From: Cryobacterium algoricola
GTDB taxonomy: Bacteria; Actinomycetota; Actinomycetes; Actinomycetales; Microbacteriaceae
Assembly (NCBI RefSeq): GCF_004402485.1
Contig: NZ_SOFG01000004.1
Coordinates: 1-64,000, forward strand
Length of the DNA: 64,000 nt
Reading direction: 5' to 3'
Part shown: one piece after another, positions 1-64,000 of the stretch
Numbering within the stretch: position 1 is the stretch's first letter
Layout of the letters: each line of letters starts with the position of its first letter
Notes under the pieces: generated by a model
The model's database searches: none
Told to the model about the DNA's origin: nothing
What the model saw: the letters and a program-made list of their open reading frames with translations, nothing else
Program-made: the position numbers and the translations under genes

Positions 1-1066
1 AGCCGAGGCCGCTGAGAACGAGAATGGAGCCTGCCGCGAGGGGGAGCTCGGCGTGCACGCCGGTTGCGGCCAGTTCCTGGGTCGCCTCGGATTTGACCGG
101 AGCGATGAGGTTTGCCGTCGGCGCCGGCGTCGTCGTGTCCTCGGCGGCTATGGGGGAGGCTGGGGTCGTAGTCAGGGCATACGTTGCCGTGGCGGTCGGT
201 GTTGTCCCGTTGCTCGCGGTGATGGTGAATGTGCTGGAGCCCGGGGCCGTCGGAGTGCCGGAGATCGTCCCGGTCGTTCCATTTAGGGTCAGCCCGGCGG
301 GGAGTGCGCCGGAGCTCACCGTGTATGTCGGCGCCGGCGAACCCGCCGTGGTGACGGTGAATGTGTACGGGGTGCCGACTTTCGCGTCGGTGGGGGACGC
401 GGACGTGATGGTCGGGGCGACCGTCTGGGAGACAGTCCCCGGGGTCGGGCATCCCGTCGGGGCGGTGATGGTATTGGTGTCGAGCGTGACCGCGGCGACC
501 CGGGCGATCAGCCGGCCGACGATGACGGCACTCGTTGTCGCCGTGACCGACTCCTGCGCAAGGACGGTGCCCTGGAACTGAGCGGCCGTGCCGATCGTCG
601 CGGAACTGCCGACCTGCCAGAAGACGTTGCAGGCGCTGGCACCTCCAGTGATCGTGATGTGGGTTGCCGACCCGATCGTCAGAGTCGACGCCGCCTGGAA
701 TACCCAGACGGAGTTCGCGCTGCCGGCGAGGGTGAGCGCCCCGTTGTCGGACAGCGCCAGTGCGCCACCGGTGTAGACACCGGGCGTCAGCGAGAGTCCG
801 CTGAGCTCCCCGATGCCGGTCGTCGTGGGGGTCAGGGAAGCAGCGACGTTGTACGCGGTCGTGACGTCGTCCTGGGCAAGTGCTGCTGCTGCATCGGTCA
901 TGTGAACCGTCCCCGTGACAATGCCGTCCGGAGCTCCTCCGAAACCCGTGATCGAGGACCCGGGCGCGAGGCCGAGATCACCGTTGACGATTGTTGGTCC
1001 GGTATTCGTGACCGTGCTCGCGCCGAGAACCCCATAGCTCGCCGCGGTTCCGAGGTTGATCGGCCC
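1..1066 (-). pseudogene. DUF3494 ice-binding protein, 5'-truncated and cut by the window edge
   Basis: Reading the minus strand gives one open frame. It starts INLGTAASYGVLGAST, runs through the DUF3494 signatures NVFWQVGSSATIG and FQGTVLAQESVT, then a putative Ig-like stretch (GTPYTFTV...LPAGLTL...GTISGTPT) and ends in a sorting-signal-like tail with LAATG and a hydrophobic segment that leaves the window. DUF3494 proteins are secreted or anchored ice-binding beta-solenoids. The frame stays open upstream of the domain to about position 1264, but it contains no ATG, GTG or TTG and encodes no signal peptide. The 5' end is therefore missing and replaced by part of an NmrA-like gene. As it stands the product could be made only by frameshifting or from an internal start. 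The family call is firm; expression is doubtful. Confidence 0.8.
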
Positions 1067-1292
1067 TCGAAACGAAGATCGAACGGTCCACTCCGGTGAA
1101 GGCGGCGTCCAAGGAAGCTGAATCCGAATAGTCCGCGACGCAAGCGGTGAGGCCTTGGGCCACGAATTGAGCCGCGGCTCGGTCAGTGCGCACGAGGACT
1201 CGCACTTGTGACGCGGGAACGCGTTGGAGCAGGCTGCGCAGTGCAGCGCTGCCGAGGTTGCCGGTTACTCCAGTTACAAGAAAAACAGTCAT
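1067..1292 (-). pseudogene. NmrA-like NAD(P)-binding protein, N-terminal fragment
   Basis: The fragment begins at an ATG with a good GGAG ribosome site about 7 bases upstream. It encodes about 75 residues: MTVFLVTGVTGNLGSAALRS carries the Rossmann glycine motif GxxGxxG, followed by VRVLVRT and a segment typical of NmrA/TMR-like atypical SDRs up to DRSIFVS. The reading then passes abruptly into ice-binding-protein sequence in the wrong frame and stops at 978. A full NmrA-like protein is about 280 residues, so roughly three quarters is lost. The two partial genes look like the remains of a deletion that joined them. Confidence 0.75.
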
Positions 1293-1308
1293 TAAATACT
1301 CCAGTTGA

Positions 1309-1378
1309 GAGATTTTGTGTGGGTCGAATCGAGCGGGAACCCGAAGGGGGGTTCCCGCTCGAAGGCGCACAAAATCTC
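1309..1378. repeat. Nested inverted repeat (large hairpin)
   Basis: An outer 11-bp inverted repeat (GAGATTTTGTG at 1309-1319, CACAAAATCTC at 1368-1378) encloses a perfect 12-bp stem (GAGCGGGAACCC at 1331-1342, GGGTTCCCGCTC at 1349-1360) with loop GAAGGG. It lies just upstream of the NmrA fragment start, in its 5' leader. It could be a small hairpin element or MITE-like remnant, a terminator of a lost upstream gene, or an attenuator. The symmetry is seen directly; the role is unknown. Confidence 0.75.
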
Positions 1379-1685
1379 CATCCCTGGACGGCGTAGCGGA
1401 CTACTGCGGCGAGAGTGGATGCTGGTTAGGCAACGCAACGAATGAGCATTCAAATCACTTTAGACCGGGCGCGGTCGAGTCACACACCTCGGGCACATAT
1501 GTCAGCGCGCCGAGGATCCGCAATTGGAACCCTCAGTTGTACCGGCGGGCGGTCACTCGTGAGGCAGCTGTGCGGCCACTAGGCGTTTTAAGAACGCCGC
1601 CATGAAGCGATCAACTCCACAAATAGATCGGTGACCATTCGGCCGTGTTTGATGGTGACACTTCTTCCTCGTCCACACTTGAGGG
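1379..1685. other. Intergenic stretch, no convincing gene
   Basis: About 300 bases between the hairpin and the transposase remnant. The only structure seen is a short stem GGCGTT/AACGCC near 1584-1600 and, just before the transposase ATG, a TGTTTGATGGTGACACTTC-like stretch that may be the degraded left end of the insertion sequence. No coding frame with a ribosome site was found. Confidence 0.5.
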
Positions 1686-1883
1686 ATGACTCGTGTCGAA
1701 CCCGTTGATCCCCGTGTTAGTCTCGCCAGAACTCAGAGGCCGCCTGGTGCTCCGCGAGGCGCGGTCAGTACGTTCTGTGCTGAGCACGGGATCTCGCGGA
1801 AGACCTTTTACGCGATCAAGAAGCGTGACCTCGAGGAAGGCTAGGCCGCGGCCCTCGAGCCGCGCTCCGAGGTGGATCGCTAA
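1686..1883 (+). pseudogene. IS481-type transposase, N-terminal remnant with stops
   Basis: From the ATG the frame reads MTRVEPVDPRVSLARTQ, then GAVSTFCAEHGISRKTFYAI, a helix-turn-helix typical of the N-terminus of IS481/IS3-type integrase transposases, then KKRDLEEG followed by an in-frame TAG (1842) and, after AAALEPRSEVDR, a TAA (1881). The DDE catalytic domain is absent. This is a dead fragment, consistent with the rearranged neighbourhood to its left. Confidence 0.75.
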
Positions 1884-1930
1884 GCTGAACCACGACCTTG
1901 TCAGTGAGGCGAGGGAAGACAGGCAATCCG

Positions 1931-3034
1931 ATGCAGCAGACTCCCTCATTCCAGAGATTCCGCGCCACGGTGTTGCGCACGCTGATGGTGATAGTGGCCG
2001 TGCGCGCGGTGATCATTGCCGGGCTCTTCGTCGGACACTCTCAGCCCGCCACGCTGCTCTTGATGATCATCGCTGGCGCACTTCTCGTCCTCCTGTTTTT
2101 GTCCTTTCGACAGCGCACTCTGAGCCGTCCAAGCATCGCGGCCGTGCTCGTATTGTCGCTGGCGGGTTCCTTGATCTCCGGGCTCGCAGTGAAATCCGTG
2201 GCGCTGGCCACAGTGAGCGGATTCACATTCCTGATCCTGTCCGTCGCAGTTGCGGCGGTGGTAGATGTACTTCCTGCGTGCATCCACAGCGCGGTGGCGA
2301 CGACACTGGGTATCGTGATCATCTTCCTGAGGTCGTCAGAGGCCGTCATGGTTGCCGTGACTTTCTTGGGTATGACTGCTGCCGCCACGCTCGTCGTGAT
2401 GATGCTCCGACGTTTCCTGAAGGCCGAGCGTGACAGCGCTATCGACCTCGCACTGACCGACCCTCTCACCGGAGCGGTCAATCGCCGCGGGATGGCCGAT
2501 CGGGTGCCCTCGCTCAGTGAACTCGCACAGCGAACCGGCCAGGAATTCGGTTGTCTCGTTTTCGATCTGGACCATTTCAAGACCGTGAACGACACTTACG
2601 GGCACCAACGCGGCGACCAGGTTCTGATGGACGTCGTGAGCGCCATCCAGCGGGGCACGCGCACAAGCGACTTGCTCGTTCGGCTGGGCGGAGAAGAATT
2701 CGCCCTGTTCGCCGTCGTTCCCGACCGGCAGCAGCTAGCAGCCCTCGCTGAGCACGTCAGGACCATCGTCGAGAAGACGCAGCGCGGCATGGCAGTTACG
2801 GTAAGCGTGGGCTGCAGTATCGGAGACGGCAGCACCGAGGCCAACCTCGCCGCACTCCTGGCCGAAGCCGACGACGCAATGTACGCCGCAAAGGATGCGG
2901 GGCGGAACTCGGTACAGATGAGCGACTCTGAGCGCGGTTCGACAACTGCTTCGGACCACGTCGCGGGCGGCGGCGACCCGGCTCCTGTCTCGCTGGGAAT
3001 GCAGCCAGAGGGGAACGCCGCCCCCAATCGTTGA
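1931..3034 (+). CDS. Membrane-bound diguanylate cyclase (GGDEF)
   Basis: A 367-residue protein that should synthesise c-di-GMP from two GTP. Residues about 15-165 form several hydrophobic membrane segments. The GGDEF domain occupies about 175-345, with DPLTGAVNRRG, FDLDHFKTVNDTYGH and the active-site loop GGEEF at 253-257. An RTSD inhibitory-site motif lies five residues before the loop, so product inhibition is expected. The C-terminal tail is Ser/Gly-rich and probably disordered. The ATG at 1931 is preferred; a TTG at 1898 would add 11 residues of no family resemblance. There is no EAL domain. The membrane part has no recognised sensor family, so the signal is unknown. Confidence 0.9.
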   Translation: MQQTPSFQRFRATVLRTLMVIVAVRAVIIAGLFVGHSQPATLLLMIIAGALLVLLFLSFRQRTLSRPSIAAVLVLSLAGSLISGLAVKSVALATVSGFTFLILSVAVAAVVDVLPACIHSAVATTLGIVIIFLRSSEAVMVAVTFLGMTAAATLVVMMLRRFLKAERDSAIDLALTDPLTGAVNRRGMADRVPSLSELAQRTGQEFGCLVFDLDHFKTVNDTYGHQRGDQVLMDVVSAIQRGTRTSDLLVRLGGEEFALFAVVPDRQQLAALAEHVRTIVEKTQRGMAVTVSVGCSIGDGSTEANLAALLAEADDAMYAAKDAGRNSVQMSDSERGSTTASDHVAGGGDPAPVSLGMQPEGNAAPNR

Positions 3035-3264
3035 GTGGGCTTTGTGTCCGAGAGCCTCGAGACAGAATCCGACGAAATCAGCGGGCGGAGAACAACCGGG
3101 CGAAAAAGCCCACCTTGGTCGGGCCTTCGTTCTCGTGGCCGCTACACCGCTGCGCCTTTGCCAGCGGGGTCGACGCGGTCGAGCGCCTGCTCGCCGAATG
3201 TCCCGAGCGGTCGCGCGGAAGGCAGGGTTGCCCCGCCGACGCGGGCCGCCGGGGTCAGGGCTCG

Positions 3265-3408
3265 TTAACCGTGATGTTTGGCGAGTCGGTACATCGTCCA
3301 GTTCAGGCTCAGGAAGCGAACGAACTGCTGGACGAGGTTGCTCCGGCGTCGCAGCTCGCGCATTCCCGGAAGCGGTGCCATATCGATTCGAGCCTGGGCG
3401 TTATCCAT
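3265..3408 (-). CDS. 47-residue basic micro-protein downstream of the SQR-like gene
   Basis: The small frame begins MDNAQARIDMAPLPGMRELR and ends with SLNWTMYRLAKHHG. It is rich in Arg and has an amphipathic C-terminal half. It starts about 33 bases after the stop of the SQR-like gene on the same strand, so it is very likely co-transcribed. It has no recognised family. It could be a membrane-associated partner of the flavoprotein. The protein-like composition and operon position support coding; no homology could be tested here. Confidence 0.55.
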   Translation of the reverse strand: MDNAQARIDMAPLPGMRELRRRSNLVQQFVRFLSLNWTMYRLAKHHG

Positions 3409-3441
3409 GCTGGTCTCCGTTGATCGTGTCGTTGAGGCGGG

Positions 3442-4905
3442 CTATTCGGGGATGAGGTACCAGAGCGGGTAGGCCTTGGCCTTGTAGATGAACAGGGTGT
3501 GCAGCATCCGTTTCACCCAGTGCGCTGCGAGTCCGATGTCGCCGGTCGTCTCCTGGGGATCCCGGCCTGCCGTGTCCGGGTGCCGGGAGTGGTCCGGCAC
3601 GATGGGCGACATCGACATGGCCGCCGCAGTGCCAGAGAGCATGCCCGTGCCCGTCGAGGCGATGCACGCCGCGGCCATCTCGCCCATCGAGGCCGTGTGG
3701 GTCGGTTCGGGGGAGCCGTGCAGGATCATGTCGGAAATGGTCATTGCCACTGCCTTGCCCATCGAGCCTGAGGGCATGCCGGTGCGGGGCGGGGCCGGGG
3801 CAACCAGTACGCCGTCGGGGGTCGCATAGGGCCGGGAAATCGCGTGGGGTGGGGCAAACGCGATCCCGATTCCGAACACGTTGTGGTGCAGCGGGGTCTG
3901 GTAGGTCCTGGGCCAGTCCTGCGCCGTCCACTGGTCGAAGGGTTTTGCTTCGTAGTTCGCGTCGACCCGCATGAACCCGCTGGGGGCGAAGATCGAATCC
4001 GTGATGTCTGTTCCGTCCCGGTCGAAGGCCTCAAGGTTCACGCCGCGGAACGGTGGGAGAAGCATGGCGAAATCGAAGGGCTGGGCGTTGTCCGTGCCGT
4101 CGATCTGCCGGTAGTGGATGAGGCCGGGTTCGATCTTGGTGACCGCGGCCTGGGTGATCGCCTTCATCTTCCGTTCGCGGAAGAGCGACTCCATCCACGC
4201 CTCGCTCGTGATCCTGTGGTCGCCCTGGCTGAAGGTCATTCCGCCGACGCCGAAATCGCCCAGCTCATGCTCGTTGGTCAGGTAGATGACCTCGGCCCGT
4301 TCCCGGACCCCTGCCGCTCGCAGTTCATGTTCAACATTGAAGGCATACTCGAACGCCGCTCCCTCGCAGGTACAGGTGCCGTGGCCCACTCCGATCACCA
4401 GGGTTTGCCGGCGGCCGGTCTTCAGCGTCTCGATGACGGTGGCCAGGTGCTTCGCCGCGTCGACCGCGTGGCTGGGCGTGCAGACCGACACGGTGTGACC
4501 GGCATCCGGGCCGAGCCCCGGGGTCGCCTCGAAGTTCAGCCGGGGGCCCGTCGCGTTAATAAGGTAGTCATAGCGGATGCGCTCGGTCTTGCCGGCCCGC
4601 TTCGGGTCCGTGTACACTACATCCACGGCTCCGCGGGGGCTGTCGGCATCCCCGTTCGGCCGCAGTGCGACGGCGTTGGCCTGGCGGAAGACGATCTTCT
4701 TCCGCCGGTAGATCGGGGCGAGCGGGAAGACCACCTTGTCGGGGCTCATTTTGCCGACACCGACCCAGATATTCGAGGGGATCCAGTTCCAGTTCGAGTT
4801 CGGAGACACCATCACGACCTCGTGGTTTCTGCCTAGACGCCGCTTCAGGAATAGTGCTGCGGTGTGTCCGGAAACCCCGGCTCCCAGAATGACGACTCGT
4901 GCCAT
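3442..4905 (-). CDS. SQR-like FAD-dependent sulfide:quinone oxidoreductase family protein
   Basis: A 487-residue flavoprotein starting at the ATG with a GAGGGG site upstream. MARVVILGAGVSGHTAALFL carries the N-terminal FAD-binding GxGxxG motif; a second nucleotide-binding region and Cys-containing segments (GTCTCEGAA, VCTPSHAVD, AACIAS) follow. The C-terminus (FIYKAKAYPLWYLIPE) is amphipathic, as in membrane-attached SQR/NDH-2 type enzymes. SQR oxidises sulfide to persulfide/polysulfide and passes electrons to quinone. Two CsoR/CstR-like palindromes lie in its upstream region, and thioredoxin and DsrE genes with the same operator are nearby, which supports a sulfide/persulfide role. A generic NADH or other flavoprotein function cannot be excluded. 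Confidence 0.75.
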   Translation of the reverse strand: MARVVILGAGVSGHTAALFLKRRLGRNHEVVMVSPNSNWNWIPSNIWVGVGKMSPDKVVFPLAPIYRRKKIVFRQANAVALRPNGDADSPRGAVDVVYTDPKRAGKTERIRYDYLINATGPRLNFEATPGLGPDAGHTVSVCTPSHAVDAAKHLATVIETLKTGRRQTLVIGVGHGTCTCEGAAFEYAFNVEHELRAAGVRERAEVIYLTNEHELGDFGVGGMTFSQGDHRITSEAWMESLFRERKMKAITQAAVTKIEPGLIHYRQIDGTDNAQPFDFAMLLPPFRGVNLEAFDRDGTDITDSIFAPSGFMRVDANYEAKPFDQWTAQDWPRTYQTPLHHNVFGIGIAFAPPHAISRPYATPDGVLVAPAPPRTGMPSGSMGKAVAMTISDMILHGSPEPTHTASMGEMAAACIASTGTGMLSGTAAAMSMSPIVPDHSRHPDTAGRDPQETTGDIGLAAHWVKRMLHTLFIYKAKAYPLWYLIPE

Positions 4906-4956
4906 GTCAGACCCCTCAATCCCAGCATCCATGCTGATAATCCGAACCATACTCCT

Positions 4957-4972
4957 ATACCTCAGGGGGTAT
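4957..4972. promoter_or_regulatory. CsoR/CstR-like operator upstream of the SQR-like gene (site 1)
   Basis: The 16-bp pseudopalindrome ATACCTCAGGGGGTAT lies 52 bases upstream of the SQR-like ATG, within its expected promoter. It shares the arms ATACC and GGGTAT with three other sites in the window (4992, 8575, 8689). CsoR-family repressors (Cu, or persulfide for CstR) bind A/T-flanked G-tract palindromes of this kind. No repressor gene is present in the window. Confidence 0.65.
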
Positions 4973-4991
4973 TGCATCCGACATGAAGAAG

Positions 4992-5007
4992 ATACCGAAG
5001 GGGGTAT
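4992..5007. promoter_or_regulatory. CsoR/CstR-like operator upstream of the SQR-like gene (site 2)
   Basis: ATACCGAAGGGGGTAT, same spacing and outer bases as the site at 4957, with start positions 35 bp apart. Two sites at one promoter would allow two repressor tetramers to bind cooperatively. Confidence 0.65.
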
Positions 5008-5102
5008 AAGGTGCCCTGTCGGCGGCGGCAGCGGCAGCATCGACGGGCCTCGCGATCGTGACGACCCCGTAGTGTCGCTGTCGGCCTATCGCGGGCAGGA
5101 GA

Positions 5103-5133
5103 GAGGGGCGCCCACGGTTCGTGGGCGCCCCTC
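5103..5133 (-). terminator. Rho-independent-type hairpin after the DUF2202 gene
   Basis: A perfect 14-bp GC-rich stem (GAGGGGCGCCCACG / CGTGGGCGCCCCTC) with loop GTT lies 16 bases beyond the stop codon of the minus-strand DUF2202 gene. No long U-tract follows, as is common in high-GC actinobacteria. Confidence 0.8.
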
Positions 5134-5148
5134 CACCGTCTGTCTGTG

Positions 5149-5925
5149 TCAGCGACCGAAGGCGGTCAAGTGGTGCTGCGAGGCAGTGAGCAGGTGCTCG
5201 TAGACCGCGAGCACGTCGGGAGCGGTCACGCCGGCCTTGGCCGTCGTCAGGTCGGCGATGTCGGCCGTCTCGACCGTGCGGGCCGCTTCCCTGGCAGCGT
5301 CCAGGCTCGCCGAGCCTTGTGCGAGCAGGGTGTCGTAGAGCTTCTGGCTGGCATCGGTCGGGAACTTTCCGACCTCGAGGCCGACGGTGGGGTCTGTGAT
5401 GCTGTAGCGCTCCAGGAGCGTACGAACCGCTTCCAGGTGCATCGTCTCCGACCGGGCGATGCGGCTGAAGACCGTCGCGTCGTACTTCTCGGCGAAGGCG
5501 ACGTACAGGTCATGGGCCAGCTTCTCCTCCGCCGCCATGGCGGTGAGGCTGGCTTTCTGGTCATCGGTGATCGTGCCGCTGGCCACGTCGGCGAGTCCGC
5601 TGCCCATGCCCACGCCCATGCCCATGCCCAGACCGGTACCGCCGCCGCCCTGCATACCGGTACCGCTGCCTGCGCCCATTCCTGCGCCCATTCCGTCGCC
5701 CATTCCGTCGCCCATTCCGTCGCCCATTCCGGTGACGGTTCCCGTTCCGCTGCCCATCCGGTTCATGTTCCCGGTGTGGGTGGAGGGCTGGCTGCTGGAT
5801 GCGGTGGGCCCGGTGCCCTGCGCGTCGCCGCCGCGGTTCATGGCGGCGATGCTCGGTGTGGCGATCAGTGCGGTGATGACCACTCCGCTGGCGATCGCCG
5901 TGGTGATAATGCTTCTCCTGCGCAT
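5149..5925 (-). CDS. Exported DUF2202 ferritin-like protein with Gly-Met repeats
   Basis: 258 residues, AAGGAG site upstream of the ATG. The N-terminus MRRRSIITTAIASGVVITAL is a signal peptide or anchor. A Ser/Thr/Gly-rich linker is followed at about 65-110 by tetrapeptide repeats (GMGD, GMGA, GMGV), encoded by 12-bp tandem repeats. The C-terminal half has ferritin-like helices: AAEEKLAHDLY, ARSETMHLEAV, VETADIADL, ASQHHLTAF. DUF2202 proteins are four-helix-bundle proteins of unknown function with potential metal ligands. Met-rich repeats in exported proteins often bind Cu(I)/Ag(I). It is divergent from the response regulator/kinase pair, whose sensor carries the same repeat type, so it is a likely target of that system. 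Confidence 0.85.
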   Translation of the reverse strand: MRRRSIITTAIASGVVITALIATPSIAAMNRGGDAQGTGPTASSSQPSTHTGNMNRMGSGTGTVTGMGDGMGDGMGDGMGAGMGAGSGTGMQGGGGTGLGMGMGVGMGSGLADVASGTITDDQKASLTAMAAEEKLAHDLYVAFAEKYDATVFSRIARSETMHLEAVRTLLERYSITDPTVGLEVGKFPTDASQKLYDTLLAQGSASLDAAREAARTVETADIADLTTAKAGVTAPDVLAVYEHLLTASQHHLTAFGR

Positions 5926-6066
5926 GATGTGCTCCTTCGAATTGTGGATCGTTGCTACCTACACGCTCTCGCCCGGGTGTGCAGGGGGTCTGCCGGGGGT
6001 GTGGAGATCCCGTGGAGAAGTCTTGGCCACGGCTTCCGGAGCCGTCCTGACGCATAGTGTGAAGTC

Positions 6067-6756
6067 ATGTCAACAGTGCTGGTCGTCGAGGACGAACGTG
6101 ATATCAGGGACGTGCTCCGTCGGTATCTGGAACGAGCCGGATTGTCTGTGCTCACGACCGGGTCGGGAGCGGAGGCGCTCAGTTTGCTCCACTCGGCCGA
6201 CCTCGTACTCCTTGACCTGGGCCTTCCCGACATCGACGGCACCGACATTCTCCGGGAGGTCCACGGAATGCAGAATCTTCCCGTGATCGTCCTCACTGCC
6301 CGAAGCGCCACCGAGGATCGAATCCACGGGCTCGAGCTGGGAGCGGACGATTACGTGACCAAACCCTTCAGCCCTGCCGAGGTGGTCCTTCGGGTTCAGG
6401 CCGTCCTGCACCGTTACACCGGACTCCCCGGAGAGCCCGGCCCGGTCACCTACGGCAACCGGCGGCTCCGCATCGACGAGGGCTCCCACAAAGCCTGGCT
6501 GGACGGAAGCCTGCTCGATCTGACCCCGACCGAATGGGCACTCCTGGCCGCCGTCGCTGCCGCACCGGGACGGGCGTACTCGCGATACGAACTGGTCAAC
6601 CGGGTGCGCGGCTACGAGTACGCAGGGTACGAACGCACCATCGACTCCCACATCAAGAACCTCCGGCGCAAGCTCGGTGCATCGGGGGCGGACGTCCTGG
6701 AGACGGTCCTCGGCGTCGGCTACCGCCTCGGGCTCCGTCGGGACGATGCGTCATGA
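6067..6756 (+). CDS. OmpR-family response regulator
   Basis: 229 residues. The receiver domain (about 1-115) contains the acidic pocket EDE at 8-10, phospho-acceptor Asp50 (LVLLDLGLPDIDG), Thr in VLTARS and Lys in DDYVTKPFSP. A winged-helix output domain follows (TPTEWALLAAVAAAPGRAYS...RTIDSHIKNLRRKLG). Its stop overlaps the kinase start (ATGA), so the pair is translationally coupled. It is transcribed away from the DUF2202 gene across a 141-bp intergenic region that probably contains its binding sites. Confidence 0.9.
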   Translation: MSTVLVVEDERDIRDVLRRYLERAGLSVLTTGSGAEALSLLHSADLVLLDLGLPDIDGTDILREVHGMQNLPVIVLTARSATEDRIHGLELGADDYVTKPFSPAEVVLRVQAVLHRYTGLPGEPGPVTYGNRRLRIDEGSHKAWLDGSLLDLTPTEWALLAAVAAAPGRAYSRYELVNRVRGYEYAGYERTIDSHIKNLRRKLGASGADVLETVLGVGYRLGLRRDDAS

Positions 6757-8159
6757 CGACCCGCGGTTTCGGCCTCGGCCCGCTCGGGCGTCGCTTTCTG
6801 GTCGCCTTCATCCTGGTCGCGGTGTCATCGGTGGCCGTGCTCACCGGCGCCGCCCTGGTTGGTGTCGATCGCGGAGTGCAGGTTTCCCAGCAGGCCGACC
6901 GTGAACGGGTAGTTGCGGCCGCGGCCGCTGCGGCCGCCGACGCCTACTGGCAGGCAGCCGGATGGGGACAGGCCGATCTGGGCCGTGCCTTCGCCATCGG
7001 CGAAGCGGCATCGGCCCGGCTGGCCATTCTCGACGCGAACGGAACCACGGTACAGTCCAGCGCTGACGGCAGCGGGAATTCCAACAGCCCGGGGATGGGC
7101 CAGGGAATGGGCCAGGGAATGGGCCAGGGAATGGGTCAGGGGTCCGGAATGGGTCAGACGGTCGTATCGACGCCGATCATCAGTGACGGCAGCCAGGTCG
7201 GCACCGTCCGGATGAACTTCGGCGCCATGGCCGCAACGCAGGTCATCGACGTGGCCTGGTCCTGGATCGCCGTGGCCGCCATCGTTGCCCTTGTCATGGC
7301 ACTCGGCGCGAGCTTCCTCGTCACGCGCCTCCTCGTCCGGCCCATCCAGGCGATCACCGAAGCGGCACGATCTTTCACGGCGGGCGACCGGAAATCGCGT
7401 GCCACGGGTCCCGGCCCGGGGGAGCTCGGTGAGCTCGCCGTTGCATTCAACGGCATGGCGGATGCTGTCGTGCGGTCCGATCTGGATCGGCGCAACCTGA
7501 CGGCCGACGTGGCTCACGAACTGCGGACCCCGTTGGCGGCCTTGCAGGCCGGGCTGGAGGAACTGCGCGACGGACTGGTGCAGCCAACTCCGGAAGGCCT
7601 CGCCGGACTGCACGACCAGTCGCTGCGCCTGGGCCGGGTGGTGGCCGATCTGGCCGAACTCTCGGCGGTGGAAACCGCTGGACTCTCCCTGCGCCTCGCC
7701 TCCATCGACCTGGCGCAGATCGCCCGCGACGAATGCGCCCTCCGGGAACCGCAACTGCGGGCAGCGGAACTGAACGTGACCGTCAAGTCGGGCGAGCCAG
7801 CATTCGTGCGAGCGGATGCCGACCGACTGCACCAAGCTGTCGGAAATCTCCTGGCCAACGCCGCCCGATATTGCCGGCCGGGCGACACCGTGACCGTCAC
7901 GAGCGCGGTCGAAAACGGTCACGCGGTGCTCCAGGTTGCTGACACCGGCCCGGGCATCCCGCCGGACGAACTCCCGCACATCTTCGACCGTCTCTGGCGG
8001 GGCCGTGCGGCGGAGCAGGTCACCGGCTCCGGCATCGGCCTGGCTGTGGTGCGCGAAATCGTCAGCAGCCACGGCGGGACCATCCACGCGACATCCGAGC
8101 CCGGCGAGGGGACCACCATCACCATCCGGCTGCCCGCCACGGGTGCTACCCCAGGCTAG
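6753..8159 (+). CDS. Sensor histidine kinase with Met-rich extracytoplasmic domain
   Basis: 468 residues. A membrane helix lies at about 14-37 and an extracytoplasmic sensor at 38-168 containing GMGQ tetrapeptides at 114-135. A second membrane helix (about 169-190), a HAMP linker, HisKA with DVAHELRTPLAAL and HATPase motifs NLLANAARYC, DTGPGIPPDE and GSGIGLAV follow. It phosphorylates the regulator encoded just upstream. The Gly-Met repeats lie in the ligand-exposed domain and match those of the divergent DUF2202 protein, which suggests that soft metal ions (Cu/Ag) or oxidants acting on Met are sensed. This is an inference. Confidence 0.9.
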   Translation: MTTRGFGLGPLGRRFLVAFILVAVSSVAVLTGAALVGVDRGVQVSQQADRERVVAAAAAAAADAYWQAAGWGQADLGRAFAIGEAASARLAILDANGTTVQSSADGSGNSNSPGMGQGMGQGMGQGMGQGSGMGQTVVSTPIISDGSQVGTVRMNFGAMAATQVIDVAWSWIAVAAIVALVMALGASFLVTRLLVRPIQAITEAARSFTAGDRKSRATGPGPGELGELAVAFNGMADAVVRSDLDRRNLTADVAHELRTPLAALQAGLEELRDGLVQPTPEGLAGLHDQSLRLGRVVADLAELSAVETAGLSLRLASIDLAQIARDECALREPQLRAAELNVTVKSGEPAFVRADADRLHQAVGNLLANAARYCRPGDTVTVTSAVENGHAVLQVADTGPGIPPDELPHIFDRLWRGRAAEQVTGSGIGLAVVREIVSSHGGTIHATSEPGEGTTITIRLPATGATPG

Positions 8160-8194
8160 GGCCGGCGCGGTCGAACAGTGCTCCGTTCGTCAGC

Positions 8195-8563
8195 TCACGC
8201 CGAGGTTTGCCGGGCGGCAATGCTGGCGCGAACGGCCTCCATGTCCAGAGCCTGAACGCCGGCGATCACCTCGTCCAGGGATGAGGCGTTGAGCGCTCCG
8301 GGCTGGGAGAACACAAGGACCTTGTCCCGGAACGCCATCAGGGTGGGAATGGAGCGAATGCCGGCAGCAGCGGCCAGGCCCTGTTCTGCTTCAGTATCGA
8401 CCTTCCCGAAGACGATCTCGGGGTGCTTGTCCGAAGCTGCGGTAAAGGTCGGCGCGAACATGCGACACGGGCCGCACCAGCCGGCCCAGAAATCCACGAA
8501 CACGATGCTGTTGTCGGTGATGATCTCGTCGAAAGTCTTTTCGGTGATGTCAGTGGTAGCCAT
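8195..8563 (-). CDS. Thioredoxin
   Basis: 122 residues with the redox motif WCGPC (Cys30, Cys33) in VDFWAGWCGPCRM and the cis-proline region IRSIPTLMAF. It is a cytosolic disulfide and persulfide reductase. The ATG at 8563 is preferred over the upstream in-frame start because promoter elements overlap that upstream region. There is no ribosome site; a -10-like TATATT ends 8 bases before the ATG, so the message is probably leaderless. The CsoR/CstR-like operator fills the -10/-35 spacer, linking it to the SQR and DsrE genes. Confidence 0.9.
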   Translation of the reverse strand: MATTDITEKTFDEIITDNSIVFVDFWAGWCGPCRMFAPTFTAASDKHPEIVFGKVDTEAEQGLAAAAGIRSIPTLMAFRDKVLVFSQPGALNASSLDEVIAGVQALDMEAVRASIAARQTSA

Positions 8564-8571
8564 GCAACAAG

Positions 8572-8599
8572 AATATACCCCATAGGGTATTGCACTCAA
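8572..8599 (-). promoter_or_regulatory. Thioredoxin promoter with embedded CsoR/CstR-like operator
   Basis: On the minus strand TTGAGT (8594-8599) and TATATT (8572-8577) are separated by 16 bases. The perfect-armed palindrome ATACCCCATAGGGTAT (8575-8590) occupies the spacer and part of the -10, an ideal place for repression. Confidence 0.65.
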
Positions 8600-8688
8600 G
8601 GGAGTCAAGCGCTCCACGCGCGTGCCTCCGGAGGAGCCCGCCCTTGCAAAAAGATACCCCTCACAAGAATACCCAGTACCGAATAGAA

Positions 8689-8704
8689 ATACCCCATAGG
8701 GTAT
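8689..8704. promoter_or_regulatory. CsoR/CstR-like operator before the membrane protein/DsrE genes
   Basis: This 16-mer, ATACCCCATAGGGTAT, is identical to the one in the thioredoxin promoter and lies 49 bases before the ATG at 8753. Two further half-sites (ATACCCC at 8654, ATACCC at 8669) precede it. It probably controls the plus-strand pair. Confidence 0.65.
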
Positions 8705-8752
8705 TAGTGCAGTTCTCTCGGATCTCCCTTCCTACCTGTGATGAGGCCAGCT

Positions 8753-9340
8753 ATGCAGAACAGACGAACGGTCGGCGCAGACCCGAAGCGGGGGACAGCG
8801 AGACGGCTGGTCGATTCCGTCCTGATTGCGGGCGGGTCCCTCCGCCGCTGGCCGGCCCGTCGTCGACTGATCGTCGCCGCCGTCGCCGGGATGGTGCTGG
8901 TCGGACTGGCGCTCGCAGCGGGAACCGTGGCTTTCGTCGACGGGTCCCTGGTGTTCCCCGGTCCTTGGTGGGTGGATGCGGTCACGGTCCTGGGTGCCGG
9001 ACTGATCGGTCTGGTCGTGGCCAGCTACGTCGATGCGCCCATCGGTGCGGATGCCACCCTGTGCGACCTGCGCTGGCCGGCGCTCGGCCTGATCTCGCTT
9101 TATCTGTCGACCGATCTGCGCACCGCCGTGCCTTTGCTCGAGCCGGGCATTCGTCCTGTCGTCAGCGTCGCGGCGATCGCGTTGTTGGTCTGGGCTTTGC
9201 TGGCACGGCTGCACAGCGAACACAAGGCAACACGTAGCCAGCGCCGGTCAGGTGCGCCAGGCGACATCGACGGCACCGAAGATGGCGAAGTATGCACGAC
9301 ATGCCGCCCGTTGTTCCCGAGAGCCGGCGGCCGTCCGTGA
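8753..9340 (+). CDS. Unknown four-helix membrane protein with terminal CxxC
   Basis: 195 residues from the ATG at 8753, chosen because GAGG lies 6 bases upstream; GTG 8738 and ATG 8741 are alternatives. A basic N-terminus precedes hydrophobic segments LIVAAVAGMVLVGLALAAG, the VDAVTVLGAGLIGLVVASYV region, LRWPALGLISLYLST and VVSVAAIALLVWALLARL. The soluble tail ends with VCTTCRPLFPRAGGRP. I recognise no family. Its operator and the overlapping DsrE gene suggest a role in membrane sulfur or metal handling; the CxxC could be a redox or ligand site. Confidence 0.75.
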   Translation: MQNRRTVGADPKRGTARRLVDSVLIAGGSLRRWPARRRLIVAAVAGMVLVGLALAAGTVAFVDGSLVFPGPWWVDAVTVLGAGLIGLVVASYVDAPIGADATLCDLRWPALGLISLYLSTDLRTAVPLLEPGIRPVVSVAAIALLVWALLARLHSEHKATRSQRRSGAPGDIDGTEDGEVCTTCRPLFPRAGGRP

Positions 9341-9738
9341 CGGAGGCGGGGACAGCCGACGACATGGAGCCTAACGGTGGCGGCCACGGTCAAGCAGTGA
9401 CCAGTGCTGGGCTCGTCCTGCACGTCAGCGGCGCCGATGCGACCCTGATCCAGGGCGGCATCCGATCCGCGCTCAACGCCCGCGCCCAACTCCCGACGCT
9501 CGCGATCGAGATCGTGGTCCAGGGCCCGGTGGTGTTGTTTTTGCGCGCGGGATCGGTCCTGGAACCAGCCCTGACCGAGCTCGCTGCAACGCCCGTGCGG
9601 GTGCTGTCCTGCCAGAACAGCATGCGGTCTGTCGGGCTGGATGCTGCTGATCTGCTTCCGAGTGTGTCAGTCGTCCCTGCGGCTGTCGCTCATCTGACCG
9701 TTCGGCAGTTCAAGGGCTGGGCGTACATCCGCGTGTGA
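9292..9738 (+). CDS. DsrE/DsrF-family sulfur-relay-like protein
   Basis: 148 residues from the first ATG; ATG 9364 is an alternative that would remove the overlap with the previous gene. The fold-bearing part is SAGLVLHVSGADATLIQGGI to the C-terminal GWAYIRV, with conserved Cys107 in VRVLSCQNSMRSVGLDAADLLP. This is the pattern of DsrE-like proteins, where the Cys can carry persulfide. Its position with SQR, thioredoxin and shared operators fits persulfide trafficking. The last 72 bases overlap the convergent lgt gene. Confidence 0.8.
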   Translation: MHDMPPVVPESRRPSVTEAGTADDMEPNGGGHGQAVTSAGLVLHVSGADATLIQGGIRSALNARAQLPTLAIEIVVQGPVVLFLRAGSVLEPALTELAATPVRVLSCQNSMRSVGLDAADLLPSVSVVPAAVAHLTVRQFKGWAYIRV

Positions 9739-10632
9739 GCCGGACGAGGCATCCGTCGTGGGCAGGTCGTCGATCGCGGGCTCCTCCGGATTTCGATAGA
9801 TCGACAGTTCCGGTCCGGGGTGGCGTCGGGTCTGGACGATGATGAGGACGATCCCGGCGATGGCGGCGAGGAGCGCGATGTCCACGTTGATCTTGAGGCC
9901 GAAGAGGAAATACTCGGTCGGGTCCAGGCGGAGCGACTCGAGGAACGCCCGTCCGGCGCCGTACCAGAGCAGGTAGAAGCCGAGGGCCTTGCCCCAGCGG
10001 AGGGTGAACCGGCGTTCGAGCACGACGATGATCAGGACGACACCGATCGTGTTCCAGATCATCTCGTAGAGGAAGAGCGGCTGGAAGAGCGTCCCGGCCG
10101 GCAACCCGGCGGGGAAGGCGACGTTCGTCGATTCGATCTCGAGACCCCAGGGGAGGGTCGTCGGACCGCCGTAGAGCTCGTGGTTGAAGTAGTTGCCGAA
10201 GCGGCCGAACGCCTGCGCCAGGAGCAGACCGGGAGCGAGGGCATCGGCGAAGGAGAAGAACCGGATGCCGGCCCGGCGGCAGCCGATGTAGGCCCCGATG
10301 CTGCCGAACAGTATCGAGCCGAAGATCGCGAGTCCGCCCTCCCAGACGAACAACACCTTCCACAGGTCCGCACCGGGGAAGAAGTAGTCGGTCGGATGCG
10401 TGACGACGTGGTAAAGGCGGCCGCCGACGATTCCGATCGGGACCGTCCACATGGCGATGTCCATCACCATGCCCGGCTTGCCGCCGCGAGTGGTCAACCG
10501 CGCCGAGGATAGCCAGACGGCGATGACGATTCCGGTCAGGATGCACAGCGCATAGAAGTGAACTCGCAGGGGCCCCAGATCGAAATAGCTGATGGATGGG
10601 CTCGGAATGCTGGTGTGAACCACCGCGTTCAC
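9667..10632 (-). CDS. lgt: Prolipoprotein diacylglyceryl transferase
   Basis: 321 residues, start GTG. It transfers the diacylglyceryl group of phosphatidylglycerol to the lipobox Cys of prolipoproteins at the membrane. Seven hydrophobic segments are visible. Family hallmarks include IVGGRLYHVVTH, the Lgt signature region FGRFGNYFNHELYGGPTTLPWGLEI and WYGAGRAFLESLRLDP. The hydrophilic tail (about 270-321) is longer than usual. It sits alone in a stress-type cluster and not beside trp genes, so it may be an accessory second copy; only the genome can tell. Its 3' end overlaps the DsrE gene. Confidence 0.92.
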   Translation of the reverse strand: MNAVVHTSIPSPSISYFDLGPLRVHFYALCILTGIVIAVWLSSARLTTRGGKPGMVMDIAMWTVPIGIVGGRLYHVVTHPTDYFFPGADLWKVLFVWEGGLAIFGSILFGSIGAYIGCRRAGIRFFSFADALAPGLLLAQAFGRFGNYFNHELYGGPTTLPWGLEIESTNVAFPAGLPAGTLFQPLFLYEMIWNTIGVVLIIVVLERRFTLRWGKALGFYLLWYGAGRAFLESLRLDPTEYFLFGLKINVDIALLAAIAGIVLIIVQTRRHPGPELSIYRNPEEPAIDDLPTTDASSGSHADVRPALELPNGQMSDSRRDD

Positions 10633-10784
10633 CTTTCGATCGTGCGCATGTGCGCAGCGGGCAGACGTGGGTCTCCCAGAGGTCCCGGAGAAGTCCGATG
10701 TCTCGAACCGCCAAAAGCTTATGCTGGCCCGCTTGAATCACCGCACCAGCGCAGCACTCGAGAGCGGATGCTGGGAGGGTTCTC

Positions 10785-12104
10785 ATGAAGTTGCGACCGC
10801 TGGACGGCCGGCGCACCCAGCGGAGCAATCTCGAACGCTACGATCGAAATGTGAGACCCGTGTCGAATTCGGTTACTCCGTCGTGGGTCGCCCGAATCGT
10901 CGTGGTCATGGCGCTCGTCGGCATCGGGGCAGGAATCGGCGGGCTCGCGGTGAGCGTGCTCCTTCGAACGATCCAGCACCTCGCCTACGGCTATTCGGAA
11001 GGCACCTACCTCGACGGCCTGGCGCACTCGTCGCCGCAAACGCGGGTGATCGCCTTATGCGCTGCGGGCGTGATCGGTGCAGTGGGCTGGTGGGCGCTCC
11101 GCCGATGGGGGAGACCCATCGTCGCGGTGGATCGAAGCGTTGCCGGGGAGCGGATGCCCGTGCTCGCGACCCTGGTGAACTCGGGCTTGCAGATCGTGAT
11201 CGTCGGTCTCGGCGCATCCATCGGCCGCGAAATGGCCCCTCGCGAGCTGGGCGCACTGTGTGCGGGTTGGCTCAGTGAGAAAGCAGGCGTCAATGCCCGC
11301 GAACGTCGTGTCCTCGTCGCATGCGGCGCAGGCGCAGGACTCGCTGCCGTCTACAACGTCCCGCTCGGGGGCGCGCTCTTCACCGTCGAGATCCTGCTCG
11401 CCGAGGTCAGTCTGGCCACCGTGCTCCCGGCCCTGGCCACGTCCGCGATCGCGACACTGGTTGCGCAAATCGTCGTACCCACGACCCCGCTGTACTCCGT
11501 GCCGCAGTTCACTCAGACCCCATCGCTCATAGTCTGGTCCCTTGTTGCCGGACCAGTAATCGGATTTGCCGCAGCCGGCTTCGTGCGCCTGGCCGACACG
11601 GCCGAGAAACGGCGGCCACAGGGCTGGCGCATCCTCGTCGTGATGCCGCTCGCCTTCACCGCCATCGGACTGCTCGCACTGCTGTTCCCGGAAATCCTCG
11701 GCAATGGACGCTCCCTCGGCCAGACCGCGTTCAACGCGATGCTGCCGATCGGACTCGTGGCGGTGCTCCTCGTAGCCAAGGTGGCGGCCACGATCGGTAC
11801 GATCGGCAGCGGTGCTGCCGGAGGTACTCTGACTCCCTCGCTCGCGATTGGGGCCGCGTTCGGCGTCGTTACGGGCGGACTCTGGGACCTGCTCTGGCCC
11901 GGTACACCGGTCGCGGCCTTTGCTCTGGTCGGCGCGGCGGCATTCCTCGGCGCTTCCATGCGCGCGCCCCTGACCGCACTGGTCCTGGTACTCGAATTCA
12001 CCGGGCAGGGACCGGCGATCCTGATCCCGATGACGCTTGCTGTTGCGGGTGCTGTTGTCGCGGAATACCTTCTCGGGCGACGACGGTTCCTCGGGATCGA
12101 CTAA
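10785..12104 (+). CDS. ClC-family chloride channel/transporter, divergent
   Basis: 439 residues with a GGGAGGG site six bases before the ATG. About ten to twelve membrane helices. ClC landmarks are altered: GLGASIGREMAPRE corresponds to the GREGP helix start and keeps the gating-type Glu; GSGAAGGTLTPSLAIGA corresponds to the GxFxP region with Leu for Phe; the first GSGIP filter motif is not recognisable. C-terminal AAFLGASMRAPLTALVLVLEFT is typical of the family. There are no CBS domains. It probably moves Cl- or a related anion, possibly H+-coupled; selectivity is uncertain. Confidence 0.85.
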   Translation: MKLRPLDGRRTQRSNLERYDRNVRPVSNSVTPSWVARIVVVMALVGIGAGIGGLAVSVLLRTIQHLAYGYSEGTYLDGLAHSSPQTRVIALCAAGVIGAVGWWALRRWGRPIVAVDRSVAGERMPVLATLVNSGLQIVIVGLGASIGREMAPRELGALCAGWLSEKAGVNARERRVLVACGAGAGLAAVYNVPLGGALFTVEILLAEVSLATVLPALATSAIATLVAQIVVPTTPLYSVPQFTQTPSLIVWSLVAGPVIGFAAAGFVRLADTAEKRRPQGWRILVVMPLAFTAIGLLALLFPEILGNGRSLGQTAFNAMLPIGLVAVLLVAKVAATIGTIGSGAAGGTLTPSLAIGAAFGVVTGGLWDLLWPGTPVAAFALVGAAAFLGASMRAPLTALVLVLEFTGQGPAILIPMTLAVAGAVVAEYLLGRRRFLGID

Positions 12105-12264
12105 ACATTTTGCGGCTCAGACGAGGTGTGAGACGCCCGTGTATGTCGCGTGGGTAGCGAGCCCGTCTGGGAAGAAACCCCCTCACACACCCAAGGCGCT
12201 CACGACGGATTAGACCGCCGCGATCCCAATCGCGGCCCGCGAATGGTGCCCGGGGGAGGGCGCG

Positions 12265-12582
12265 ATGGGGCCACGATCCGGCGGGCAGGTGCGGGACATT
12301 ATCGAGGTAGTGCTCGGCACCGCAACACGCATCGCGGAACGCTCACCGGTCCCCATCGCGGCCGGCCCGATGCGTTCCACGCGCCGCCGGATATCAGACC
12401 CGAGCACGGGGCACACCCGCATCGCTTTGGGTAGGTGACGCCGAAAGTTCGGTGTGTACGTCGTGATTCTGCTGGTCGCTCTCGGTATTGCCTCGGCCGG
12501 CCGGACAACTGCGGGGACTCTGTGGTCGCGGCGCATGGCTGGCATCTCGGTTCTTCCCATTGCCATCCACGCTTCGACCTGA
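12265..12582 (+). pseudogene. Possible decayed gene with one in-frame stop
   Basis: Between the ClC gene and the next lipoprotein lie 487 bases without an intact gene. One frame reads MGPRSGGQVRDIIEVVLGTA to IALGR, meets TGA at 12436, and continues in the same frame with RRKFGVYVVILLVALGIASA and a protein-like end (MAGISVLPIAIHAST) before TGA at 12580. The two halves may be one small membrane protein interrupted by a stop, or chance. No family is recognised. Confidence 0.3.
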
Positions 12583-12591
12583 CGCAGCTGC

Positions 12592-13188
12592 CTACGGGTG
12601 TGCGAAGGGCTCGATCGATACCCCCGGCGCTGGAGCCCGGAACCCGGGGGTGTCGCAGGACACCTCCACGAGGTAGATCCAGTTGTCGCCGTCGAACCCA
12701 CCCGTCACTCGCAGCTGGTCGCTGTCAACCAGACCAGCGAGCTGGGCCCCATAGGCGAACGAGTCGTGATCCGGGTCGAAGCTGGTGGCGGGGAAGGTCG
12801 ACGTCCAGACCCGCGCATAGCGTTCAGCGGTAGTCCACGGGTCCTCGTCCCTGTCGAACCAGGAGTTCTTTGCGGAAAAGGCGACTTCGTAGCCGTCTGA
12901 CCTTTTCTCCCAGTGCGGGGTACCACTCAAGTCCTCGGACTCGGTCCAGCAGGCGGACTCCGGTGGCGCGGCGCGCTGCACGTCCCACGTTCCTTCGAAC
13001 GCAGCGAAGGTGGGCTGGACGGAGCCCGAGATCGTGTCGCTGATGCTCGACCACGCGGTGAGCGTTCCGCCGGACGCAGCGGCCGCTGACGCATGGGCAT
13101 CGGTGGACTGGGAAGCGCAGCCGGTAACGCCCGATAAGAAAAGCGAGATCGTTGAGAGAGCGAATGCGGTGCTTTGGATGCGAGCCAT
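12592..13188 (-). CDS. Hypothetical lipoprotein
   Basis: 198 residues. The N-terminus MARIQSTAFALSTISLFLSG ends in lipobox SGVTGC, so Lgt should modify the Cys. The mature part is acidic and Trp/Ser-rich (GTWDVQRAAPPESACWTESEDL, NSWFDRDEDPWTTAERYARV, DNWIYLVEVSCD). No domain is recognised. It resembles small surface lipoproteins of actinobacteria with two conserved Cys that could pair. Confidence 0.8.
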   Translation of the reverse strand: MARIQSTAFALSTISLFLSGVTGCASQSTDAHASAAAASGGTLTAWSSISDTISGSVQPTFAAFEGTWDVQRAAPPESACWTESEDLSGTPHWEKRSDGYEVAFSAKNSWFDRDEDPWTTAERYARVWTSTFPATSFDPDHDSFAYGAQLAGLVDSDQLRVTGGFDGDNWIYLVEVSCDTPGFRAPAPGVSIEPFAHP

Positions 13189-13341
13189 GGCTTCACCTTA
13201 AGACCAGCATTACTGCGGGCGAGTCGGGTGCGGGTATCGCGGACCAGAAGAGCGGCAGGTGGACCTGCGCCGGTTGCGCCGTCAAAGTCGATGCGCGGGT
13301 CGTCTCTACCTCGTCCGACACGCGGGCGGACGAGTTGCGGC

Positions 13342-14115
13342 TCAGCGGTCGGCGACGAGGAGGTTGAGCCGTTCGCCGTCGTGCAGGACGGCTTGTTGGG
13401 GTTCGGGCAGCCGAACCGTGTTGAGGTAGCCGATGTCGTCGACCGTGATGCCCAACCGGGCGGCGACTTCCTCGATGAGATCGCCCGGAGCGACGACGTA
13501 GGCAACGGATGCACCGTCGCGCGTCTCGACGATGCCGCGAGCACCGCCGGTTTCGCCGGAATCGGTGGCGCGGAGGTTAGGACGGAGCGGCGCGAACGTC
13601 CACTCGATGTCGGCACTGGCAACGATGGTGGCCAGGCAATCCCCATCGACGGCCAAGCCGTACGGTGTCGTGAGAATGACCTGATCAATGGCGGTGGGGT
13701 CGCCCCCGACGAAGCGCAGCTCTTGCCCATCCTGGGCGCTGGTGCCGGCCCCGGCGGGGCCGAAGTTCATGCGCGGGCCGCTGTCAAAGCAGGTCTGCCC
13801 GGCCGGGACCGGCTGAACCGCCGCCATCGCCTCCACCTGGGTCTGCCTGGGCAGAACCAGATCGTGTAGTGACAGCGTGAGGAGCTGACCGTCGGAGTCG
13901 AAGCGCACCGTGCCCGTCACGCCGTCGTCGGAGGTGAACGTTCCGCTGCCGATGGTGCCGATCGGTGCCGTGGGTGTCGAACGGTCCGTTGCGGTGTCAA
14001 CGTGCGACGAATCCGGCGTCGGAGCGGGAGGCCCGGCGCCGTCGACCCCTGCCGTGCAGCCGGCCAGGAGCACCAGCACCCCCGCCGCGCCGCACACCGT
14101 TGCGATTCTGCCCAT
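13342..14115 (-). CDS. Lipoprotein with C-terminal LysM-like domain
   Basis: 257 residues; MGRIATVCGAAGVLVLLAGC is a lipoprotein signal with lipobox LLAGC. A Pro/Thr linker follows, then a region with DGVTGTVRFDSDG and GLAVDGDCLATIVASADIEW, of unknown fold. The C-terminus (YVVAPGDLIEEVAARLGITVDDIGYLNTVR...GERLNLLV) matches the LysM pattern, so the protein may bind peptidoglycan from the outer membrane-leaflet side. It is on the same strand as the other lipoprotein gene, 153 bases upstream of it. Confidence 0.8.
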   Translation of the reverse strand: MGRIATVCGAAGVLVLLAGCTAGVDGAGPPAPTPDSSHVDTATDRSTPTAPIGTIGSGTFTSDDGVTGTVRFDSDGQLLTLSLHDLVLPRQTQVEAMAAVQPVPAGQTCFDSGPRMNFGPAGAGTSAQDGQELRFVGGDPTAIDQVILTTPYGLAVDGDCLATIVASADIEWTFAPLRPNLRATDSGETGGARGIVETRDGASVAYVVAPGDLIEEVAARLGITVDDIGYLNTVRLPEPQQAVLHDGERLNLLVADR

Positions 14116-14330
14116 AGCGCACCCCCTGTGAGGGATCTTAGCGGCGACGCGCCGCGGCCACCCCGTCTATTTCCCCGACCGGAAGGCGGTTCGGTGAGGT
14201 GAGGGTGACGTTCAGCACGCAGGGCCGGTTCCCGGACGCACATCCGGCGCCCATCCGCTGGAGTTCCGAAGTCACGGGGAACCCTCTGCGGGACGCGTCC
14301 AGGGTGATGGAGGGTTGGTAGCGTGGCCGG

Positions 14331-14738
14331 ATGGCTACTCAAACGCTCATTGTCGCTGCGGTCTGCTTTCGCGACGACGCCGACAGGATACTCACCGTCC
14401 GAAAGCGCGGCACCAGCTATTTCATGCTGCCGGGCGGCAAATCCGAGCCCGGGGAAGGTCCTGAAGCAGCCGCTCTCCGAGAAGTCCATGAAGAGCTGGG
14501 CGTGACGGTCAAGTCGGAAGACCTTGCCCTGCTGGGTAGCTGGACGGGAACCGCCGCAAACGAGCTGGACACACTCGTCGACGCGACCGTCTATCTCAGC
14601 ACTGTTGTCATCGCGCCGGTAGCGTCAGCGGAAATTGTGGAACTGCGATGGGCAGATCCCACCGTCACGTCCGAACCGGAGTTTCCACTTGCGCCGTTGC
14701 TGATTGACTTCGTGTTTCCCGCTCTGGCCGCCGCCTAG
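14331..14738 (+). CDS. Nudix hydrolase
   Basis: 135 residues. The Nudix box G-x5-E-x7-REVHEELG is present at about 36-58 (GGKSEPGE...ALREVHEELGV), placing metal-binding Glu residues correctly. LIVAAVCFRDDADRILTVRK is the usual first strand and WADP...PLAPLL the C-terminal strand. It hydrolyses a nucleoside diphosphate linked to another moiety; the substrate is not predictable. It stands alone between oppositely oriented lipoprotein genes and a small membrane operon. Confidence 0.88.
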   Translation: MATQTLIVAAVCFRDDADRILTVRKRGTSYFMLPGGKSEPGEGPEAAALREVHEELGVTVKSEDLALLGSWTGTAANELDTLVDATVYLSTVVIAPVASAEIVELRWADPTVTSEPEFPLAPLLIDFVFPALAAA

Positions 14739-14842
14739 TGCAGGCTGTTTGCAACGGCTCCCGGCGCGCCTGAGCCGCCCTGGTCACTGCATGGAACCAA
14801 CACACTAGAGTCCGGATCGAAACCCTGGGAGGAGTCCAACCA

Positions 14843-14950
14843 ATGCACGCATGGGTCATCGCACTCACGCTACTCACGCCGGGCACGCCGGGGACCACCA
14901 TGAACCTCTCGGCGTCAGTTCGAGCTTCGACACCTGACAGCGCACACTAA
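14843..14950 (+). CDS. 35-residue upstream ORF coupled to a membrane protein gene
   Basis: A strong GGGAGGAG site precedes the ATG. The product is short: MHAWVIALTLLTPGTPGTTM followed by a Ser/Ala tail. Its TAA overlaps the ATG of the next gene (TAATG), so translation is coupled. It may be a small membrane peptide or a leader peptide that controls the downstream gene. Confidence 0.5.
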   Translation: MHAWVIALTLLTPGTPGTTMNLSASVRASTPDSAH

Positions 14951-15444
14951 TGGACTCAAAGGTGGGCGCTCGCTCGCGACTCAATGTCGTCGCCGGAATC
15001 CTCGTTGGTGTCGCGTTCGTATCTTCCTATTTCGCGTGCTGGTTATTGCTTTCGCCTGTTTCGCGGGCAGCGAAGTGCTGGGTACAGCTCGAGGATGCTC
15101 CGACTTCAGTGTTCGTCGCTGTCGTGCTGGGGATTGGGGGATGCCTGCTCTGGATTGCTGCCAGGATCGTCGCTCGTGGCCAGGCCGCTGCTCATGGAAT
15201 ATCGATCGCCACCTACTTCACCGTGCCGGCACTCGTGGTCTGTCTGCTGCCATTCGTGGTCGTGGGCGCGTATCCGCCTAGTGAGGCCGGTCTTGAAAGC
15301 GATTGTGTCAGGGGTCAACCGTCTGGAATCATCATTTCCTCTGCTGCCTTGCTGCCTCTAATTACCATTTTGATCGTCGCTATCGTGTTCCGCCCACCCA
15401 CAAAACCGACGTCGCGTGTTGATGCGGACCCACGACAGAACTAA
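14950..15444 (+). CDS. Hypothetical four-helix membrane protein
   Basis: 164 residues. Hydrophobic segments: LNVVAGILVGVAFVSSYFAC, VFVAVVLGIGGCLLWIAARI, YFTVPALVVCLLPFVVVGAY and GIIISSAALLPLITILIVAI. No family is recognised. The lower GC of this gene compared with its neighbours suggests recent acquisition or relaxed selection. It follows the 35-residue ORF with overlapping stop and start. Confidence 0.7.
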   Translation: MDSKVGARSRLNVVAGILVGVAFVSSYFACWLLLSPVSRAAKCWVQLEDAPTSVFVAVVLGIGGCLLWIAARIVARGQAAAHGISIATYFTVPALVVCLLPFVVVGAYPPSEAGLESDCVRGQPSGIIISSAALLPLITILIVAIVFRPPTKPTSRVDADPRQN

Positions 15445-15504
15445 TAAATCCGACCCAGGCCGGAGGCATGCGTCTCCGATGCCGCATCAAACGCGGACCG
15501 ATGG

Positions 15505-16056
15505 TCACGCGTCAGGCAGAAGGGTGCCTGCCGGGACTCTCACGGATTCCTCGCCGCCGACTAGCTTCTTCTTCATCCTGAAATTGGTCAGCTGTACGCC
15601 GGCCGTCAGCGGATGTTGTTCAGCCACGACGGTGAATCCGGAGCGCTCAAAGAAGGGGCGGGCTGTGATGCTGACATTGGCGGTCAGCTCCCTCAGCTGC
15701 TCCCGGCGCGCGCGGGCTTCCACATGGCCGATCAGTTGACGTGCCACGCCGCGTCGTAGGTAGCGAGGGGCGACGAACATCATGTCGATATGACCCTCAG
15801 AGTCCACGTCGGAGAAACCCGCCGGCACACCATCTACGGTTGCCACGTAACTGTTCCGTGCCTGCATCGCCGTATGCCAAGCGGACAGCTCGCGTGATTC
15901 TGGCCGAGCCCACGCCTGAATCTGCTCCGGCGAGTAGTCGGCTGCGGCGGTTTCGGCCACTGCGGCAAGAAAGATCGCCAACGTGTCCGCGGCATCTCCG
16001 TGACCATAGGGCCGAATGACAACGACCGACCCATCGACACTCGTGTTCAACTCCAC
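15505..16056 (-). CDS. GNAT-family N-acetyltransferase
   Basis: 183 residues. The acetyl-CoA site is visible in HIDMMFVAPRYLRRGVARQLIGH (the R/Q-x-x-G-x-G/A loop as RRGVAR), followed by the C-terminal strand FFERSGFTVVAEQHP. It acetylates an unknown amine substrate. It is monocistronic by orientation. Confidence 0.85.
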   Translation of the reverse strand: MELNTSVDGSVVVIRPYGHGDAADTLAIFLAAVAETAAADYSPEQIQAWARPESRELSAWHTAMQARNSYVATVDGVPAGFSDVDSEGHIDMMFVAPRYLRRGVARQLIGHVEARARREQLRELTANVSITARPFFERSGFTVVAEQHPLTAGVQLTNFRMKKKLVGGEESVRVPAGTLLPDA

Positions 16057-16279
16057 AGAATCAGCATCCCACGGCGACGTTCACAACCGTGCAGAACTCA
16101 CGGTGTCCGATCGTCGAACGCCCACCGGTTTATGGCCTGGCTGGCTGGCCGGGGTCCGTTGGATGTGACGACTGCATTGGCGGCCTGGTAGCGGCTTGTT
16201 CGCAGCGCTGAGTGCCACGCAGGTGCACGTTGGCCGATCGCACCTGGACGACGGAATGCTCTCGAACTAGATTTGACGG

Positions 16280-16615
16280 GTGAACTGGATGATTGTTGCA
16301 GGTGTCGCCACCGTGATCACGGTTGCAGCCATAGTCGGGCAGCGTACGGGGTGGGTGGACTTCTCCTGGAAGCAGAAGCAGAAGCGTCGAGGCGGGTCAA
16401 TGACAATCGCCGATGAGGTATTCAATCCGACACGTTACGAAGCGCAGGTAGAGATGGACCGCCAGACGATCTTGCCCGCGCCGACCCCTTGCCCGGCGAC
16501 GATGACAAGGGCACTTACCGAGGAACTATTCGCATCAAAATTTGACGGTCGTGCCGACGCAGAATCAGAAAGACCGGCGCCGAGAGGAACAGAGCGAAGA
16601 GTGCCCAATAGTTGA
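16280..16615 (+). CDS. Small membrane-anchored protein, 3' end probably frameshifted
   Basis: 111 residues as read; start GTG. An N-terminal helix MNWMIVAGVATVITVAAIVG precedes a basic stretch and GGSMTIADEVFNPTRYEAQV, then PAPTPCPATMTRAL and a tail that looks non-native and runs 101 bases into the convergent membrane gene. Shifting frame within the C-run at about 16490 gives PLPGDDDKGTYRGTIRIKI and a stop at 16543, a far more protein-like end with a smaller overlap. A one-base deletion (real or sequencing error) is likely. No family name is known to me. Confidence 0.6.
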   Translation: MNWMIVAGVATVITVAAIVGQRTGWVDFSWKQKQKRRGGSMTIADEVFNPTRYEAQVEMDRQTILPAPTPCPATMTRALTEELFASKFDGRADAESERPAPRGTERRVPNS

Positions 16616-17144
16616 TCTCCTGAAAGACCGTGCCCAGGATGAGCGCCAGGAGGAACTCGGCAGTTGACAGCGTGCTCGCGATGACGGCGCGCGACGGCAG
16701 TGGGTTAGCCGGCTCTTGGAGGGCCGCGGAGCGGTGCGTGAGTATCGTCATGGACGTCAGGAGCAGGCTGGACACGAACATCGTCCCGATGTAAAAACCG
16801 ACCACGATCGAATCAGTAGACCAGTGTGCGACCATGGCCGTAGGCAGCGGCAGTACCACGATCGTGAAAGCCCACAGGAGGCTCAAGTTGCGCAGCGCGG
16901 GTGAGTACGTGGAGACGTGTTCGAACAGCGCATGATGCGAAATCCAGAGCCGCGCAATCACGGCGAAGCTCAGCAAGAATGCGAGGAGTTCGGACAGGTG
17001 GTCGAGAAGGAAGTCCCCTGGCAATACGTTCGTTGGCGTCACGGGGACGAGCTCTGCGAGCGGAAGGATCAGCAACGTGATCGCGATGGCCGCGATCGCA
17101 TCCGTGAAGAAAATAAGCCGGTCAAGGCCGCGCGTTGTCTGCAT
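16515..17144 (-). CDS. TMEM175-family (DUF1211) potassium channel-like protein
   Basis: 209 residues with six hydrophobic helices. The first helix has FFTDAIAAIAITLLILPL, the F-x-D pore-helix signature of bacterial TMEM175 (RxxxFSD-type). Other segments include LLAFLLSFAVIARLWISHH, a conserved feature of the family. Bacterial members form tetrameric K+-permeable channels. It has one repeat, as usual in bacteria. Its 3' end overlaps the gene on the other strand. Confidence 0.85.
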   Translation of the reverse strand: MQTTRGLDRLIFFTDAIAAIAITLLILPLAELVPVTPTNVLPGDFLLDHLSELLAFLLSFAVIARLWISHHALFEHVSTYSPALRNLSLLWAFTIVVLPLPTAMVAHWSTDSIVVGFYIGTMFVSSLLLTSMTILTHRSAALQEPANPLPSRAVIASTLSTAEFLLALILGTVFQEINYWALFALFLSAPVFLILRRHDRQILMRIVPR

Positions 17145-17276
17145 GCATCAACGATATCGAGCCCCGCATCTGTCTCCTCAAGGTCGTTTGTTCGTTCACG
17201 GGGTCCCACGATTCGGGATCATCCCCTCTGTGGACTGACCGATAGTGGCGATGTCGGCCGTGCGCTTGACCCTGCC

Positions 17277-17765
17277 CCAGGGGTGACGTACGGCGCAAAG
17301 ACCGCCGTCGACGCCATCGATTTCACCGCGCGTCCAGGTTTGGTCACCGGTTTCCTCGGGTCCAACGGCGCCGGCAAATCAACGACGATGCGGATGATCG
17401 TGGGGCTTGACCGCCCCACCGACGGCACGGTCACGGTGAACGGCAAACCGTACGCCCAGCACCGCGCGCCCCGGCACCAGGTGGGGGCACTGCTCGACGC
17501 CACAGCCGTGCACGCCGGCCGAAGCGACCGCAACCACCTGCTCTCCAGCGCGGCGACCCATCGCATCGGTACCAGGCTGGTCGACGAAGTCATCGGAATC
17601 CCCGGTCTCGAATCCGTGGCGCGTAAGCGCGTGGGTGGCTTCTCACTCGGCATGGGCCAGCGACTCGGGCTCGCCGTCGCACTCCTCGGCGACCCGGCCA
17701 CCCTCATCCTCGACGAACCGGTCGACGGTCTCGACCGTGGCACTAGTCTGCGTCGTCATCGCTGA
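17277..17765 (+). pseudogene. ABC transporter ATP-binding subunit, both ends missing
   Basis: The frame reads VTYGAKTAVDAIDFTARPG, Walker A GSNGAGKST, the signature FSLGMGQRL and Walker B LILDEPVDGLD, then RGTSLRRHR and a stop at 17763. The first strand with its start codon is missing, as are the D-loop continuation, H-loop and C-terminal helices. It belongs to the drug-export/ABC-2 type subfamily (YGAKTAVD, TMRMIVGLDRPTDG). No permease gene follows. It is a decayed fragment. Confidence 0.8.
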
Positions 17766-17837
17766 CTTCCTTCCAGAAGCCGGAAAACAGACTGTAGTCC
17801 GTGCACGTCCGACGCCGCGACGCTGAGGCAGTGCCCG

Positions 17838-18254
17838 GTGACGAATATGTGCGCGATTGGCACTGACCGGCCGCGCGCGTACGCTGACAACGTGACCAGG
17901 ATCTTCGGTACCGAGTTCGCAGCGGTGTATCCGCTCTACGTTGCGAAAGTGGAGCGCAAAGGCAGGACGACGACGGAGCTCGATCAGGTGATCATGTGGC
18001 TGACCGGATTCGACGACACGACGCTACGCCGTCATGCCCAGGGTGGAACAACGTTCGAGGAGTTCTTCGCCGAGGCGCCCATGAATCCCAGCGCGTCGCT
18101 GATCACCGGTGTGGTGTGCGGCATCCGTGTGGAGGCCATCGAGGACCCGCTCATGCAGAAGATTCGCTATCTCGACAAGCTTGTCGATGAGCTTGCACGG
18201 GGAAAGCCGTTAGAAAAGGTGCTTCGTGCACCTGCCACGGCCAGCAAGACCTGA
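17838..18254 (+). CDS. DUF2200-family protein
   Basis: 138 residues from a GTG; a GTG at 17892 ([14 protein letters not shown]) would match the usual family length better. Family blocks: [63 protein letters not shown] and [22 protein letters not shown]. The function of DUF2200 is unknown; it is a small soluble protein found singly in many bacteria. It sits just after the ABC fragment. Confidence 0.8.
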
Positions 18255-18272
18255 ATTCCCGATCAGTTCCTG

Positions 18273-19052
18273 CTACAGCCGACTGAAAGTCACGAGTCGC
18301 GCCTGCAGGTCCCAGTAGGACGTCGCGGTCGGTGTCTGACGGTTGTCGCGGAGGGCCGTGACAGTGTCCACGGCCCTGTCTATGGCTGCTCGGTAGGGAA
18401 GGGAGCCCGAACTTACGCGCCTCACCCCCAGATCGCCGAGTTCGGCCACAGTCAGGGAAGGGTGTGCGAGCACGTTGACCGGCAGCGCGACATCCGCCGC
18501 GATCCTCCGGATGTCCTCAGGATTCACAAGGCCGGGCACAAAGATTCCGTCGGCCCCGGCGTCGGCATATGCGCGTGCACGGAGCAGTACTTCCTCGACT
18601 GTGGCCTGCTCGGCGAACCAGAAATTGTCTACCCGCGCATTGACGAAGATGTCCGGACTCAGACGTTTGACTGCGGTGATCTTGCCGGAAGCCGTCGATG
18701 TGGCCACGAGGTGGCCGTCCCGGCTGTCCTCAAGGTTGATGCCAGCGACCCCGAGCGCCCGCAGTTCTGCCACAAACTCCGCGATCTCCGCTGGGTCGTC
18801 GGAGTAGCCGTCTTCGACGTCCGCTGTGAGGTGGACCGAAAGGTGGCGCAGTCGCTCCGCAAGTGCGATGGTTGCCGCCTTGCTCGACCCACCGCCATCC
18901 GGCATTCCGGCGCTGGCCGCGATGCCGAAGCTGGTCGTGCCGACGGCCGGGAATCCGGCATCCGCGAACGCGAGGGCAGAGCCAACGTCCCAGGCGTTCG
19001 GCAGCACGAGGGGAGACTCACGGTAGTGGAGTTGCCGAAAAGTTGACACCAT
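18273..19052 (-). CDS. Isocitrate lyase/PEP mutase family enzyme
   Basis: 259 residues, TIM-barrel. Blocks: PLVLPNAWDVGSALAFADAG, LTADVEDGYSDDP (metal-binding Asp/Glu), VAGINLEDS, FVNARVDNFW and GADGIFVPGL. This subgroup lacks the KKCGH-type lyase loop of isocitrate lyase, so C-C or P-C bond chemistry on an oxaloacetate/PEP-like substrate is possible but undefined. It is convergent with the DUF2200 gene. Confidence 0.85.
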   Translation of the reverse strand: MVSTFRQLHYRESPLVLPNAWDVGSALAFADAGFPAVGTTSFGIAASAGMPDGGGSSKAATIALAERLRHLSVHLTADVEDGYSDDPAEIAEFVAELRALGVAGINLEDSRDGHLVATSTASGKITAVKRLSPDIFVNARVDNFWFAEQATVEEVLLRARAYADAGADGIFVPGLVNPEDIRRIAADVALPVNVLAHPSLTVAELGDLGVRRVSSGSLPYRAAIDRAVDTVTALRDNRQTPTATSYWDLQARLVTFSRL

Positions 19053-19133
19053 TGTTCCCGTCCCGCTCCAGCCGAATCGATGAGCACTCGTCAGCGTACT
19101 AGCGGGAGTCGAGCGCGCAAGCCGGACCGAACC

Positions 19134-19682
19134 TTACCGAGTCTCGTCGGGTTCCTTCGCGAGCCACAGCTCATGCACTGTTGCCCACCAGCGGGCCAGG
19201 GCCTCGCGTTCGGGCTGTGTCGCAACAGCACCAGATGAAACCAGGTCCCGGCCGATCGGGAGGTCCATGCACGCCTCGTCGAGAATGCGTGCATCGACAT
19301 AGCCGAGTACGGATCTCAGCGTGGCGAGTGCACCGTGGCCGCGCCCCGGGGCCGCCACGTTGATCCACGCGACCGGCTTCTGGGCCAGAACGCTGCTGCC
19401 GATAGTCCAATCCAGAAGGTTCTTGAAGCTGCCGGGAAGCGTCCCGGCATATTCCGGCGTGCTGAACACCACCGCGTCTGCGGTGCTGATCTGTTGCCGC
19501 AACTCCGCGACCGGGCCCGGAATGGGGTCGCGATCATCGTCCGGATTGAAGGCGGGCAATGATGACAAACCCCCGTACACGAGTGCACTGGAACCTGTGG
19601 GAGCCAGGTCGCGCACCGTGGTCAGTGCCGCGCCGTTGGTTGAAGATCGCCGGGTGCTGCCCGAAATGAGGAGGAGTCTCAT
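19134..19682 (-). CDS. NADPH-dependent FMN reductase family protein
   Basis: 182 residues. MRLLLISGSTRRSSTNGAAL carries the phosphate-binding loop of flavodoxin-like FMN reductases (GSTRRxSxN), and FSTPEYAGTLPGSFKNLLDW is the second signature (TPEYxGxxPGxxKNxxDW). It reduces FMN or quinones with NAD(P)H. ATG 19682 fits the family start; an earlier ATG would add five residues. Confidence 0.9.
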   Translation of the reverse strand: MRLLLISGSTRRSSTNGAALTTVRDLAPTGSSALVYGGLSSLPAFNPDDDRDPIPGPVAELRQQISTADAVVFSTPEYAGTLPGSFKNLLDWTIGSSVLAQKPVAWINVAAPGRGHGALATLRSVLGYVDARILDEACMDLPIGRDLVSSGAVATQPEREALARWWATVHELWLAKEPDETR

Positions 19683-19764
19683 GTTCGCATTTCCCATTCA
19701 GGACACAGGATGGGAGGGAGTTGGAAGGTTCGTCACGTCGAAGGCCGTCTTCGGCTCAGACGCC

Positions 19765-20382
19765 TCAGCGAGCCGTGATTTCACGTGCCGTGCGCGCAGA
19801 GCGTACTGATTGGTAATGTCGCGCGGCTCGAGCGCGGTTGCCGCAGGCGACGGAGCACCATTCCCGCCTGGGGTGTGTCTTCACGAAGTAGAGCACGCAT
19901 CCGGGGGCATGGCACGCCCGCAGCGCTGAACCGTTTTCACCCAGAAGGTGCTGTGCTTCATAGGCGACGTCGGCCAGGCCGGCAACCACCGGAGACACAG
20001 CGGATGCGGGGGAGAGCCTGAGAGTCGCTCCGCTCAGTCGCAGGTGCGGGATCGAACGCTGGCTGGCGGCGGCGTTGACAGTGAGCAGCGCCTCCTCAAC
20101 GCTCGCCACGGGCGAGTCGGCACTCCGGCGATCATCGTCCGTGAGGTGGGCTGCCAGCCGCCGAACGGCGTCTCGCAGATTCCGCGCTGCCAGGCACCCG
20201 TCCCGAGTCGTTGCGGCGCTTGCCCGATCGATGCCGACGGCATCCAGCCAGGCGTCTACAGCGACCGGTGTCGCGAAGTCGTCGTGCAGCCCATCTGTGT
20301 CTGCCCAGATAGTGGCCATCAGGCGGACCGACCTCGGCTCGTCGGCGAGCACCCAGCTGCGGTCTGAGCTCTTGTTTTCCAT
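19765..20382 (-). CDS. CGNR zinc-finger transcriptional regulator (ABATE domain)
   Basis: About 205 residues. The N-terminal two thirds are helical (ABATE-like stress-sensing domain); the C-terminus has the CGNR finger: CHAPGCVLYFVKTHPRREWC then SVACGNRARAARHY, with four Cys to bind zinc and a basic helix for DNA. It is divergent from the PNPOx-family gene across about 100 bases that hold two tandem 33-bp repeats with palindromic cores, so it probably regulates both directions. Confidence 0.85.
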   Translation of the reverse strand: MENKSSDRSWVLADEPRSVRLMATIWADTDGLHDDFATPVAVDAWLDAVGIDRASAATTRDGCLAARNLRDAVRRLAAHLTDDDRRSADSPVASVEEALLTVNAAASQRSIPHLRLSGATLRLSPASAVSPVVAGLADVAYEAQHLLGENGSALRACHAPGCVLYFVKTHPRREWCSVACGNRARAARHYQSVRSARTAREITAR

Positions 20383-20390
20383 GTGCACAA

Positions 20391-20471
20391 ACTATCACGG
20401 ATGAATTCACTTGAATGCGTTAGAAGAACGTGCTAGTAATTATCACGGATGAACTCGAGTTCATGCATTAG
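20391..20471. promoter_or_regulatory. Tandem operator repeats between the CGNR regulator and PNPOx gene
   Basis: Two copies of a 33-bp motif (20391-20423 and 20439-20471) start 48 bp apart. Each has TATCACGGATGAA then a dyad, then ATGC(G/A)TTAG. The second core TGAACTCGAGTTCA is a perfect 14-bp palindrome; the first has ATTCA-CT-TGAAT. This is the only plausible control region for both genes. Confidence 0.65.
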
Positions 20472-20490
20472 CACCCGAGGGGACACAACG

Positions 20491-21441
20491 ATGATTGGAA
20501 CACCCTGGCTCGCTGATGTGGGCTTTCACGCCGGCGAGTTGGCCGTGCAGCGCAGGGCGGGTGTGACGCAGGACGCAGCCCGATTGTCGGGGATGCTCGG
20601 GCCCGTTGCTCTGACCGCCGGGATGGCCGGGTTCCTCAGGGATCGCACGTTCCTCGTCATCTCCGGGAGGGATCCTTCCGGACGTCTCTGGACGTCTCCG
20701 TTGGTCGGTCGTCCCGGGTTTTTGGAGGTGCTATCGGACACCTCCGTTGCGGTTCATGCCGCGCTCCCCGCGGGCGACCCCCTCCGCGGGCTGAAGGCCA
20801 GTCAGAAGATCGGGATGGTCACGGTCGAATTCGCCACCCGGCGCCGGGTGCGCATCAACGGCATCCTGACCGTGAGCGACGGCGATCTCCTCGTCGTGGA
20901 GGTCGAGCAGGCCTACGGCAACTGCCCGCAGTACATCCAGCCACGTGTCCTCGTACCCCGCGAAATCGATGGGGCGGGCGGCGACTACGTCAGACAAGGC
21001 AGCACGCTCTCGACGGATGACCGTGAGCTAGTCCGTGCCGCAGACACGTTCTTCCTCGGCACCGCGAACCCCGAGCGGGGGTCTGACGCGTCCCATCGTG
21101 GCGGTCCCTCCGGGTTCGTCCGCATAGACGAGCGCGGGCTGTGGTGGCCCGACTTCACGGGCAATAATCTCTTCAACAGTTTCGGCAACATCGCCGTCAA
21201 CCCCGAAGCCTCCCGGTTGTTCATTGAATTCGCGACTGGTCGGTCGCTACAGCTATCCGGCACGGTCCAGATCGAGTGGGGCGAACCCGGTCGGCCTGGA
21301 GATGACGGACGCACGGGTCGAATTGCTCACTTCGCACTGCAACGACTTGTGGCCGGCCGAATTCTTCCGGCCCGGGAAATCACTCACACACCCTCTCCAC
21401 GCAACCCCGCGCTGACCGATCGACAAGGACGGTTCCGGTGA
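20491..21441 (+). CDS. Pyridoxamine 5'-phosphate oxidase family flavin-binding protein
   Basis: 316 residues from the ATG preceded by GAGGGGAC. Two split-barrel halves: FLVISGRDPSGRLWTSPLVG at the start of the first, FLGTANPERG...GFVRIDE then LWWPDFTGNNLFNSFGNIAVNP in the second. The latter is the FMN/phosphate-binding pattern of the family. The substrate is unknown. The gene overlaps the downstream glycosylase by four bases (GTGA), so they form an operon controlled from the CGNR intergenic region. Confidence 0.85.
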   Translation: MIGTPWLADVGFHAGELAVQRRAGVTQDAARLSGMLGPVALTAGMAGFLRDRTFLVISGRDPSGRLWTSPLVGRPGFLEVLSDTSVAVHAALPAGDPLRGLKASQKIGMVTVEFATRRRVRINGILTVSDGDLLVVEVEQAYGNCPQYIQPRVLVPREIDGAGGDYVRQGSTLSTDDRELVRAADTFFLGTANPERGSDASHRGGPSGFVRIDERGLWWPDFTGNNLFNSFGNIAVNPEASRLFIEFATGRSLQLSGTVQIEWGEPGRPGDDGRTGRIAHFALQRLVAGRILPAREITHTPSPRNPALTDRQGRFR

Positions 21442-22073
21442 CCGAATCCCGGCAGCAGGCATACGCCGCCCTTGCCCGGATGGACCGCGATCTCGGTCGC
21501 CTCGTCGACCGGTACGGCACACCCGACCCGTTCGAGTTCCACGACGGGGGTCGCACGTCCGGCAGCAACTTCGCCGCCATGAGCCTGCACATCCTCGGAC
21601 AGCAGATCTCCACCACCGTGGCCTTCCTTCTCTATGACCGCCTGAGGGATGCGATCGGGGATACCCCGACGGCGAAAGATGTGCTCACTCTCGGTCAGGA
21701 CTCGATCAAGGCGCTCGGTACCTCTCGATCGAAGGCGGGCTATCTGATCAATCTCGCCGACCACGTCGCTTCGGGTGTCCTGGACATCGAGAACATGGGT
21801 GGTCTCTCGGACGACGACGCGATACAGGCCCTGGTGGCGGTCACCGGCATTGGAGTCTGGTCTGCGGAATTGTTCCTGATCCACCAACTGCATCGCGCGG
21901 ACATCTTTCCTGCCGGTGACGTGGGACTGCGAAAAGCCCTGAAGCGTCTCTACGGGAGCGCAGAGATCCCGGCTGTGGCGGCGGCACACGAGACGGGCCG
22001 CCACTGGCGGCCATTCCGCACATATGCTGCAGCGCTGTTGTGGCGTTCCCTCACAGTCCCGGTCGAGCTTTAA
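21438..22073 (+). CDS. DNA-3-methyladenine glycosylase II family (AlkA-like)
   Basis: 211 residues. LHILGQQISTTVA opens the HhH-GPD superfamily domain; the helix-hairpin-helix is VTGIGVWSAELFLIHQL and the catalytic Asp is in FPAGDVGLRKAL. It excises alkylated bases in base-excision repair. There is no N-terminal AlkA wing, so it is the short form. It is translationally coupled to the PNPOx-family gene. Confidence 0.9.
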   Translation: MTESRQQAYAALARMDRDLGRLVDRYGTPDPFEFHDGGRTSGSNFAAMSLHILGQQISTTVAFLLYDRLRDAIGDTPTAKDVLTLGQDSIKALGTSRSKAGYLINLADHVASGVLDIENMGGLSDDDAIQALVAVTGIGVWSAELFLIHQLHRADIFPAGDVGLRKALKRLYGSAEIPAVAAAHETGRHWRPFRTYAAALLWRSLTVPVEL

Positions 22074-22141
22074 TCGGACAACCGGAAAGTGGCGCGGTGA
22101 GAGGCGCCGACTGAACTGAACCACGGAAGGAAAGTGCCTGA

Positions 22142-22546
22142 ATGAATGCGAATCAGGAGGCCAATGGCGAGACCCGCCTGGCCTATATTCTTGGTGTCCC
22201 CCTGGCCGCGAACGTCGTGCGCCAATGGCCGCAAATGGGAGAAATCGTGCGCACCCGCACACTCATCGGCAGTATCGAGGGCAACTTCGCGGAACTGACC
22301 CTTGAATTCGGCAGACGCCTGCGCCTCGGAGATGTCCTGGTCGTCGAGTGGACCTGCAACTACGGCGACGGACGCCTCTATCGCAACGTGACCATCGGCG
22401 AACTCGAGAACGGGGAGGCCGTGCGCGTCACCGACTACTGGGGCGAACCCACCGACACACCCCTCTGGCGCGTGCCGCTCACCGACCGGCTCGACATGCC
22501 CGGCGACGGCATCTGGAAGGACAACGACCACCTGAGCCACCATTGA
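22142..22546 (+). CDS. SnoaL/NTF2-like protein
   Basis: 134 residues. The middle and end fit NTF2-like cone folds: RTLIGSIEGNFAELTLEFG, VLVVEWTCNYGDGRLYRNVT and GEAVRVTDYWGEP. The N-terminus is shorter than usual and lacks the first helix with its cavity residues. It may be a carrier or isomerase-type protein of unknown ligand. It lies 68 bases after the glycosylase on the same strand. Confidence 0.65.
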   Translation: MNANQEANGETRLAYILGVPLAANVVRQWPQMGEIVRTRTLIGSIEGNFAELTLEFGRRLRLGDVLVVEWTCNYGDGRLYRNVTIGELENGEAVRVTDYWGEPTDTPLWRVPLTDRLDMPGDGIWKDNDHLSHH

Positions 22547-22753
22547 TGTGGAAGTGAGTCGGGAACAGGTCGGCGGAGTCCGCTCACAGGGCGGCGTCGT
22601 CGCGCGGCACCGTCGGCATCGGGTGTATCGTGCTCGCTGACCGAGGCCCGCCAGGTCCAAATCCAGGAATCGACCCGCTACGAGGGCTTCCGACGACGAC
22701 AACCGACGAGCGTCGTCACCGGGACGCACGCGAGGCTGGAGAGAGGAATTCCC

Positions 22754-23932
22754 ATGAGAGTTCTGGCGCACACCTGGCGGTTCGCCGCAGCTGTCATCGC
22801 TGCGGGGCTACTGATTCTCCCGGCAGGAACGGCCGCAGTGACCGCTTCGTCGAACGTGCCTGCCGCGTCGACGCCGGCTCCGGCAGCACAGGACACTCGG
22901 GGACCGCAGTTCTACAGCGGTCTCGCCATCGATGTTTCGGGCCAGGTCGACGGTGACGTGTATGCCGCAGGCCAGAGTGTCACCATCAGCGGAACCGTCA
23001 CCGGTGACGTGATCGCCGCGGCCCAGACCGTCACCATCACCGGGAAAGTTGACGGTAATGTGCGACTCGCTGGGGGCACGATCATCATCAGCGGTGACGT
23101 CCTGCGCAGCGGAACAGTCTTCGCGGGCACGGTCAACGTCACCGACACCGGATCGATCGGCAAGGACCTGGTCAGTGCCGGGGGAGACGTCGCGATCGCG
23201 GGGGACGTCGGCCGGGACCTGCTCCTCAGCACCGGTCAGCTCAGCATTGACGGAACGGTCGGGGGCGACGTCACCTACGAAAGCGACAAGGCCGCCCGGA
23301 TTGCACCGGGGGCGGTCAGCGGCACCGTCGAGCACGTGCAACGGCAGCAAACACCCGAGGTGAAGCCCTCACCCGGGGCAGTGTTCATCGGCTGGCTCCT
23401 CGGGTTGCTCTACGCGCTGGTCGCTTTGAGTCTCATCACCATCGCCGCGGCCCTGCTCGTTCCGCGCGTGCTCCACCGGGTGACCGACTACCTCGTGCCG
23501 TCACCGTGGAAGGCCTTGCTCGTGGGGTTCGTGGCATCCATCGCCGCACCCGGTGCCATTGTGGCTCTCCTGATCTCCGTCATCGGCGCGCCTCTGGCGC
23601 TGGCAGTCCTGTTGGTGTGGATCGTGCTGACGCTCGCGACGTTCGTGTACGGTGCGTACTACATCGGGCGGCTCCTCTTCCGCGGCAACCAGCATCCCGT
23701 CGTCACGGCACTCGTTGGTGGCCTGATCCTCAACGTCGCCCTGAACATTCCATGGCTCAACATCGTTGTGTGGGTCGCCATGGTGCTCTTCGGTCTCGGC
23801 GCACAGCTTCTGGCCATCTACGGTCAGCGTCCGTGGCGTACCCGGGCCGTGACGGTAGCGATGCCACCCGCAGCGCCGTCACCCGCAGCGCCGTCACCCA
23901 CGGTCGGAGACTTTCCGCAGACACTGGCCTGA
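22754..23932 (+). CDS. Bactofilin-like repeat protein with membrane domain
   Basis: 392 residues. The signal peptide ends near VTASSNVP. Residues about 55-190 are beta-helix repeats of the polymer-forming type (VSGQVDGDVYAAGQSVTISG, TVTGDVIAAAQTVTITGKVD, GSIGKDLVSAGGDVAIAGDV). Residues about 210-355 hold four to five membrane helices (GWLLGLLYALVALSLITIAA onward). The beta-helix is predicted outside the cell, unlike classical cytosolic bactofilins. Its role is probably envelope-structural; no partner is seen. Confidence 0.8.
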   Translation: MRVLAHTWRFAAAVIAAGLLILPAGTAAVTASSNVPAASTPAPAAQDTRGPQFYSGLAIDVSGQVDGDVYAAGQSVTISGTVTGDVIAAAQTVTITGKVDGNVRLAGGTIIISGDVLRSGTVFAGTVNVTDTGSIGKDLVSAGGDVAIAGDVGRDLLLSTGQLSIDGTVGGDVTYESDKAARIAPGAVSGTVEHVQRQQTPEVKPSPGAVFIGWLLGLLYALVALSLITIAAALLVPRVLHRVTDYLVPSPWKALLVGFVASIAAPGAIVALLISVIGAPLALAVLLVWIVLTLATFVYGAYYIGRLLFRGNQHPVVTALVGGLILNVALNIPWLNIVVWVAMVLFGLGAQLLAIYGQRPWRTRAVTVAMPPAAPSPAAPSPTVGDFPQTLA

Positions 23933-24003
23933 TATCGCCACGAGGGGCACGAGGGGCGCCCGCGAGGTTCCTCGTCGTGCACCAGTCATCTGACCGCGCT
24001 GCC

Positions 24004-25251
24004 TCAGCGGCGGCCGAGTCGGCCGATGGCGAACCCGACGAAACCGATGAGTCCGCCGACGGCGACCCAGCCTGCTGCGCGTCCTCCGCGTCCCATGCCG
24101 GGCAACGGATGCGCCGCCGAGGCCGCCGTCGACAGCGCGGCCACCGGAGCCGCCTGCGACACCGGCGCCGCGGCATCCGGTGCCGGGGCGACGACGGATG
24201 CGTTCCGCACGAAGAGCACGAACCACGCGAACACGATCAGCACGGCGACGAGCTCGAGGGCAGTCAGGTTGTAGTACCCGATCGGGTACCAGAGCAGCAC
24301 CGCACCGCCGATCGCGAGCACGAAGACCGTCGTCGTGACGATGAAGCTGCGGGGGAGGTCCTTCAGCACCAGCGGGACCAGCACGATGAGTGCGACGAAG
24401 CCTACGACGGCGGAGGTGGCAAAGGTGTTGTGCACGACGAAGCTGACGTCGACGGGCACCAGGCCGACGCCGATGAGCGCCACGCCGACGACGATGATGA
24501 TGATCCGCACGAGCGGCACGCCGCGGAGGTCGCTGCCGGCGGCGCTCTGCCGCGAGCGCAGGTCCAGGGTGAGGTAGTCCGCAAGCGTCGTCATCACGAG
24601 TCCGGCGAGCAGGATGGTCAGGTTGAATGCATACGCGGAGGAGGCTCCGCCCATCCCGAGCGCGCTGAAGTTCGCCTGCCACCAGCGTGGGTCGGCCGCC
24701 GTGAGCATGCTCGAGAAGACGCCGGCGGCGAGGAACAGCCCCAGCAGGGAGGCGAGCCGGGTCGTCGTGATCTCCGCGGCGAGAAGGAACAAGGCGAAGG
24801 TGCTCGCGGCGACCGTGAGCGTGACAAAGAGGGTTGCAGCGAACGGGTCGAGCAATAGCTCGCGGAACGCAAGCTGGAACACCGCGTAGACCGAGCTGAT
24901 CAGGAGGCCGGCCATTGCGGCGCCGGTCAGGGACAGGCCGAGGGTGTCGAGAATGCGCCGGACTCGGGCGCGGCTCCTCCAGCTCGCGGAGTGCCGGGTG
25001 AAACGGACATAGGACCAGCCGAAGACCGGGAACCCGATCAGGCCGGCGATCTGGGCCGACAGTCCGCCGACGGACACGGTGCCGGCGAGCCCGACGGCGT
25101 TGCCGCCGAAGATGACCACTGCGCCGAGGAGGCCAGCGAGTGCGGCCACCGCGGCGGCGATCAGCGCACCGGACTCGACCTCTGACCGGCCGCCAGCACT
25201 GGTTCGCTCGTATTCCACGAGCGTTGCCGGGTGCGCGCGGGAAGAAGTCAT
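24004..25251 (-). CDS. Multi-pass membrane protein, DUF998-like
   Basis: 415 residues from the ATG at 25251; an upstream start would add 12. About ten hydrophobic helices, for example ALIAAAVAALAGLLGAVVIF, ILLAGLVMTTLADYLTLDLR and IIIIVVGVALIGVGLVPVDV. The arrangement GLIGFPVFGWSYVRF and HNTFATSAVVGFVAL resembles DUF998/YwaF-like integral proteins. A final helix near the C-terminus (AGWVAVGGLIGFVGFAIGRL) carries a basic end. The function is unknown. Confidence 0.75.
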   Translation of the reverse strand: MTSSRAHPATLVEYERTSAGGRSEVESGALIAAAVAALAGLLGAVVIFGGNAVGLAGTVSVGGLSAQIAGLIGFPVFGWSYVRFTRHSASWRSRARVRRILDTLGLSLTGAAMAGLLISSVYAVFQLAFRELLLDPFAATLFVTLTVAASTFALFLLAAEITTTRLASLLGLFLAAGVFSSMLTAADPRWWQANFSALGMGGASSAYAFNLTILLAGLVMTTLADYLTLDLRSRQSAAGSDLRGVPLVRIIIIVVGVALIGVGLVPVDVSFVVHNTFATSAVVGFVALIVLVPLVLKDLPRSFIVTTTVFVLAIGGAVLLWYPIGYYNLTALELVAVLIVFAWFVLFVRNASVVAPAPDAAAPVSQAAPVAALSTAASAAHPLPGMGRGGRAAGWVAVGGLIGFVGFAIGRLGRR

Positions 25252-25320
25252 CTCCCTATCCTGTCCCGCTTTCGCGGCTGCGGTCACCGGACGGCCGTGA
25301 CACCCCTGGAGGGCGCCGGT

Positions 25321-25566
25321 CTAGGCGGGCGGGGCCTCACTGACAAAGCAGGAAATCGCACTCGCAAGATCCGGCCGGATCATCCGCGCGACAGGGGTGC
25401 CGAATTCAATGACCTCGTAGCCGTCGCGGTTTCTGGCGATGAAGCCGATCACGCTCAGCGCATTGTCCTTCGCGATTCGGGAGTCGCTGACCCGCCATTC
25501 CCTTCTCGACAGCGCGCGCACCTGGACGTCGCCGGGCGAACGGGACTGGAGCGTGCCTGCGATCAT
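25321..25566 (-). CDS. Small conserved-looking hypothetical protein
   Basis: 81 residues: ALSRREWRVSDSRIAKDNAL then IGFIARNRDGYEVIEFGTPV. Soluble, mixed alpha/beta. The ATG is preceded by GAAAGGA with good spacing. No family is recognised. It is on the same strand as the LysE gene, which ends about 105 bases upstream of it. Confidence 0.65.
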   Translation of the reverse strand: MIAGTLQSRSPGDVQVRALSRREWRVSDSRIAKDNALSVIGFIARNRDGYEVIEFGTPVARMIRPDLASAISCFVSEAPPA

Positions 25567-25671
25567 GATGGGTCCTTTCGTCGACCTGAACCGACCGTAA
25601 GTCTGGTTCCTGTCCGTTGCCTTGGGACCCGATGTGAAGCGGATGAGCGTGAGAGCCTTCTGCTCGGGGCG

Positions 25672-26283
25672 TCAGCTTCCGATCCCGAACAGCAGGCTCA
25701 CCGCGATCACGGTCATGATCATCGCGATCCCGATGTCGAGGATCCGCCACGAGACGGGCCGGCTGAAGACCGGGCGCAGCAGCCGGGCGCCGAAGCCGAG
25801 GGCCATGAACCAGAGGATGCTGCCGAGCACGGCCCCGAGGCCGAAGTACCAGCGTTCGTCGCCGTGGGCGGCGGCAACCGAGCCGAGGAACACCACGGTG
25901 TCGAGGTAGACGTGCGGGTTGAGCCAGGTGAGCGCCGCGGTCGTCGCGAGTACCTGCGAGAGGCTCGCGGCCGTGCCGACGACCGAGGTGTCGAGCGGCC
26001 GCGGCAGCACCGCCCGGCGAGCAGCGAGTGCTGCGTAGCCGAGCAGGAATGCGGCACCGACGATCCGGACCACGATGAGCAGCCACGGCACGGTGCGGAT
26101 CAGCGCCCCGAACCCGGCGACCCCGACCAGGATCAGAACGGCGTCGGAGGCCGCGCAGATGATCACGACGGCGAGCACGTGTTCCCTGCGCAGGCCCTGC
26201 CGGAGCACGTACGCGTTCTGGGCGCCGATCGCAACGATGAGGGACAGGCCGAAGCCGAGACCGGCAAGGGTGGTGAGGAGCAT
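25672..26283 (-). CDS. LysE/ArgO-type amino-acid exporter
   Basis: 203 residues, six membrane helices. [28 protein letters not shown] is the diagnostic N-terminus of LysE/ArgO basic amino-acid exporters; [20 protein letters not shown] is the second conserved block with the NPHxYLD motif. It exports lysine/arginine. It is divergent from a LysG/ArgP-type regulator 72 bases away, the classical arrangement. Confidence 0.92.
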
Positions 26284-26330
26284 CCTCCGACCGTACCTCG
26301 ACGGTGTGGGATGAGTACAACGAAACTTTC

Positions 26331-26353
26331 TTAGCAGGCATTAGTCTGGCTAA
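26331..26353. promoter_or_regulatory. LysR-type operator between lysE-like and lysG-like genes
   Basis: TTAGC (26331) and GCTAA (26349) form an inverted repeat separated by 13 bases, ending two bases before the regulator start. LysR proteins bind such interrupted dyads next to their own promoters. Confidence 0.5.
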
Positions 26354-26355
26354 TC

Positions 26356-27228
26356 ATGACGATTGACAATGCCCAGCTGAGGGCGCTCGCGGCGACGATC
26401 GATCGCGGCTCCTTCGACCTCGCCGCTGCGCAGCTGCACATCACGCCGTCCGCGGTCAGCCAGCGGATCAAGGCCCTCGAGACCTCCGCGGGCCGGGTGC
26501 TCGTGCGGCGGACGAAACCGACCGAGATCACGGATGCCGGCCTGCCGTACCTGAGGCTGGCCCGGCAGATCGACGCGCTCGTGCAGGACGTCGTCTCCGG
26601 ATCGGAGTCAGGGGCGCGTGCGGGCGTGCCCCTTGCCGTCAACAGCGACTCGCTCGCGACCTGGGTGCTGCCGGCCCTCGCCGGCCTGCCCGACTCGATC
26701 ACCTTCGACGTGCGCCGGGAGGATCAGGATCACTCGGCCGAATTGCTGCGCGCGGGAACGGTGATGGCGGCGATCACGACCGATGCGCGTCCGGTGCACG
26801 GCTGCTCCGTGACCCGGCTCGGCAGCATGCGCTACCGGCCGATGGCCAACCCGCGCTTCGCCGCACGGTGGTTCACCGACGGACCCACGGCGGACGCGCT
26901 CGCACGCGCGCCCATGGTGGTCTTCGACGCAAAAGACGATCTGCAGGACCGGTTCCTCCGGGGTCGGAGTCGTCGGCCGCTTTCCCCACCCCGGCATTCG
27001 ATCCCGGGCTCCGCGGACTTCGCGGAGGCCGTGCGGCTCGGGCTGGGCTGGGGCATGGTGCCGAACCAGCAGATCCTCAGCGGCGAGACCGACGGGCTGC
27101 TCGTCGATCTCGCGCCGGGTCGGCACATCGATGTGGTGCTCTACTGGCAGCAGTGGACGCTGCACACGCCGGTGCTCGCGACGATCTACGAGGCGATCCG
27201 GGCCGCGGCCGCGGAGCACCTCGACTGA
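26356..27228 (+). CDS. LysR-family regulator, LysG/ArgP type
   Basis: 290 residues. Helix-turn-helix at about 15-45 (GSFDLAAAQLHITPSAVSQRIKALE), then VLVRRTKPTEITDAG. The effector domain has WVLPAL and GLGWGMVPNQQI. LysG activates lysE on binding basic amino acids. Paired divergently with the exporter gene. Immediately after the stop lies a 16-bp tandem repeat. Confidence 0.92.
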   Translation: MTIDNAQLRALAATIDRGSFDLAAAQLHITPSAVSQRIKALETSAGRVLVRRTKPTEITDAGLPYLRLARQIDALVQDVVSGSESGARAGVPLAVNSDSLATWVLPALAGLPDSITFDVRREDQDHSAELLRAGTVMAAITTDARPVHGCSVTRLGSMRYRPMANPRFAARWFTDGPTADALARAPMVVFDAKDDLQDRFLRGRSRRPLSPPRHSIPGSADFAEAVRLGLGWGMVPNQQILSGETDGLLVDLAPGRHIDVVLYWQQWTLHTPVLATIYEAIRAAAAEHLD

Positions 27229-27229
27229 A

Positions 27230-27317
27230 CGCTGTCGTCACCGAACACTGTCGTCACCGAACACTGTCGCCACTTAACGCTGTCGTCAGTGGCTGCTTCC
27301 GTCAGTGCATACTGTCG
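27230..27317. repeat. Short tandem repeat (about 16-bp unit) after the lysG-like gene
   Basis: Units of the form GAAC(A/G)CTGTCGTCACC occur four times with few changes, followed by further CTGTCGTCAGT copies at about 27266-27316. The array fills the gap between the convergent regulator genes. It is too short and irregular in spacing for CRISPR. Confidence 0.8.
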
Positions 27318-27923
27318 TCAGTCGGCGAGGATCCCGTAGAGCGAACGGCGGAGGTCGTCGATCTGGGTGACCGCCTTGGCCCGCTGCTCGGGGGTCGCGG
27401 CGAAGCGCAGCTGGTGGATGACGCCCATGAGCTTGGCGACGCTCTCATGCAGGTTCGCTTCGGCTTCCACCCGGGCGGTCGAGCTGTCCCAGACTCGGGC
27501 GAGGGCGTCCGCGTTCTCGGCGACGTAGGCGCGGCCGGGCTCGCTGAGCTGGAATTCGGTACCGGTGCCGTCGCCGGTCGGCGCGATGAGGCCCTCGTCG
27601 ACGAGTTGCTGCAGGGTCGGGTACACCGAACCGGGACTCGGGCGCCAGATGCCGCCCGAGCGCTCGGTGATCTCCTTGATCAGGCCGTAGCCGTTGAAGG
27701 GAGCCTCGGAGAGCAGCGAGAGGATGGCGAGGCGGACGTCGCCCTTGAGCTTGCGTTGGGCCCCGGGCGGCATGAAGCCGCGCGGGCCGAAGCCGCCGAA
27801 GCCGGGTCCGAAGCCGGGTCCGAAGCCGGCACCGAAACCGGGTCCGGCGCCCCGGCCGAAGCCGCGGCGCTCGTGCCGGTCACCGGAGTCGTGGGTGTGG
27901 GGTTCGCGAAAATCGTTGTGCAT
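27318..27923 (-). CDS. PadR-family transcriptional regulator with Gly-Phe-rich head
   Basis: 201 residues. The first 50 are His/Gly/Phe-rich with repeated GPGF/GAGF units (RGFGRGAGPGFGAGFGPGFG) and are probably disordered. The winged helix follows: LKGDVRLAILSLLSEAPFNG, YGLIKEITERSGGIWRPSPGSVYPTLQQL. The C-terminal helices mediate dimers. A near-palindrome lies about 75 bases upstream. PadR repressors often control neighbouring transporters; here glutamate decarboxylase is the divergent neighbour. Confidence 0.88.
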   Translation of the reverse strand: MHNDFREPHTHDSGDRHERRGFGRGAGPGFGAGFGPGFGPGFGGFGPRGFMPPGAQRKLKGDVRLAILSLLSEAPFNGYGLIKEITERSGGIWRPSPGSVYPTLQQLVDEGLIAPTGDGTGTEFQLSEPGRAYVAENADALARVWDSSTARVEAEANLHESVAKLMGVIHQLRFAATPEQRAKAVTQIDDLRRSLYGILAD

Positions 27924-27996
27924 GGTGAAATCCAATCGAGAAAGTGTGTGGTCGCCGGTCAAGAGGCTCGGCGATGGCTTAAAGATATATCGCTGA

Positions 27997-28017
27997 ATAG
28001 TCCGTTGCAACGACTAT
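27997..28017. promoter_or_regulatory. Putative PadR operator
   Basis: ATAGTCCGTTGCAACGACTAT: GTTGCAAC is a perfect dyad centre, flanked by ATAGTC and GACTAT with one extra base on the left. An AT-rich TATATC box is adjacent. It lies in the PadR/glutamate decarboxylase intergenic region and could serve both. Confidence 0.5.
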
Positions 28018-28121
28018 CAGGGGATGCTCAGGCGGGCCTGGGTTCGTTTGGTGGTGCCTAGAGCAGCACCAGCGGGTTGCGCTGGCGGGATTGCCGTCGA
28101 ATCCCGGGTTCATGCGGCAGC

Positions 28122-29519
28122 ATGGACCCCATGCAGGCCAACCGACAGTTCGATCCGGAGTTCTTCGACATCAACCCGCTTTTCGCGCGCCCAGGGGAGG
28201 CGACCGCCGCGCCGCGGTACGTCCTCGGCGCGGACCCGATGGAGCCGGAAACGGCGTACCAGGTCATCCACGACGAGATCATGCTCGACGGAAACGCCCG
28301 GCTCAATCTCGCGACCTTCGTGGGCACCTGGATGGACGACCACGCCGGGCGTCTCTACTCAGAGGCCTTCGATAAGAACATCGTCGACAAGGACGAGTAT
28401 CCGCAGACCGCCGCGATCGAGGAGTACTGCTGGCGGATGATCGCCGGCCTGTGGCACGCGCCCGAGCCGATGGAGACCATCGGCACATCGACGATCGGGT
28501 CCTCTGAGGCCTGCATGCTCGGCGGACTCGCGTTGAAACGGCGCTGGCAGCAGGCCAGGCGCGCGGCCGGAAAGTCGACCGCGCAGCCCAACCTCGTGAT
28601 GAGTTCGGCTGTGCAGGTGTGCTGGGAGAAATTCTGCAACTACTGGGACGTCGAGGCGCGCTTCGTGCCCATCAGTGAGGAGCACCGCAGCCTGGACGGG
28701 CACGACCTCGCGAACTATGTCGACGAGAACACCATCGGTGTGGTGGCGATCATGGGCGTGACATACACAGGAGCCTACGAGCCGGTCGCCGCGATCAGCG
28801 CTGCCCTCGACGAGATCCAGGAGCGCACCGGAGTGTCCGTTCCGATCCACGTGGACGCGGCTTCCGGGGGCATGATCGCTCCCTTCCTGCAGCCCGAGCT
28901 GGAGTGGGACTTCCGGTTGGAACGGGTGCATTCGATCAACACGTCCGCGCACAAGTACGGTCTGGTGTACCCCGGACTGGGCTGGATCGTCTGGCGCGCG
29001 AAGGACCTGCTGCCGGAGGATCTGGTCTTCCAGGTCAGCTACCTCGGCGGAAGCATGCCGACGTTCGCCCTCAACTTCTCCCGTCCCGGCGCGCAGGTGC
29101 TGCTGCAGTACTATCTCTTCCTCCGCCTCGGCTTCGAAGGCTACCGTGCTGTGCAGCAGTCGTCCCAGGACGTGGCGCGGTACCTCGCGCGCGGAATCGA
29201 GAAGATCGGCGCCTTCACCCTGTGGAACGACGGTTCGGACATCCCGGTCTTCGCATGGCGACTCACCCCCGGCCATACCCGGAACTGGAACCTCTTCCAT
29301 CTGTCGGACCGGCTGCGTGCCCACGGCTGGCTCGTTCCGGCGTACTCGATGCCCGACGACCTGTCCGATATGACGGTCCAGCGGATCGTGGTCCGCAATG
29401 GGCTGAGCCTGGACCTCGCCGCGCGCCTGCTCACGGTGATTGAGCAGGAGACGGAGTACCTCGACAGGCTGGAAGGGCCCATGCCCGTCGAAGGACAGCA
29501 TCCGGGGTTCACCCACTGA
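28122..29519 (+). CDS. Glutamate decarboxylase
   Basis: 465 residues, PLP fold type I. Family blocks: ETIGTSTIGSSEACMLGGLA, VPIHVDAASGGMIAPF (PLP-binding Asp) and INTSAHKYGLVYPG with the PLP Lys near 278. The N-terminus DPEFFDINPLFARPGEA and C-terminal tail with QHPGFTH resemble GadB, whose end closes the active site at neutral pH. It converts glutamate to GABA, consuming a proton. No GABA antiporter is adjacent. Starts at 28122 or 28131 are equally possible. Confidence 0.92.
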   Translation: MDPMQANRQFDPEFFDINPLFARPGEATAAPRYVLGADPMEPETAYQVIHDEIMLDGNARLNLATFVGTWMDDHAGRLYSEAFDKNIVDKDEYPQTAAIEEYCWRMIAGLWHAPEPMETIGTSTIGSSEACMLGGLALKRRWQQARRAAGKSTAQPNLVMSSAVQVCWEKFCNYWDVEARFVPISEEHRSLDGHDLANYVDENTIGVVAIMGVTYTGAYEPVAAISAALDEIQERTGVSVPIHVDAASGGMIAPFLQPELEWDFRLERVHSINTSAHKYGLVYPGLGWIVWRAKDLLPEDLVFQVSYLGGSMPTFALNFSRPGAQVLLQYYLFLRLGFEGYRAVQQSSQDVARYLARGIEKIGAFTLWNDGSDIPVFAWRLTPGHTRNWNLFHLSDRLRAHGWLVPAYSMPDDLSDMTVQRIVVRNGLSLDLAARLLTVIEQETEYLDRLEGPMPVEGQHPGFTH

Positions 29520-29612
29520 CTCCCGGCGGATGCCCCTTGCCGGTTCGGTCTGCCCTTTCTATGCTCACGACAGGGTCGCCGTCCGGCGAGCCGACGTACA
29601 AAGGAGACTGCG

Positions 29613-29909
29613 ATGACACTCAAATACGGTGTGCTGGCCCTTGTCGAAGCCAAGGCCGGGCAGGAACAGGCCGTCGCGGACTTCCTTGCCGGCGCTCAGG
29701 ATCTCGCCGCCGCCGAGCCCGGAACTCGAACCTGGTACGCCTTCCGGGTCAACGACGAGGTGTTCGGCATTTTCGACACCTTCGACACCGAGGAGGACCG
29801 TCAGGCGCACCTCACCGGGGCAATCCCGGCAGCCCTCGCCGAACACGGGCCGGCTCTGCTCGTGAGGGACCCCGACATCAGCTTGATCGACATCCTCGCG
29901 GCGACGTAG
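29613..29909 (+). CDS. Antibiotic biosynthesis monooxygenase (ABM) domain protein
   Basis: 98 residues, AGGAG site. Typical dimeric alpha/beta barrel: VLALVEAKAGQEQAVADFLA, PGTRTWYAFRVNDEVFGIFD, TFDTEEDRQAHLTGAIPAAL. Such small proteins act as cofactor-free oxygenases or unknown enzymes. It lies 94 bases after the decarboxylase gene and may be co-transcribed. Confidence 0.85.
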   Translation: MTLKYGVLALVEAKAGQEQAVADFLAGAQDLAAAEPGTRTWYAFRVNDEVFGIFDTFDTEEDRQAHLTGAIPAALAEHGPALLVRDPDISLIDILAAT

Positions 29910-29942
29910 GCGGCTCCGGAATCGTCGGATCCCTCAGCTCCC

Positions 29943-31826
29943 TCAACCACCGCCGACGTGGGTGCCCGGGCGGCGCGTCGGGTCCGGCTCGACCTCGCGC
30001 ATGATCTCCCGAACGACGGGGGCGGTATCGCCCTGGCCGAGCAGCAGGTAGCGCATCAGGTGGAAGAGCGGATTGCCCTCTGACCATTCGAAGTAGACGT
30101 GCGGGCGCACCCCTGAGGCATCGCGAAGGGCGAGCAGGACCGCCGCGATGGCGTTCGGCGCGGCCGGGCTCTGCGCGCGCAGCACCCGGTAGCCCGCGAT
30201 CTCGACGCCCTGGACGTGCACGATCTTGCTGAAGCCGGAGGGATCGATGACCTCGACCTCGAGGAAGAGCACGTCCGCGGTGCCGGGAACCGGGTTCATC
30301 CCGCGCTGGTCCGCCTCCTTCGCCGCGTACTCGGCACGGGCGCCGGTCTGGGGCTTGTTCGCGATGATGTTCAGGGCACCGTCATAGACGAGGGAATCGG
30401 AAATGAACGTCCGGGACGTCTCATCGAACTCAACGCTGTCCACCCGGAGCTCGGTCGTCCGTGACACACGGGAGATCAGGGACACGGCGATGATGGCCGC
30501 GATGAAGAACACCGAAATGGTGATCCCGTCCGGCTTCTCGATGATGTTCGCGCCGAGGGCATAGAGGAGCGCGAGCGACAGGACACTGAAGCCGAGGCTT
30601 GCGAGGCGCTGCCTGCGGCGGACGGCCGAGATGGTCACGGCGACGGCGCCGGACACCATCATGGCGAGGATCCCCGTCGCGTACGCCCCGGCCTGGGCGT
30701 TCACGTCCGCCCGGAAACCGATCGTGATCGACACACTCACCCCGGTGTACACGAGAACGACCGGGCGGATGGCGCGGCTCCAGTCCGGCGCCATCCCGTA
30801 GGACGGCAGGTACCGGGGCACGATGTTGATCAGTCCGGCCATCGCGGACGCACCCGCGAACCAGAGGATCAGGATGCTGCTGATGTCGTAGGCGGTGCCG
30901 AAGACCTCCCCGACCCGCTCATGGGCGAGGAACGCGAGCGCGCGTCCGCTTGCGGCGCCGCCGTCCTGGAACTCGGCGGGCGGAATGAGGACGGTCGTGA
31001 CGAAGCTGCTGGAGAGGAGGTAGACACTCATGATCAGGGCGGCGGTGGTGAGGAGCCTGCGGGTGTTCCGGATCCGGGAGGCGAGTCGCTCCTCCGTGCT
31101 CCTGCCGTCTGCGGCGACGAGCGGCATCATGCTGACCCCGGTCTCGAACCCCGAGAGTCCGAGGACCAGGAGAGGGAAGGCGATCACGGCCGGGCCCAGG
31201 ATGTCGCCGAAGCCACTGCCGCGCGCGGTGAGGGCGTCCGTCCAGTTCGCGATCACCCCGGGTTCGGTGAACGCGTCGTAGAGGCCGACGCCGATCACGA
31301 CTCCGTTGAGCAGCAGGTACACCGCGACGAGGGGAATGGCGACCGAGACGGCCTCGCTGAAACCGAGCAGGAAGACCCCGCCGAGGATGAGCAGCAGCAC
31401 GACCGTGATCGGCACGGCCTGGCCCGCGAGGAATCCCGGCACGAACGGGTTCTCGAGGATGTGCACCGTCGCATCCGCCGAAGACAGCGTGATGGTGATG
31501 ATCCAGCTCGTCGCCACGAAGCCGAGCAGGATGAGCACGAACACCTTTCCGCGCCAGAACGGCAGCAGTCGCTCGAGCATCGCGACGGAGCCCTGACCGT
31601 GCGGGCTCTCCTTCGCGACGCGGCGATACATCGGCAGCATGCCGAGGAGGGTGAGCGCGACGATGAGCAGGGTGGCCACGGGTGAGAGCGCGCCGGCGGC
31701 GAGCGCCGCGATGCCGGGCAGGTAGGAGAGCGTCGAGAAGTAGTCGACGCCGGTGAGGCACATCACCTGCCACCAGGGGTGAGTGGATGTCGTCCCCTCC
31801 GCGCTTTCCAGGCCCACCGGTTGCAC
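29943..31826 (-). CDS. APC-superfamily amino-acid/cation permease
   Basis: 627 residues from a GTG. Twelve membrane helices: first block [20 protein letters not shown], then [29 protein letters not shown] and others. A soluble domain of about 170 residues follows ([20 protein letters not shown]). The frame stays open upstream and encodes a family-like stretch ([15 protein letters not shown]) without ATG, GTG or TTG, so the true start is uncertain. It is the last gene on the cox strand, 116 bases after XdhC, and may be co-expressed; the substrate is unknown. Confidence 0.85.
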
Positions 31827-31942
31827 CCGGTTGGCCAGGAGCCACCGGCCCAGCGGCCCGTATGTCGCCGTCTTCCGGATCGGACTCGGAACCCTTGCGG
31901 GGATCTCGGGACGAACGCCACGGCCCGGTGTCTGGTCCGTGG

Positions 31943-33100
31943 TCAGACGAGCTCCCCGGAGTCGACGTCGTCGCGGACGTCGACGCTGTGGTGGATCGGG
32001 GTGCGGCGATCGCCGAGCGATTCACCGGTGCCGCCCCACATCCCGGCGATCACCTCGGCCATGATCGAGACCGCGGTCTCCTCCGGCGTGCGGGCGCCGA
32101 GGTCCAGCCCGATCGGGCTGTGCAGCCGCGCCAGGGCGGCTTCCGGCACGGCGGCCGCGCGCAGCCGGTCCATCCGGTCGTCGTGGGTCCGCAGCGAACC
32201 CATCGCGCCGACGTAGGCGAGGGTCCCGTCGGCGAGGGCCAGCTCGAGGAGCGGGACATCGAACTTCGGGTCGTGGGTGAGCACGCAGACGACGGTGCGC
32301 GCGTCGAGGAGGCCGGCAGCGCTCTGCTCGGCGAAGTAGCGGTGCGGCCACGCCACGACGACCTCGTCGGCGCCGGGGAACCTGGCCGGGGTCGCGAACA
32401 CGGCGCGGGCGTCGCATACGGTGACCCGGTAGCCGAGGAAGTCGGCCAGCCTGGTCAGGGCCGCCGCGAAGTCGACGGCGCCGAACACGAGCATCCGTGG
32501 CCGCGGGGCGAAGCTCGCGACGAAGACACGCAGGCCCTCGCCGTCGCGTTCGCCGTCCGGCCCGTAGCCGATCGTGGTCGTGCGGCCGACGGCGAGGAGG
32601 CCGCGGGCGTCGTCGCCCACGACGTGGGTGAGCCGCTCGGACCCCAGGTCTCCGGTGATTCCGTCGGCGCGGATGACGAGGTGCCGGCCGAGAAGACGCG
32701 CATCCGGGTGCTCGATGACGGTCACGATGCCGATCGGAACGGAGGCGTCGAGGTCGGTCCTGACCGAGTCGAGGTCCGCAAAGGTCTCCTGGGACACCGG
32801 TTCGACGAACACGTCGAGGATCCCGCCGCAGGTGAGGCCGACCGCGAAAGCGTCGTCGTCGCTGATGCCGTAGCGGATGAGGGCCGGACGGCCATCCCGG
32901 ATCACCTGCTGCGCGAGTTCGTAGACGGCGCCCTCGACGCATCCGCCCGACACGGAGCCGACGACGGCACCGTCGCTCGTGACGAGCATCGACGCACCCG
33001 CCGGCCGGGGTGCGGAATGGAACGTGCGAACGACCGTCGCGAGGGCAGCCGTCTGGCCGGCGGCCCAGCCGGGAATCAGTTCAGCGATGACGTCACGCAC
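31943..33100 (-). CDS. XdhC/CoxI-family molybdoenzyme maturation factor
   Basis: 385 residues. N-terminal XdhC_CoxI domain ([39 protein letters not shown]) and C-terminal Rossmann domain ([54 protein letters not shown]). Members load the molybdenum cofactor, usually MCD, and help its sulfuration before insertion into the large subunit. Nine bases separate it from coxG. It is the second XdhC protein of the operon; this one has no YHS domain. Confidence 0.92.
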
Positions 33101-33109
33101 GACGGGCCT

Positions 33110-33892
33110 TCACAGTCGTCGCCCCTGACGGGGGTCGACGTCCCGGCGGTGTCCGCCGCGCCTGCCGAGCCGGTAGCCCACGAAGCCGACGACGGTGAGC
33201 AGCCCGAGGAGCGCGGCCGGGTTACTGAGCCGCTCCATGATCATCGTCCTGGCGAAGGTGAGGGCGTCGAGGCTCGATTCGGCGGCGGCCGGAGGCGGCG
33301 GGGTCCGGGGAACCGTCCGGGTCACGGCACTTGGCGCCCGGACGACGTCGACCGGCGCAGTCTCGACCGGCTCGACATCGGCGGGATCCGGGGCATCCGC
33401 GGCACCTGCGGCGGCGGCTCCGGTGTCGGCGGGCGCTGCGGTCTCGCTCAGCATCGCCTGCAGGTTCTCGGCGAAGAGGGCCATCATCTGGTCGGTGACA
33501 CTGCCGATGATGCTCTTGCCCATCACGGCGACCTTCCCGGAGAGGTCGACGTCGGCGTTCACGGTGCCGTGGGTCGTGCCGTCCGCCTCGGTCAGGACGA
33601 GCGTCGCGGTGCCCTGCGCGGTGCCCTGGCCGCGCGCCTCCTGGGCGCGCCCCTCGAAGACCGCCCGGTGGGCGCCCGCATCCCGCTCGATCACGTTCAT
33701 CATTCCTTTGTACTGCATGGCCACCGGTCCGAGCTTCACCTTCATGCCCACCTGGTACGCGTCGTCGGAGAGCCGGTTCAGGATCTGCGCTCCCGGTACG
33801 CACCCGGCGACACGTTCGAAGTCCATCAGGGTCGCCCAGACCTCGTCGATCGGAGCGGTGACGGAAAAGGTGCTGTCAAGCTGCATGGTCAT
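33110..33892 (-). CDS. coxG: CO dehydrogenase subunit G, membrane-anchor SRPBCC protein
   Basis: 260 residues. The SRPBCC domain (1-150) has MQLDSTFSVTAPIDEVWATL, FERVAGCVPGAQIL and VNADVDLSGKVAVMGKSIIG. An Ala/Pro linker and a C-terminal helix (NPAALLGLLTVVGFVGYRLG) follow. CoxG recruits CODH to the inner membrane so electrons reach the respiratory quinone pool. Start overlaps the end of the coxE-like gene by 17 bases. Confidence 0.92.
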   Translation of the reverse strand: MTMQLDSTFSVTAPIDEVWATLMDFERVAGCVPGAQILNRLSDDAYQVGMKVKLGPVAMQYKGMMNVIERDAGAHRAVFEGRAQEARGQGTAQGTATLVLTEADGTTHGTVNADVDLSGKVAVMGKSIIGSVTDQMMALFAENLQAMLSETAAPADTGAAAAGAADAPDPADVEPVETAPVDVVRAPSAVTRTVPRTPPPPAAAESSLDALTFARTMIMERLSNPAALLGLLTVVGFVGYRLGRRGGHRRDVDPRQGRRL

Positions 33893-35207
33893 GTCCTTTG
33901 GTCGGCGGTTCGGGTTCGGGTACGGTGCTGGTTGTGGTGCCGGGTCGGCTGCGGAGGTCGAGCCGTTCGGCGCGGATCAGGTCGGCGAGTTCGCCGAGGG
34001 CCGCATAACTGTGGCCGCTCACGATGGCGTCGAGATAGGGCAGGGCGGCATTCATCCCCCCGACGAGCGGCTGGAATCCGGGTGCGACGGTGCGCGGGTT
34101 GACCCAGACGATCCGGTGCGCGAGCCGGCGCAGCCGCGCCATCTGGGCGGCGACGACAGCGGGATCGTCGAGGGCCCAGCCGTCGGAGAGCACCACGATC
34201 ACGGCACCCCTGGCCAGTCCGCGCCGACCGTGGTCGTCGATGAACCGGCGGATGCTGTCGCCGAGCCGGGTGCCGCCCGCCCAGTCCGCCGTGCTCGCCG
34301 CAGCGCTCGCGAGCGCCGCGTCCGCATCCCTGATGGCGAGCTGCCGGGTCAGCCGGGTCAGTCCGGCCGAGAAGACGAAGGCCTCGGCGTTCGCACCCGC
34401 CACGGCGCCCTGCAGCAGGGTGAGGAACACCCGCGTGTACGGCTCCATCGACGCCGACACGTCACAGAGCAGGACGAGCCTGCGCGGTCGTTCCCTGCGG
34501 CGGGAGGAGACCAGCAGGATCGGCTCCTCGCCGGTGCGATGCGCAGCCCGGACGGTGCGCCTGAGGTCGAGCCGGGCGCCGTCCGCGTGGGTCGGCCGTA
34601 CCCGCCTGCTGCGCCGAAGCGGGGTCGAGAGTGAGATCCGGCGCACGAGGTGCCGCACCTGCTCGGTCTCCTCGGCGCTCAGGAGCGCAAACGAGGTGGT
34701 GTGCAGTCGTCGTTCCAGCGACGCGAACATCAGGATCGTCTCGCGTTCGACGGCGCCGGGGTCTGCGGGCCCCGCCGCGGGAGCCGGCGCCGGCGCCCGG
34801 GCGCCGGATTCGCCCTGCGGTTCCTGCCGTCTTCCGGCGAGGTCGTCGCGCGGTGCCGGACGCGTGCTCGCCTCCGAGCCGATCGCCGGCGGTGCGTTCG
34901 GGTCACCGCGCTGGTCCGCCGGGTCGAGCAGCCCGTCGAAGACGGCGGAGAAGACCGCGTCGAACACCGGCAACTGGTTCCTCGACGAGAGCAGCACGAT
35001 CCGGCAGGTCCAGTAGAGCACCGACCGCTGGGAAGGGGGCAACACCTGGAGCGACTCGGCGAGCCGCGCGGCCCCATCGACCGAGACCGGGAGGCCCGCA
35101 CGGCGGAGCGAGGCGACGAACCCCGCGGCGAACGCGGCCGGTTCGACCCGCGGGGCAGCATCCGCCGGTGCAGCATCCGCCGGTGGGCGCTCGGTCAGCT
35201 CCGCCAT
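33876..35207 (-). CDS. coxE: VWA-domain protein CoxE
   Basis: 443 residues. Starts one base after the MoxR stop (TGAcATG). The N-terminal helical CoxE domain has GFVASLRRAGLPVSVDGAARL and the von Willebrand domain has MIDAS residues in LLCDVSASMEPYTRVFL and STADWAGGTRLG. CoxD and CoxE together mature the [CuSMoO2] centre of CODH. The Pro/Ala-rich linker (APAPAPAAGPADPG) is longer than usual. Confidence 0.92.
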   Translation of the reverse strand: MAELTERPPADAAPADAAPRVEPAAFAAGFVASLRRAGLPVSVDGAARLAESLQVLPPSQRSVLYWTCRIVLLSSRNQLPVFDAVFSAVFDGLLDPADQRGDPNAPPAIGSEASTRPAPRDDLAGRRQEPQGESGARAPAPAPAAGPADPGAVERETILMFASLERRLHTTSFALLSAEETEQVRHLVRRISLSTPLRRSRRVRPTHADGARLDLRRTVRAAHRTGEEPILLVSSRRRERPRRLVLLCDVSASMEPYTRVFLTLLQGAVAGANAEAFVFSAGLTRLTRQLAIRDADAALASAAASTADWAGGTRLGDSIRRFIDDHGRRGLARGAVIVVLSDGWALDDPAVVAAQMARLRRLAHRIVWVNPRTVAPGFQPLVGGMNAALPYLDAIVSGHSYAALGELADLIRAERLDLRSRPGTTTSTVPEPEPPTKGHDHAA

Positions 35208-35208
35208 G

Positions 35209-36147
35209 TCAACTCCCGGCCACCCAGTCGGCGCCGCGGGCGAGTGCGAGATCGAGGTCATCCCGGTTCTTGAGCAGGGACCCCCAGGTCTGGACGACGT
35301 GGTGTGGATCGAGGCGGTCGGCGCCGAGAACGGCGAGCGCGGCCGCCCAGTCGATGGCCTCGGCGATGCCGGGTGGTTTGACGAGGTCGAGGGAGCGCAA
35401 CCGGATGATCGCCGTCGCGGTGTCGACGGCGAGCCGCTCGCTGCTGCCCGGCACCCGGCGGCGCACGATCCCGGCGATCCGCTCGGGGCTCGGGTATTCG
35501 ATCCAATGGTAGAGGCACCGCCGGGTGAGGGCGTCGTGCAGGTCGCGGGTGCGGTTCGAGGTCAGGATCACGATCGGCGGCACCGCGGCCCGGATCGTGC
35601 CCAGCTCGGGAATCGTGACGGCGGCCTCGGCGAGGAGTTCGAGGGTGAAGGCTTCGAACTCGGCGTCCGCACGATCGATCTCGTCGAGCAGCAACACGGC
35701 CGGCCGGGGACCGGGGTGTTCGATCGCCTGCAGGAGCGGGCGCCGCAGCAGGTACTCCGGCCCGAACAGCGCATCCTCGTCGATTCCCGATCCGCTGGCC
35801 TCCGCGAGCCGGATCGCGAGGAGCTGGCGCGGGTAGTTCCACTCGTACAGGGCCTCGCCCGCATCGATGCCCTCGTAGCACTGGAGACGGAACAGGGGAG
35901 TGTCGAGCGCCCTGGCGAGGGCCTTGGCGGCCTCGGTCTTGCCGACGCCCGGTTCGCCTTCGAGCAGGATCGGCTGCGGCAGGCGCACCGCGAGGAAGAG
36001 GGCCGTCGCAAGGCCTTCGTCGGCAAGGTAGTCCTCCGCGGCGAGCGCCGCCTGCAGCGCAGCCACGTCGGGGACCAGCGCACGGACTTCGGCCGTCGCT
36101 CCGCCCCTGGCCGGGCTCGACGGCAGGCCCACCCCACCGGGCGCCAT
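35209..36147 (-). CDS. coxD: MoxR-family AAA+ ATPase CoxD
   Basis: 312 residues. Walker A ILLEGEPGVGKTEAAKALAR, Walker B VLLLDEIDRADAEFEAF, sensor PPIVILTSNRTRDLHDAL and sensor 2/arginine-finger region RRCLYHWIEYPSP. CoxD is a chaperone that, with CoxE, stepwise introduces sulfur and copper into the CODH active site. It is embedded between the XdhC-YHS and coxE genes with gaps of 1-2 bases. Confidence 0.93.
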   Translation of the reverse strand: MAPGGVGLPSSPARGGATAEVRALVPDVAALQAALAAEDYLADEGLATALFLAVRLPQPILLEGEPGVGKTEAAKALARALDTPLFRLQCYEGIDAGEALYEWNYPRQLLAIRLAEASGSGIDEDALFGPEYLLRRPLLQAIEHPGPRPAVLLLDEIDRADAEFEAFTLELLAEAAVTIPELGTIRAAVPPIVILTSNRTRDLHDALTRRCLYHWIEYPSPERIAGIVRRRVPGSSERLAVDTATAIIRLRSLDLVKPPGIAEAIDWAAALAVLGADRLDPHHVVQTWGSLLKNRDDLDLALARGADWVAGS

Positions 36148-36149
36148 GC

Positions 36150-37169
36150 TCAGTGCTCCACGGTGGAGGCGTGGGGGTGGGTCTGGGCAAGGGCGAAGCG
36201 TTCTGGCTCAGCGACAAATGCGGCGCGACACCCGGGGGAGCAGAAGTAGCTCGTTGTCTCGGCGTACTCGTAGTGCAGGCTCGTGGGCACGGCGGCGACG
36301 GTCATTCCGCAGACCGGGTCGATGGCGCTCGGCGGCTCCGGAGTCGTGCCGTCCTGCCGTGGCATCTCCGCCCGCGGCACGGGCCGGTCTGCTCCGGCGA
36401 GCCCCGCGCCTCGCAGCCTGGCCCGTTCGGCGACGAGTTGCGCAAAGACCGACACCGCGATCTCGCCGGGGGTCCTGCCGCCGAGGTCGAGTCCCGCCGG
36501 GTTGAACACCCGGGCGCGTTGCTCTGCGTCGACGTTGAGGGAAGCGAGCACCGCGGCGCCGCGAGTGGGACTCGCGACGAGCGCAACGTAGGGCACCCCC
36601 GCGCGGAGGGCGGCTTCGAGGGCGGGTTCCTCCTCCCTGCCGTGGGAGGCGACGATCAGAGCGGCATCGTCCGCGCGCAGCGTGAGTGCGGTTCCACCGG
36701 CCGGGGTGCCCGTCGCCGGGTCGATCGTCTCGGTGAGGTCCACGTCGAAGCCGAGGTCGACGCCGATCGCGGCGAGGGCCCGCGCGACCGGTGTCGCACC
36801 GACCACGACGACCCGGGGCGATGGATGCCACGGTTCGAGGAAGATCTCGACGGCGCCCCCGCTGAGGCACGGGTTCCGCACCTCGACAGCGCCCTCCTCG
36901 GCCACGCCGGACGGTTCCCCCGGCACGACCCGCAGCAGGAGGGGTTCACGTGCGGCGAGCTGCCTGAGCCCGAAGTAGCGCACGGATGCCTCCACGCAGG
37001 CACCGCCGACGAACCCGTCGATCCGGCCCGCGGCATCCACCACTGCGGTGTCACCGGCGTGCGCGCTCGTCGGACGCTGCGCACGCACGACGGTGGCTCG
37101 GACGAACGGCTCGCGGCGTTCGGTCAGCTCGTGCGCCCTGCGGGCGAGGGCGTCCGGAATCGGTGGCAT
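36150..37169 (-). CDS. XdhC-like protein fused to a C-terminal YHS domain
   Basis: 339 residues from ATG 37169; an earlier start overlaps coxL. The first 280 residues are an XdhC-type protein: RRAHELTERREPFVRATVVR, GRIDGFVGGACVEASVRYF, PRVVVVGATPVARALAAIGV and NPAGLDLGGRTPGEIAVSVF. The last 50 form a YHS domain: AIDPVCGMTV then TTSYFCSPGCRAAFVAEPERF, with three Cys able to bind metal. XdhC proteins deliver the Mo cofactor; YHS domains often accompany copper/heavy-metal proteins. Because CODH needs both Mo and Cu, the fusion may supply both. This role is an inference. Confidence 0.88.
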   Translation of the reverse strand: MPPIPDALARRAHELTERREPFVRATVVRAQRPTSAHAGDTAVVDAAGRIDGFVGGACVEASVRYFGLRQLAAREPLLLRVVPGEPSGVAEEGAVEVRNPCLSGGAVEIFLEPWHPSPRVVVVGATPVARALAAIGVDLGFDVDLTETIDPATGTPAGGTALTLRADDAALIVASHGREEEPALEAALRAGVPYVALVASPTRGAAVLASLNVDAEQRARVFNPAGLDLGGRTPGEIAVSVFAQLVAERARLRGAGLAGADRPVPRAEMPRQDGTTPEPPSAIDPVCGMTVAAVPTSLHYEYAETTSYFCSPGCRAAFVAEPERFALAQTHPHASTVEH

Positions 37170-37180
37170 CGGTGCGGCAC

Positions 37181-39570
<2,390 letters not shown>

Positions 39571-39574
<4 letters not shown>

Positions 39575-40176
39575 GCGGTCACCTCTTCCGGTTCCGTCTC
39601 CGCGGCCGGGATCGCCTGCGCTGCCTCCGCCGCGGCGGCGCCCGGCTCCGTGGTTGTGCCTGCGGAATCGTCGAGGGCGGAGGGGTCTCCGCCGGCGGCA
39701 TCCGCTTCGGTCAGGCCCGCCGGGTGGTCCGCCGCCCAGTGCACCGACCGCACGATGGTCGCGTAACCGGTGCAGCGGCAGATCTGCCCGGAGATCGCCC
39801 GGCGGATCTCGGTGTCGCTCGGGTGCGGGTTCACGTCGAGGAGAGCACGGGCGGTGAGCATCATGCCCGGCGTGCAGAAACCGCACTGCAGGCCGTGTTC
39901 CTCCATGAAGCCCTGCTGCACGGGGTCGAGGGTTCCACCGGTGGCGAGGCCCTCGACGGTCGTGATCGCGTGCCCGTCGGCCATCGCCGCGAGCACGGTG
40001 CACGACTTCACCGGTTGCCCGTCCATGAGCACGACGCAGGTGCCGCAGTTGGAGGTGTCGCAGCCCCAATGCGTGCCGGTCAGCCGGAGCACGTCACGGA
40101 TGTAGTGCACGAGCAGGACGCGCGGTTCGATCTCGTTCGTGACGTCGGTCCCGTTGACCGTCATGGTGATCTGCAT
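39571..40176 (-). CDS. coxS: Carbon monoxide dehydrogenase small [2Fe-2S] subunit
   Basis: 201 residues; start four bases beyond coxM. N-terminal plant-ferredoxin-type cluster: Cys39, Cys44, Cys47 and Cys59 (WGCDTSNCGTCVVL...SC). C-terminal cluster: QCGFCTPG and ICRCTGY. It transfers electrons from the Mo site to FAD in CoxM. An Ala/Glu-rich tail of about 45 residues after the second cluster is unusual and probably disordered. Confidence 0.95.
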
Positions 40177-40180
40177 GGAC

Positions 40181-41089
40181 TCAGCCTTCCTGCGGTGTGG
40201 TGGGGTGCCCGGTCGCGCCGGCGGACTGCGCGGCCCGGTCCGACGCGCGGCGCAGGACGCGCCGGGTGAGCTCGTCGGCGAGGTGTCGTTTGTAGTCGAT
40301 CGGTCCGCGCTGGTCGGCGACGGGGTCCGCGGCGAGCGCTGCGAGGCGGCCCGCCTCGATGAAGAGGGGTTCGCCGGGGCGTTCACCGCGGAGCAGTTCC
40401 GTGACGGCGCCGACCGTGCCGTCGAGCCCCACGGCGGTCAGTCCGACGGATGCCACCGCGATCGTGCCGTCCTCCGCGAACGAGAGCGCGGCACCGGCCG
40501 CGGCGACGGCCCAGTCGCCGACCCGGCGCTCGACCTTCTCGTATGCGCTTCCCGAGCGCGGCCGGATCGGGATACGCACCTCGCAGAGCAGCTCATCCGG
40601 GGCGACCGCCGTCTCATAGGCTCCACGATGGAACTCGGTCATGGTCAGCATCCGCTCGCCGGAAGGACCGCGGACGATCGCTTCGGCGCCGAGCACATCG
40701 CAGACGGTCGCGAGGTCCTCCGCCGGATCGGCCTGGCACAGCGAACCTCCGATCGTGCCGCGATTGCGGACGATCGGATCTGCGATCACCCGCTCGGCGT
40801 CGCCGACGATCGGGAAGAGCGCGGCGATTTCGGCGGACTCGAGCAGGGTGGTGTGCCGGGTGAGGGCGCCGATCCGCAACCGGTCGCCGTCGCGGAGCAC
40901 GAAGTCGAGCTCGTACAGGTCGTTGATATCGATGAGCCATTCCGGCCTCGCCAACCGGAGCTTCATCATCGGCAGCAGGCTGTGACCGCCCGCGATGATC
41001 CGGGCCTCCGGCCCATGACGGGACAACAGGGCGATGGCGTCGTCGACAGTGTCGGCGCGGGCGTATTCGAACGGTGCCGGAATTTGCAC
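40181..41089 (-). CDS. coxM: Carbon monoxide dehydrogenase medium FAD subunit
   Basis: 302 residues. GTG at 41089 is chosen because GGGGAGGG lies five bases upstream and VQIPAPFEYARADTVDDAIA matches the usual CoxM start. FAD-binding motifs AGGHSLLPMM (AGGHS) and RNRGTIGGSLCQADPAEDLA (TIGGS) are intact. It receives electrons from CoxS and passes them to the quinone pool. It is the first gene of the operon in the order coxM-coxS-coxL. Confidence 0.95.
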   Translation of the reverse strand: MQIPAPFEYARADTVDDAIALLSRHGPEARIIAGGHSLLPMMKLRLARPEWLIDINDLYELDFVLRDGDRLRIGALTRHTTLLESAEIAALFPIVGDAERVIADPIVRNRGTIGGSLCQADPAEDLATVCDVLGAEAIVRGPSGERMLTMTEFHRGAYETAVAPDELLCEVRIPIRPRSGSAYEKVERRVGDWAVAAAGAALSFAEDGTIAVASVGLTAVGLDGTVGAVTELLRGERPGEPLFIEAGRLAALAADPVADQRGPIDYKRHLADELTRRVLRRASDRAAQSAGATGHPTTPQEG

Positions 41090-41407
41090 GGACCCTCCCC
41101 ATTGAGACATGCCCGGCGGAATGGGGGGCATTGGTTGCACACATAGTGGCCCCGGGCCCCGATGAAGTCAATGAGCCGCCCATCGGGCATTTCCTGTCGA
41201 TTCATGGCAAAGACCTAGACAACGCACAGGCTTCGGATTAATCTGCCACCGTCGGCACTCGTGTGTGCCGGCCTCCCCGGGAGACGCTGTCCACCACACG
41301 TTCTCTCCGCGGTGCTTGACAACACGTATCCGTCATCTGCTCTCGGCGCAGCTGCCGGCGCTTGTCCACCGGCGCCTCTGTCTCTTCGGTCGTAGCGAGA
41401 GCCGATC
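41090..41407. promoter_or_regulatory. Divergent promoter region, cox operon / ScyD-like gene
   Basis: About 320 bases between coxM and the ScyD/E-like gene. It must contain the cox promoter, but I see no clear -10/-35 pair or strong operator. The repeated CCATCGGGCAT / ATGCCCGGCGGAATG words near 41108-41192 are the only symmetry seen. No extra gene is supported. Confidence 0.4.
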
Positions 41408-42712
41408 GTGAAGAGAACAGAGATCATGACCAGGACAAGGCAAGGAACAGGACTGCACGGAACACGACAGCCCGGAACCGGATCGCACGGAACAGGACTG
41501 CACTCCACAGGACTGCGCAGGGGGCTCGTCGCGGGTATCGCGTGTGCCTCCCTCGCAGTGGCGCTGTTCGGCGCGACCCCGGCCACGGCAGGACAGAAAT
41601 CCGGAGACGACGACGGCGCCGGGGACGGGAGTGGAACGGGCACACCGGTGACCCTCGCGGAGGGCCTGCTCGGCCCACTCAGCCTCGAGGTCGGCCGGCA
41701 CAACACCGTCTACGTCACGCAGAATTTCGCGGGTGAACTCACCAAGGTCGCGAGGGACGGGACAACATCGACCCTTGCGAGCGCTCCGGGAGAGGAGATC
41801 TCCGCGGTCACCGCGCGCAAGGGCACTGTGTACTACGCCAGGGTCGCCCAGGACCACACTGCGGCCACCCTCAGGTCCATCGCGCCGGACGGCACCGACG
41901 CCGAGCTCGCCGACATCGCTGCCTACGAGAAGTCGGCGAACCCGGACCAGGACAACAGCTACGGTTTCGTCGACCTCGACCCCACGTGTGCTGCCCAGTT
42001 CGATCCCACCCAGCCGCCGTTCATCCCGGCGACGTACACGGGAGTCGTCGACACGCACCCGTACGCCTCGCTCGCCCTCTGGAACGGGGTCTACGTCGCG
42101 GATGCCGGCGGCAACGCGATCCTGCACGTCGACTGGGACGGCACGGTGTCCACGACCGCGGTGCTGCCGCCGAGCGACCCGGTCACGATCGACGCGGCGA
42201 TGATCGCCGACATCGGGTTCCCGGCCTGCGCCGCCGGTCACGAGTACCGCTTCGAACCGGTTCCGACGGATGTCGAGCTCGGCCCGGACGGCTGGCTCTA
42301 CGTCACGTCGCTCCCCGGAGGGCCGGAGGACGCCAGCCTCGGTGCGCGCGGCTCGGTCTACCGCGTCGATCCGGACTCTGGTGACGTCGAACTCGTCGCG
42401 ACCGGCTTCGTCGGCGCGACGGGACTCGCGGTCTCGCAGGACGACGGCACGATCTACGTCGCAGAGCTCTTCGGCGGTTCGGGCGGCACCGGCCAGGTGT
42501 CGGTGCTCGACTCCGGTTCGGACACGCCGAGTGCGCTCGTGGCGGTGTCACAGCCGGCAGCGATCGAGCTGCGCCACGGTGCGCTCTACCTCACGACGAA
42601 TGCGATCACTCCGGACGCGAACGGCGCGCCGACACCGGTCGGGAAGCTCGTGCGCATTCCGCTGACGGGTGGGCACGCCGCGAGCGACTCCCTCGACGAC
42701 ACGACAGACTGA
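41408..42712 (+). CDS. Secreted ScyD/ScyE-family beta-propeller protein
   Basis: 434 residues. A 37-residue head with Thr-Gly-His repeats precedes the signal peptide LRRGLVAGIACASLAVALFG...ATAG. The rest is a six-bladed-propeller type: LAEGLLGPLSLEVGRHNTVY, VYVADAGGNAILHVDWDG, DVELGPDGWLYVTSLPGGPE and ATGLAVSQDDGTIYVAELFG. ScyD/ScyE-like proteins are widespread secreted proteins; in cyanobacteria they neighbour scytonemin genes. The function here is unknown. ATG 41426 would shorten the odd head only slightly. Confidence 0.85.
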   Translation: MKRTEIMTRTRQGTGLHGTRQPGTGSHGTGLHSTGLRRGLVAGIACASLAVALFGATPATAGQKSGDDDGAGDGSGTGTPVTLAEGLLGPLSLEVGRHNTVYVTQNFAGELTKVARDGTTSTLASAPGEEISAVTARKGTVYYARVAQDHTAATLRSIAPDGTDAELADIAAYEKSANPDQDNSYGFVDLDPTCAAQFDPTQPPFIPATYTGVVDTHPYASLALWNGVYVADAGGNAILHVDWDGTVSTTAVLPPSDPVTIDAAMIADIGFPACAAGHEYRFEPVPTDVELGPDGWLYVTSLPGGPEDASLGARGSVYRVDPDSGDVELVATGFVGATGLAVSQDDGTIYVAELFGGSGGTGQVSVLDSGSDTPSALVAVSQPAAIELRHGALYLTTNAITPDANGAPTPVGKLVRIPLTGGHAASDSLDDTTD

Positions 42713-42745
42713 CGCTCGTGGTGCCCACCCTCGTCCTGGGAACTA

Positions 42746-43465
42746 TCAGGGATCGGGGGTGAAGCGATACCCCATCCCGGCCTCCGTGAGCAGGTAGCGT
42801 GGATGCGCCGGGTCGGGTTCGAGCTTCTTGCGCAGCTGGGCGAGGTAGAGGCGCAGGTAGCCGGAGTCCGTCGTGTGGTGCGGGCCCCAGATGTCGGTCA
42901 GCAGGGACTGCCGGGAGACGAGCTTCCCCGGGTTGCGCAGCAGGAACTCGAGGATGCGCCACTCGGTGGGGGTGAGCCGGATCGACTCCGGCTTTCCGGC
43001 CTCGTCGCCGGAACCGGAACCGGTGCCCGTGCGGACGACGCTGCGGGCCGAAAGATCGACGGCGATCGCGCCGAGCATGATCACCGGTTCGGCGCCGGCA
43101 TCGACGGGGCCGAGGCGGCGGGTGAGCGCGCGGATCCTGGCGAGCAACTCGTCGATGGAGAAGGGCTTCGTGACATAGTCATCCGCTCCCGCGTCGAGGG
43201 CGTCGACCTTGTCGGCGGCCCCGCTGCGACCGGAGACGACGAGGATCGGCACCTGGGTCCAGCCCCGCAGCCCCGTGATGACCTCGATTCCGTCGAGGTG
43301 CGGCATCCCGAGGTCGAGCATCACGAGGTCGGGATGCTCGTGCGCGGCGGCGGCCAGGGCCTCTGCGCCGTCCCTGGCGGTCACGACGTCGTAGCCGCGC
43401 GCGCCGAGGGTGACCCGCAGTGCACGCAGGATCTGCGGATCGTCGTCTGCGATCAGGATCTTCAC
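42746..43465 (-). CDS. kdpE: KdpE response regulator
   Basis: 239 residues. Receiver: DDD at 7-9, phospho-acceptor Asp51 (LVMLDLGMPHLDG), TKPFS. Output winged helix: LTPTEWRILEFLLRNPGKLV...DSGYLRLYLAQLRKKLEPDP and PRYLLTEAGMGYRF, which matches KdpE closely. It activates kdpFABC under K+ limitation. A Gly/Ser insert (about 140-150) lies between the domains. The gene directly follows kdpD. Confidence 0.93.
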   Translation of the reverse strand: MKILIADDDPQILRALRVTLGARGYDVVTARDGAEALAAAAHEHPDLVMLDLGMPHLDGIEVITGLRGWTQVPILVVSGRSGAADKVDALDAGADDYVTKPFSIDELLARIRALTRRLGPVDAGAEPVIMLGAIAVDLSARSVVRTGTGSGSGDEAGKPESIRLTPTEWRILEFLLRNPGKLVSRQSLLTDIWGPHHTTDSGYLRLYLAQLRKKLEPDPAHPRYLLTEAGMGYRFTPDP

Positions 43466-46006
43466 TCAGGTCTCCTCGTCAGTGCCCGCGGCGGTGCCAG
43501 CGGCGACCGTCTCGCCCGTTGCGGGGTCGAATGCCGGCAGGGCGATGACCATCGTGAGGCCGCCGCCGGGGGTGTCCTCGGCCTCGAGCCGACCGCCCAT
43601 GCCTTCGGTGAAACCCTTCGCGAGCGCGAGGCCGAGGCCGAGGCCGGTCAGGTTGTCTGTGTCGCCGAGGCGCTGGAAGGGAAGGAAGACCTCGTCGCGC
43701 CGGTCGGCGGGAATGCCGGGGCCACGGTCCATGATCCGCAGTTCGACGACGCCGCCGAATTCGCTCGCCGTGACGAGCACCCGCTCGCCCGGCGGCGAGA
43801 AGCGGATGCCGTTGGCGAGCACGTTCACCACGACCCGCTGCAGAAGCCCGGCGTCGGCGAGCATCGGCGGCAGCCCGGCCGGGAAATCGAGTTCGACGGT
43901 GTCGGGGCCGTCCCCGAGTTCGTCGAGGGCGGGCAGCACGACCTCTGCGGCGTCGACGGGACCGAGGGAGACCGCGAGGGCGCCCGCCTGCACCCGGCTC
44001 ACATCGAGAAGGTTGGTGATGAGCGCGGCCAGGGACTCAAGGCTCTCCTCGGCGGTCGCGAAGAGCTCCTCTCGATCGGCGGGGGACAGTGTAACCTCTG
44101 TCGACCGCAGCCCGCTGACGGCAGCGGTCGCTGCGGAGAGTGGCCTGCGCAGGTCGTGTCCGACCGCGGCGAGAAGAGCGCTGCGCATCCGGTCAGCCTC
44201 GGCGAGCGGACCGATCGCACTGGCCGTCTCCGCGAGGTCGCTGTGTTCGAGCGCGGCGTCGAGCTGGGTCGCGATCACGCCGAGAAGTCGTCGCTCGGAC
44301 GCGGCGAGGTCGCGTCCGGAGAGCTCGAGGGTGCCCCGGGTTCCGACCGGGACCGTTGCGAGGGGGGTGTCCGGACCGGCCTCGGCGGGCGAGCCGTCCG
44401 AGTACAACAGCCTCCCGTCCGCGAACAGGCGCACCCCGGTGAGGTTGAACGCCTCGCGGGTCCTGGCGACGAGCGCAGGAACGGCGTCCTCGCCGCGGAG
44501 CACGCTGCCGGCAACGGTGGCGAGGAGTTCCGATTCGCCGGCGGCGCGCTGGGCACTGCGGCTCCGCCGGGCGGCGAGGTCGACGACATAGCTCACGACG
44601 CCCGCGTTGGCCAGGTACAGGACGAGCGCGAGGGCGTGCGCGGGTTCGGCGATCGTGACGGTGTAGAGCGGGTTCACGAAGAAATAGTCGAGGGTGAGTC
44701 CGGAGAGCAGCGCGGCGAACAGGGCCGGCCAGAGTCCGCCGACGAGGGCGACGACGATGACGAGGAGTTGGTAGCTGAGCACCTCGCTCGTGATCGATTC
44801 CGCACTGTGGGTCGCCACGAGGAGCGCTGTGAGTAGCGGTCCGCCGACGACGGCGAGGCCGAGGCCGGCCAGGCGCCTGCGGAGGCTGAGCGCACCGGCG
44901 ATCCGGGGGAGGTGCATCCGCTCGCCCGCGGCGGAGTGTGTGACGACGTGCACGTCGATATCCCCGGACTCCCGGACGACCGTCGTGCCGATGCCCGGCC
45001 CGCTGAAGGCCGCCTTGAGGCGGGTGCGCCTGCTCACACCGATCACGAGCTGGGTCGCATTCGAGGCCCTGGCGAATTCGACGAGGGCGGTCGGGACGTC
45101 GTCTCCGACGAGTTGGTGGTAGCTGCCGCCGAGCTTCTCGACGAGGGCCCGTTGGGCGGCGAGTGCGCCGGGGTGTGCGGAGCGAAGTCCGTCCTGGCTG
45201 ATCACGTGCACGGCGAGGAGTTCGCCCCCGGCCGCGCGCCCGGCGATGCGTGCCCCGCGGCGCAGCAGCGTCTCACCCTCCGGCCCGCCGGTAAGCGCGA
45301 CCACGACACGTTCGCGGGCTTCCCATTTGCTGTCGATGCCGTGTTCGGCCCGGTAGGTCTTGAGTGCAGTGTCGACCTCGTCGGCGAGCCAGAGCAGCGC
45401 GAGCTCGCGCAGGGCGGTGAGGTTGCCGAGTCGGAAGTAGTTCGACAGGGCGGCGTCGATCCGGGCGGCGGGATAGACATGGCCCTCGGCGAGCCGGTCA
45501 CGCAGGGACTGCGGGGCGAGGTCGATCACCTCGACCTGATCCGCGGCCCGCAGCACGCTGTCCGGCAGGGTTTCGCGCTGGGGGACGCCCGTGATCTGCT
45601 GCACCACGTCGTTGAGCGACTCGATGTGCTGGATGTTGACCGTCGAAATGACGTCGATGCCCGCGTCGAGGAGGGACTGGACGTCCTGCCACCGTTTGTC
45701 GTGGGCGAGGCCGGGGGCGTTGGTGTGGGCGAGTTCGTCGACGAGTGCGATCGCGGGCGCGCGCTCGAGGACGGCGTCCAGGTCGAGGTCGGTGAGTTCG
45801 ATCCCGCGGTGCCGCCGGACGAGGCGCGGCACGACCTCGAGCCCCTCGAGCATCGCGGCCGTCGCAGCGCGGTCGTGGGTTTCCACGACCGCGACGACGA
45901 CGTCCTTGCCCTCTGCGTGCAGGCGTCTGCCCTCTTCGAGCATGGCGTAGGTCTTGCCGACGCCCGGTGCGGCACCGAGCAGCACTCGCAGTCGGCCGCG
46001 TTTCAT
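43466..46006 (-). CDS. kdpD: KdpD sensor histidine kinase
   Basis: 846 residues. N-terminal KdpD domain with RVLLGAAPGVGKTYAMLEEG (Walker A) and DELAHTNAPG, then a USP-like domain (RVVVALTGGPEG), four membrane helices with the DUF4118 pattern (PLLTALLVATHSAESITSEV), a GAF-like region, HisKA with AVGHDLRRPLSAATAAVSGL and HATPase NVLANGIRFSPPG, DRGPGIPAD. It senses K+ and turgor. Its stop is adjacent to the kdpE start. Confidence 0.95.
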   Translation of the reverse strand: MKRGRLRVLLGAAPGVGKTYAMLEEGRRLHAEGKDVVVAVVETHDRAATAAMLEGLEVVPRLVRRHRGIELTDLDLDAVLERAPAIALVDELAHTNAPGLAHDKRWQDVQSLLDAGIDVISTVNIQHIESLNDVVQQITGVPQRETLPDSVLRAADQVEVIDLAPQSLRDRLAEGHVYPAARIDAALSNYFRLGNLTALRELALLWLADEVDTALKTYRAEHGIDSKWEARERVVVALTGGPEGETLLRRGARIAGRAAGGELLAVHVISQDGLRSAHPGALAAQRALVEKLGGSYHQLVGDDVPTALVEFARASNATQLVIGVSRRTRLKAAFSGPGIGTTVVRESGDIDVHVVTHSAAGERMHLPRIAGALSLRRRLAGLGLAVVGGPLLTALLVATHSAESITSEVLSYQLLVIVVALVGGLWPALFAALLSGLTLDYFFVNPLYTVTIAEPAHALALVLYLANAGVVSYVVDLAARRSRSAQRAAGESELLATVAGSVLRGEDAVPALVARTREAFNLTGVRLFADGRLLYSDGSPAEAGPDTPLATVPVGTRGTLELSGRDLAASERRLLGVIATQLDAALEHSDLAETASAIGPLAEADRMRSALLAAVGHDLRRPLSAATAAVSGLRSTEVTLSPADREELFATAEESLESLAALITNLLDVSRVQAGALAVSLGPVDAAEVVLPALDELGDGPDTVELDFPAGLPPMLADAGLLQRVVVNVLANGIRFSPPGERVLVTASEFGGVVELRIMDRGPGIPADRRDEVFLPFQRLGDTDNLTGLGLGLALAKGFTEGMGGRLEAEDTPGGGLTMVIALPAFDPATGETVAAGTAAGTDEET

Positions 46007-46016
46007 GTCACGCCTT

Positions 46017-46631
46017 TCAGCCCTGGTCAGGAAGCGACTCGAGGGCGAGGTTGAGTTGGAGAACGTTCACGGTGGGTTCGCCCAGGAAACCAAGGTCCCG
46101 TCCCTGAATCCTAGACTCGACCAGCGCGCTGACCGTTGCGACGGGCAGGCCGCGGGCCGCTGAGACCCTGTTCACCTGGATTCGGGCGTACTCCGCGCTG
46201 ATCTGGGGATCAAGACCCGAAGCGGATGCCGTGAGCGCGTCGGCGGGGATCTGGGCGGCGGTCACGCCGTCGGATTCCTCAATCGCGGACTTCCGGTCGG
46301 CGATCGCGGCGATCAGGTCGGCGTTCTCCGGACCGAGGTTGCTGCCACTGGAGGCCGTCGCATCGTAGCCGTTGCCCGCTGCGGATGGCCGGGACTGGAA
46401 CCACTCCGGACGAGCGGCTCCGTCGGCATCCGTGAAGGACTGTCCGATCAGCGAGGAGCCGACCACTCCGGAACTGCCGTGGATGAGTGAACCGTTGGCC
46501 TGGTTCGGCAGGGCGAGTTGCCCGAAGGCCGTGATCGCGAGGGGGTATGCAACACCGAGGATGACGGTGAAGACGAGCATGGCGCGCAGGGCGACGCCGT
46601 ACTGGCGGGCCGAGTTGCGAGGGGAACTCAT
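46017..46631 (-). CDS. kdpC: KdpC, K+-transporting ATPase subunit C
   Basis: 204 residues. One N-terminal helix (AMLVFTVILGVAYPLAITAF) and an outer domain with conserved QANGSLI, GSSLIGQSFTD, WFQSRPSAAGNGYDATASSG and DPQISAEYARIQVNRVSAARG. It stabilises the KdpFABC complex and contributes to high K+ affinity. It is 52 bases downstream of kdpB. Confidence 0.95.
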   Translation of the reverse strand: MSSPRNSARQYGVALRAMLVFTVILGVAYPLAITAFGQLALPNQANGSLIHGSSGVVGSSLIGQSFTDADGAARPEWFQSRPSAAGNGYDATASSGSNLGPENADLIAAIADRKSAIEESDGVTAAQIPADALTASASGLDPQISAEYARIQVNRVSAARGLPVATVSALVESRIQGRDLGFLGEPTVNVLQLNLALESLPDQG

Positions 46632-46683
46632 GATGAAAGTGTCCGTTCCGTAGAAAGTGAGCGTGGAGAGGGGTGCGGCGGGG

Positions 46684-48858
46684 TCAGAAACCGGGGAGCA
46701 GTGCGACGACCAGGTCGACGAGCTTGATTCCGAGGAACGGCGCGATCACGCCGCCAAGGCCGTAGATCAGCAGGTTGCGGCTGAGGACGCTCGCCGCGGC
46801 GGCCGGGCGGTAGGTGACTCCGCGGAGCGCGAGCGGGATCAGGACGACGATGATGATCGCGTTGAAGATGATGGCGGACAGGATCGCGGAGGCGGGCGAG
46901 TGCAGCTGCATCACGTTCAGCACGGCGAGGCCGGGGAACACCCCGGCGAACATGGCCGGGATGATCGCGAAGTACTTGGCGATGTCGTTGGCGATCGAGA
47001 AGGTGGTCAGGGCGCCGCGGGTGATCAGGAGCTGTTTGCCGATCCGGACGATATCGATGAGCTTCGTCGGGTCGGAGTCGAGGTCGACCATGTTGCCGGC
47101 CTCCTTCGCGGCGCTCGTGCCCGTGTTCATCGCGACCCCGACGTCGGCCTGGGCGAGCGCCGGTGCGTCGTTCGTGCCGTCGCCCGTCATGGCGACGAGA
47201 TTGCCGCCCTCCTGTTCGCGCCGGATGAGGGCGAGCTTGTCCTCGGGGGTGGCCTCGGCGAGGAAGTCGTCGACGCCGGCTTCCGCCGCGATCGTCTTCG
47301 CGGTGAGCGGGTTGTCACCGGTCACCATGATCGTGCGGATGCCCATGCTGCGCAGTTCGGCGAATCGTTCGGCGATTCCCTCCTTGACGATGTCCTTGAG
47401 GTACACGACACCCAGGATCCGTCGCGCGCCCGCTGCGCTGCCTGCGGCGACGACGAGCGGGGTGCCGCCGAGCTCGGAGATCCGTTCCACGGTCGCATTC
47501 AGGTCGTCGAGGACTGCCGGGTCGACGGGTGTGGTCTCGCGAACCCAGGCGAGCACCGCGGAGCCTGCGCCCTTGCGAACGAAGGAACCGTCGGGCAGGT
47601 CGATCCCGCTCATCCGGGTCTGTGCCGTGAAGGGCACGACGACGGCGTCGAGGGTACCCGGATTCCGGAATCCGGTTTCGATCGCGAGGTCGACGATCGA
47701 CTTGCCCTCCGGGGTCGGGTCGCTCAGGGACGAGAGCGCGGCTGCGTCGATGAGTTCGTCGTTGTCGACTCCGGCGAGAGGGGTGAACTCCCGTGCCTGC
47801 CGGTTGCCATACGTGATCGTGCCGGTCTTGTCGAGGAGGAGGATCGTGACGTCGCCGGCGGCCTCGACCGCGCGTCCCGACATGGCGAGCACGTTGCGCT
47901 GCACGAGCCGGTCCATCCCGGCGATGCCGATCGCGGAGAGCAGTGCGCCGATCGTGGTGGGGATCAGGCAGACGAGCAGGGCGACGAGGACGGGCAGGCT
48001 CACGGCGGCGGCGGAGTATCCGGCGATGGGGTTGAGCGTGAGGGTCACGACGAGGAACACGATCGACAGGCTCGCGAGCAGGATGTTGAGCGCGAGCTCG
48101 TTCGGCGTCTTCTGCCGGGAGGCCCCCTCGACGAGGGCGATCATCCGGTCGACGAAGGTCTCGCCCGGCTTGCTCGTGATGCGCACGACGATCCGGTCGG
48201 AGAGCACCCGGGTGCCGCCCGTGACGGCGCTCCGGTCGCCGCCGGACTCACGCACGACGGGCGCCGACTCTCCGGTGATCGCGGATTCGTCGATCGACGC
48301 GATGCCCCAGATGATGTCGCCGTCTCCGGGGACGAGCTCCCCGGCGGTCACGACCACGGTGTCGCCCAGGGTCAGGTCGGCGGAGGAGACCGCGGAGACG
48401 CTGGCCCGTTCGGCCGCGGCATCCGCTGCCTCGTCGTAGCCGGCCACGAGGTTGGCGTTCGTGCTGGTCCGGGTCTGGCGGAGGCTGTCGGCCTGAGCCT
48501 TGCCGCGACCCTCGGCGACGGCCTCGGCCAGGTTGGCGAAGATCACGGTGAGCCAGAGCCAGAAGGCGATGCCGACGGTGAAGCTTGCCGGCACGTCGCC
48601 GCCGCCCGAACGGGCGGGTCCGCCGAGGAAGGGCTCGACGATCGCGAGCAGCGTGGTGAGCGCGGCGCCGACCTCGACGATGAACATGACGGGGTTTCGC
48701 CACATCAGCCGGGGGTCGAGCTTGCGCACGGCCATCGGGAGCGCCGCGACGAGCTGCGCGAGGTTGATCGCGCTCGACGCGCGTTTCGGCTGACGTACCG
48801 GGGTGGGCGCCGGCCCCTCGCCCCGTGGCGACGTGGATGCTTCGGTGACTGTTGACAT
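46684..48858 (-). CDS. kdpB: KdpB, K+-transporting P-type ATPase subunit B
   Basis: 724 residues. Phosphorylation site [17 protein letters not shown] (Asp near 340), TGES actuator motif ([13 protein letters not shown]), [15 protein letters not shown] and [20 protein letters not shown] hinge motifs, and [15 protein letters not shown] in the membrane. It hydrolyses ATP to drive K+ through KdpA. Its start follows a 33-residue micro-ORF by two bases. Confidence 0.96.
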
Positions 48859-48860
48859 GA

Positions 48861-48962
48861 TTACTGCTGCCCTTCCGTCGGGGAGTCCGGCGTGAGTGGT
48901 GACGAGGAGACGAACGGGGGAGCCGGCGTGGCCGAGGCCGCGGCCAGGGTTGCTGCGGTCAT
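48861..48962 (-). CDS. 33-residue micro-ORF between kdpA and kdpB
   Basis: ATG two bases after the kdpA stop, TAA two bases before the kdpB start, so all three are tightly coupled. It has a GGAAGG site within the end of kdpA. The product is low-complexity: [20 protein letters not shown] then a Pro/Glu/Gln tail, unlikely to fold. It may only serve to carry ribosomes across the junction. Confidence 0.45.
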
Positions 48963-48964
48963 GG

Positions 48965-50638
48965 CTACTGCAGTCCTTCCGCGAGCGGACCCAGAGCGAG
49001 CACCGGGAAGTACGTGAGCGCGGTGATGATGACCGTCACGCCGACGAGCAGACCGACGAACTGCGTGCGGTGGGTCGGCAGGGTGCCGCGTGTCGCCGGA
49101 ACGGTGTCCTGGGCGGAGAGCGCACCGGCGAGGGCGAGCACGAGGACGATCGGCAGGAAGCGGCCGAGGAGCATGGCAACGCCCAGCGCCGTGTTGAACC
49201 ACGGCGTGTTGGCGGTCAATCCGGCGAAGGCGGAACCGTTGTTGTTGGCCGCAGAGGTGAATGCGTAGAGCACTTCGGAGAGACCGTGCAGGCCGGGATT
49301 CCAGATCGAGGTGCTCTCGACATCCGCTCGCACGGCGGGAATCGCGAAGCTCAGCGCGGTGCCGGCGAGGACCAGGGTCGGGGTGACGAGAATATAGAGG
49401 CTCGCGATCTTGATCTCGCGGGGGCCGATTTTCTTGCCGAGGTACTCCGGTGTGCGGCCGACCAGCAGGCCGGCGATGAACACCGTGATCACCGCGAGAA
49501 TCAGCATGCCGTACAGCCCGGACCCCGTGCCGCCGGGGGCGACCTCTCCGAGCATCATGTTCAGCATCGGCATCATGCCGCCGAGCGACGTGAAGGAATC
49601 GTGCATGGAGTTCACGGCGCCGGTCGAGGTGAGGGTCGAGGTCGTTCCGAAGAGGGCGGACCCGATAATTCCGAAGCGTTGTTCCTTGCCCTCCATGGCG
49701 CCGCCCGCCGCGAGCGGGGCCGTGCCGGCGCCGCCGAGTTCGAAGAGCGTGAGCGCGGTGAGGGAGACCACGAAGATCGCGGCCATCGCTCCGAGAATGG
49801 CGTATCCCTGTCGTTTGTCGCCGACGATCGTGCCGAAGGTGCGGGGCAGGCTGAACGGGATCGCGAGCATCAGAATGATCTGGAACATGCTCGTCCACGC
49901 GGTTGGGTTCTCGAACGGATGCGCCGAGTTGGCGTTGAAGAATCCGCCGCCGTTCGTGCCGAGCATCTTGATCGCCTCCTGCGAGGCCACCGGCCCGCCC
50001 GGTATGGACTGGGTGGCGCCCGTGATGGTGGTGACGTCCGTGAACCCGGTGAGGTTCTGGATGACGCCGCCGGCCAGGAGGACGACCGCGGCAAGGACAG
50101 CACCCGGGAGCAGCAGTCGCAGCACCCCGCGGGTCAGGTCGACCCAGAAATTTCCGATCGTGCCGGTCCGACGCTGGGCGAAACCGCGGACCAGGGCGAT
50201 TGCCACGGCGATGCCGACCGCGGCGGAGACGAAGTTCTGCACGGCGAGGCCGAGCATCTGTACCGAGTAGCCCATGGTCACGTCGGGGGAGTATGACTGC
50301 CAGTTCGTGTTGGTCACGAACGAGACGGCCGTGTTGAACGACAGGCCCGAGGGGATGGCCGGAAAGCCCAGGGAATAGGGCAACACCGCCTGGGCGCGCT
50401 GGATGGCGTAGACGAAGAGCACGCCGAGGAGGGAGAAGGCGAGCACACTGCGCAGGTAGGACTGCCAGGTCTGCTGCGACCGGGGGTTGACTCCGATGAG
50501 GCGATAGAAGCCGCGCTCGATTCGGAGGTCACGCGACGATTGGTAGAACGCCGCCATGTAGTCACCCAGGGGGCGATAGATGAGGGCGAGAACGAGCGCG
50601 AGGGTGAGCGCCTGGAGAACGGCGAACCAGAGGTCCAT
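48965..50638 (-). CDS. kdpA: KdpA, K+-binding and translocating subunit
   Basis: 557 residues, ten membrane helices. Selectivity-filter loops include [20 protein letters not shown] and [20 protein letters not shown]. It resembles superfamily K+ channels with four pore repeats. Its ATG overlaps the kdpF stop by one base (TGATG). The order kdpF-A-(33 aa)-B-C-D-E is complete. Confidence 0.96.
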
Positions 50639-50727
50639 CAGAACCTTTCCGGCTTCACGAGGGCGAGCACGAGGTAAGCGAGGGCCGCGACGGCGAGCAG
50701 GGCGCCGAGCAGGTCGAAGACGATCAC
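50638..50727 (-). CDS. kdpF: KdpF, small subunit of the Kdp ATPase
   Basis: 29 residues: one membrane helix ([20 protein letters not shown]) ending in VKPERF, the classical KdpF end. Start GTG overlaps the stop of the preceding 31-residue ORF (GTGA); stop overlaps the kdpA ATG. It stabilises the complex as a lipid-like peptide. Confidence 0.85.
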
Positions 50728-50819
50728 AGTTTCTCGACTCCCTTGGCCACGAGGCCGATCAGGGCGAACACGGCGATGATGCCGAGAACGTAGACGATGT
50801 CAAGCACGAGGTCGGGCAC
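50724..50819 (-). CDS. 31-residue membrane micro-protein upstream of kdpF
   Basis: Start GTG with GGAG seven bases upstream. Sequence starts [20 protein letters not shown] and ends [10 protein letters not shown]: one clean membrane helix with a charged end. It overlaps kdpF by four bases, so it is the first gene of the kdp operon. It has no homology with kdpF beyond being a helix. Possibly a second accessory subunit. Confidence 0.65.
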
Positions 50820-51047
50820 AGGAGAACTCCATCCACACGGTGACCGCGCCGGTGCAGGCGCGGATTCCCCGGGGTCGGAACCGGGGTACTCCACAGGATT
50901 ACGCCCGATTCGGGCCGGAAAACGGGGTCCTCACGGTATCCATACGGCGCGCCGACGGACCCTAACGGTTTCTCTGCGCGCGGTGAGCTCCACCTTGGTG
51001 CCTGCCGTCGCTGATCGCAGCGAAGGCCGTCGGTGCGCGCTGGCAGA

Positions 51048-52868
51048 ATGGAAAGCGTGTACATACTGGTCGGTAGACGGGGCAACGGGGAAATCCTCGT
51101 CGAGGTCCTCAACGACTCGGGCGTGACGCTGGGTCCCGCACGCCCGGTGTCGGCGCACGACTTCCCCAGTCTGGTGCGCCACGAGGAACTCGGGTCGCCG
51201 CGCTGGGTCTGGGAGGACACCGCGAGCATCTACCCCGTCCTTCTCGAGGCCGGCGTGCGTGTCGAGCGTGCCCACGACCTGCGGCTCTGCCACGCGATCC
51301 TGCGCCACTCCGTCCTCACCGCCGCGAGCGAGCTCGCGAGGTCCGAGCCGAGCCGGTGGGACGCCGCCCTCGCCTTCGTGGCGGAGAGCCGCGATCCCGG
51401 CGCGACCCTCTTCGAGCTGCTCGGAGACGATATCGATGCCGACGGGGACGGCGACGGGCACGGGGACGCGGGGTTCGCGGACCTCGCTGCCGAGTTCCGG
51501 AGCCAGCTCGCGGCCGTCGCGGAGACCGAAGAGCCGGGGCGGCTCCGCCTCTTGCTCGCGGCGGAATCCGCCGGTGCGCTCATCGCCGCCGAGATGCGCT
51601 TCGCCGGGCTGCCCTGGCGCACCGACGTGCACGACGAGCTGCTGACCAGGGTGCTCGGGCCGAGGGTCGGCCCCGGGGTCCGCCCGGTGCTCCTCGAAAA
51701 GCTCGTCGGACGCATCCGCCTCGAACTCGACGACCCCCTCGTCAACCCGGACTCGCCGCCCGAACTCACCCGGGCCCTCCGGCGGGCCGGTCTCGCCGTG
51801 ACCTCGACGCGGGCCTGGGAGCTAAAGGAACTCGACCATCCCGTGATCGAGCCCCTGCTCGAGTACAAGAAGCTCGCCCGGTTGCTGAGCGCCAACGGAT
51901 GGTACTGGATGGACACCTGGATCGTGGACGGCCGCTTTCACCCGGAGTACCTGCCGGGTGGGGTCGTGACCGGCCGGTGGGCGACCCGCGGCGGGGGAGC
52001 TCTGCAACTGCCGAAGCAGGTGCGCGGCGCGGTTGTCGCGGACTCCGGCTGGAAGCTCGTGGTCGCGGATGCCGCCCAACTGGAACCGCGCATCCTCGCG
52101 GCGCTCTCGAGCGATACGGCCATGGCGGACGCCGGGCGCGGCACAGACCTCTACGCCGGCATCGTCGCCAGCGGCGTCGTCGAAACCCGGGCCCATGCCA
52201 AGGTCGCCATGCTCGGCGCGATGTACGGCGCGACGACAGGGGAGAGTGGCCGGCTGCTGCCGCGGCTCGCGCGAGCGTATCCGCGGGCACTCGCCCTGAC
52301 CGAGACCGCCGCGCGCGCGGGGGAGCGCGGTGACCAGGTCACGACCAGGCTGGGCCGATCCTCGCCGCCTCCCGGCGAGGCGTGGTACGCCGCCCAGTCC
52401 CTGGCTTCCTCGGAGGGAGCCGGCGACGCCGATGAGCGCAGGGCGCGCACCCAGGCCAGGGACTGGGGTCGGTTCACGCGCAACTTCGTGGTGCAGGGCA
52501 GCGCAGCAGAGTGGGCGTTGTGCTGGATGGCGGAGATCCGGAGGGAACTCCGGAAGCTGACGGCCGAGGTCGAGGCGGGGGCCGGGGCCGATGTTGGTGT
52601 TGGTGTTGGTGCTGGGGCTGTGGCCGGTTCCGCATTTGCGTCGGGCTCTCCTAGCGGGGACGGCGGTTCCGTGTTCGCCGACGTGCCGCACCTGGTCTTC
52701 TTCCTCCATGACGAAGTGATCGTGCACACGCCCGAGTACCTCGCGACCCGGGTTGCGACCATCATCGAAGAGGCCGCGGCCACGGCGGGGAGGCACCTGT
52801 TCGGCAGCTTCCCTGTCGATTTCCTGTTGACCGTTGCCACCGTCGACAACTACGGCGACGCGAAATAG
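51048..52868 (+). CDS. Stand-alone family A DNA polymerase (3'-5' exonuclease-like/polymerase)
   Basis: 606 residues, no 5' nuclease domain. The N-terminal half has a degenerate exonuclease-like region (AHDLRLCHAILRHSV). The polymerase half has motif A LVVADAAQLEPRILAALSSD, motif B AKVAMLGAMYGATTGESGRL and motif C FFLHDEVIVHTPEYL, so catalytic Asp and His-Asp-Glu are present. It differs from housekeeping PolA in length and motif A (DAAQLEPR for DYSQIELR). A Gly/Val/Ala-rich insert lies near 515-535. Probably a repair or translesion enzyme. ATG 51048 or GTG 51057 may start it. Confidence 0.85.
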   Translation: MESVYILVGRRGNGEILVEVLNDSGVTLGPARPVSAHDFPSLVRHEELGSPRWVWEDTASIYPVLLEAGVRVERAHDLRLCHAILRHSVLTAASELARSEPSRWDAALAFVAESRDPGATLFELLGDDIDADGDGDGHGDAGFADLAAEFRSQLAAVAETEEPGRLRLLLAAESAGALIAAEMRFAGLPWRTDVHDELLTRVLGPRVGPGVRPVLLEKLVGRIRLELDDPLVNPDSPPELTRALRRAGLAVTSTRAWELKELDHPVIEPLLEYKKLARLLSANGWYWMDTWIVDGRFHPEYLPGGVVTGRWATRGGGALQLPKQVRGAVVADSGWKLVVADAAQLEPRILAALSSDTAMADAGRGTDLYAGIVASGVVETRAHAKVAMLGAMYGATTGESGRLLPRLARAYPRALALTETAARAGERGDQVTTRLGRSSPPPGEAWYAAQSLASSEGAGDADERRARTQARDWGRFTRNFVVQGSAAEWALCWMAEIRRELRKLTAEVEAGAGADVGVGVGAGAVAGSAFASGSPSGDGGSVFADVPHLVFFLHDEVIVHTPEYLATRVATIIEEAAATAGRHLFGSFPVDFLLTVATVDNYGDAK

Positions 52869-52942
52869 CAGCCCGCTGAGGCAATAAACCCCGGCCGGTG
52901 ACGGTTGTACCGAAGACACCGACACGACGGGACGGCGGAGGC

Positions 52943-53899
52943 ATGAGAGAGCACGCAAAGCAGGCCAATAACGTTGGGCAGGCGGAGAAGTTCGAGGCGG
53001 TCGGGCCGGCCGAGCCGGCCGGGCAGGTTGAGCGGGGCGGCGTAGCCGATCGCAGTGCTGCCCACGGCGACATCGACACCGCACGCGCACACCTCGGCGA
53101 GTTCCGGGCCGGTCGTGCCCGAGCCGTCGTCGGGCCGCGCGGCAATCTCGCTCTCGTGAACACCCAGTGGATCACCGGGGACCCCGCGGTCGGGCAGCCG
53201 GTCTGGGGCGTCCCCGGAGTGTGGGCCCCGCTCCCGGTCGGCGTGTCCGGTCTCTCCCTCACCGCCACGGCGAGCGAGGGAATCATCGTCGACGGTGACG
53301 TGGTCGATGGTTCGGTCCTGGTCGCCGGACTCGATGCGATGCAGCCGTCGAGCATCCGCTTCAGCGAGACGTTGACGGGAACGGTGATCGCCGGGGAAGA
53401 CGGCGGTTATGCCCTCCGGGTCTGGGACGCCGCTTCCGAAGGAATCCGCGACTTCGGCCGCATCGATGCGTTTCCCTTTGATCCGGACTGGGTGGTCGAG
53501 GCGACGTTCACGCCGATCCCGGGACGGGGAGAGGTCAGCATCGCGCATCTGCAGGACGAGGGGCGCACCCGCCAGCGTGCCTTGCCCGGCGAAATCACCT
53601 TCACCAGGGACGGTGTCGACTACAGCCTCGCGGCTTTCGAGGACGGGCCGAGCCTGCTGCTCGTCTTCGCCGATGCGACCAACGGGGTCAGCACCTACAG
53701 TGTCGGCCGGTTCCTGCGCGTTTCACCGGAGGGCGACGGCACGATTCGCCTCGACTTCAACCGGGCCTACCTGCCGCCGTGCGCCTTCAGTTATAGCTTC
53801 AACTGCCCCATCGCACCGGCCCAGAACCGTCTCGCCATCCTGATCGAGGCCGGCGAGCGTATGGTCCTGGCCGCAGACGGTACGCCGCTGCACGACTGA
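52943..53899 (+). CDS. DUF1684-family protein
   Basis: 318 residues from ATG 52943; a GTG at 52898 is possible. The last 150 residues carry the DUF1684 signature: GRGEVSIAHL, GEITFTRDGVDYSLAAFE, then DGTIRLDFNRAYLPPCAFSY and FNCPIAPAQNRLAILIEAGE, where Cys and Asn/Arg residues are conserved. DUF1684 is a soluble protein of unknown function. The N-terminal 90 residues are Glu/Ala/Gly-rich. Confidence 0.85.
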   Translation: MREHAKQANNVGQAEKFEAVGPAEPAGQVERGGVADRSAAHGDIDTARAHLGEFRAGRARAVVGPRGNLALVNTQWITGDPAVGQPVWGVPGVWAPLPVGVSGLSLTATASEGIIVDGDVVDGSVLVAGLDAMQPSSIRFSETLTGTVIAGEDGGYALRVWDAASEGIRDFGRIDAFPFDPDWVVEATFTPIPGRGEVSIAHLQDEGRTRQRALPGEITFTRDGVDYSLAAFEDGPSLLLVFADATNGVSTYSVGRFLRVSPEGDGTIRLDFNRAYLPPCAFSYSFNCPIAPAQNRLAILIEAGERMVLAADGTPLHD

Positions 53900-54093
53900 C
53901 CCGATCGCCTCGACTTTCGGCGAGGTCGTCCACGGGTCGCGTTTTCCAACGGGCGGCGTCAGGCACGGGCTGCGTCGACTACTGGCTGCGTCGTCCACGG
54001 GCTGCGTGGGTTACAGGCCGCGTCTCCCAACGGGCTACCTGTTCGGGGCCGACCGCGTCGATGTTCGATGAGGAGTTCCCGTCCTTTCGCTGT
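53900..54093. repeat. Short degenerate repeats after the DUF1684 gene
   Basis: The words CCACGGGCTGCGT, CCAACGGGC and GGCTGCGTCG recur five to six times between 53928 and 54040, with a 3' part (about 54047-54093) that looks like a decayed piece of the 187-bp unit to its right. No gene is supported. Confidence 0.5.
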
Positions 54094-54592
54094 TCAGAAC
54101 GGTGACGTGTTATCGGGGTTGTCGGGTGTGGGGTCGAGGTTCCAGACATCGACGACCGGGACCGCTGGTCTGGATTCCGGGTTGGCCTTCCGGGGTGGTC
54201 GAATGTCGGTGGAGGGGTCCACCGACTGGCTGTCGGGGCGCCCGCGTCGAGGTCCGACGAACAGTTCCTGTCCTCTCCGGTCAGAACGGTGTCGGGTTGT
54301 CGGGGTCTTCGGGTTCGGGGTTGACGTTCCAGACATCCACGACCGGGACCGGCGGTTTCGGTGCGGGTTGGGGATTCCGGGGTGGTCGCGTGTCGGCGGA
54401 GGGGTCCACCGCCCGACTGTCGGGGCGCCCGTGTCGAGGTCCGACGAACAGTGCCTGTCCTCTCCGGTCAGAACGGTGTCGGGTTGTCGGGGTCTTCGGG
54501 TTCGGGGTTGACGTTCCAGACATCCACGACCGGGACCGGCGGTTTCGGTGCGGGTTTGGGTTTCTGGGGTGGTCGCATGTCGGCGGAGGGTT
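54094..54592 (-). repeat. 187-bp tandem repeat of the HNH gene 3' end
   Basis: The stop codon plus the final 40-odd codons of the HNH gene (ending PVPVVDVWN...PEDPDNPTPF) recur at 54281 and 54094, each exactly 187 bp from the next (54094, 54281, 54468). The middle copy is almost identical to the gene's own tail; the leftmost is more diverged (VDVWNLDPTPDNPDNTSPF). Between copies lies a shared 58-bp spacer. Because 187 is 3n+1, the copies are in successive reading frames. Confidence 0.9.
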
Positions 54593-55967
54593 CGACGATG
54601 TAGCGGTACCCGGCCGGGGAGGTCCATTCGATGCGACCGTCGCCGAGGTGCCGGGGTGTCCATCTCGTGTAGCTCTTCACCGAGTGGTGATACGGGCACA
54701 GGTGGGCGAGGTTCATCGCGTCGGTCTGCCCGCCGTGTTGCCATTCGACGCTGTGGTCCACGTCGGAGCGTTTCGCGGAGCGGCGGCAGCCGGGGAAGGT
54801 GCAGGTTTCGTCCCGCACCTCGAGCCACTTCTTGAGCGCCGCCGGGACTTTGTAGGTGTCGCGGCCCATGGAGAGCACGACCCCGGTCTCGGGGTGAGTG
54901 AGTAGCCGGGTGAAACTCGGCGCCCCCGCCGCGAGCCGCCGGGCGGTGTCCGGGTCGATCGGCCCGTATCCGGCCAGGTACCCGGGTTCCTCGCTCTTCC
55001 CGAGGAGAGTCAGGACGGGGACGGTGACATTGACCTGCGCGGCGACCCCGGCACCGGTCCCGTCCGGGGTGACCCCACCGATCAACACGTCGGTGAGTAC
55101 GTCCGCGGCGAGCTGGGTCAGCGTGCGGGTCTCGTCCGGGCGTTGCAGGGTGAGGGCGGTGTCGAGGGTGCGGTGGTATGCGGCCTGGATCTTCTCCGCG
55201 TCGCCGGTCACGTAGAGGGAGGCCATGCTGTCGTTGAGGGCCTGGAACACTATGTGGCGGTCTTCGACGCTTTTCTGGTGCCGGGCGGTGATGGTCTCCG
55301 GGTGGGTGCGTTCCCGGACCCTCCGGGCCCGGTCGGCGAGCTTCGCCACGGTCAGGAACTCCGCATCGGGCACGAGGACGTCTTCGAACACGGCGCGGGC
55401 CCGGGCGGCCGAAGCGGGGTCATCTCCCATACGGATGCTCCAGGCCTGATCCATGATCACTTGGGCGTGCCGGTAGCTGATCGCCCCGGAGGACAATGCT
55501 TCCCGGGTTGCGGGGAGTTCCTCGGCCAGGGTGCGGCTGGCCTCGATCAGGGTCTCCGTCGTGCGCCGCGGCAGCCGGAGCAGGGCGCCGACCTCGCAGG
55601 CGAACTCTTCCTTCGTGGCCTCCTCCGGCGACCACGGTATGCGCCGCCCACCGGCCCGCACCGCGGCCTCCGCCCGGGCCCGCCCGACGTCGGCCAGCAC
55701 CCGCTGCGCGGTATAGATCGCCGTCGCCCGCTTCGCCGCGGCCCGGTTCATTTCCCGGTCCGCCTCCTTGATCGCGTCATAGACCTCGGCCAAGGATGGC
55801 TCCACCAGGCCAAGGTGGCTGGCGTTGAGGTAGCTATCTGGAGGGACGTCAGGAGGGATGACGGGAGGGATGTCGGGAGGGATGTTGGCAGTGGCCCTGG
55901 GAGGGGTCCCTGGCGGTGGTTCCGCCGTGCTGTCCAGATGAGATTCTGAGGGTTCTTCAGCTGTCAT
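54468..55967 (-). CDS. DUF222 / HNH endonuclease (13E12-repeat family)
   Basis: 499 residues. The Pro-rich N-terminus contains IPPDIPPVIPPDVPPD coded by 12-bp repeats. DUF222 covers about 70-370 (DADREMNRAAAKRATA-like helices, RRTTETLIEASRTLAEELPA, ISYRHAQVIMDQAW). HNH nuclease: ETCTFPGCRRSAKRSDVDHS, VEWQHGGQTDAMNLAHLCPY, HHSVK. These multicopy actinobacterial genes are of unknown role and often associated with repeats. The tail is Pro-rich and repeated downstream. Start at 55967 is preferred, but ATG 55997 is possible. Confidence 0.9.
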   Translation of the reverse strand: MTAEEPSESHLDSTAEPPPGTPPRATANIPPDIPPVIPPDVPPDSYLNASHLGLVEPSLAEVYDAIKEADREMNRAAAKRATAIYTAQRVLADVGRARAEAAVRAGGRRIPWSPEEATKEEFACEVGALLRLPRRTTETLIEASRTLAEELPATREALSSGAISYRHAQVIMDQAWSIRMGDDPASAARARAVFEDVLVPDAEFLTVAKLADRARRVRERTHPETITARHQKSVEDRHIVFQALNDSMASLYVTGDAEKIQAAYHRTLDTALTLQRPDETRTLTQLAADVLTDVLIGGVTPDGTGAGVAAQVNVTVPVLTLLGKSEEPGYLAGYGPIDPDTARRLAAGAPSFTRLLTHPETGVVLSMGRDTYKVPAALKKWLEVRDETCTFPGCRRSAKRSDVDHSVEWQHGGQTDAMNLAHLCPYHHSVKSYTRWTPRHLGDGRIEWTSPAGYRYIVEPSADMRPPQKPKPAPKPPVPVVDVWNVNPEPEDPDNPTPF

Positions 55968-56094
55968 GCCGGTCACTCTACGGAGCACCACCGACATTCC
56001 ACCGGCATCCGCACGCCCACAAATCACCTGTGGAAAACCCGATCAAAGAGCGTTTCTGTGGACAACTTTTTCGGGAATCGTCACGCCGGTCGAG

Positions 56095-56709
56095 CTACGC
56101 CGCTACGGCCGGCCGCCGGCCGCGCCGTGGCTTCTGAAGATTGAGGCCGTGCCCGAATTGCCCAGGGCCGGCGGCGACCAGAGCGCGCTCAGTGCTGTCG
56201 AGCCAGGCCAGTGCCGCGGTCGCGAGGGCCCGCCGAGCAGCAGCGCCGAGCAGGTCCTGTCCGGCGCCAGGCCCGGGCCCGCCGCCGTTCGCGCCGGCGA
56301 GCGCGGGGTCGTGCCCTGAGGAGGGACCCGCGCCCGCGAAGTCCGCTTGCCAGCGCTGTCGATAGCGGGCAATGATGCCGAGAACGTCCGCGTTGGGGTG
56401 TGAAGACGCGAGTAGCACCCGATCGACGAGTTCGTTCCATTCCTCGCCGACGACACTGTCGGTCGCCGTCAGCCAGGCGGATGCTTCGCTCAGTCCGGTC
56501 GCTGTCGCCCGGTACAGGGGGAGTCCGTCGTCAGTGGTTCCGGCCGATTCCACCGCACCCTGTTTCACGAGCCGCTCGAGGGTGCCATACACCTGCCCGG
56601 CGTTCACGACTCGGCGTCCGGCCGTGCGGGAGCTGAGCTCGGCGTGGAGCTGGAACCCGTATGCCGGACCGATCGACAGGATCACGAGCAGACAACTGCG
56701 TACCGACAC
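56095..56709 (-). CDS. PadR-family transcriptional regulator
   Basis: 204 residues from a GTG with GGAGG five bases upstream. Winged helix: SVRSCLLVILSIGPAYGFQL then VNAGQVYGTLERLVKQGAVE. Middle helices EWNELVDRVLLASS. The C-terminal part is Gly/Ala-rich (NGGGPGPGAGQDLLGAAARR). A perfect 6-3-6 palindrome lies 24 bases before the start, suggesting autorepression. No obvious target operon flanks it. Confidence 0.85.
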   Translation of the reverse strand: MSVRSCLLVILSIGPAYGFQLHAELSSRTAGRRVVNAGQVYGTLERLVKQGAVESAGTTDDGLPLYRATATGLSEASAWLTATDSVVGEEWNELVDRVLLASSHPNADVLGIIARYRQRWQADFAGAGPSSGHDPALAGANGGGPGPGAGQDLLGAAARRALATAALAWLDSTERALVAAGPGQFGHGLNLQKPRRGRRPAVAA

Positions 56710-56732
56710 CGGGCCTCCGAAGCGAAAGATAA

Positions 56733-56747
56733 CTATACCGAGTATAG
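56733..56747. promoter_or_regulatory. Perfect palindrome upstream of the padR-like gene
   Basis: CTATAC-CGA-GTATAG, a 15-base inverted repeat (6-3-6). Its TATAC core may also be the -10 of the gene. PadR dimers bind such dyads, so this is the likely operator. Confidence 0.65.
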
Positions 56748-56959
56748 CGAACGTCTTCCTCGGAAGGCCCAGGGGAACGGGGACGAATCGCGTGATCAAA
56801 TATCCCGATCTACCTTGAATACCCACAGGCGGCTGAGGCATAATCCAAGGGACGGCAGCAATTCCGTCGCATCGACAAGTTCACACTCGCTTGCATCGTA
56901 TTGAGTCCGCAGTTCTGAGGTCGTTGGGGAAGACGCACCTCACAGAACGGAGACAATCG

Positions 56960-57481
56960 ATGACAGCAATACCTGCGCGCCAGCCACCAACTGCGCGAGG
57001 GGTGCTCCTGGTGCATTCGTCGCCACGGGCACTCAGCCCGCACGTGGAGTGGGCGGTCGGTCGCGCCCTGGGCGAGGCCGTGAACTTCGACTGGTCGGAT
57101 CAGCCGGTGCTCACCGGCTCCCAGCGCGCCGAGTACTACTGGGAGGGTGACCCGGGAACCGGAGCGCGCCTCGCATCCGCCCTGCTCGGTTGGGAGCACC
57201 TGCGTTTCGAAGTGACCGAGGACGCCGGGTTCGGCGTCGACGGGGGGCGCTGGCTGCACACGCCGGAGCTCGGCATCTTCTTCGCCCAGACCGACACCGT
57301 CGGGAACATCGTGATCCCGGAGGACAGGATTCGCTACGCCATGGAAGCCGCGGGCGCGAACGCCCTCGAACTCCACCGGGAACTGCGACTGGCCCTCGGC
57401 CAGGCCTGGGACGACGAACTCGAGCCATTCCGCCACGCCAGCGACTTCAATTCCGTGGTCTGGTTGCACAAGGTCGGCTGA
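56960..57481 (+). CDS. DUF3145-family protein
   Basis: 173 residues from the ATG after GGAGAC. Family pattern: ARGVLLVHSSPRALSPHVEW, AVGRALGEAVNFDWSDQPVL, RAEYYWEGDPGTGARLASAL and DDELEPFRHASDFNSVVWLH. DUF3145 is a small soluble protein almost confined to actinobacteria, function unknown. Its usual neighbourhood at the fatty-acid synthesis cluster is seen here. Confidence 0.9.
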   Translation: MTAIPARQPPTARGVLLVHSSPRALSPHVEWAVGRALGEAVNFDWSDQPVLTGSQRAEYYWEGDPGTGARLASALLGWEHLRFEVTEDAGFGVDGGRWLHTPELGIFFAQTDTVGNIVIPEDRIRYAMEAAGANALELHRELRLALGQAWDDELEPFRHASDFNSVVWLHKVG

Positions 57482-57585
57482 CCGGTCCGGATGGACACCG
57501 GTCCGGATTGACACGAGGCAGGGCTGACACGGGTCCGGGTTGATGCGAGACCGGGTTGATACGAGACCGGGGCGGAAACGAGAAC

Positions 57586-57611
57586 AGGCCCGACCCCGAG
57601 GGGCCGAGCCT
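57586..57611. terminator. Bidirectional-looking hairpin between DUF3145 and fabF
   Basis: AGGC and GCCT ends enclose a CCCC-GA-GGGG core (57586-57611), between convergent genes. The stem is imperfect, with internal mismatches, so efficiency is uncertain. Confidence 0.45.
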
Positions 57612-57650
57612 GATTCCGGGACGAACGTCCGGTCGGATCGAGAGTGTCGA

Positions 57651-58886
57651 CTAGACCGAGCGGAACGCGACGACGGCGTTGTGGCCGCCGAACCCGAACG
57701 AGTTGCTGATCGCGAGCAGGTTGCCGCCGGGCAGGGTGCGCGGCGAGGTCACGACGTCGAGCGGGATGGCCGGGTCCTGTTCGACGAGGTTGATCGTCGG
57801 CGGGGCGGTCCGCGTCGAGAGCGCCATCACCGTGAAGAACGCCTCGATCGCTCCGGCGCCACCGAGCAGATGCCCAGTGGATGCCTTCGTCGCCGAAACG
57901 GGGATGCCCTCGAGCAGGTCGCCGAACACCCGACGGAGCGCATTGAACTCCGCGATGTCGCCCACCGGAGTGCTTGTCGCGTGTGCGTTGATGTGAGCGA
58001 CGTCGCTGAGGTCGGCTCCGGCGTTCCGGATGGCGGTGATCATGGCCCGGGCGGCCGCTGAGCCCTCCGGGTCGGGAGCCGTGATGTGGTACGCGTCACT
58101 GGTGACGGCGCCGCCGAGCAGCTCGGCGTAGATGTGCGCACCGCGGGCCTTGGCATGCTCTTCGGTTTCGACGACGAGGGCTGCTGCGCCCTCGCCGAGC
58201 ACGAAGCCGTCGCGCGACACGTCGTACGGGCGTGAGGCATGGGCCGGGTCGTCGTTGCGCTTGGACAGCGCCTGCATGGCCGCGAAGGATGCGATCGGCA
58301 GCGGGTGGATCGCGGCTTCCGAGCCACCGGCGATCACGACGTCCGCGCGGCCGGCCTGAAGCCGGTCGTAGGCGTTGACGAGGGATTCCGTGCTCGAGGC
58401 GCAGGCGGACACGACGGTCGTGATGCCGGCGCGGGCGTGGAGGTCCATGCCGATCGCAGCGGCGGGGCCGTTCGGCATGAGCATCGGGACGGTCATCGGC
58501 AACACGCGGCGGGGACCGCGTTCGCGCAGCGTGTCCCAGGCGTCGAGGAGCGTCCACACGCCGCCGATGCCGGTGGCCCAGTCGACGGCGAGCCGGTCGG
58601 GTTCGACTCCGGGGGACCCGGCATCCGCCCAGGCCTCACGGCCGGCGATCAGCGCGAACTGGCTTGAGGGGTCGAGACGCTTGATCTCGTGCCGGGCGAG
58701 GACCTCGCTTGCGGGAACCTTCGCCTGTGCGGCGAAGGTGATCGGCAGCGACGTGCGGGCGACCCACTCCTGCTCGAGGGTGGTGGCGCCGGACTCGCCG
58801 TTCAACAGCGCAGCCCAGGTCTCAGCGGCGGTGCCTCCGAGAGGGGAGGTCGCACCGATTCCGGTGATAACGATCTTCTTGGTCAT
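57651..58886 (-). CDS. fabF: Beta-ketoacyl-ACP synthase II
   Basis: 411 residues; ATG 58886 has GGAGAG upstream. It condenses malonyl-ACP with acyl-ACP. Catalytic Cys in VVSACASSTESLVNA, His in HINAHATSTPVGD and His in KASTGHLLGGAGAIEAF are all present. The C-terminal NSFGFGGHNAVVAFRSV is typical of KAS II. It is the last gene of the FAS II operon. Confidence 0.95.
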   Translation of the reverse strand: MTKKIVITGIGATSPLGGTAAETWAALLNGESGATTLEQEWVARTSLPITFAAQAKVPASEVLARHEIKRLDPSSQFALIAGREAWADAGSPGVEPDRLAVDWATGIGGVWTLLDAWDTLRERGPRRVLPMTVPMLMPNGPAAAIGMDLHARAGITTVVSACASSTESLVNAYDRLQAGRADVVIAGGSEAAIHPLPIASFAAMQALSKRNDDPAHASRPYDVSRDGFVLGEGAAALVVETEEHAKARGAHIYAELLGGAVTSDAYHITAPDPEGSAAARAMITAIRNAGADLSDVAHINAHATSTPVGDIAEFNALRRVFGDLLEGIPVSATKASTGHLLGGAGAIEAFFTVMALSTRTAPPTINLVEQDPAIPLDVVTSPRTLPGGNLLAISNSFGFGGHNAVVAFRSV

Positions 58887-58974
58887 ATGCAACTCTCCGT
58901 GGTACATCAAAACGGCGGGCGAAGCCCACAGACCAGGCCGGTCGGCAATGCCGGCCGGCCCGTTCTCGGTGGTT

Positions 58975-59223
58975 TTAGTCCTGGGCCTTGACGATGAAGT
59001 CGACGGCGTCGCCGACGGTCTTAAGGTTCTTGACCTCTTCGTCGGGGATCTTCACGTCGAACTTCTCTTCTGCGTTGACGACAATGGTCATCATCGAGAT
59101 GGAATCGATGTCGAGGTCGTCCGTAAACGACTTACCCATCTCAACCGTGTCAGCAGCAATGCCGGTCTCATCATTGATGAGCTCAGCGAGGCCGGACAGT
59201 ACTTCTTCGGTGGACAATGCCAT
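58975..59223 (-). CDS. acpP: Acyl carrier protein
   Basis: 82 residues, acidic. The phosphopantetheine Ser is Ser41 in DDLDIDSISMM (DSI in place of the usual DSL). Helix 1 (LSTEEVLSGLAELI) and helix 2 (SMMTIVVNAEEKF) are clear. It carries acyl chains between the FabD/H/F enzymes. An AGGAG site precedes the ATG. Confidence 0.95.
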   Translation of the reverse strand: MALSTEEVLSGLAELINDETGIAADTVEMGKSFTDDLDIDSISMMTIVVNAEEKFDVKIPDEEVKNLKTVGDAVDFIVKAQD

Positions 59224-59283
59224 TTTTTTCTCCTTGGGGTGTCTCGTATGACCGAGATTCAGTTTAGAGGCGGTACGGGAAAA

Positions 59284-60288
59284 CTACGGGAGCACGACGA
59301 CCTGCGCGCCGAACACCAGTCCGGCGCCGAAGCCGATTTGCAGGGCGAGGCCGCCACTGAGCTCAGGGTGTTCGGCAAGCAGGGTGTGCGTGGCGAGCGG
59401 GATGGACGCCGACGAGGTGTTTCCCGTCGTTGCGATATCGCGCGCGATGACGACGGATTCGGGAAGCTTCAGAAGCTTGGCGAACTCGTCGATGATGCGC
59501 ATGTTGGCCTGGTGCGGGATGAAGGCCGCGAGGTCCTCACTCGTCACGCCGGCGGCCTCGAGGGCCTGCTTGGCGACCTTGGCCATGTCCCAGACCGCCC
59601 AGCGGAAGACCGTCTGGCCCTCCTGGCGGAGGGTGGGCCACTCGGATTCGCCGCGGTGATATTCCTGCAGGGTGTGGTTCATCTGGATCGCACCGGCCTT
59701 GGAGCCGTCGGACCCCCAGACGGTGCTCGAGATTCCGGGGTAGTCGCTCGGGCCGATCACGACGGCTCCTGCGCCGTCACCGAGCAGGAAAGAGATACTG
59801 CGGTCGGTCGGGTCCACGAGGTCCGAGAGCTTCTCGGCACCGACGACGAGCGCGTAGTGCGCGACGCCGGTGCGGATGAGGGAGTCGGCCTGGGCGACCG
59901 CGTACGCGTAACCCGCGCAGGCGGCGTTGATGTCGTAGGCGGCTGCCGGGTTGGCGCCGACCTTGTCCGCGAGGACGGCGGCCATGGACGGGGTCTGGCG
60001 GCCGTTGCTGATGGTGGCGACGATGACGGCGTCGATCAGCTTCGGGTCGATGCCGGACTTCTCGATGGCCTCGGTGGCCGCGACGACGGCGAGGTCGATG
60101 GCGTTCACGTCCCGGCTCGCGCGGGTGCGGCTGATGATGCCGGTGCGCTGCTGGATCCACTCGTCGGAGGAATCGATCGGACCGACCAGGTCCTCGTTGG
60201 GAACGGTCAGGTCACCGCGGGCGGCTCCGACCGACAGGATGCGCGTGAACGCGGGGCCGTGCGACTGCTTGAGTGTGGGCTTGGTCAT
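59284..60288 (-). CDS. fabH: Beta-ketoacyl-ACP synthase III
   Basis: 334 residues. It starts chains by condensing an acyl-CoA with malonyl-ACP. Catalytic Cys in YDINAACAGYAYAVAQA, His in AAFIPHQANMRIID and Asn in ATTGNTSSASIPLA are intact. In actinobacteria FabH uses branched or acetyl primers, consistent with anteiso-rich membranes, though the sequence does not prove it. It is 18 bases downstream of fabD. Confidence 0.95.
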   Translation of the reverse strand: MTKPTLKQSHGPAFTRILSVGAARGDLTVPNEDLVGPIDSSDEWIQQRTGIISRTRASRDVNAIDLAVVAATEAIEKSGIDPKLIDAVIVATISNGRQTPSMAAVLADKVGANPAAAYDINAACAGYAYAVAQADSLIRTGVAHYALVVGAEKLSDLVDPTDRSISFLLGDGAGAVVIGPSDYPGISSTVWGSDGSKAGAIQMNHTLQEYHRGESEWPTLRQEGQTVFRWAVWDMAKVAKQALEAAGVTSEDLAAFIPHQANMRIIDEFAKLLKLPESVVIARDIATTGNTSSASIPLATHTLLAEHPELSGGLALQIGFGAGLVFGAQVVVLP

Positions 60289-60306
60289 GGTCTCTTTCCG
60301 TCGGGC

Positions 60307-61224
60307 TTACTGCTGGTCGATCAGTGCAAACGCGGCGGGCAGATCGTCCGGGGTCTTGATCGCGACGCTGGGTACGCCTTTGAGTGCACGCTTCGCAAGG
60401 CCGACGAGGGCGCCCGCTGGCGCGACCTCGATGATTCCGGTCACGCCAGCGGCCTCGAAAGACTGCATGCACATGTCCCACCGTACCGGCGAGGAGACCT
60501 GGTCGACGAGATATCCGACGAACCGCGCGCCGTCGGCGACCTGGCTGCCGTCCCGGTTCGTCCAGATCGGCAGGGTCGGATCCGACGGGGTGAGGCGCGC
60601 GGCGACCGCGGACAGCGAGGCGACGGCGGGCTGCATGTACCGGGTGTGGAAGGCGCCGGCGACCTGCAACGGGATGACGCGGGAGCGGGCGGGGGGAGCG
60701 GCGGCGAGCCGGGCGAGCGCGTCGATCGCTCCGGCGACGACGACCTGGCCGCCACCGTTGAAGTTGGCCGGTTCGAGGCCGAGTTCGGCCAGGAGCGTGA
60801 GCAGTTCGGCTTCGTCGCCGCCGAGCACGGCACTCATCCCGGACGGTTCGAGGGCTGCGGCCTCGGCCATCGCCGCGCCGCGTTCGCGGACGAACCCGAG
60901 TGCATCGGCATCGTTCAGGATGCCTGCCCCGGCCGCCGCGGTGATCTCGCCGACGGAGTGGCCCGCGATTCCCGCGACGCGGTCACGGCGGCCGTCGGCG
61001 AAGAGAGCGCTGAGGGTGAGGATGCCGGCAGCGACGATCAGCGGCTGAGCGACGGCCGTGTCGCGAATGGTGTCTGCGTCGCTGACCGTCCCGTATTTCA
61101 CGAGGTCGAGGCCGCTCGCGGCGGACATCGCGTCGAGTCCGGCCGCGAACGCGGGGTCTTCAAGCCAGGGGACGAGGAAACCGGGGGTTTGGGAGCCCTG
61201 ACCGGGACAGACGACAACAATCAT
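60307..61224 (-). CDS. fabD: Malonyl-CoA:ACP transacylase
   Basis: 305 residues. MIVVVCPGQGSQTPGFLVPW is the family start; the active Ser is in AGIAGHSVGEITAA, and His in VAGAFHTRYMQPA. It loads malonyl onto ACP. The 103-bp region upstream, before the regulator gene's stop, probably carries the operon promoter controlled by that regulator. Confidence 0.95.
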   Translation of the reverse strand: MIVVVCPGQGSQTPGFLVPWLEDPAFAAGLDAMSAASGLDLVKYGTVSDADTIRDTAVAQPLIVAAGILTLSALFADGRRDRVAGIAGHSVGEITAAAGAGILNDADALGFVRERGAAMAEAAALEPSGMSAVLGGDEAELLTLLAELGLEPANFNGGGQVVVAGAIDALARLAAAPPARSRVIPLQVAGAFHTRYMQPAVASLSAVAARLTPSDPTLPIWTNRDGSQVADGARFVGYLVDQVSSPVRWDMCMQSFEAAGVTGIIEVAPAGALVGLAKRALKGVPSVAIKTPDDLPAAFALIDQQ

Positions 61225-61327
61225 TCCCCTAGTCTCCCAAGCTCATTTCCGCGCGCGGTGTCGATGATCGACCAAGTATCCGGAAAACGTTTGTGCCTTA
61301 ACGCAGAAAGAGGGCAAACGAGGGGCG

Positions 61328-62533
61328 TCAGCGTCGCCGGGTGGAGCCGTCGTGGTCGCTGATCGAGCCGAGGATGAGTGCGGATTGCAGGATCAGCGCC
61401 TCACGCGCGCCCGTCGCGTCGTAGCCGATGACCTCTGAGACGCGCTTCAGGCGATAGCGCACGGTGTTCGGGTGCACGAAGAGCTCCCGTGCCGTCGCCT
61501 CGAGAGAGCGGCCGTTGTCGAGGTAGCACCACAGCGTCGTGAGCAGTTCGGTCGAGTGAGCCTGGAGCGGCCGGTAGATGCGGTGGATCAGGGTGGCGCG
61601 GGCGAGGGGGTCGCCCGCGAGGGCGCGTTCGGGGAGCAGGTCGTCCGCCTGGACCGGACGCGGGGCGTTGCGCCACGACCGGGCGACCGCGAAGCCGGCC
61701 AGGGCCGCCTTCGCGCTCTTGGAGGCATCGACGAGGTTGGGAACTTCGTGTCCGAGCACGAGGTGCCCGGCGCCGAAGCTCGGCTCCAGTTGCACCGCGA
61801 TCTCCATGAACGTCAGGGCGGATGCCGTCCCGACGGTGTCCTCGGCGTCCGCCGAGGCGGGGTGCGCGCGACCGATCACGAGAACGAGCCGGTTTCCCTG
61901 CACACCGATCAGCACGTCGGCGGCCATGTGCCGCGCGGAGCGGCGCAACTGGTCGACGTCGAGCATCTTCGGGGTGGTGCCGACGAGCACGCAGACCTCG
62001 CCGTGGCCGTGCCAGCCGAGTGCCGCGATCCGGCTCGGCAGTTCGTCGTCGTATTCGCCGCTGAGAATCGAATCCACGACGAGGGCCTCGAGGCGAACGT
62101 CCCAGAGGCCGCGGGCCTCGGCGGCGCGCGCGTAGACATCCGCCGCCCCGAAGGCGATCTCGCGGGAGTAGAGCAGGATCGCCTCGCGGAGGATCTCGCC
62201 GCCGTCCTTGACGCGTTCCTCGACGACCTCGACCGACACCCGGATGAGCTGGAGGGTCTGCTGCAGGCTCACCGAGCGCAACAGCTCCCTCGGGGCGGCA
62301 CCGAAGACGTCGGCCGCGATCCACGGAGTGGATTTCGGGTCGTCGAACCACGCGATGAAGGACGTGATGCCCGCCTGGGCGACCAGCCCGACCGAGGATC
62401 GCCGCCCTGGCGGCATGTCGCCATACCAGGGCAGCGTGTCCTCGAGTCGTTTCAGGGTCGCTGTGGACAGCTCCCCAGAGATGGTGCGCAACCAGGCGAG
62501 CGTCTGTTCCTTCGTCTTAGGTGCCGGGGCCAC
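61328..62533 (-). CDS. PucR/CdaR-type regulator of fatty-acid synthesis (FasR-like)
   Basis: 401 residues from a GTG. A long N-terminal region is followed by a GGDEF-like degenerate core and the C-terminal PucR helix-turn-helix: LWCYLDNGRSLEATARELFV, HPNTVRYRLKRVSEVIGYDA. Its place between aceE and fabD is conserved in actinobacteria, and the Streptomyces homologue FasR activates the fab operon. It starts seven bases after the aceE stop, so it may be co-transcribed with it. Confidence 0.88.
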   Translation of the reverse strand: MAPAPKTKEQTLAWLRTISGELSTATLKRLEDTLPWYGDMPPGRRSSVGLVAQAGITSFIAWFDDPKSTPWIAADVFGAAPRELLRSVSLQQTLQLIRVSVEVVEERVKDGGEILREAILLYSREIAFGAADVYARAAEARGLWDVRLEALVVDSILSGEYDDELPSRIAALGWHGHGEVCVLVGTTPKMLDVDQLRRSARHMAADVLIGVQGNRLVLVIGRAHPASADAEDTVGTASALTFMEIAVQLEPSFGAGHLVLGHEVPNLVDASKSAKAALAGFAVARSWRNAPRPVQADDLLPERALAGDPLARATLIHRIYRPLQAHSTELLTTLWCYLDNGRSLEATARELFVHPNTVRYRLKRVSEVIGYDATGAREALILQSALILGSISDHDGSTRRR

Positions 62534-62540
62534 GGTCGGG

Positions 62541-64000
62541 TTAGCTCTCGCCCCCGGCGGAGCCCGTTGTGCCCGCGGTCACGTCGTGCAGCTGGTACTT
62601 CTCGATGGCCTGGCCGACGACCGCCCTGTCGATCTCGCCACGGCGGGCGAGCATCTCGAGGGTGCGGACCACCATGGACGGTCCGTCGATCTTGAAGAAC
62701 CGACGGGCGGCAGGACGGGTGTCCGAGAAGCCGAAGCCGTCCGCTCCGAGGGTGGCGAAATCGCCGGGGATGAACTGACGGATCTGGTCGGGCACGGCGT
62801 GCATGAAGTCACTGACCGCGATGAACGGGCCGGCGGCTCCTGCGAGCTTCTTCGTGACGTACGGCACGAGGGGGCCCTGATCGGGGTTGAGGAAGTTGTG
62901 CTCCTCAGCCCGCATGCCGTCCCTGCGCAGTTCGGCCCAGGACGTGACGGACCAGACATCGGCCGAGACTCCCCAGTCGGACGCGAGCAGGGCCTGCGCC
63001 TCGAGCGCCCACGGCACCGCGACGCCGGACGCCAGGAGCTGCGCCTTCGGTCCGGTGACCTGCGAGTGGTTGATCCGGTGGATGCCGTGCACGATGCCGT
63101 CGACGTCGACCTCTTCGGGCTCGGCCGGCTGCACGGCCGGCTCGTTGTACACGGTGATGTAGTACATGACGTTCGGGTCGTCGTGAAGTCCGCCGTACAT
63201 CCGCTCGAGACCGGAACGCACGATGTGCGCGATCTCGTACCCGTACGCAGGGTCGTAGGACACGACGGCGGGGTTGGTGGATGCGAGGAGGGGCGAGTGG
63301 CCGTCGGCGTGCTGCAGTCCCTCACCGGTCAGGGTCGTGCGACCGGCGGTCGCTCCGATCATGAAGCCGCGGGCCATCTGGTCCCCGGCGGCCCACATAG
63401 CGTCTCCGGTGCGCTGGAATCCGAACATCGAGTAGAACACGTAGATCGGGATGAGCGGCTCACCCTGCGTGGCGTAGGACGTTCCGACGTTCGTGAACGC
63501 GGCCATCGCGCCGGCCTCGTTGATGCCGACGTGCAGGATCTGGCCCTGCGGGCTCTCCTTGTACGCGAGCAGCTGGGCGTGGTCGACGGACGTGTACTGC
63601 TGGCCGTTCGGGTTGTAGATCTTCGCGTTCGGGAAGAACGCGTCGATTCCGAAGGTGCGGGCCTCGTCGGGGATGATCGGGACGATGCGGTTTCCGAAGT
63701 CCTTGGCGCGCAGCAACTCCTTGAGCAGGCGGACGAACGCCATCGTCGTGGCGATCTCCTGCGTTCCGGAGCCCTTCAGGGTCGGCGCGTATGTCGAGTC
63801 CTGCGGCAGGTTCACCTGGGTGTACTTGCTCCGGCGTTCCGGAACGTAGCCGCCGAGGGCGCGGCGACGTTCGTGCAGGTACTGGATCGCCTCGTCGTTC
63901 TCGTCCGGACGGTAGTACGGCGGGAGGTAGGGGTTCTCCTCGAGCTGGGCATCCGTGATCGGCATGTGGGTGCTGTCACGGAAGGTCTTCAGGTTCTCGA
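62541..64000 (-). CDS. aceE: Pyruvate dehydrogenase E1 (homodimeric type), C-terminal part
   Basis: The frame is open to the window edge: [20 protein letters not shown] continues upstream. Family blocks: [11 protein letters not shown]-like start, [80 protein letters not shown] and a C-terminal transketolase domain ([20 protein letters not shown]). The about 420 N-terminal residues with the TPP-diphosphate site lie outside. It makes acetyl groups for the PDH complex, feeding the adjacent fatty-acid operon. Confidence 0.95.

Follow-up and report, generated by a model that had tools for sequence, protein, structure and literature searches.

We analyzed a window of 64,000 nucleotides from Cryobacterium algoricola (contig NZ_SOFG01000004.1, positions 1 to 64,000), near the start of which copies of one 16-bp pseudopalindrome precede a relative of sulfide:quinone reductase (SQR), a thioredoxin gene, and a gene pair encoding a membrane protein and a DsrE-family protein. 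The features are as follows, in window coordinates.

3265 to 3408, minus strand: conserved microprotein of 47 aa, directly downstream of the SQR gene, with GGAG 6 nt ahead of its ATG
3442 to 4905, minus strand: sulfide:quinone reductase relative, 487 aa, with four invariant Cys (142, 178, 180, and 414)
4957 to 4972, no strand: 16-bp operator ATACCTCAGGGGGTAT, the proximal SQR-promoter site, 51 bp upstream of the SQR ATG
4992 to 5007, no strand: 16-bp operator ATACCGAAGGGGGTAT, the distal SQR-promoter site, 86 bp ahead of the same ATG
8195 to 8563, minus strand: thioredoxin (WCGPC), 122 aa, matching PF00085 at 1.7e-23 on the longer open reading frame
8572 to 8599, minus strand: promoter-like TTGAGT-N16-TATATT enclosing the 8575 operator, a consensus match only (1 found versus 0.1 expected)
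8575 to 8590, no strand: 16-bp operator ATACCCCATAGGGTAT in the promoter region of the thioredoxin gene, 11 bp ahead of its ATG
8689 to 8704, no strand: 16-bp operator ATACCCCATAGGGTAT, 33 bp ahead of the GTG start of the membrane-protein gene (membrane protein/DsrE pair)
8738 to 9340, plus strand: membrane protein with a Cys in CDLR and the C-terminal tail GEVCTTCRPLF
9292 to 9738, plus strand: DsrE-family protein, overlapping the membrane-protein gene, with a Cys in CQNSMR (PF02635, 4.2e-5)

An initial annotation had placed four 16-bp sites of the form ATACC-N5/6-GGGTAT upstream of these genes, the last two identical, and both the positions and the placement proved correct. The four operators listed are exact matches to this pattern, each is 16 bp long with the form ATACC-N6-GGTAT, and 100 dinucleotide-preserving shuffles of the window yielded no match. 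The operator at 8575 overlaps TTGAGT-16-TATATT, the sole promoter-like match in its region, taking in the greater part of the spacer and half the second hexamer. The scan found no promoter-like match at the SQR sites (4957 and 4992). The same scan also scored the 8575 palindrome as terminator-like (1 found versus 0.1 expected). The tandem arrangement at the SQR promoter is retained in the Cryobacterium loci L181 and L182, at -100/-66 and -101/-67, respectively.

Across the 4.15-Mb genome, the strict pattern ATACC-N5/6-GGTAT occurs at seven sites, compared to one for a reversed-pattern control, so the motif is neither frequent nor random. All seven are 16 bp. Besides the window sites (two at SQR, one at thioredoxin, and one at the membrane protein/DsrE pair), they mark an operon of CoADR-Rhd, Rhd, and cstR, a persulfide-type CoADR-Rhd-TusA-DsrE fusion, and an MFS gene; no copper export or chaperone gene was recognized adjoining any of the seven. 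High specificity is limited to the exact 16-bp form, since allowing one mismatch gives 35 places genome-wide against 10 for the control. Among 28 one-mismatch genome sites, we take C14:191283 to be genuine, and C12:20196 and C14:7001 also fall inside the loci covered. Two others, C13:36566 and C12:20242, were inspected and found unconvincing.

The SQR relative has an FAD/NAD-linked reductase fold nearest to SQR, matching SQRs in the PDB at 2e-36 (1e-42 by profile) and the NCBIfam model SQR_III_seleno at 46 bits, far below its cut-off. Its four Cys are invariant in 7 of 7 aligned sequences. We take the three catalytic Cys of SQR to be residues 128, 160, and 356 in A. ferrooxidans; the counterparts of the first two align clearly, and that of the third aligns via a weak second segment. 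SQRs of known structure (3sx6, 3sz0, and 3hyv) share the FAD fold, and their Cys align with Cys 142 and 178/180 of the window protein and weakly with Cys 414, but they are shorter (430 to 437 versus 487 aa). Judged by its sequence, the gene qualifies as a putative sulfide:quinone reductase. AlphaFold, given 7 sequences, produced a low-quality model (pLDDT 47) that was set aside. With a loose pattern, the operator lies upstream of 57 of 78 SQR relatives, against 0.8 expected, and 52 carry the exact 16-bp form; the remaining 21 loci have no upstream site even by the loose pattern, and none was found at the GC-poor G157 locus.

The thioredoxin scores 95.3 bits against TIGR01068, slightly below the 96.8 cut-off. 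The DsrE-family protein has the DsrE fold and a single conserved Cys, which aligns with that of 1l1s (1.5e-14), and its gene overlaps the membrane-protein gene and probably forms one operon with it. By profile, the membrane protein belongs to one family with unnamed CPVC membrane proteins of Actinomycetes, whose gene company resembles that of the window (CcdA, thioredoxin, rhodanese, and CstR-type sites). It is a cysteine-relocated variant of the CPVC family: the CPVC motif is absent, a single Cys lies in CDLR, and the C-terminal tail contains a CxxC. The three Cys are common to it and three relatives. The AlphaFold model, with five helices, is of moderate quality (pLDDT 74, pTM 0.62); it returned no Foldseek match at E ≤ 0.001, and searching by profile did not reveal a relative of known structure. 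A further candidate homolog in G177 was a 41-residue match within a histidine-kinase-like open reading frame and was dropped. The operator accompanies three of the four genuine membrane-protein homologs in other genomes of the bacterial family, which agrees with the earlier proposal that this protein is a new regulon member.

A CstR-like gene of the CsoR family is present on another contig than the window, in the operon bearing the same operator. Its product has the PF02583 fold (77.1 bits in the genome search and 76.6 bits against a cut-off of 22.8) and two Cys 29 residues apart (Cys 68 and Cys 97 of the fragment read), which align with a Cys pair of 7mq3. A second PF02583 gene adjoins copZ-copA-type genes encoding an HMA protein and a P-type ATPase and is the copper CsoR; it scores 142 bits against the NCBIfam RicR model, below the 175 cut-off. 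Cys spacing alone cannot tell CstR from CsoR, because the two paralogs have equal spacing. The CstR-like protein instead differs at the position four residues ahead of the second Cys, where it has Ala and CsoR has a His that is presumably a copper ligand. This A...C pattern occurs in the CstR-like gene of the genome itself and in 24 of 30 CstR loci, the other 6 not being matched by the pattern, while H...C occurs in all 30 CsoR loci.

The presence of a copper CsoR invites the alternative that it owns the four window sites and that their genes form a copper response guarding thiols. The region between the window sites encodes a DUF2202 protein rich in Met, as well as a two-component system whose sensor has a Met-rich stretch, and operators of CsoR and CstR paralogs are similar. 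Spacing, however, argues against this alternative. The two operators at the csoR gene of this genome are 17 bp each, as is a third site at a P-type ATPase gene that is likely a copper exporter. Among CsoR loci (n = 30), a 17-bp site is found in 27 by the loose pattern (21 exact) and an exact 16-bp site in none, while among CstR loci (n = 30), a 16-bp site is found in 13 by the loose pattern (10 exact) and a 17-bp site in none; no site was found within the 1.5-kb flanks of the other 17 CstR loci. The motif also follows CstR across 199 related genomes: 88 have both motif and CstR, 2 the motif only, 8 CstR only, and 101 neither. Thus, 88 of 90 motif-bearing genomes have CstR, the strict motif is absent from 8 of 96 CstR genomes, and it is missing in 92 of 94 PF02583-positive genomes without CstR. 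Within 25 mixed genera, motif and CstR are concordant in 69 of 73 cases, a value reached by none of 20,000 permutations. We therefore reject copper regulation of the four sites as the main reading and regard it as highly improbable.

A related alternative holds that both paralogs act on the window sites, giving a joint persulfide/copper response. The 16- and 17-bp operators have the same half-sites and differ by one spacer base, and the spacing rule has exceptions, since a copper-type csoR in G135 bears a 16-bp site. Two of the 77 family sites adjoin P-type ATPases and 23 have no reference gene called adjoining, in a tally that as computed misreads one locus (L050), where the membrane protein in fact comes after the site. 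Such cross-talk nevertheless seems unlikely: spacing cleanly separates the 30 CsoR from the 30 CstR loci, and each of the two Thermus paralogs is reported to bind the other's sites little or not at all (PMC10318464).

Among the closest known systems is a sulfane-sulfur circuit of Streptomyces coelicolor (PMC7533328), in which SCO0620 is grouped with PDO, TauE, and rhodanese as four clustered genes and which its authors distinguish from SQR-PDO circuits. ScCsoR gel-shifts fragments containing ATACCn6GGTAT and is released by polysulfide. Its Cys pair (Cys37/Cys66) is spaced 29 apart, as in the CstR-like protein, also of the CsoR family, and in both systems the 16-bp operator reads ATACCn6GGTAT, one promoter has two operators, and a rhodanese is among the targets. 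Unlike that cluster, the Cryobacterium sites are scattered, and their targets comprise SQR with its microprotein, thioredoxin, the membrane protein/DsrE pair, CoADR-Rhd fusions, and the MFS gene. CstR of Staphylococcus aureus, a CsoR-like protein, likewise senses persulfide, has a Cys pair (C31/C60), and controls cstA, cstB, and sqr, but its direct action is believed to be confined to a single operon, whereas the operator here occurs in five separated regions (PMC5480029). The copper CsoR of Streptomyces lividans belongs to the same repressor family and recognizes the same TAC/GTA dyad with G-tracts, but its dyad has an X9 spacer (17 bp as counted here) and serves copper genes, compared to X8 (16 bp) in the window (PMC3902906).

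Because the 16-bp motif goes with CstR, sites at CsoR loci are 17 bp long, and the Streptomyces repressor binds fragments containing ATACCn6GGTAT, we favor a dispersed CstR-type persulfide regulon over a copper one. As a whole explanation, comprising repressor, operators, sulfide and persulfide steps, and a microprotein partner, such a candidate regulon is very probable, and the SQR, thioredoxin, membrane protein, and DsrE protein are supported as putative members. The initial annotation had suggested a persulfide/copper regulon with its repressor outside the window; the CstR-type persulfide part stands, given the CstR-like gene on another contig with two Cys and no copper His, the sites at the cstR operon and the persulfide-type fusion, and the rarity of the motif in the genome, while the copper part does not, as the copper CsoR operator is 17 bp. 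At scattered promoters, the CstR-type repressor would bind 16-bp operators made up of TAC-X8-GTA and a G/C tract, and rising persulfide or polysulfide may modify its Cys pair so that it leaves the DNA, as judged from the Streptomyces and Staphylococcus homologs. SQR would oxidize sulfide to sulfane sulfur, which the rhodanese, TusA, DsrE, and CoA-disulfide-reductase domains would carry and reduce, and the thioredoxin and cysteine-bearing membrane protein may supply reductant or transfer thiol equivalents at the membrane. A local motif would thereby become a testable sulfide/persulfide-handling regulon in many Actinomycetota, and a one-base spacing rule could distinguish persulfide from copper targets of CsoR-family paralogs in genome data.

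The newest part of the finding is the conserved microprotein, which is unnamed in Pfam and NCBIfam: neither collection matched the window protein (E 0.001) or four other members (E 0.1). No paper on a small partner of an actinobacterial SQR was recognized among those listed by searches of the open-license PMC literature. The family is basic, with some 32 to 65 residues and the core APLPT..LR.R...Q..RF...N..M....GHH. As the product is very short and its N-terminal half variable, the reading frame might be an unrelated gene or RNA element merely carried in the operon, but we consider this doubtful. In each of 80 SQR loci, a profile match follows the SQR gene. Among the 199 genomes, the protein is present in all 9 that bear the SQR, beyond which there is one extra match (G003), weak and stop-interrupted. 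Purifying selection acts on the protein (dN/dS 0.14 to 0.38). This linkage bears out the earlier suggestion that the 47-aa frame is a new member, and a role as dedicated partner of SQR is most likely, for example in docking at the membrane, in stability, or in handing off persulfide. The tail does not exceed shuffles in amphipathicity (median percentile 0.79, with 2.5% of 80 above 0.95), so a simple membrane-anchor helix is without support. Somewhat short of an even chance, in our estimate, is the stronger proposal that SQR of this clade is obligately two-component, with the microprotein always encoded behind it and required for membrane docking or persulfide release, both lying in a scattered CstR regulon from which one spacer base alone separates the response of the copper paralog. 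Should SQR need the microprotein, this would bear on SQR access to quinone and on persulfide hand-over. Unlike the solved SQRs as listed, the window-type SQR is followed by this strictly linked microprotein in all loci examined.

The four 16-bp pseudopalindromes reported in the initial annotation (ATACC-N6-GGTAT; 4957, 4992, 8575, and 8689) were recovered at those positions, and shuffles of the window yield none. The SQR gene, the thioredoxin gene, and the membrane-protein/DsrE pair each lie directly downstream of one or more of these sites. At thioredoxin, a promoter-like match has most of its spacer and half of its second hexamer overlapped by the operator, a placement where a repressor would act; the same scan also scored this palindrome as terminator-like and found no promoter-like match at the SQR sites. 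Extra half-sites, ATACCCCTCAC and AATACCCAGTACC, are present at 8653-8680, in the thioredoxin/membrane-protein intergenic region between its two operators.

Across the genome (4.15 Mb in 27 contigs, window included), ATACC-N5/6-GGTAT occurs at seven places, all in the 16-bp form, and the reversed control at one. The excess is weaker when one mismatch is allowed (35 sites versus 10 in the control). Three strict sites lie outside the window.

Strict sites outside the window (contig:position) and genes of the fusion locus L013
C24:29292, before a CoADR/rhodanese gene (Pfam domains), then a rhodanese-like ORF, then a CsoR-family gene (these two read by eye)
C14:191210, before a CoADR-Rhd-TusA-DsrE fusion (domain matches)
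C14:8258, before an MFS transporter
L013 7350-9896, CoADR-rhodanese-TusA-DsrE fusion of 848 aa, that has two 16-bp operators, one exact and one near
L013 7011-7178, short Cys-rich ORF MCHAKTCKTCGKTTWAGCGQHVDQVMRG, divergent from the 848-aa fusion

A second site with one mismatch lies 73 bp beyond C14:191210, where a 64-aa Cys-rich ORF is divergent from the fusion; the short ORF in L013 has no Pfam or NCBIfam match. The MFS site is probably real, because a homologue in the sister genome G078 (76% identical) keeps a 16-bp site, in common with a divergent rhodanese-like gene. The loci for this MFS transporter and its site are L012 (gene at 8304-9602) and L140.

Two PF02583 genes are present in the genome. 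The first gene is followed by HMA (copZ-type) and P-type ATPase (copA-type) genes, scores 142 bits against the RicR copper model (below its cut-off of 175), shows an H...C pattern, and has two 17-bp sites, with one more spacer base, upstream. The second lies in an operon with a 16-bp site and has two Cys 29 apart, with Ala replacing His. Its best PDB matches, 7mq3 and 7mq1, align with both Cys in the alignments shown; they were named CsoR by their depositors, and we take them to be pneumococcal CstR. We call the second gene CstR-like.

The operator and sensor type are already known from published work. In gel shifts, the Streptomyces coelicolor CsoR-like protein SCO0620 (Cys37 and Cys66) bound promoter fragments found to contain a 16-bp ATACCn6GGTAT, with two copies at the pdo promoter, and polysulfide released it from the DNA (PMC7533328). 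The copper CsoR of S. lividans recognizes the dyad TAC-X9-GTA (PMC3902906), Staphylococcus aureus CstR is thought to control one operon directly (PMC5480029), and in Thermus each paralogue binds the other's sites weakly at most (PMC10318464).

Of the 199 family genomes, 90 contain ATACCC-N4-GGGTAT and 96 a CstR match (E ≤ 1e-9); 88 have both, 2 the motif only, 8 CstR only, and 101 neither, with the reversed pattern at 0 in all rows shown. Since kinship could inflate this link, the comparison was made inside the 25 genera where CstR presence varies, and motif and CstR agree in 69 of 73 genomes, a value reached by 0 of 20,000 within-genus permutations. The motif occurs in only 2 of the 94 genomes with PF02583 and no CstR match, and in three of the eight CstR-only genomes (G055, G139, and G198) the CstR locus contains 16-bp sites of a looser form. 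Among the 30 best copper-type hits for which a locus was extracted, the loose pattern finds a 17-bp site in 27, of which 21 are exact (ATACC/GGTAT), compared with one loose and no exact 16-bp match. The 30 CstR loci have 16-bp sites in 13 (10 exact) and no 17-bp site; in the other 17, the promoter may lie outside the 1.5-kb flank, as for our own cstR-like gene. The third 17-bp site of the genome precedes a 710-aa P-type ATPase that would export copper, judging from its His/Met-rich start and neighbours. At the level of sequence, spacing thus separates the CsoR and CstR paralogues with exceptions, such as a 16-bp site at the copper-type csoR of G135. Of the persulfide/copper regulon first proposed, the CstR-type persulfide part is supported and the copper part is not. 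The regulon is of a known kind and wider than described in the literature found, where no earlier account of its scattered membership appeared.

The window SQR matches solved SQRs at 2e-36 (1e-42 by profile), and all seven aligned sequences have Cys 142, 178, 180, and 414. Of six other full-length orthologues in the family, four are preceded by a site; in G066, SQR follows a fusion gene that itself has a one-mismatch site upstream, and the GC-poor G157 has none. The best 80 of at least 557 SQR relatives in named genomes range from Cryobacterium (87%) to Acidimicrobiaceae and mycobacteria, with 75 actinobacterial titles and five MAGs of other titles (L197, L203, and L225, Acidobacteria; L231, Proteobacteria; L237, Armatimonadetes). 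Within these best 80, 78 loci have at least 280 bases upstream; a loose site is present in 57 of these, where mononucleotide shuffling predicts 0.8, and an exact 16-bp site in 52. The fetched flanks of the same 80 match CstR at 40 loci, CoADR-Rhd at 36 (29 above 400 residues and most others the size of a rhodanese), and thioredoxin at 16. Among them, the two closest Cryobacterium loci retain the site pair, at a separation of 34 bp (35 in the window), and, next to SQR, the genes for DUF2202, the response regulator, and the kinase.

The 47-aa microprotein and the membrane protein, both proposed as new members, hold as such and are worth bench work. A microprotein profile built from eight family members matches just downstream of SQR at all of these best 80 loci, which were chosen via SQR independently of the ORF (weakest E, 2.9e-6, among 341 downstream ORFs). 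The 199 family genomes give 10 matches, nine in genomes with the SQR (in G193 just the C-terminal quarter of SQR is matched, and G196 lies where its contig ends) plus a weak match interrupted by a stop. In the sister genome G193 (L049, around 6095-7000), the SQR match covers the C-terminal 122 residues only, and the microprotein frame that follows remains open. The window copy has a GGAG 6 nt upstream of its ATG and dN/dS of 0.14 to 0.38 against seven relatives, and neither Pfam nor NCBIfam gives a match. The protein is basic, and its aromatic-rich tail is no more amphipathic than shuffles. A dedicated SQR partner would be the simplest reading.

The membrane protein was compared with four genuine homologues elsewhere in the family. 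Three relatives share the window protein's CDL Cys and its GEVCxxC.PLF tail. Three of the four homologues lie at a 16-bp site or one gene behind, two of them adjoining a rhodanese whose start is lipoprotein-like. The fourth lies after a DsbD/CcdA-type gene, has GCPVCNK instead, and shows no 16-bp site with the search pattern. Across the class, the profile matches 30 of 394 genomes, our own included. The 29 other loci have CPVC (27), CPIC (1), or neither (1), none has the tail CxxC, and 12 have an exact 16-bp site; CcdA (5), rhodanese (5), thioredoxin (3), and CstR (2) occur within 1.5 kb. Because relatives have CPVC and the window protein has CDL plus the tail CxxC, it is, by sequence, a variant of a cysteine-bearing membrane family with its cysteines moved. 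Such a protein could pass reductant between thioredoxin and the membrane.

The loci scanned hold 77 distinct strict sites (of 216 total; own genome counted), and in a raw tally 54 adjoin a protein resembling our own-genome reference set: rhodanese 19, CoADR 17, CstR 11, thioredoxin 8, Cys-rich 64-aa type 3, P-type ATPase 2, DUF2202 2, SQR 2, and CsoR, MFS, and membrane protein 1 each. The short Cys-rich ORF type thus recurs at 3 of the 77. Six neighbours of the other 23 were checked with Pfam (sites at L129 2517, L089 1501, L086 1764, L111 1501, L102 1501, and L139 2485) and are cytochrome bd subunit I, NhaA, two OsmC, a YgaP-like membrane protein, and a molybdopterin oxidoreductase. A wider regulon including a terminal oxidase is possible.

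Two-component region of the window
5149-5925, minus strand, DUF2202 gene flanking the response regulator
6067-6756, plus strand, response regulator between the DUF2202 and kinase genes
6753-8159, plus strand, histidine kinase flanking the response regulator

The two-component pair may sense copper, because on contig C19 (L261) a similar kinase with a Met-rich stretch adjoins a P-type ATPase gene that carries a 17-bp site. The DUF2202 protein and the window kinase have Met/Gly-rich repeats in common (MGDGMGDG; MGQGMGQG), and DUF2202 homologues with a 16-bp site occur in G128 and G032 (L131 and L145).
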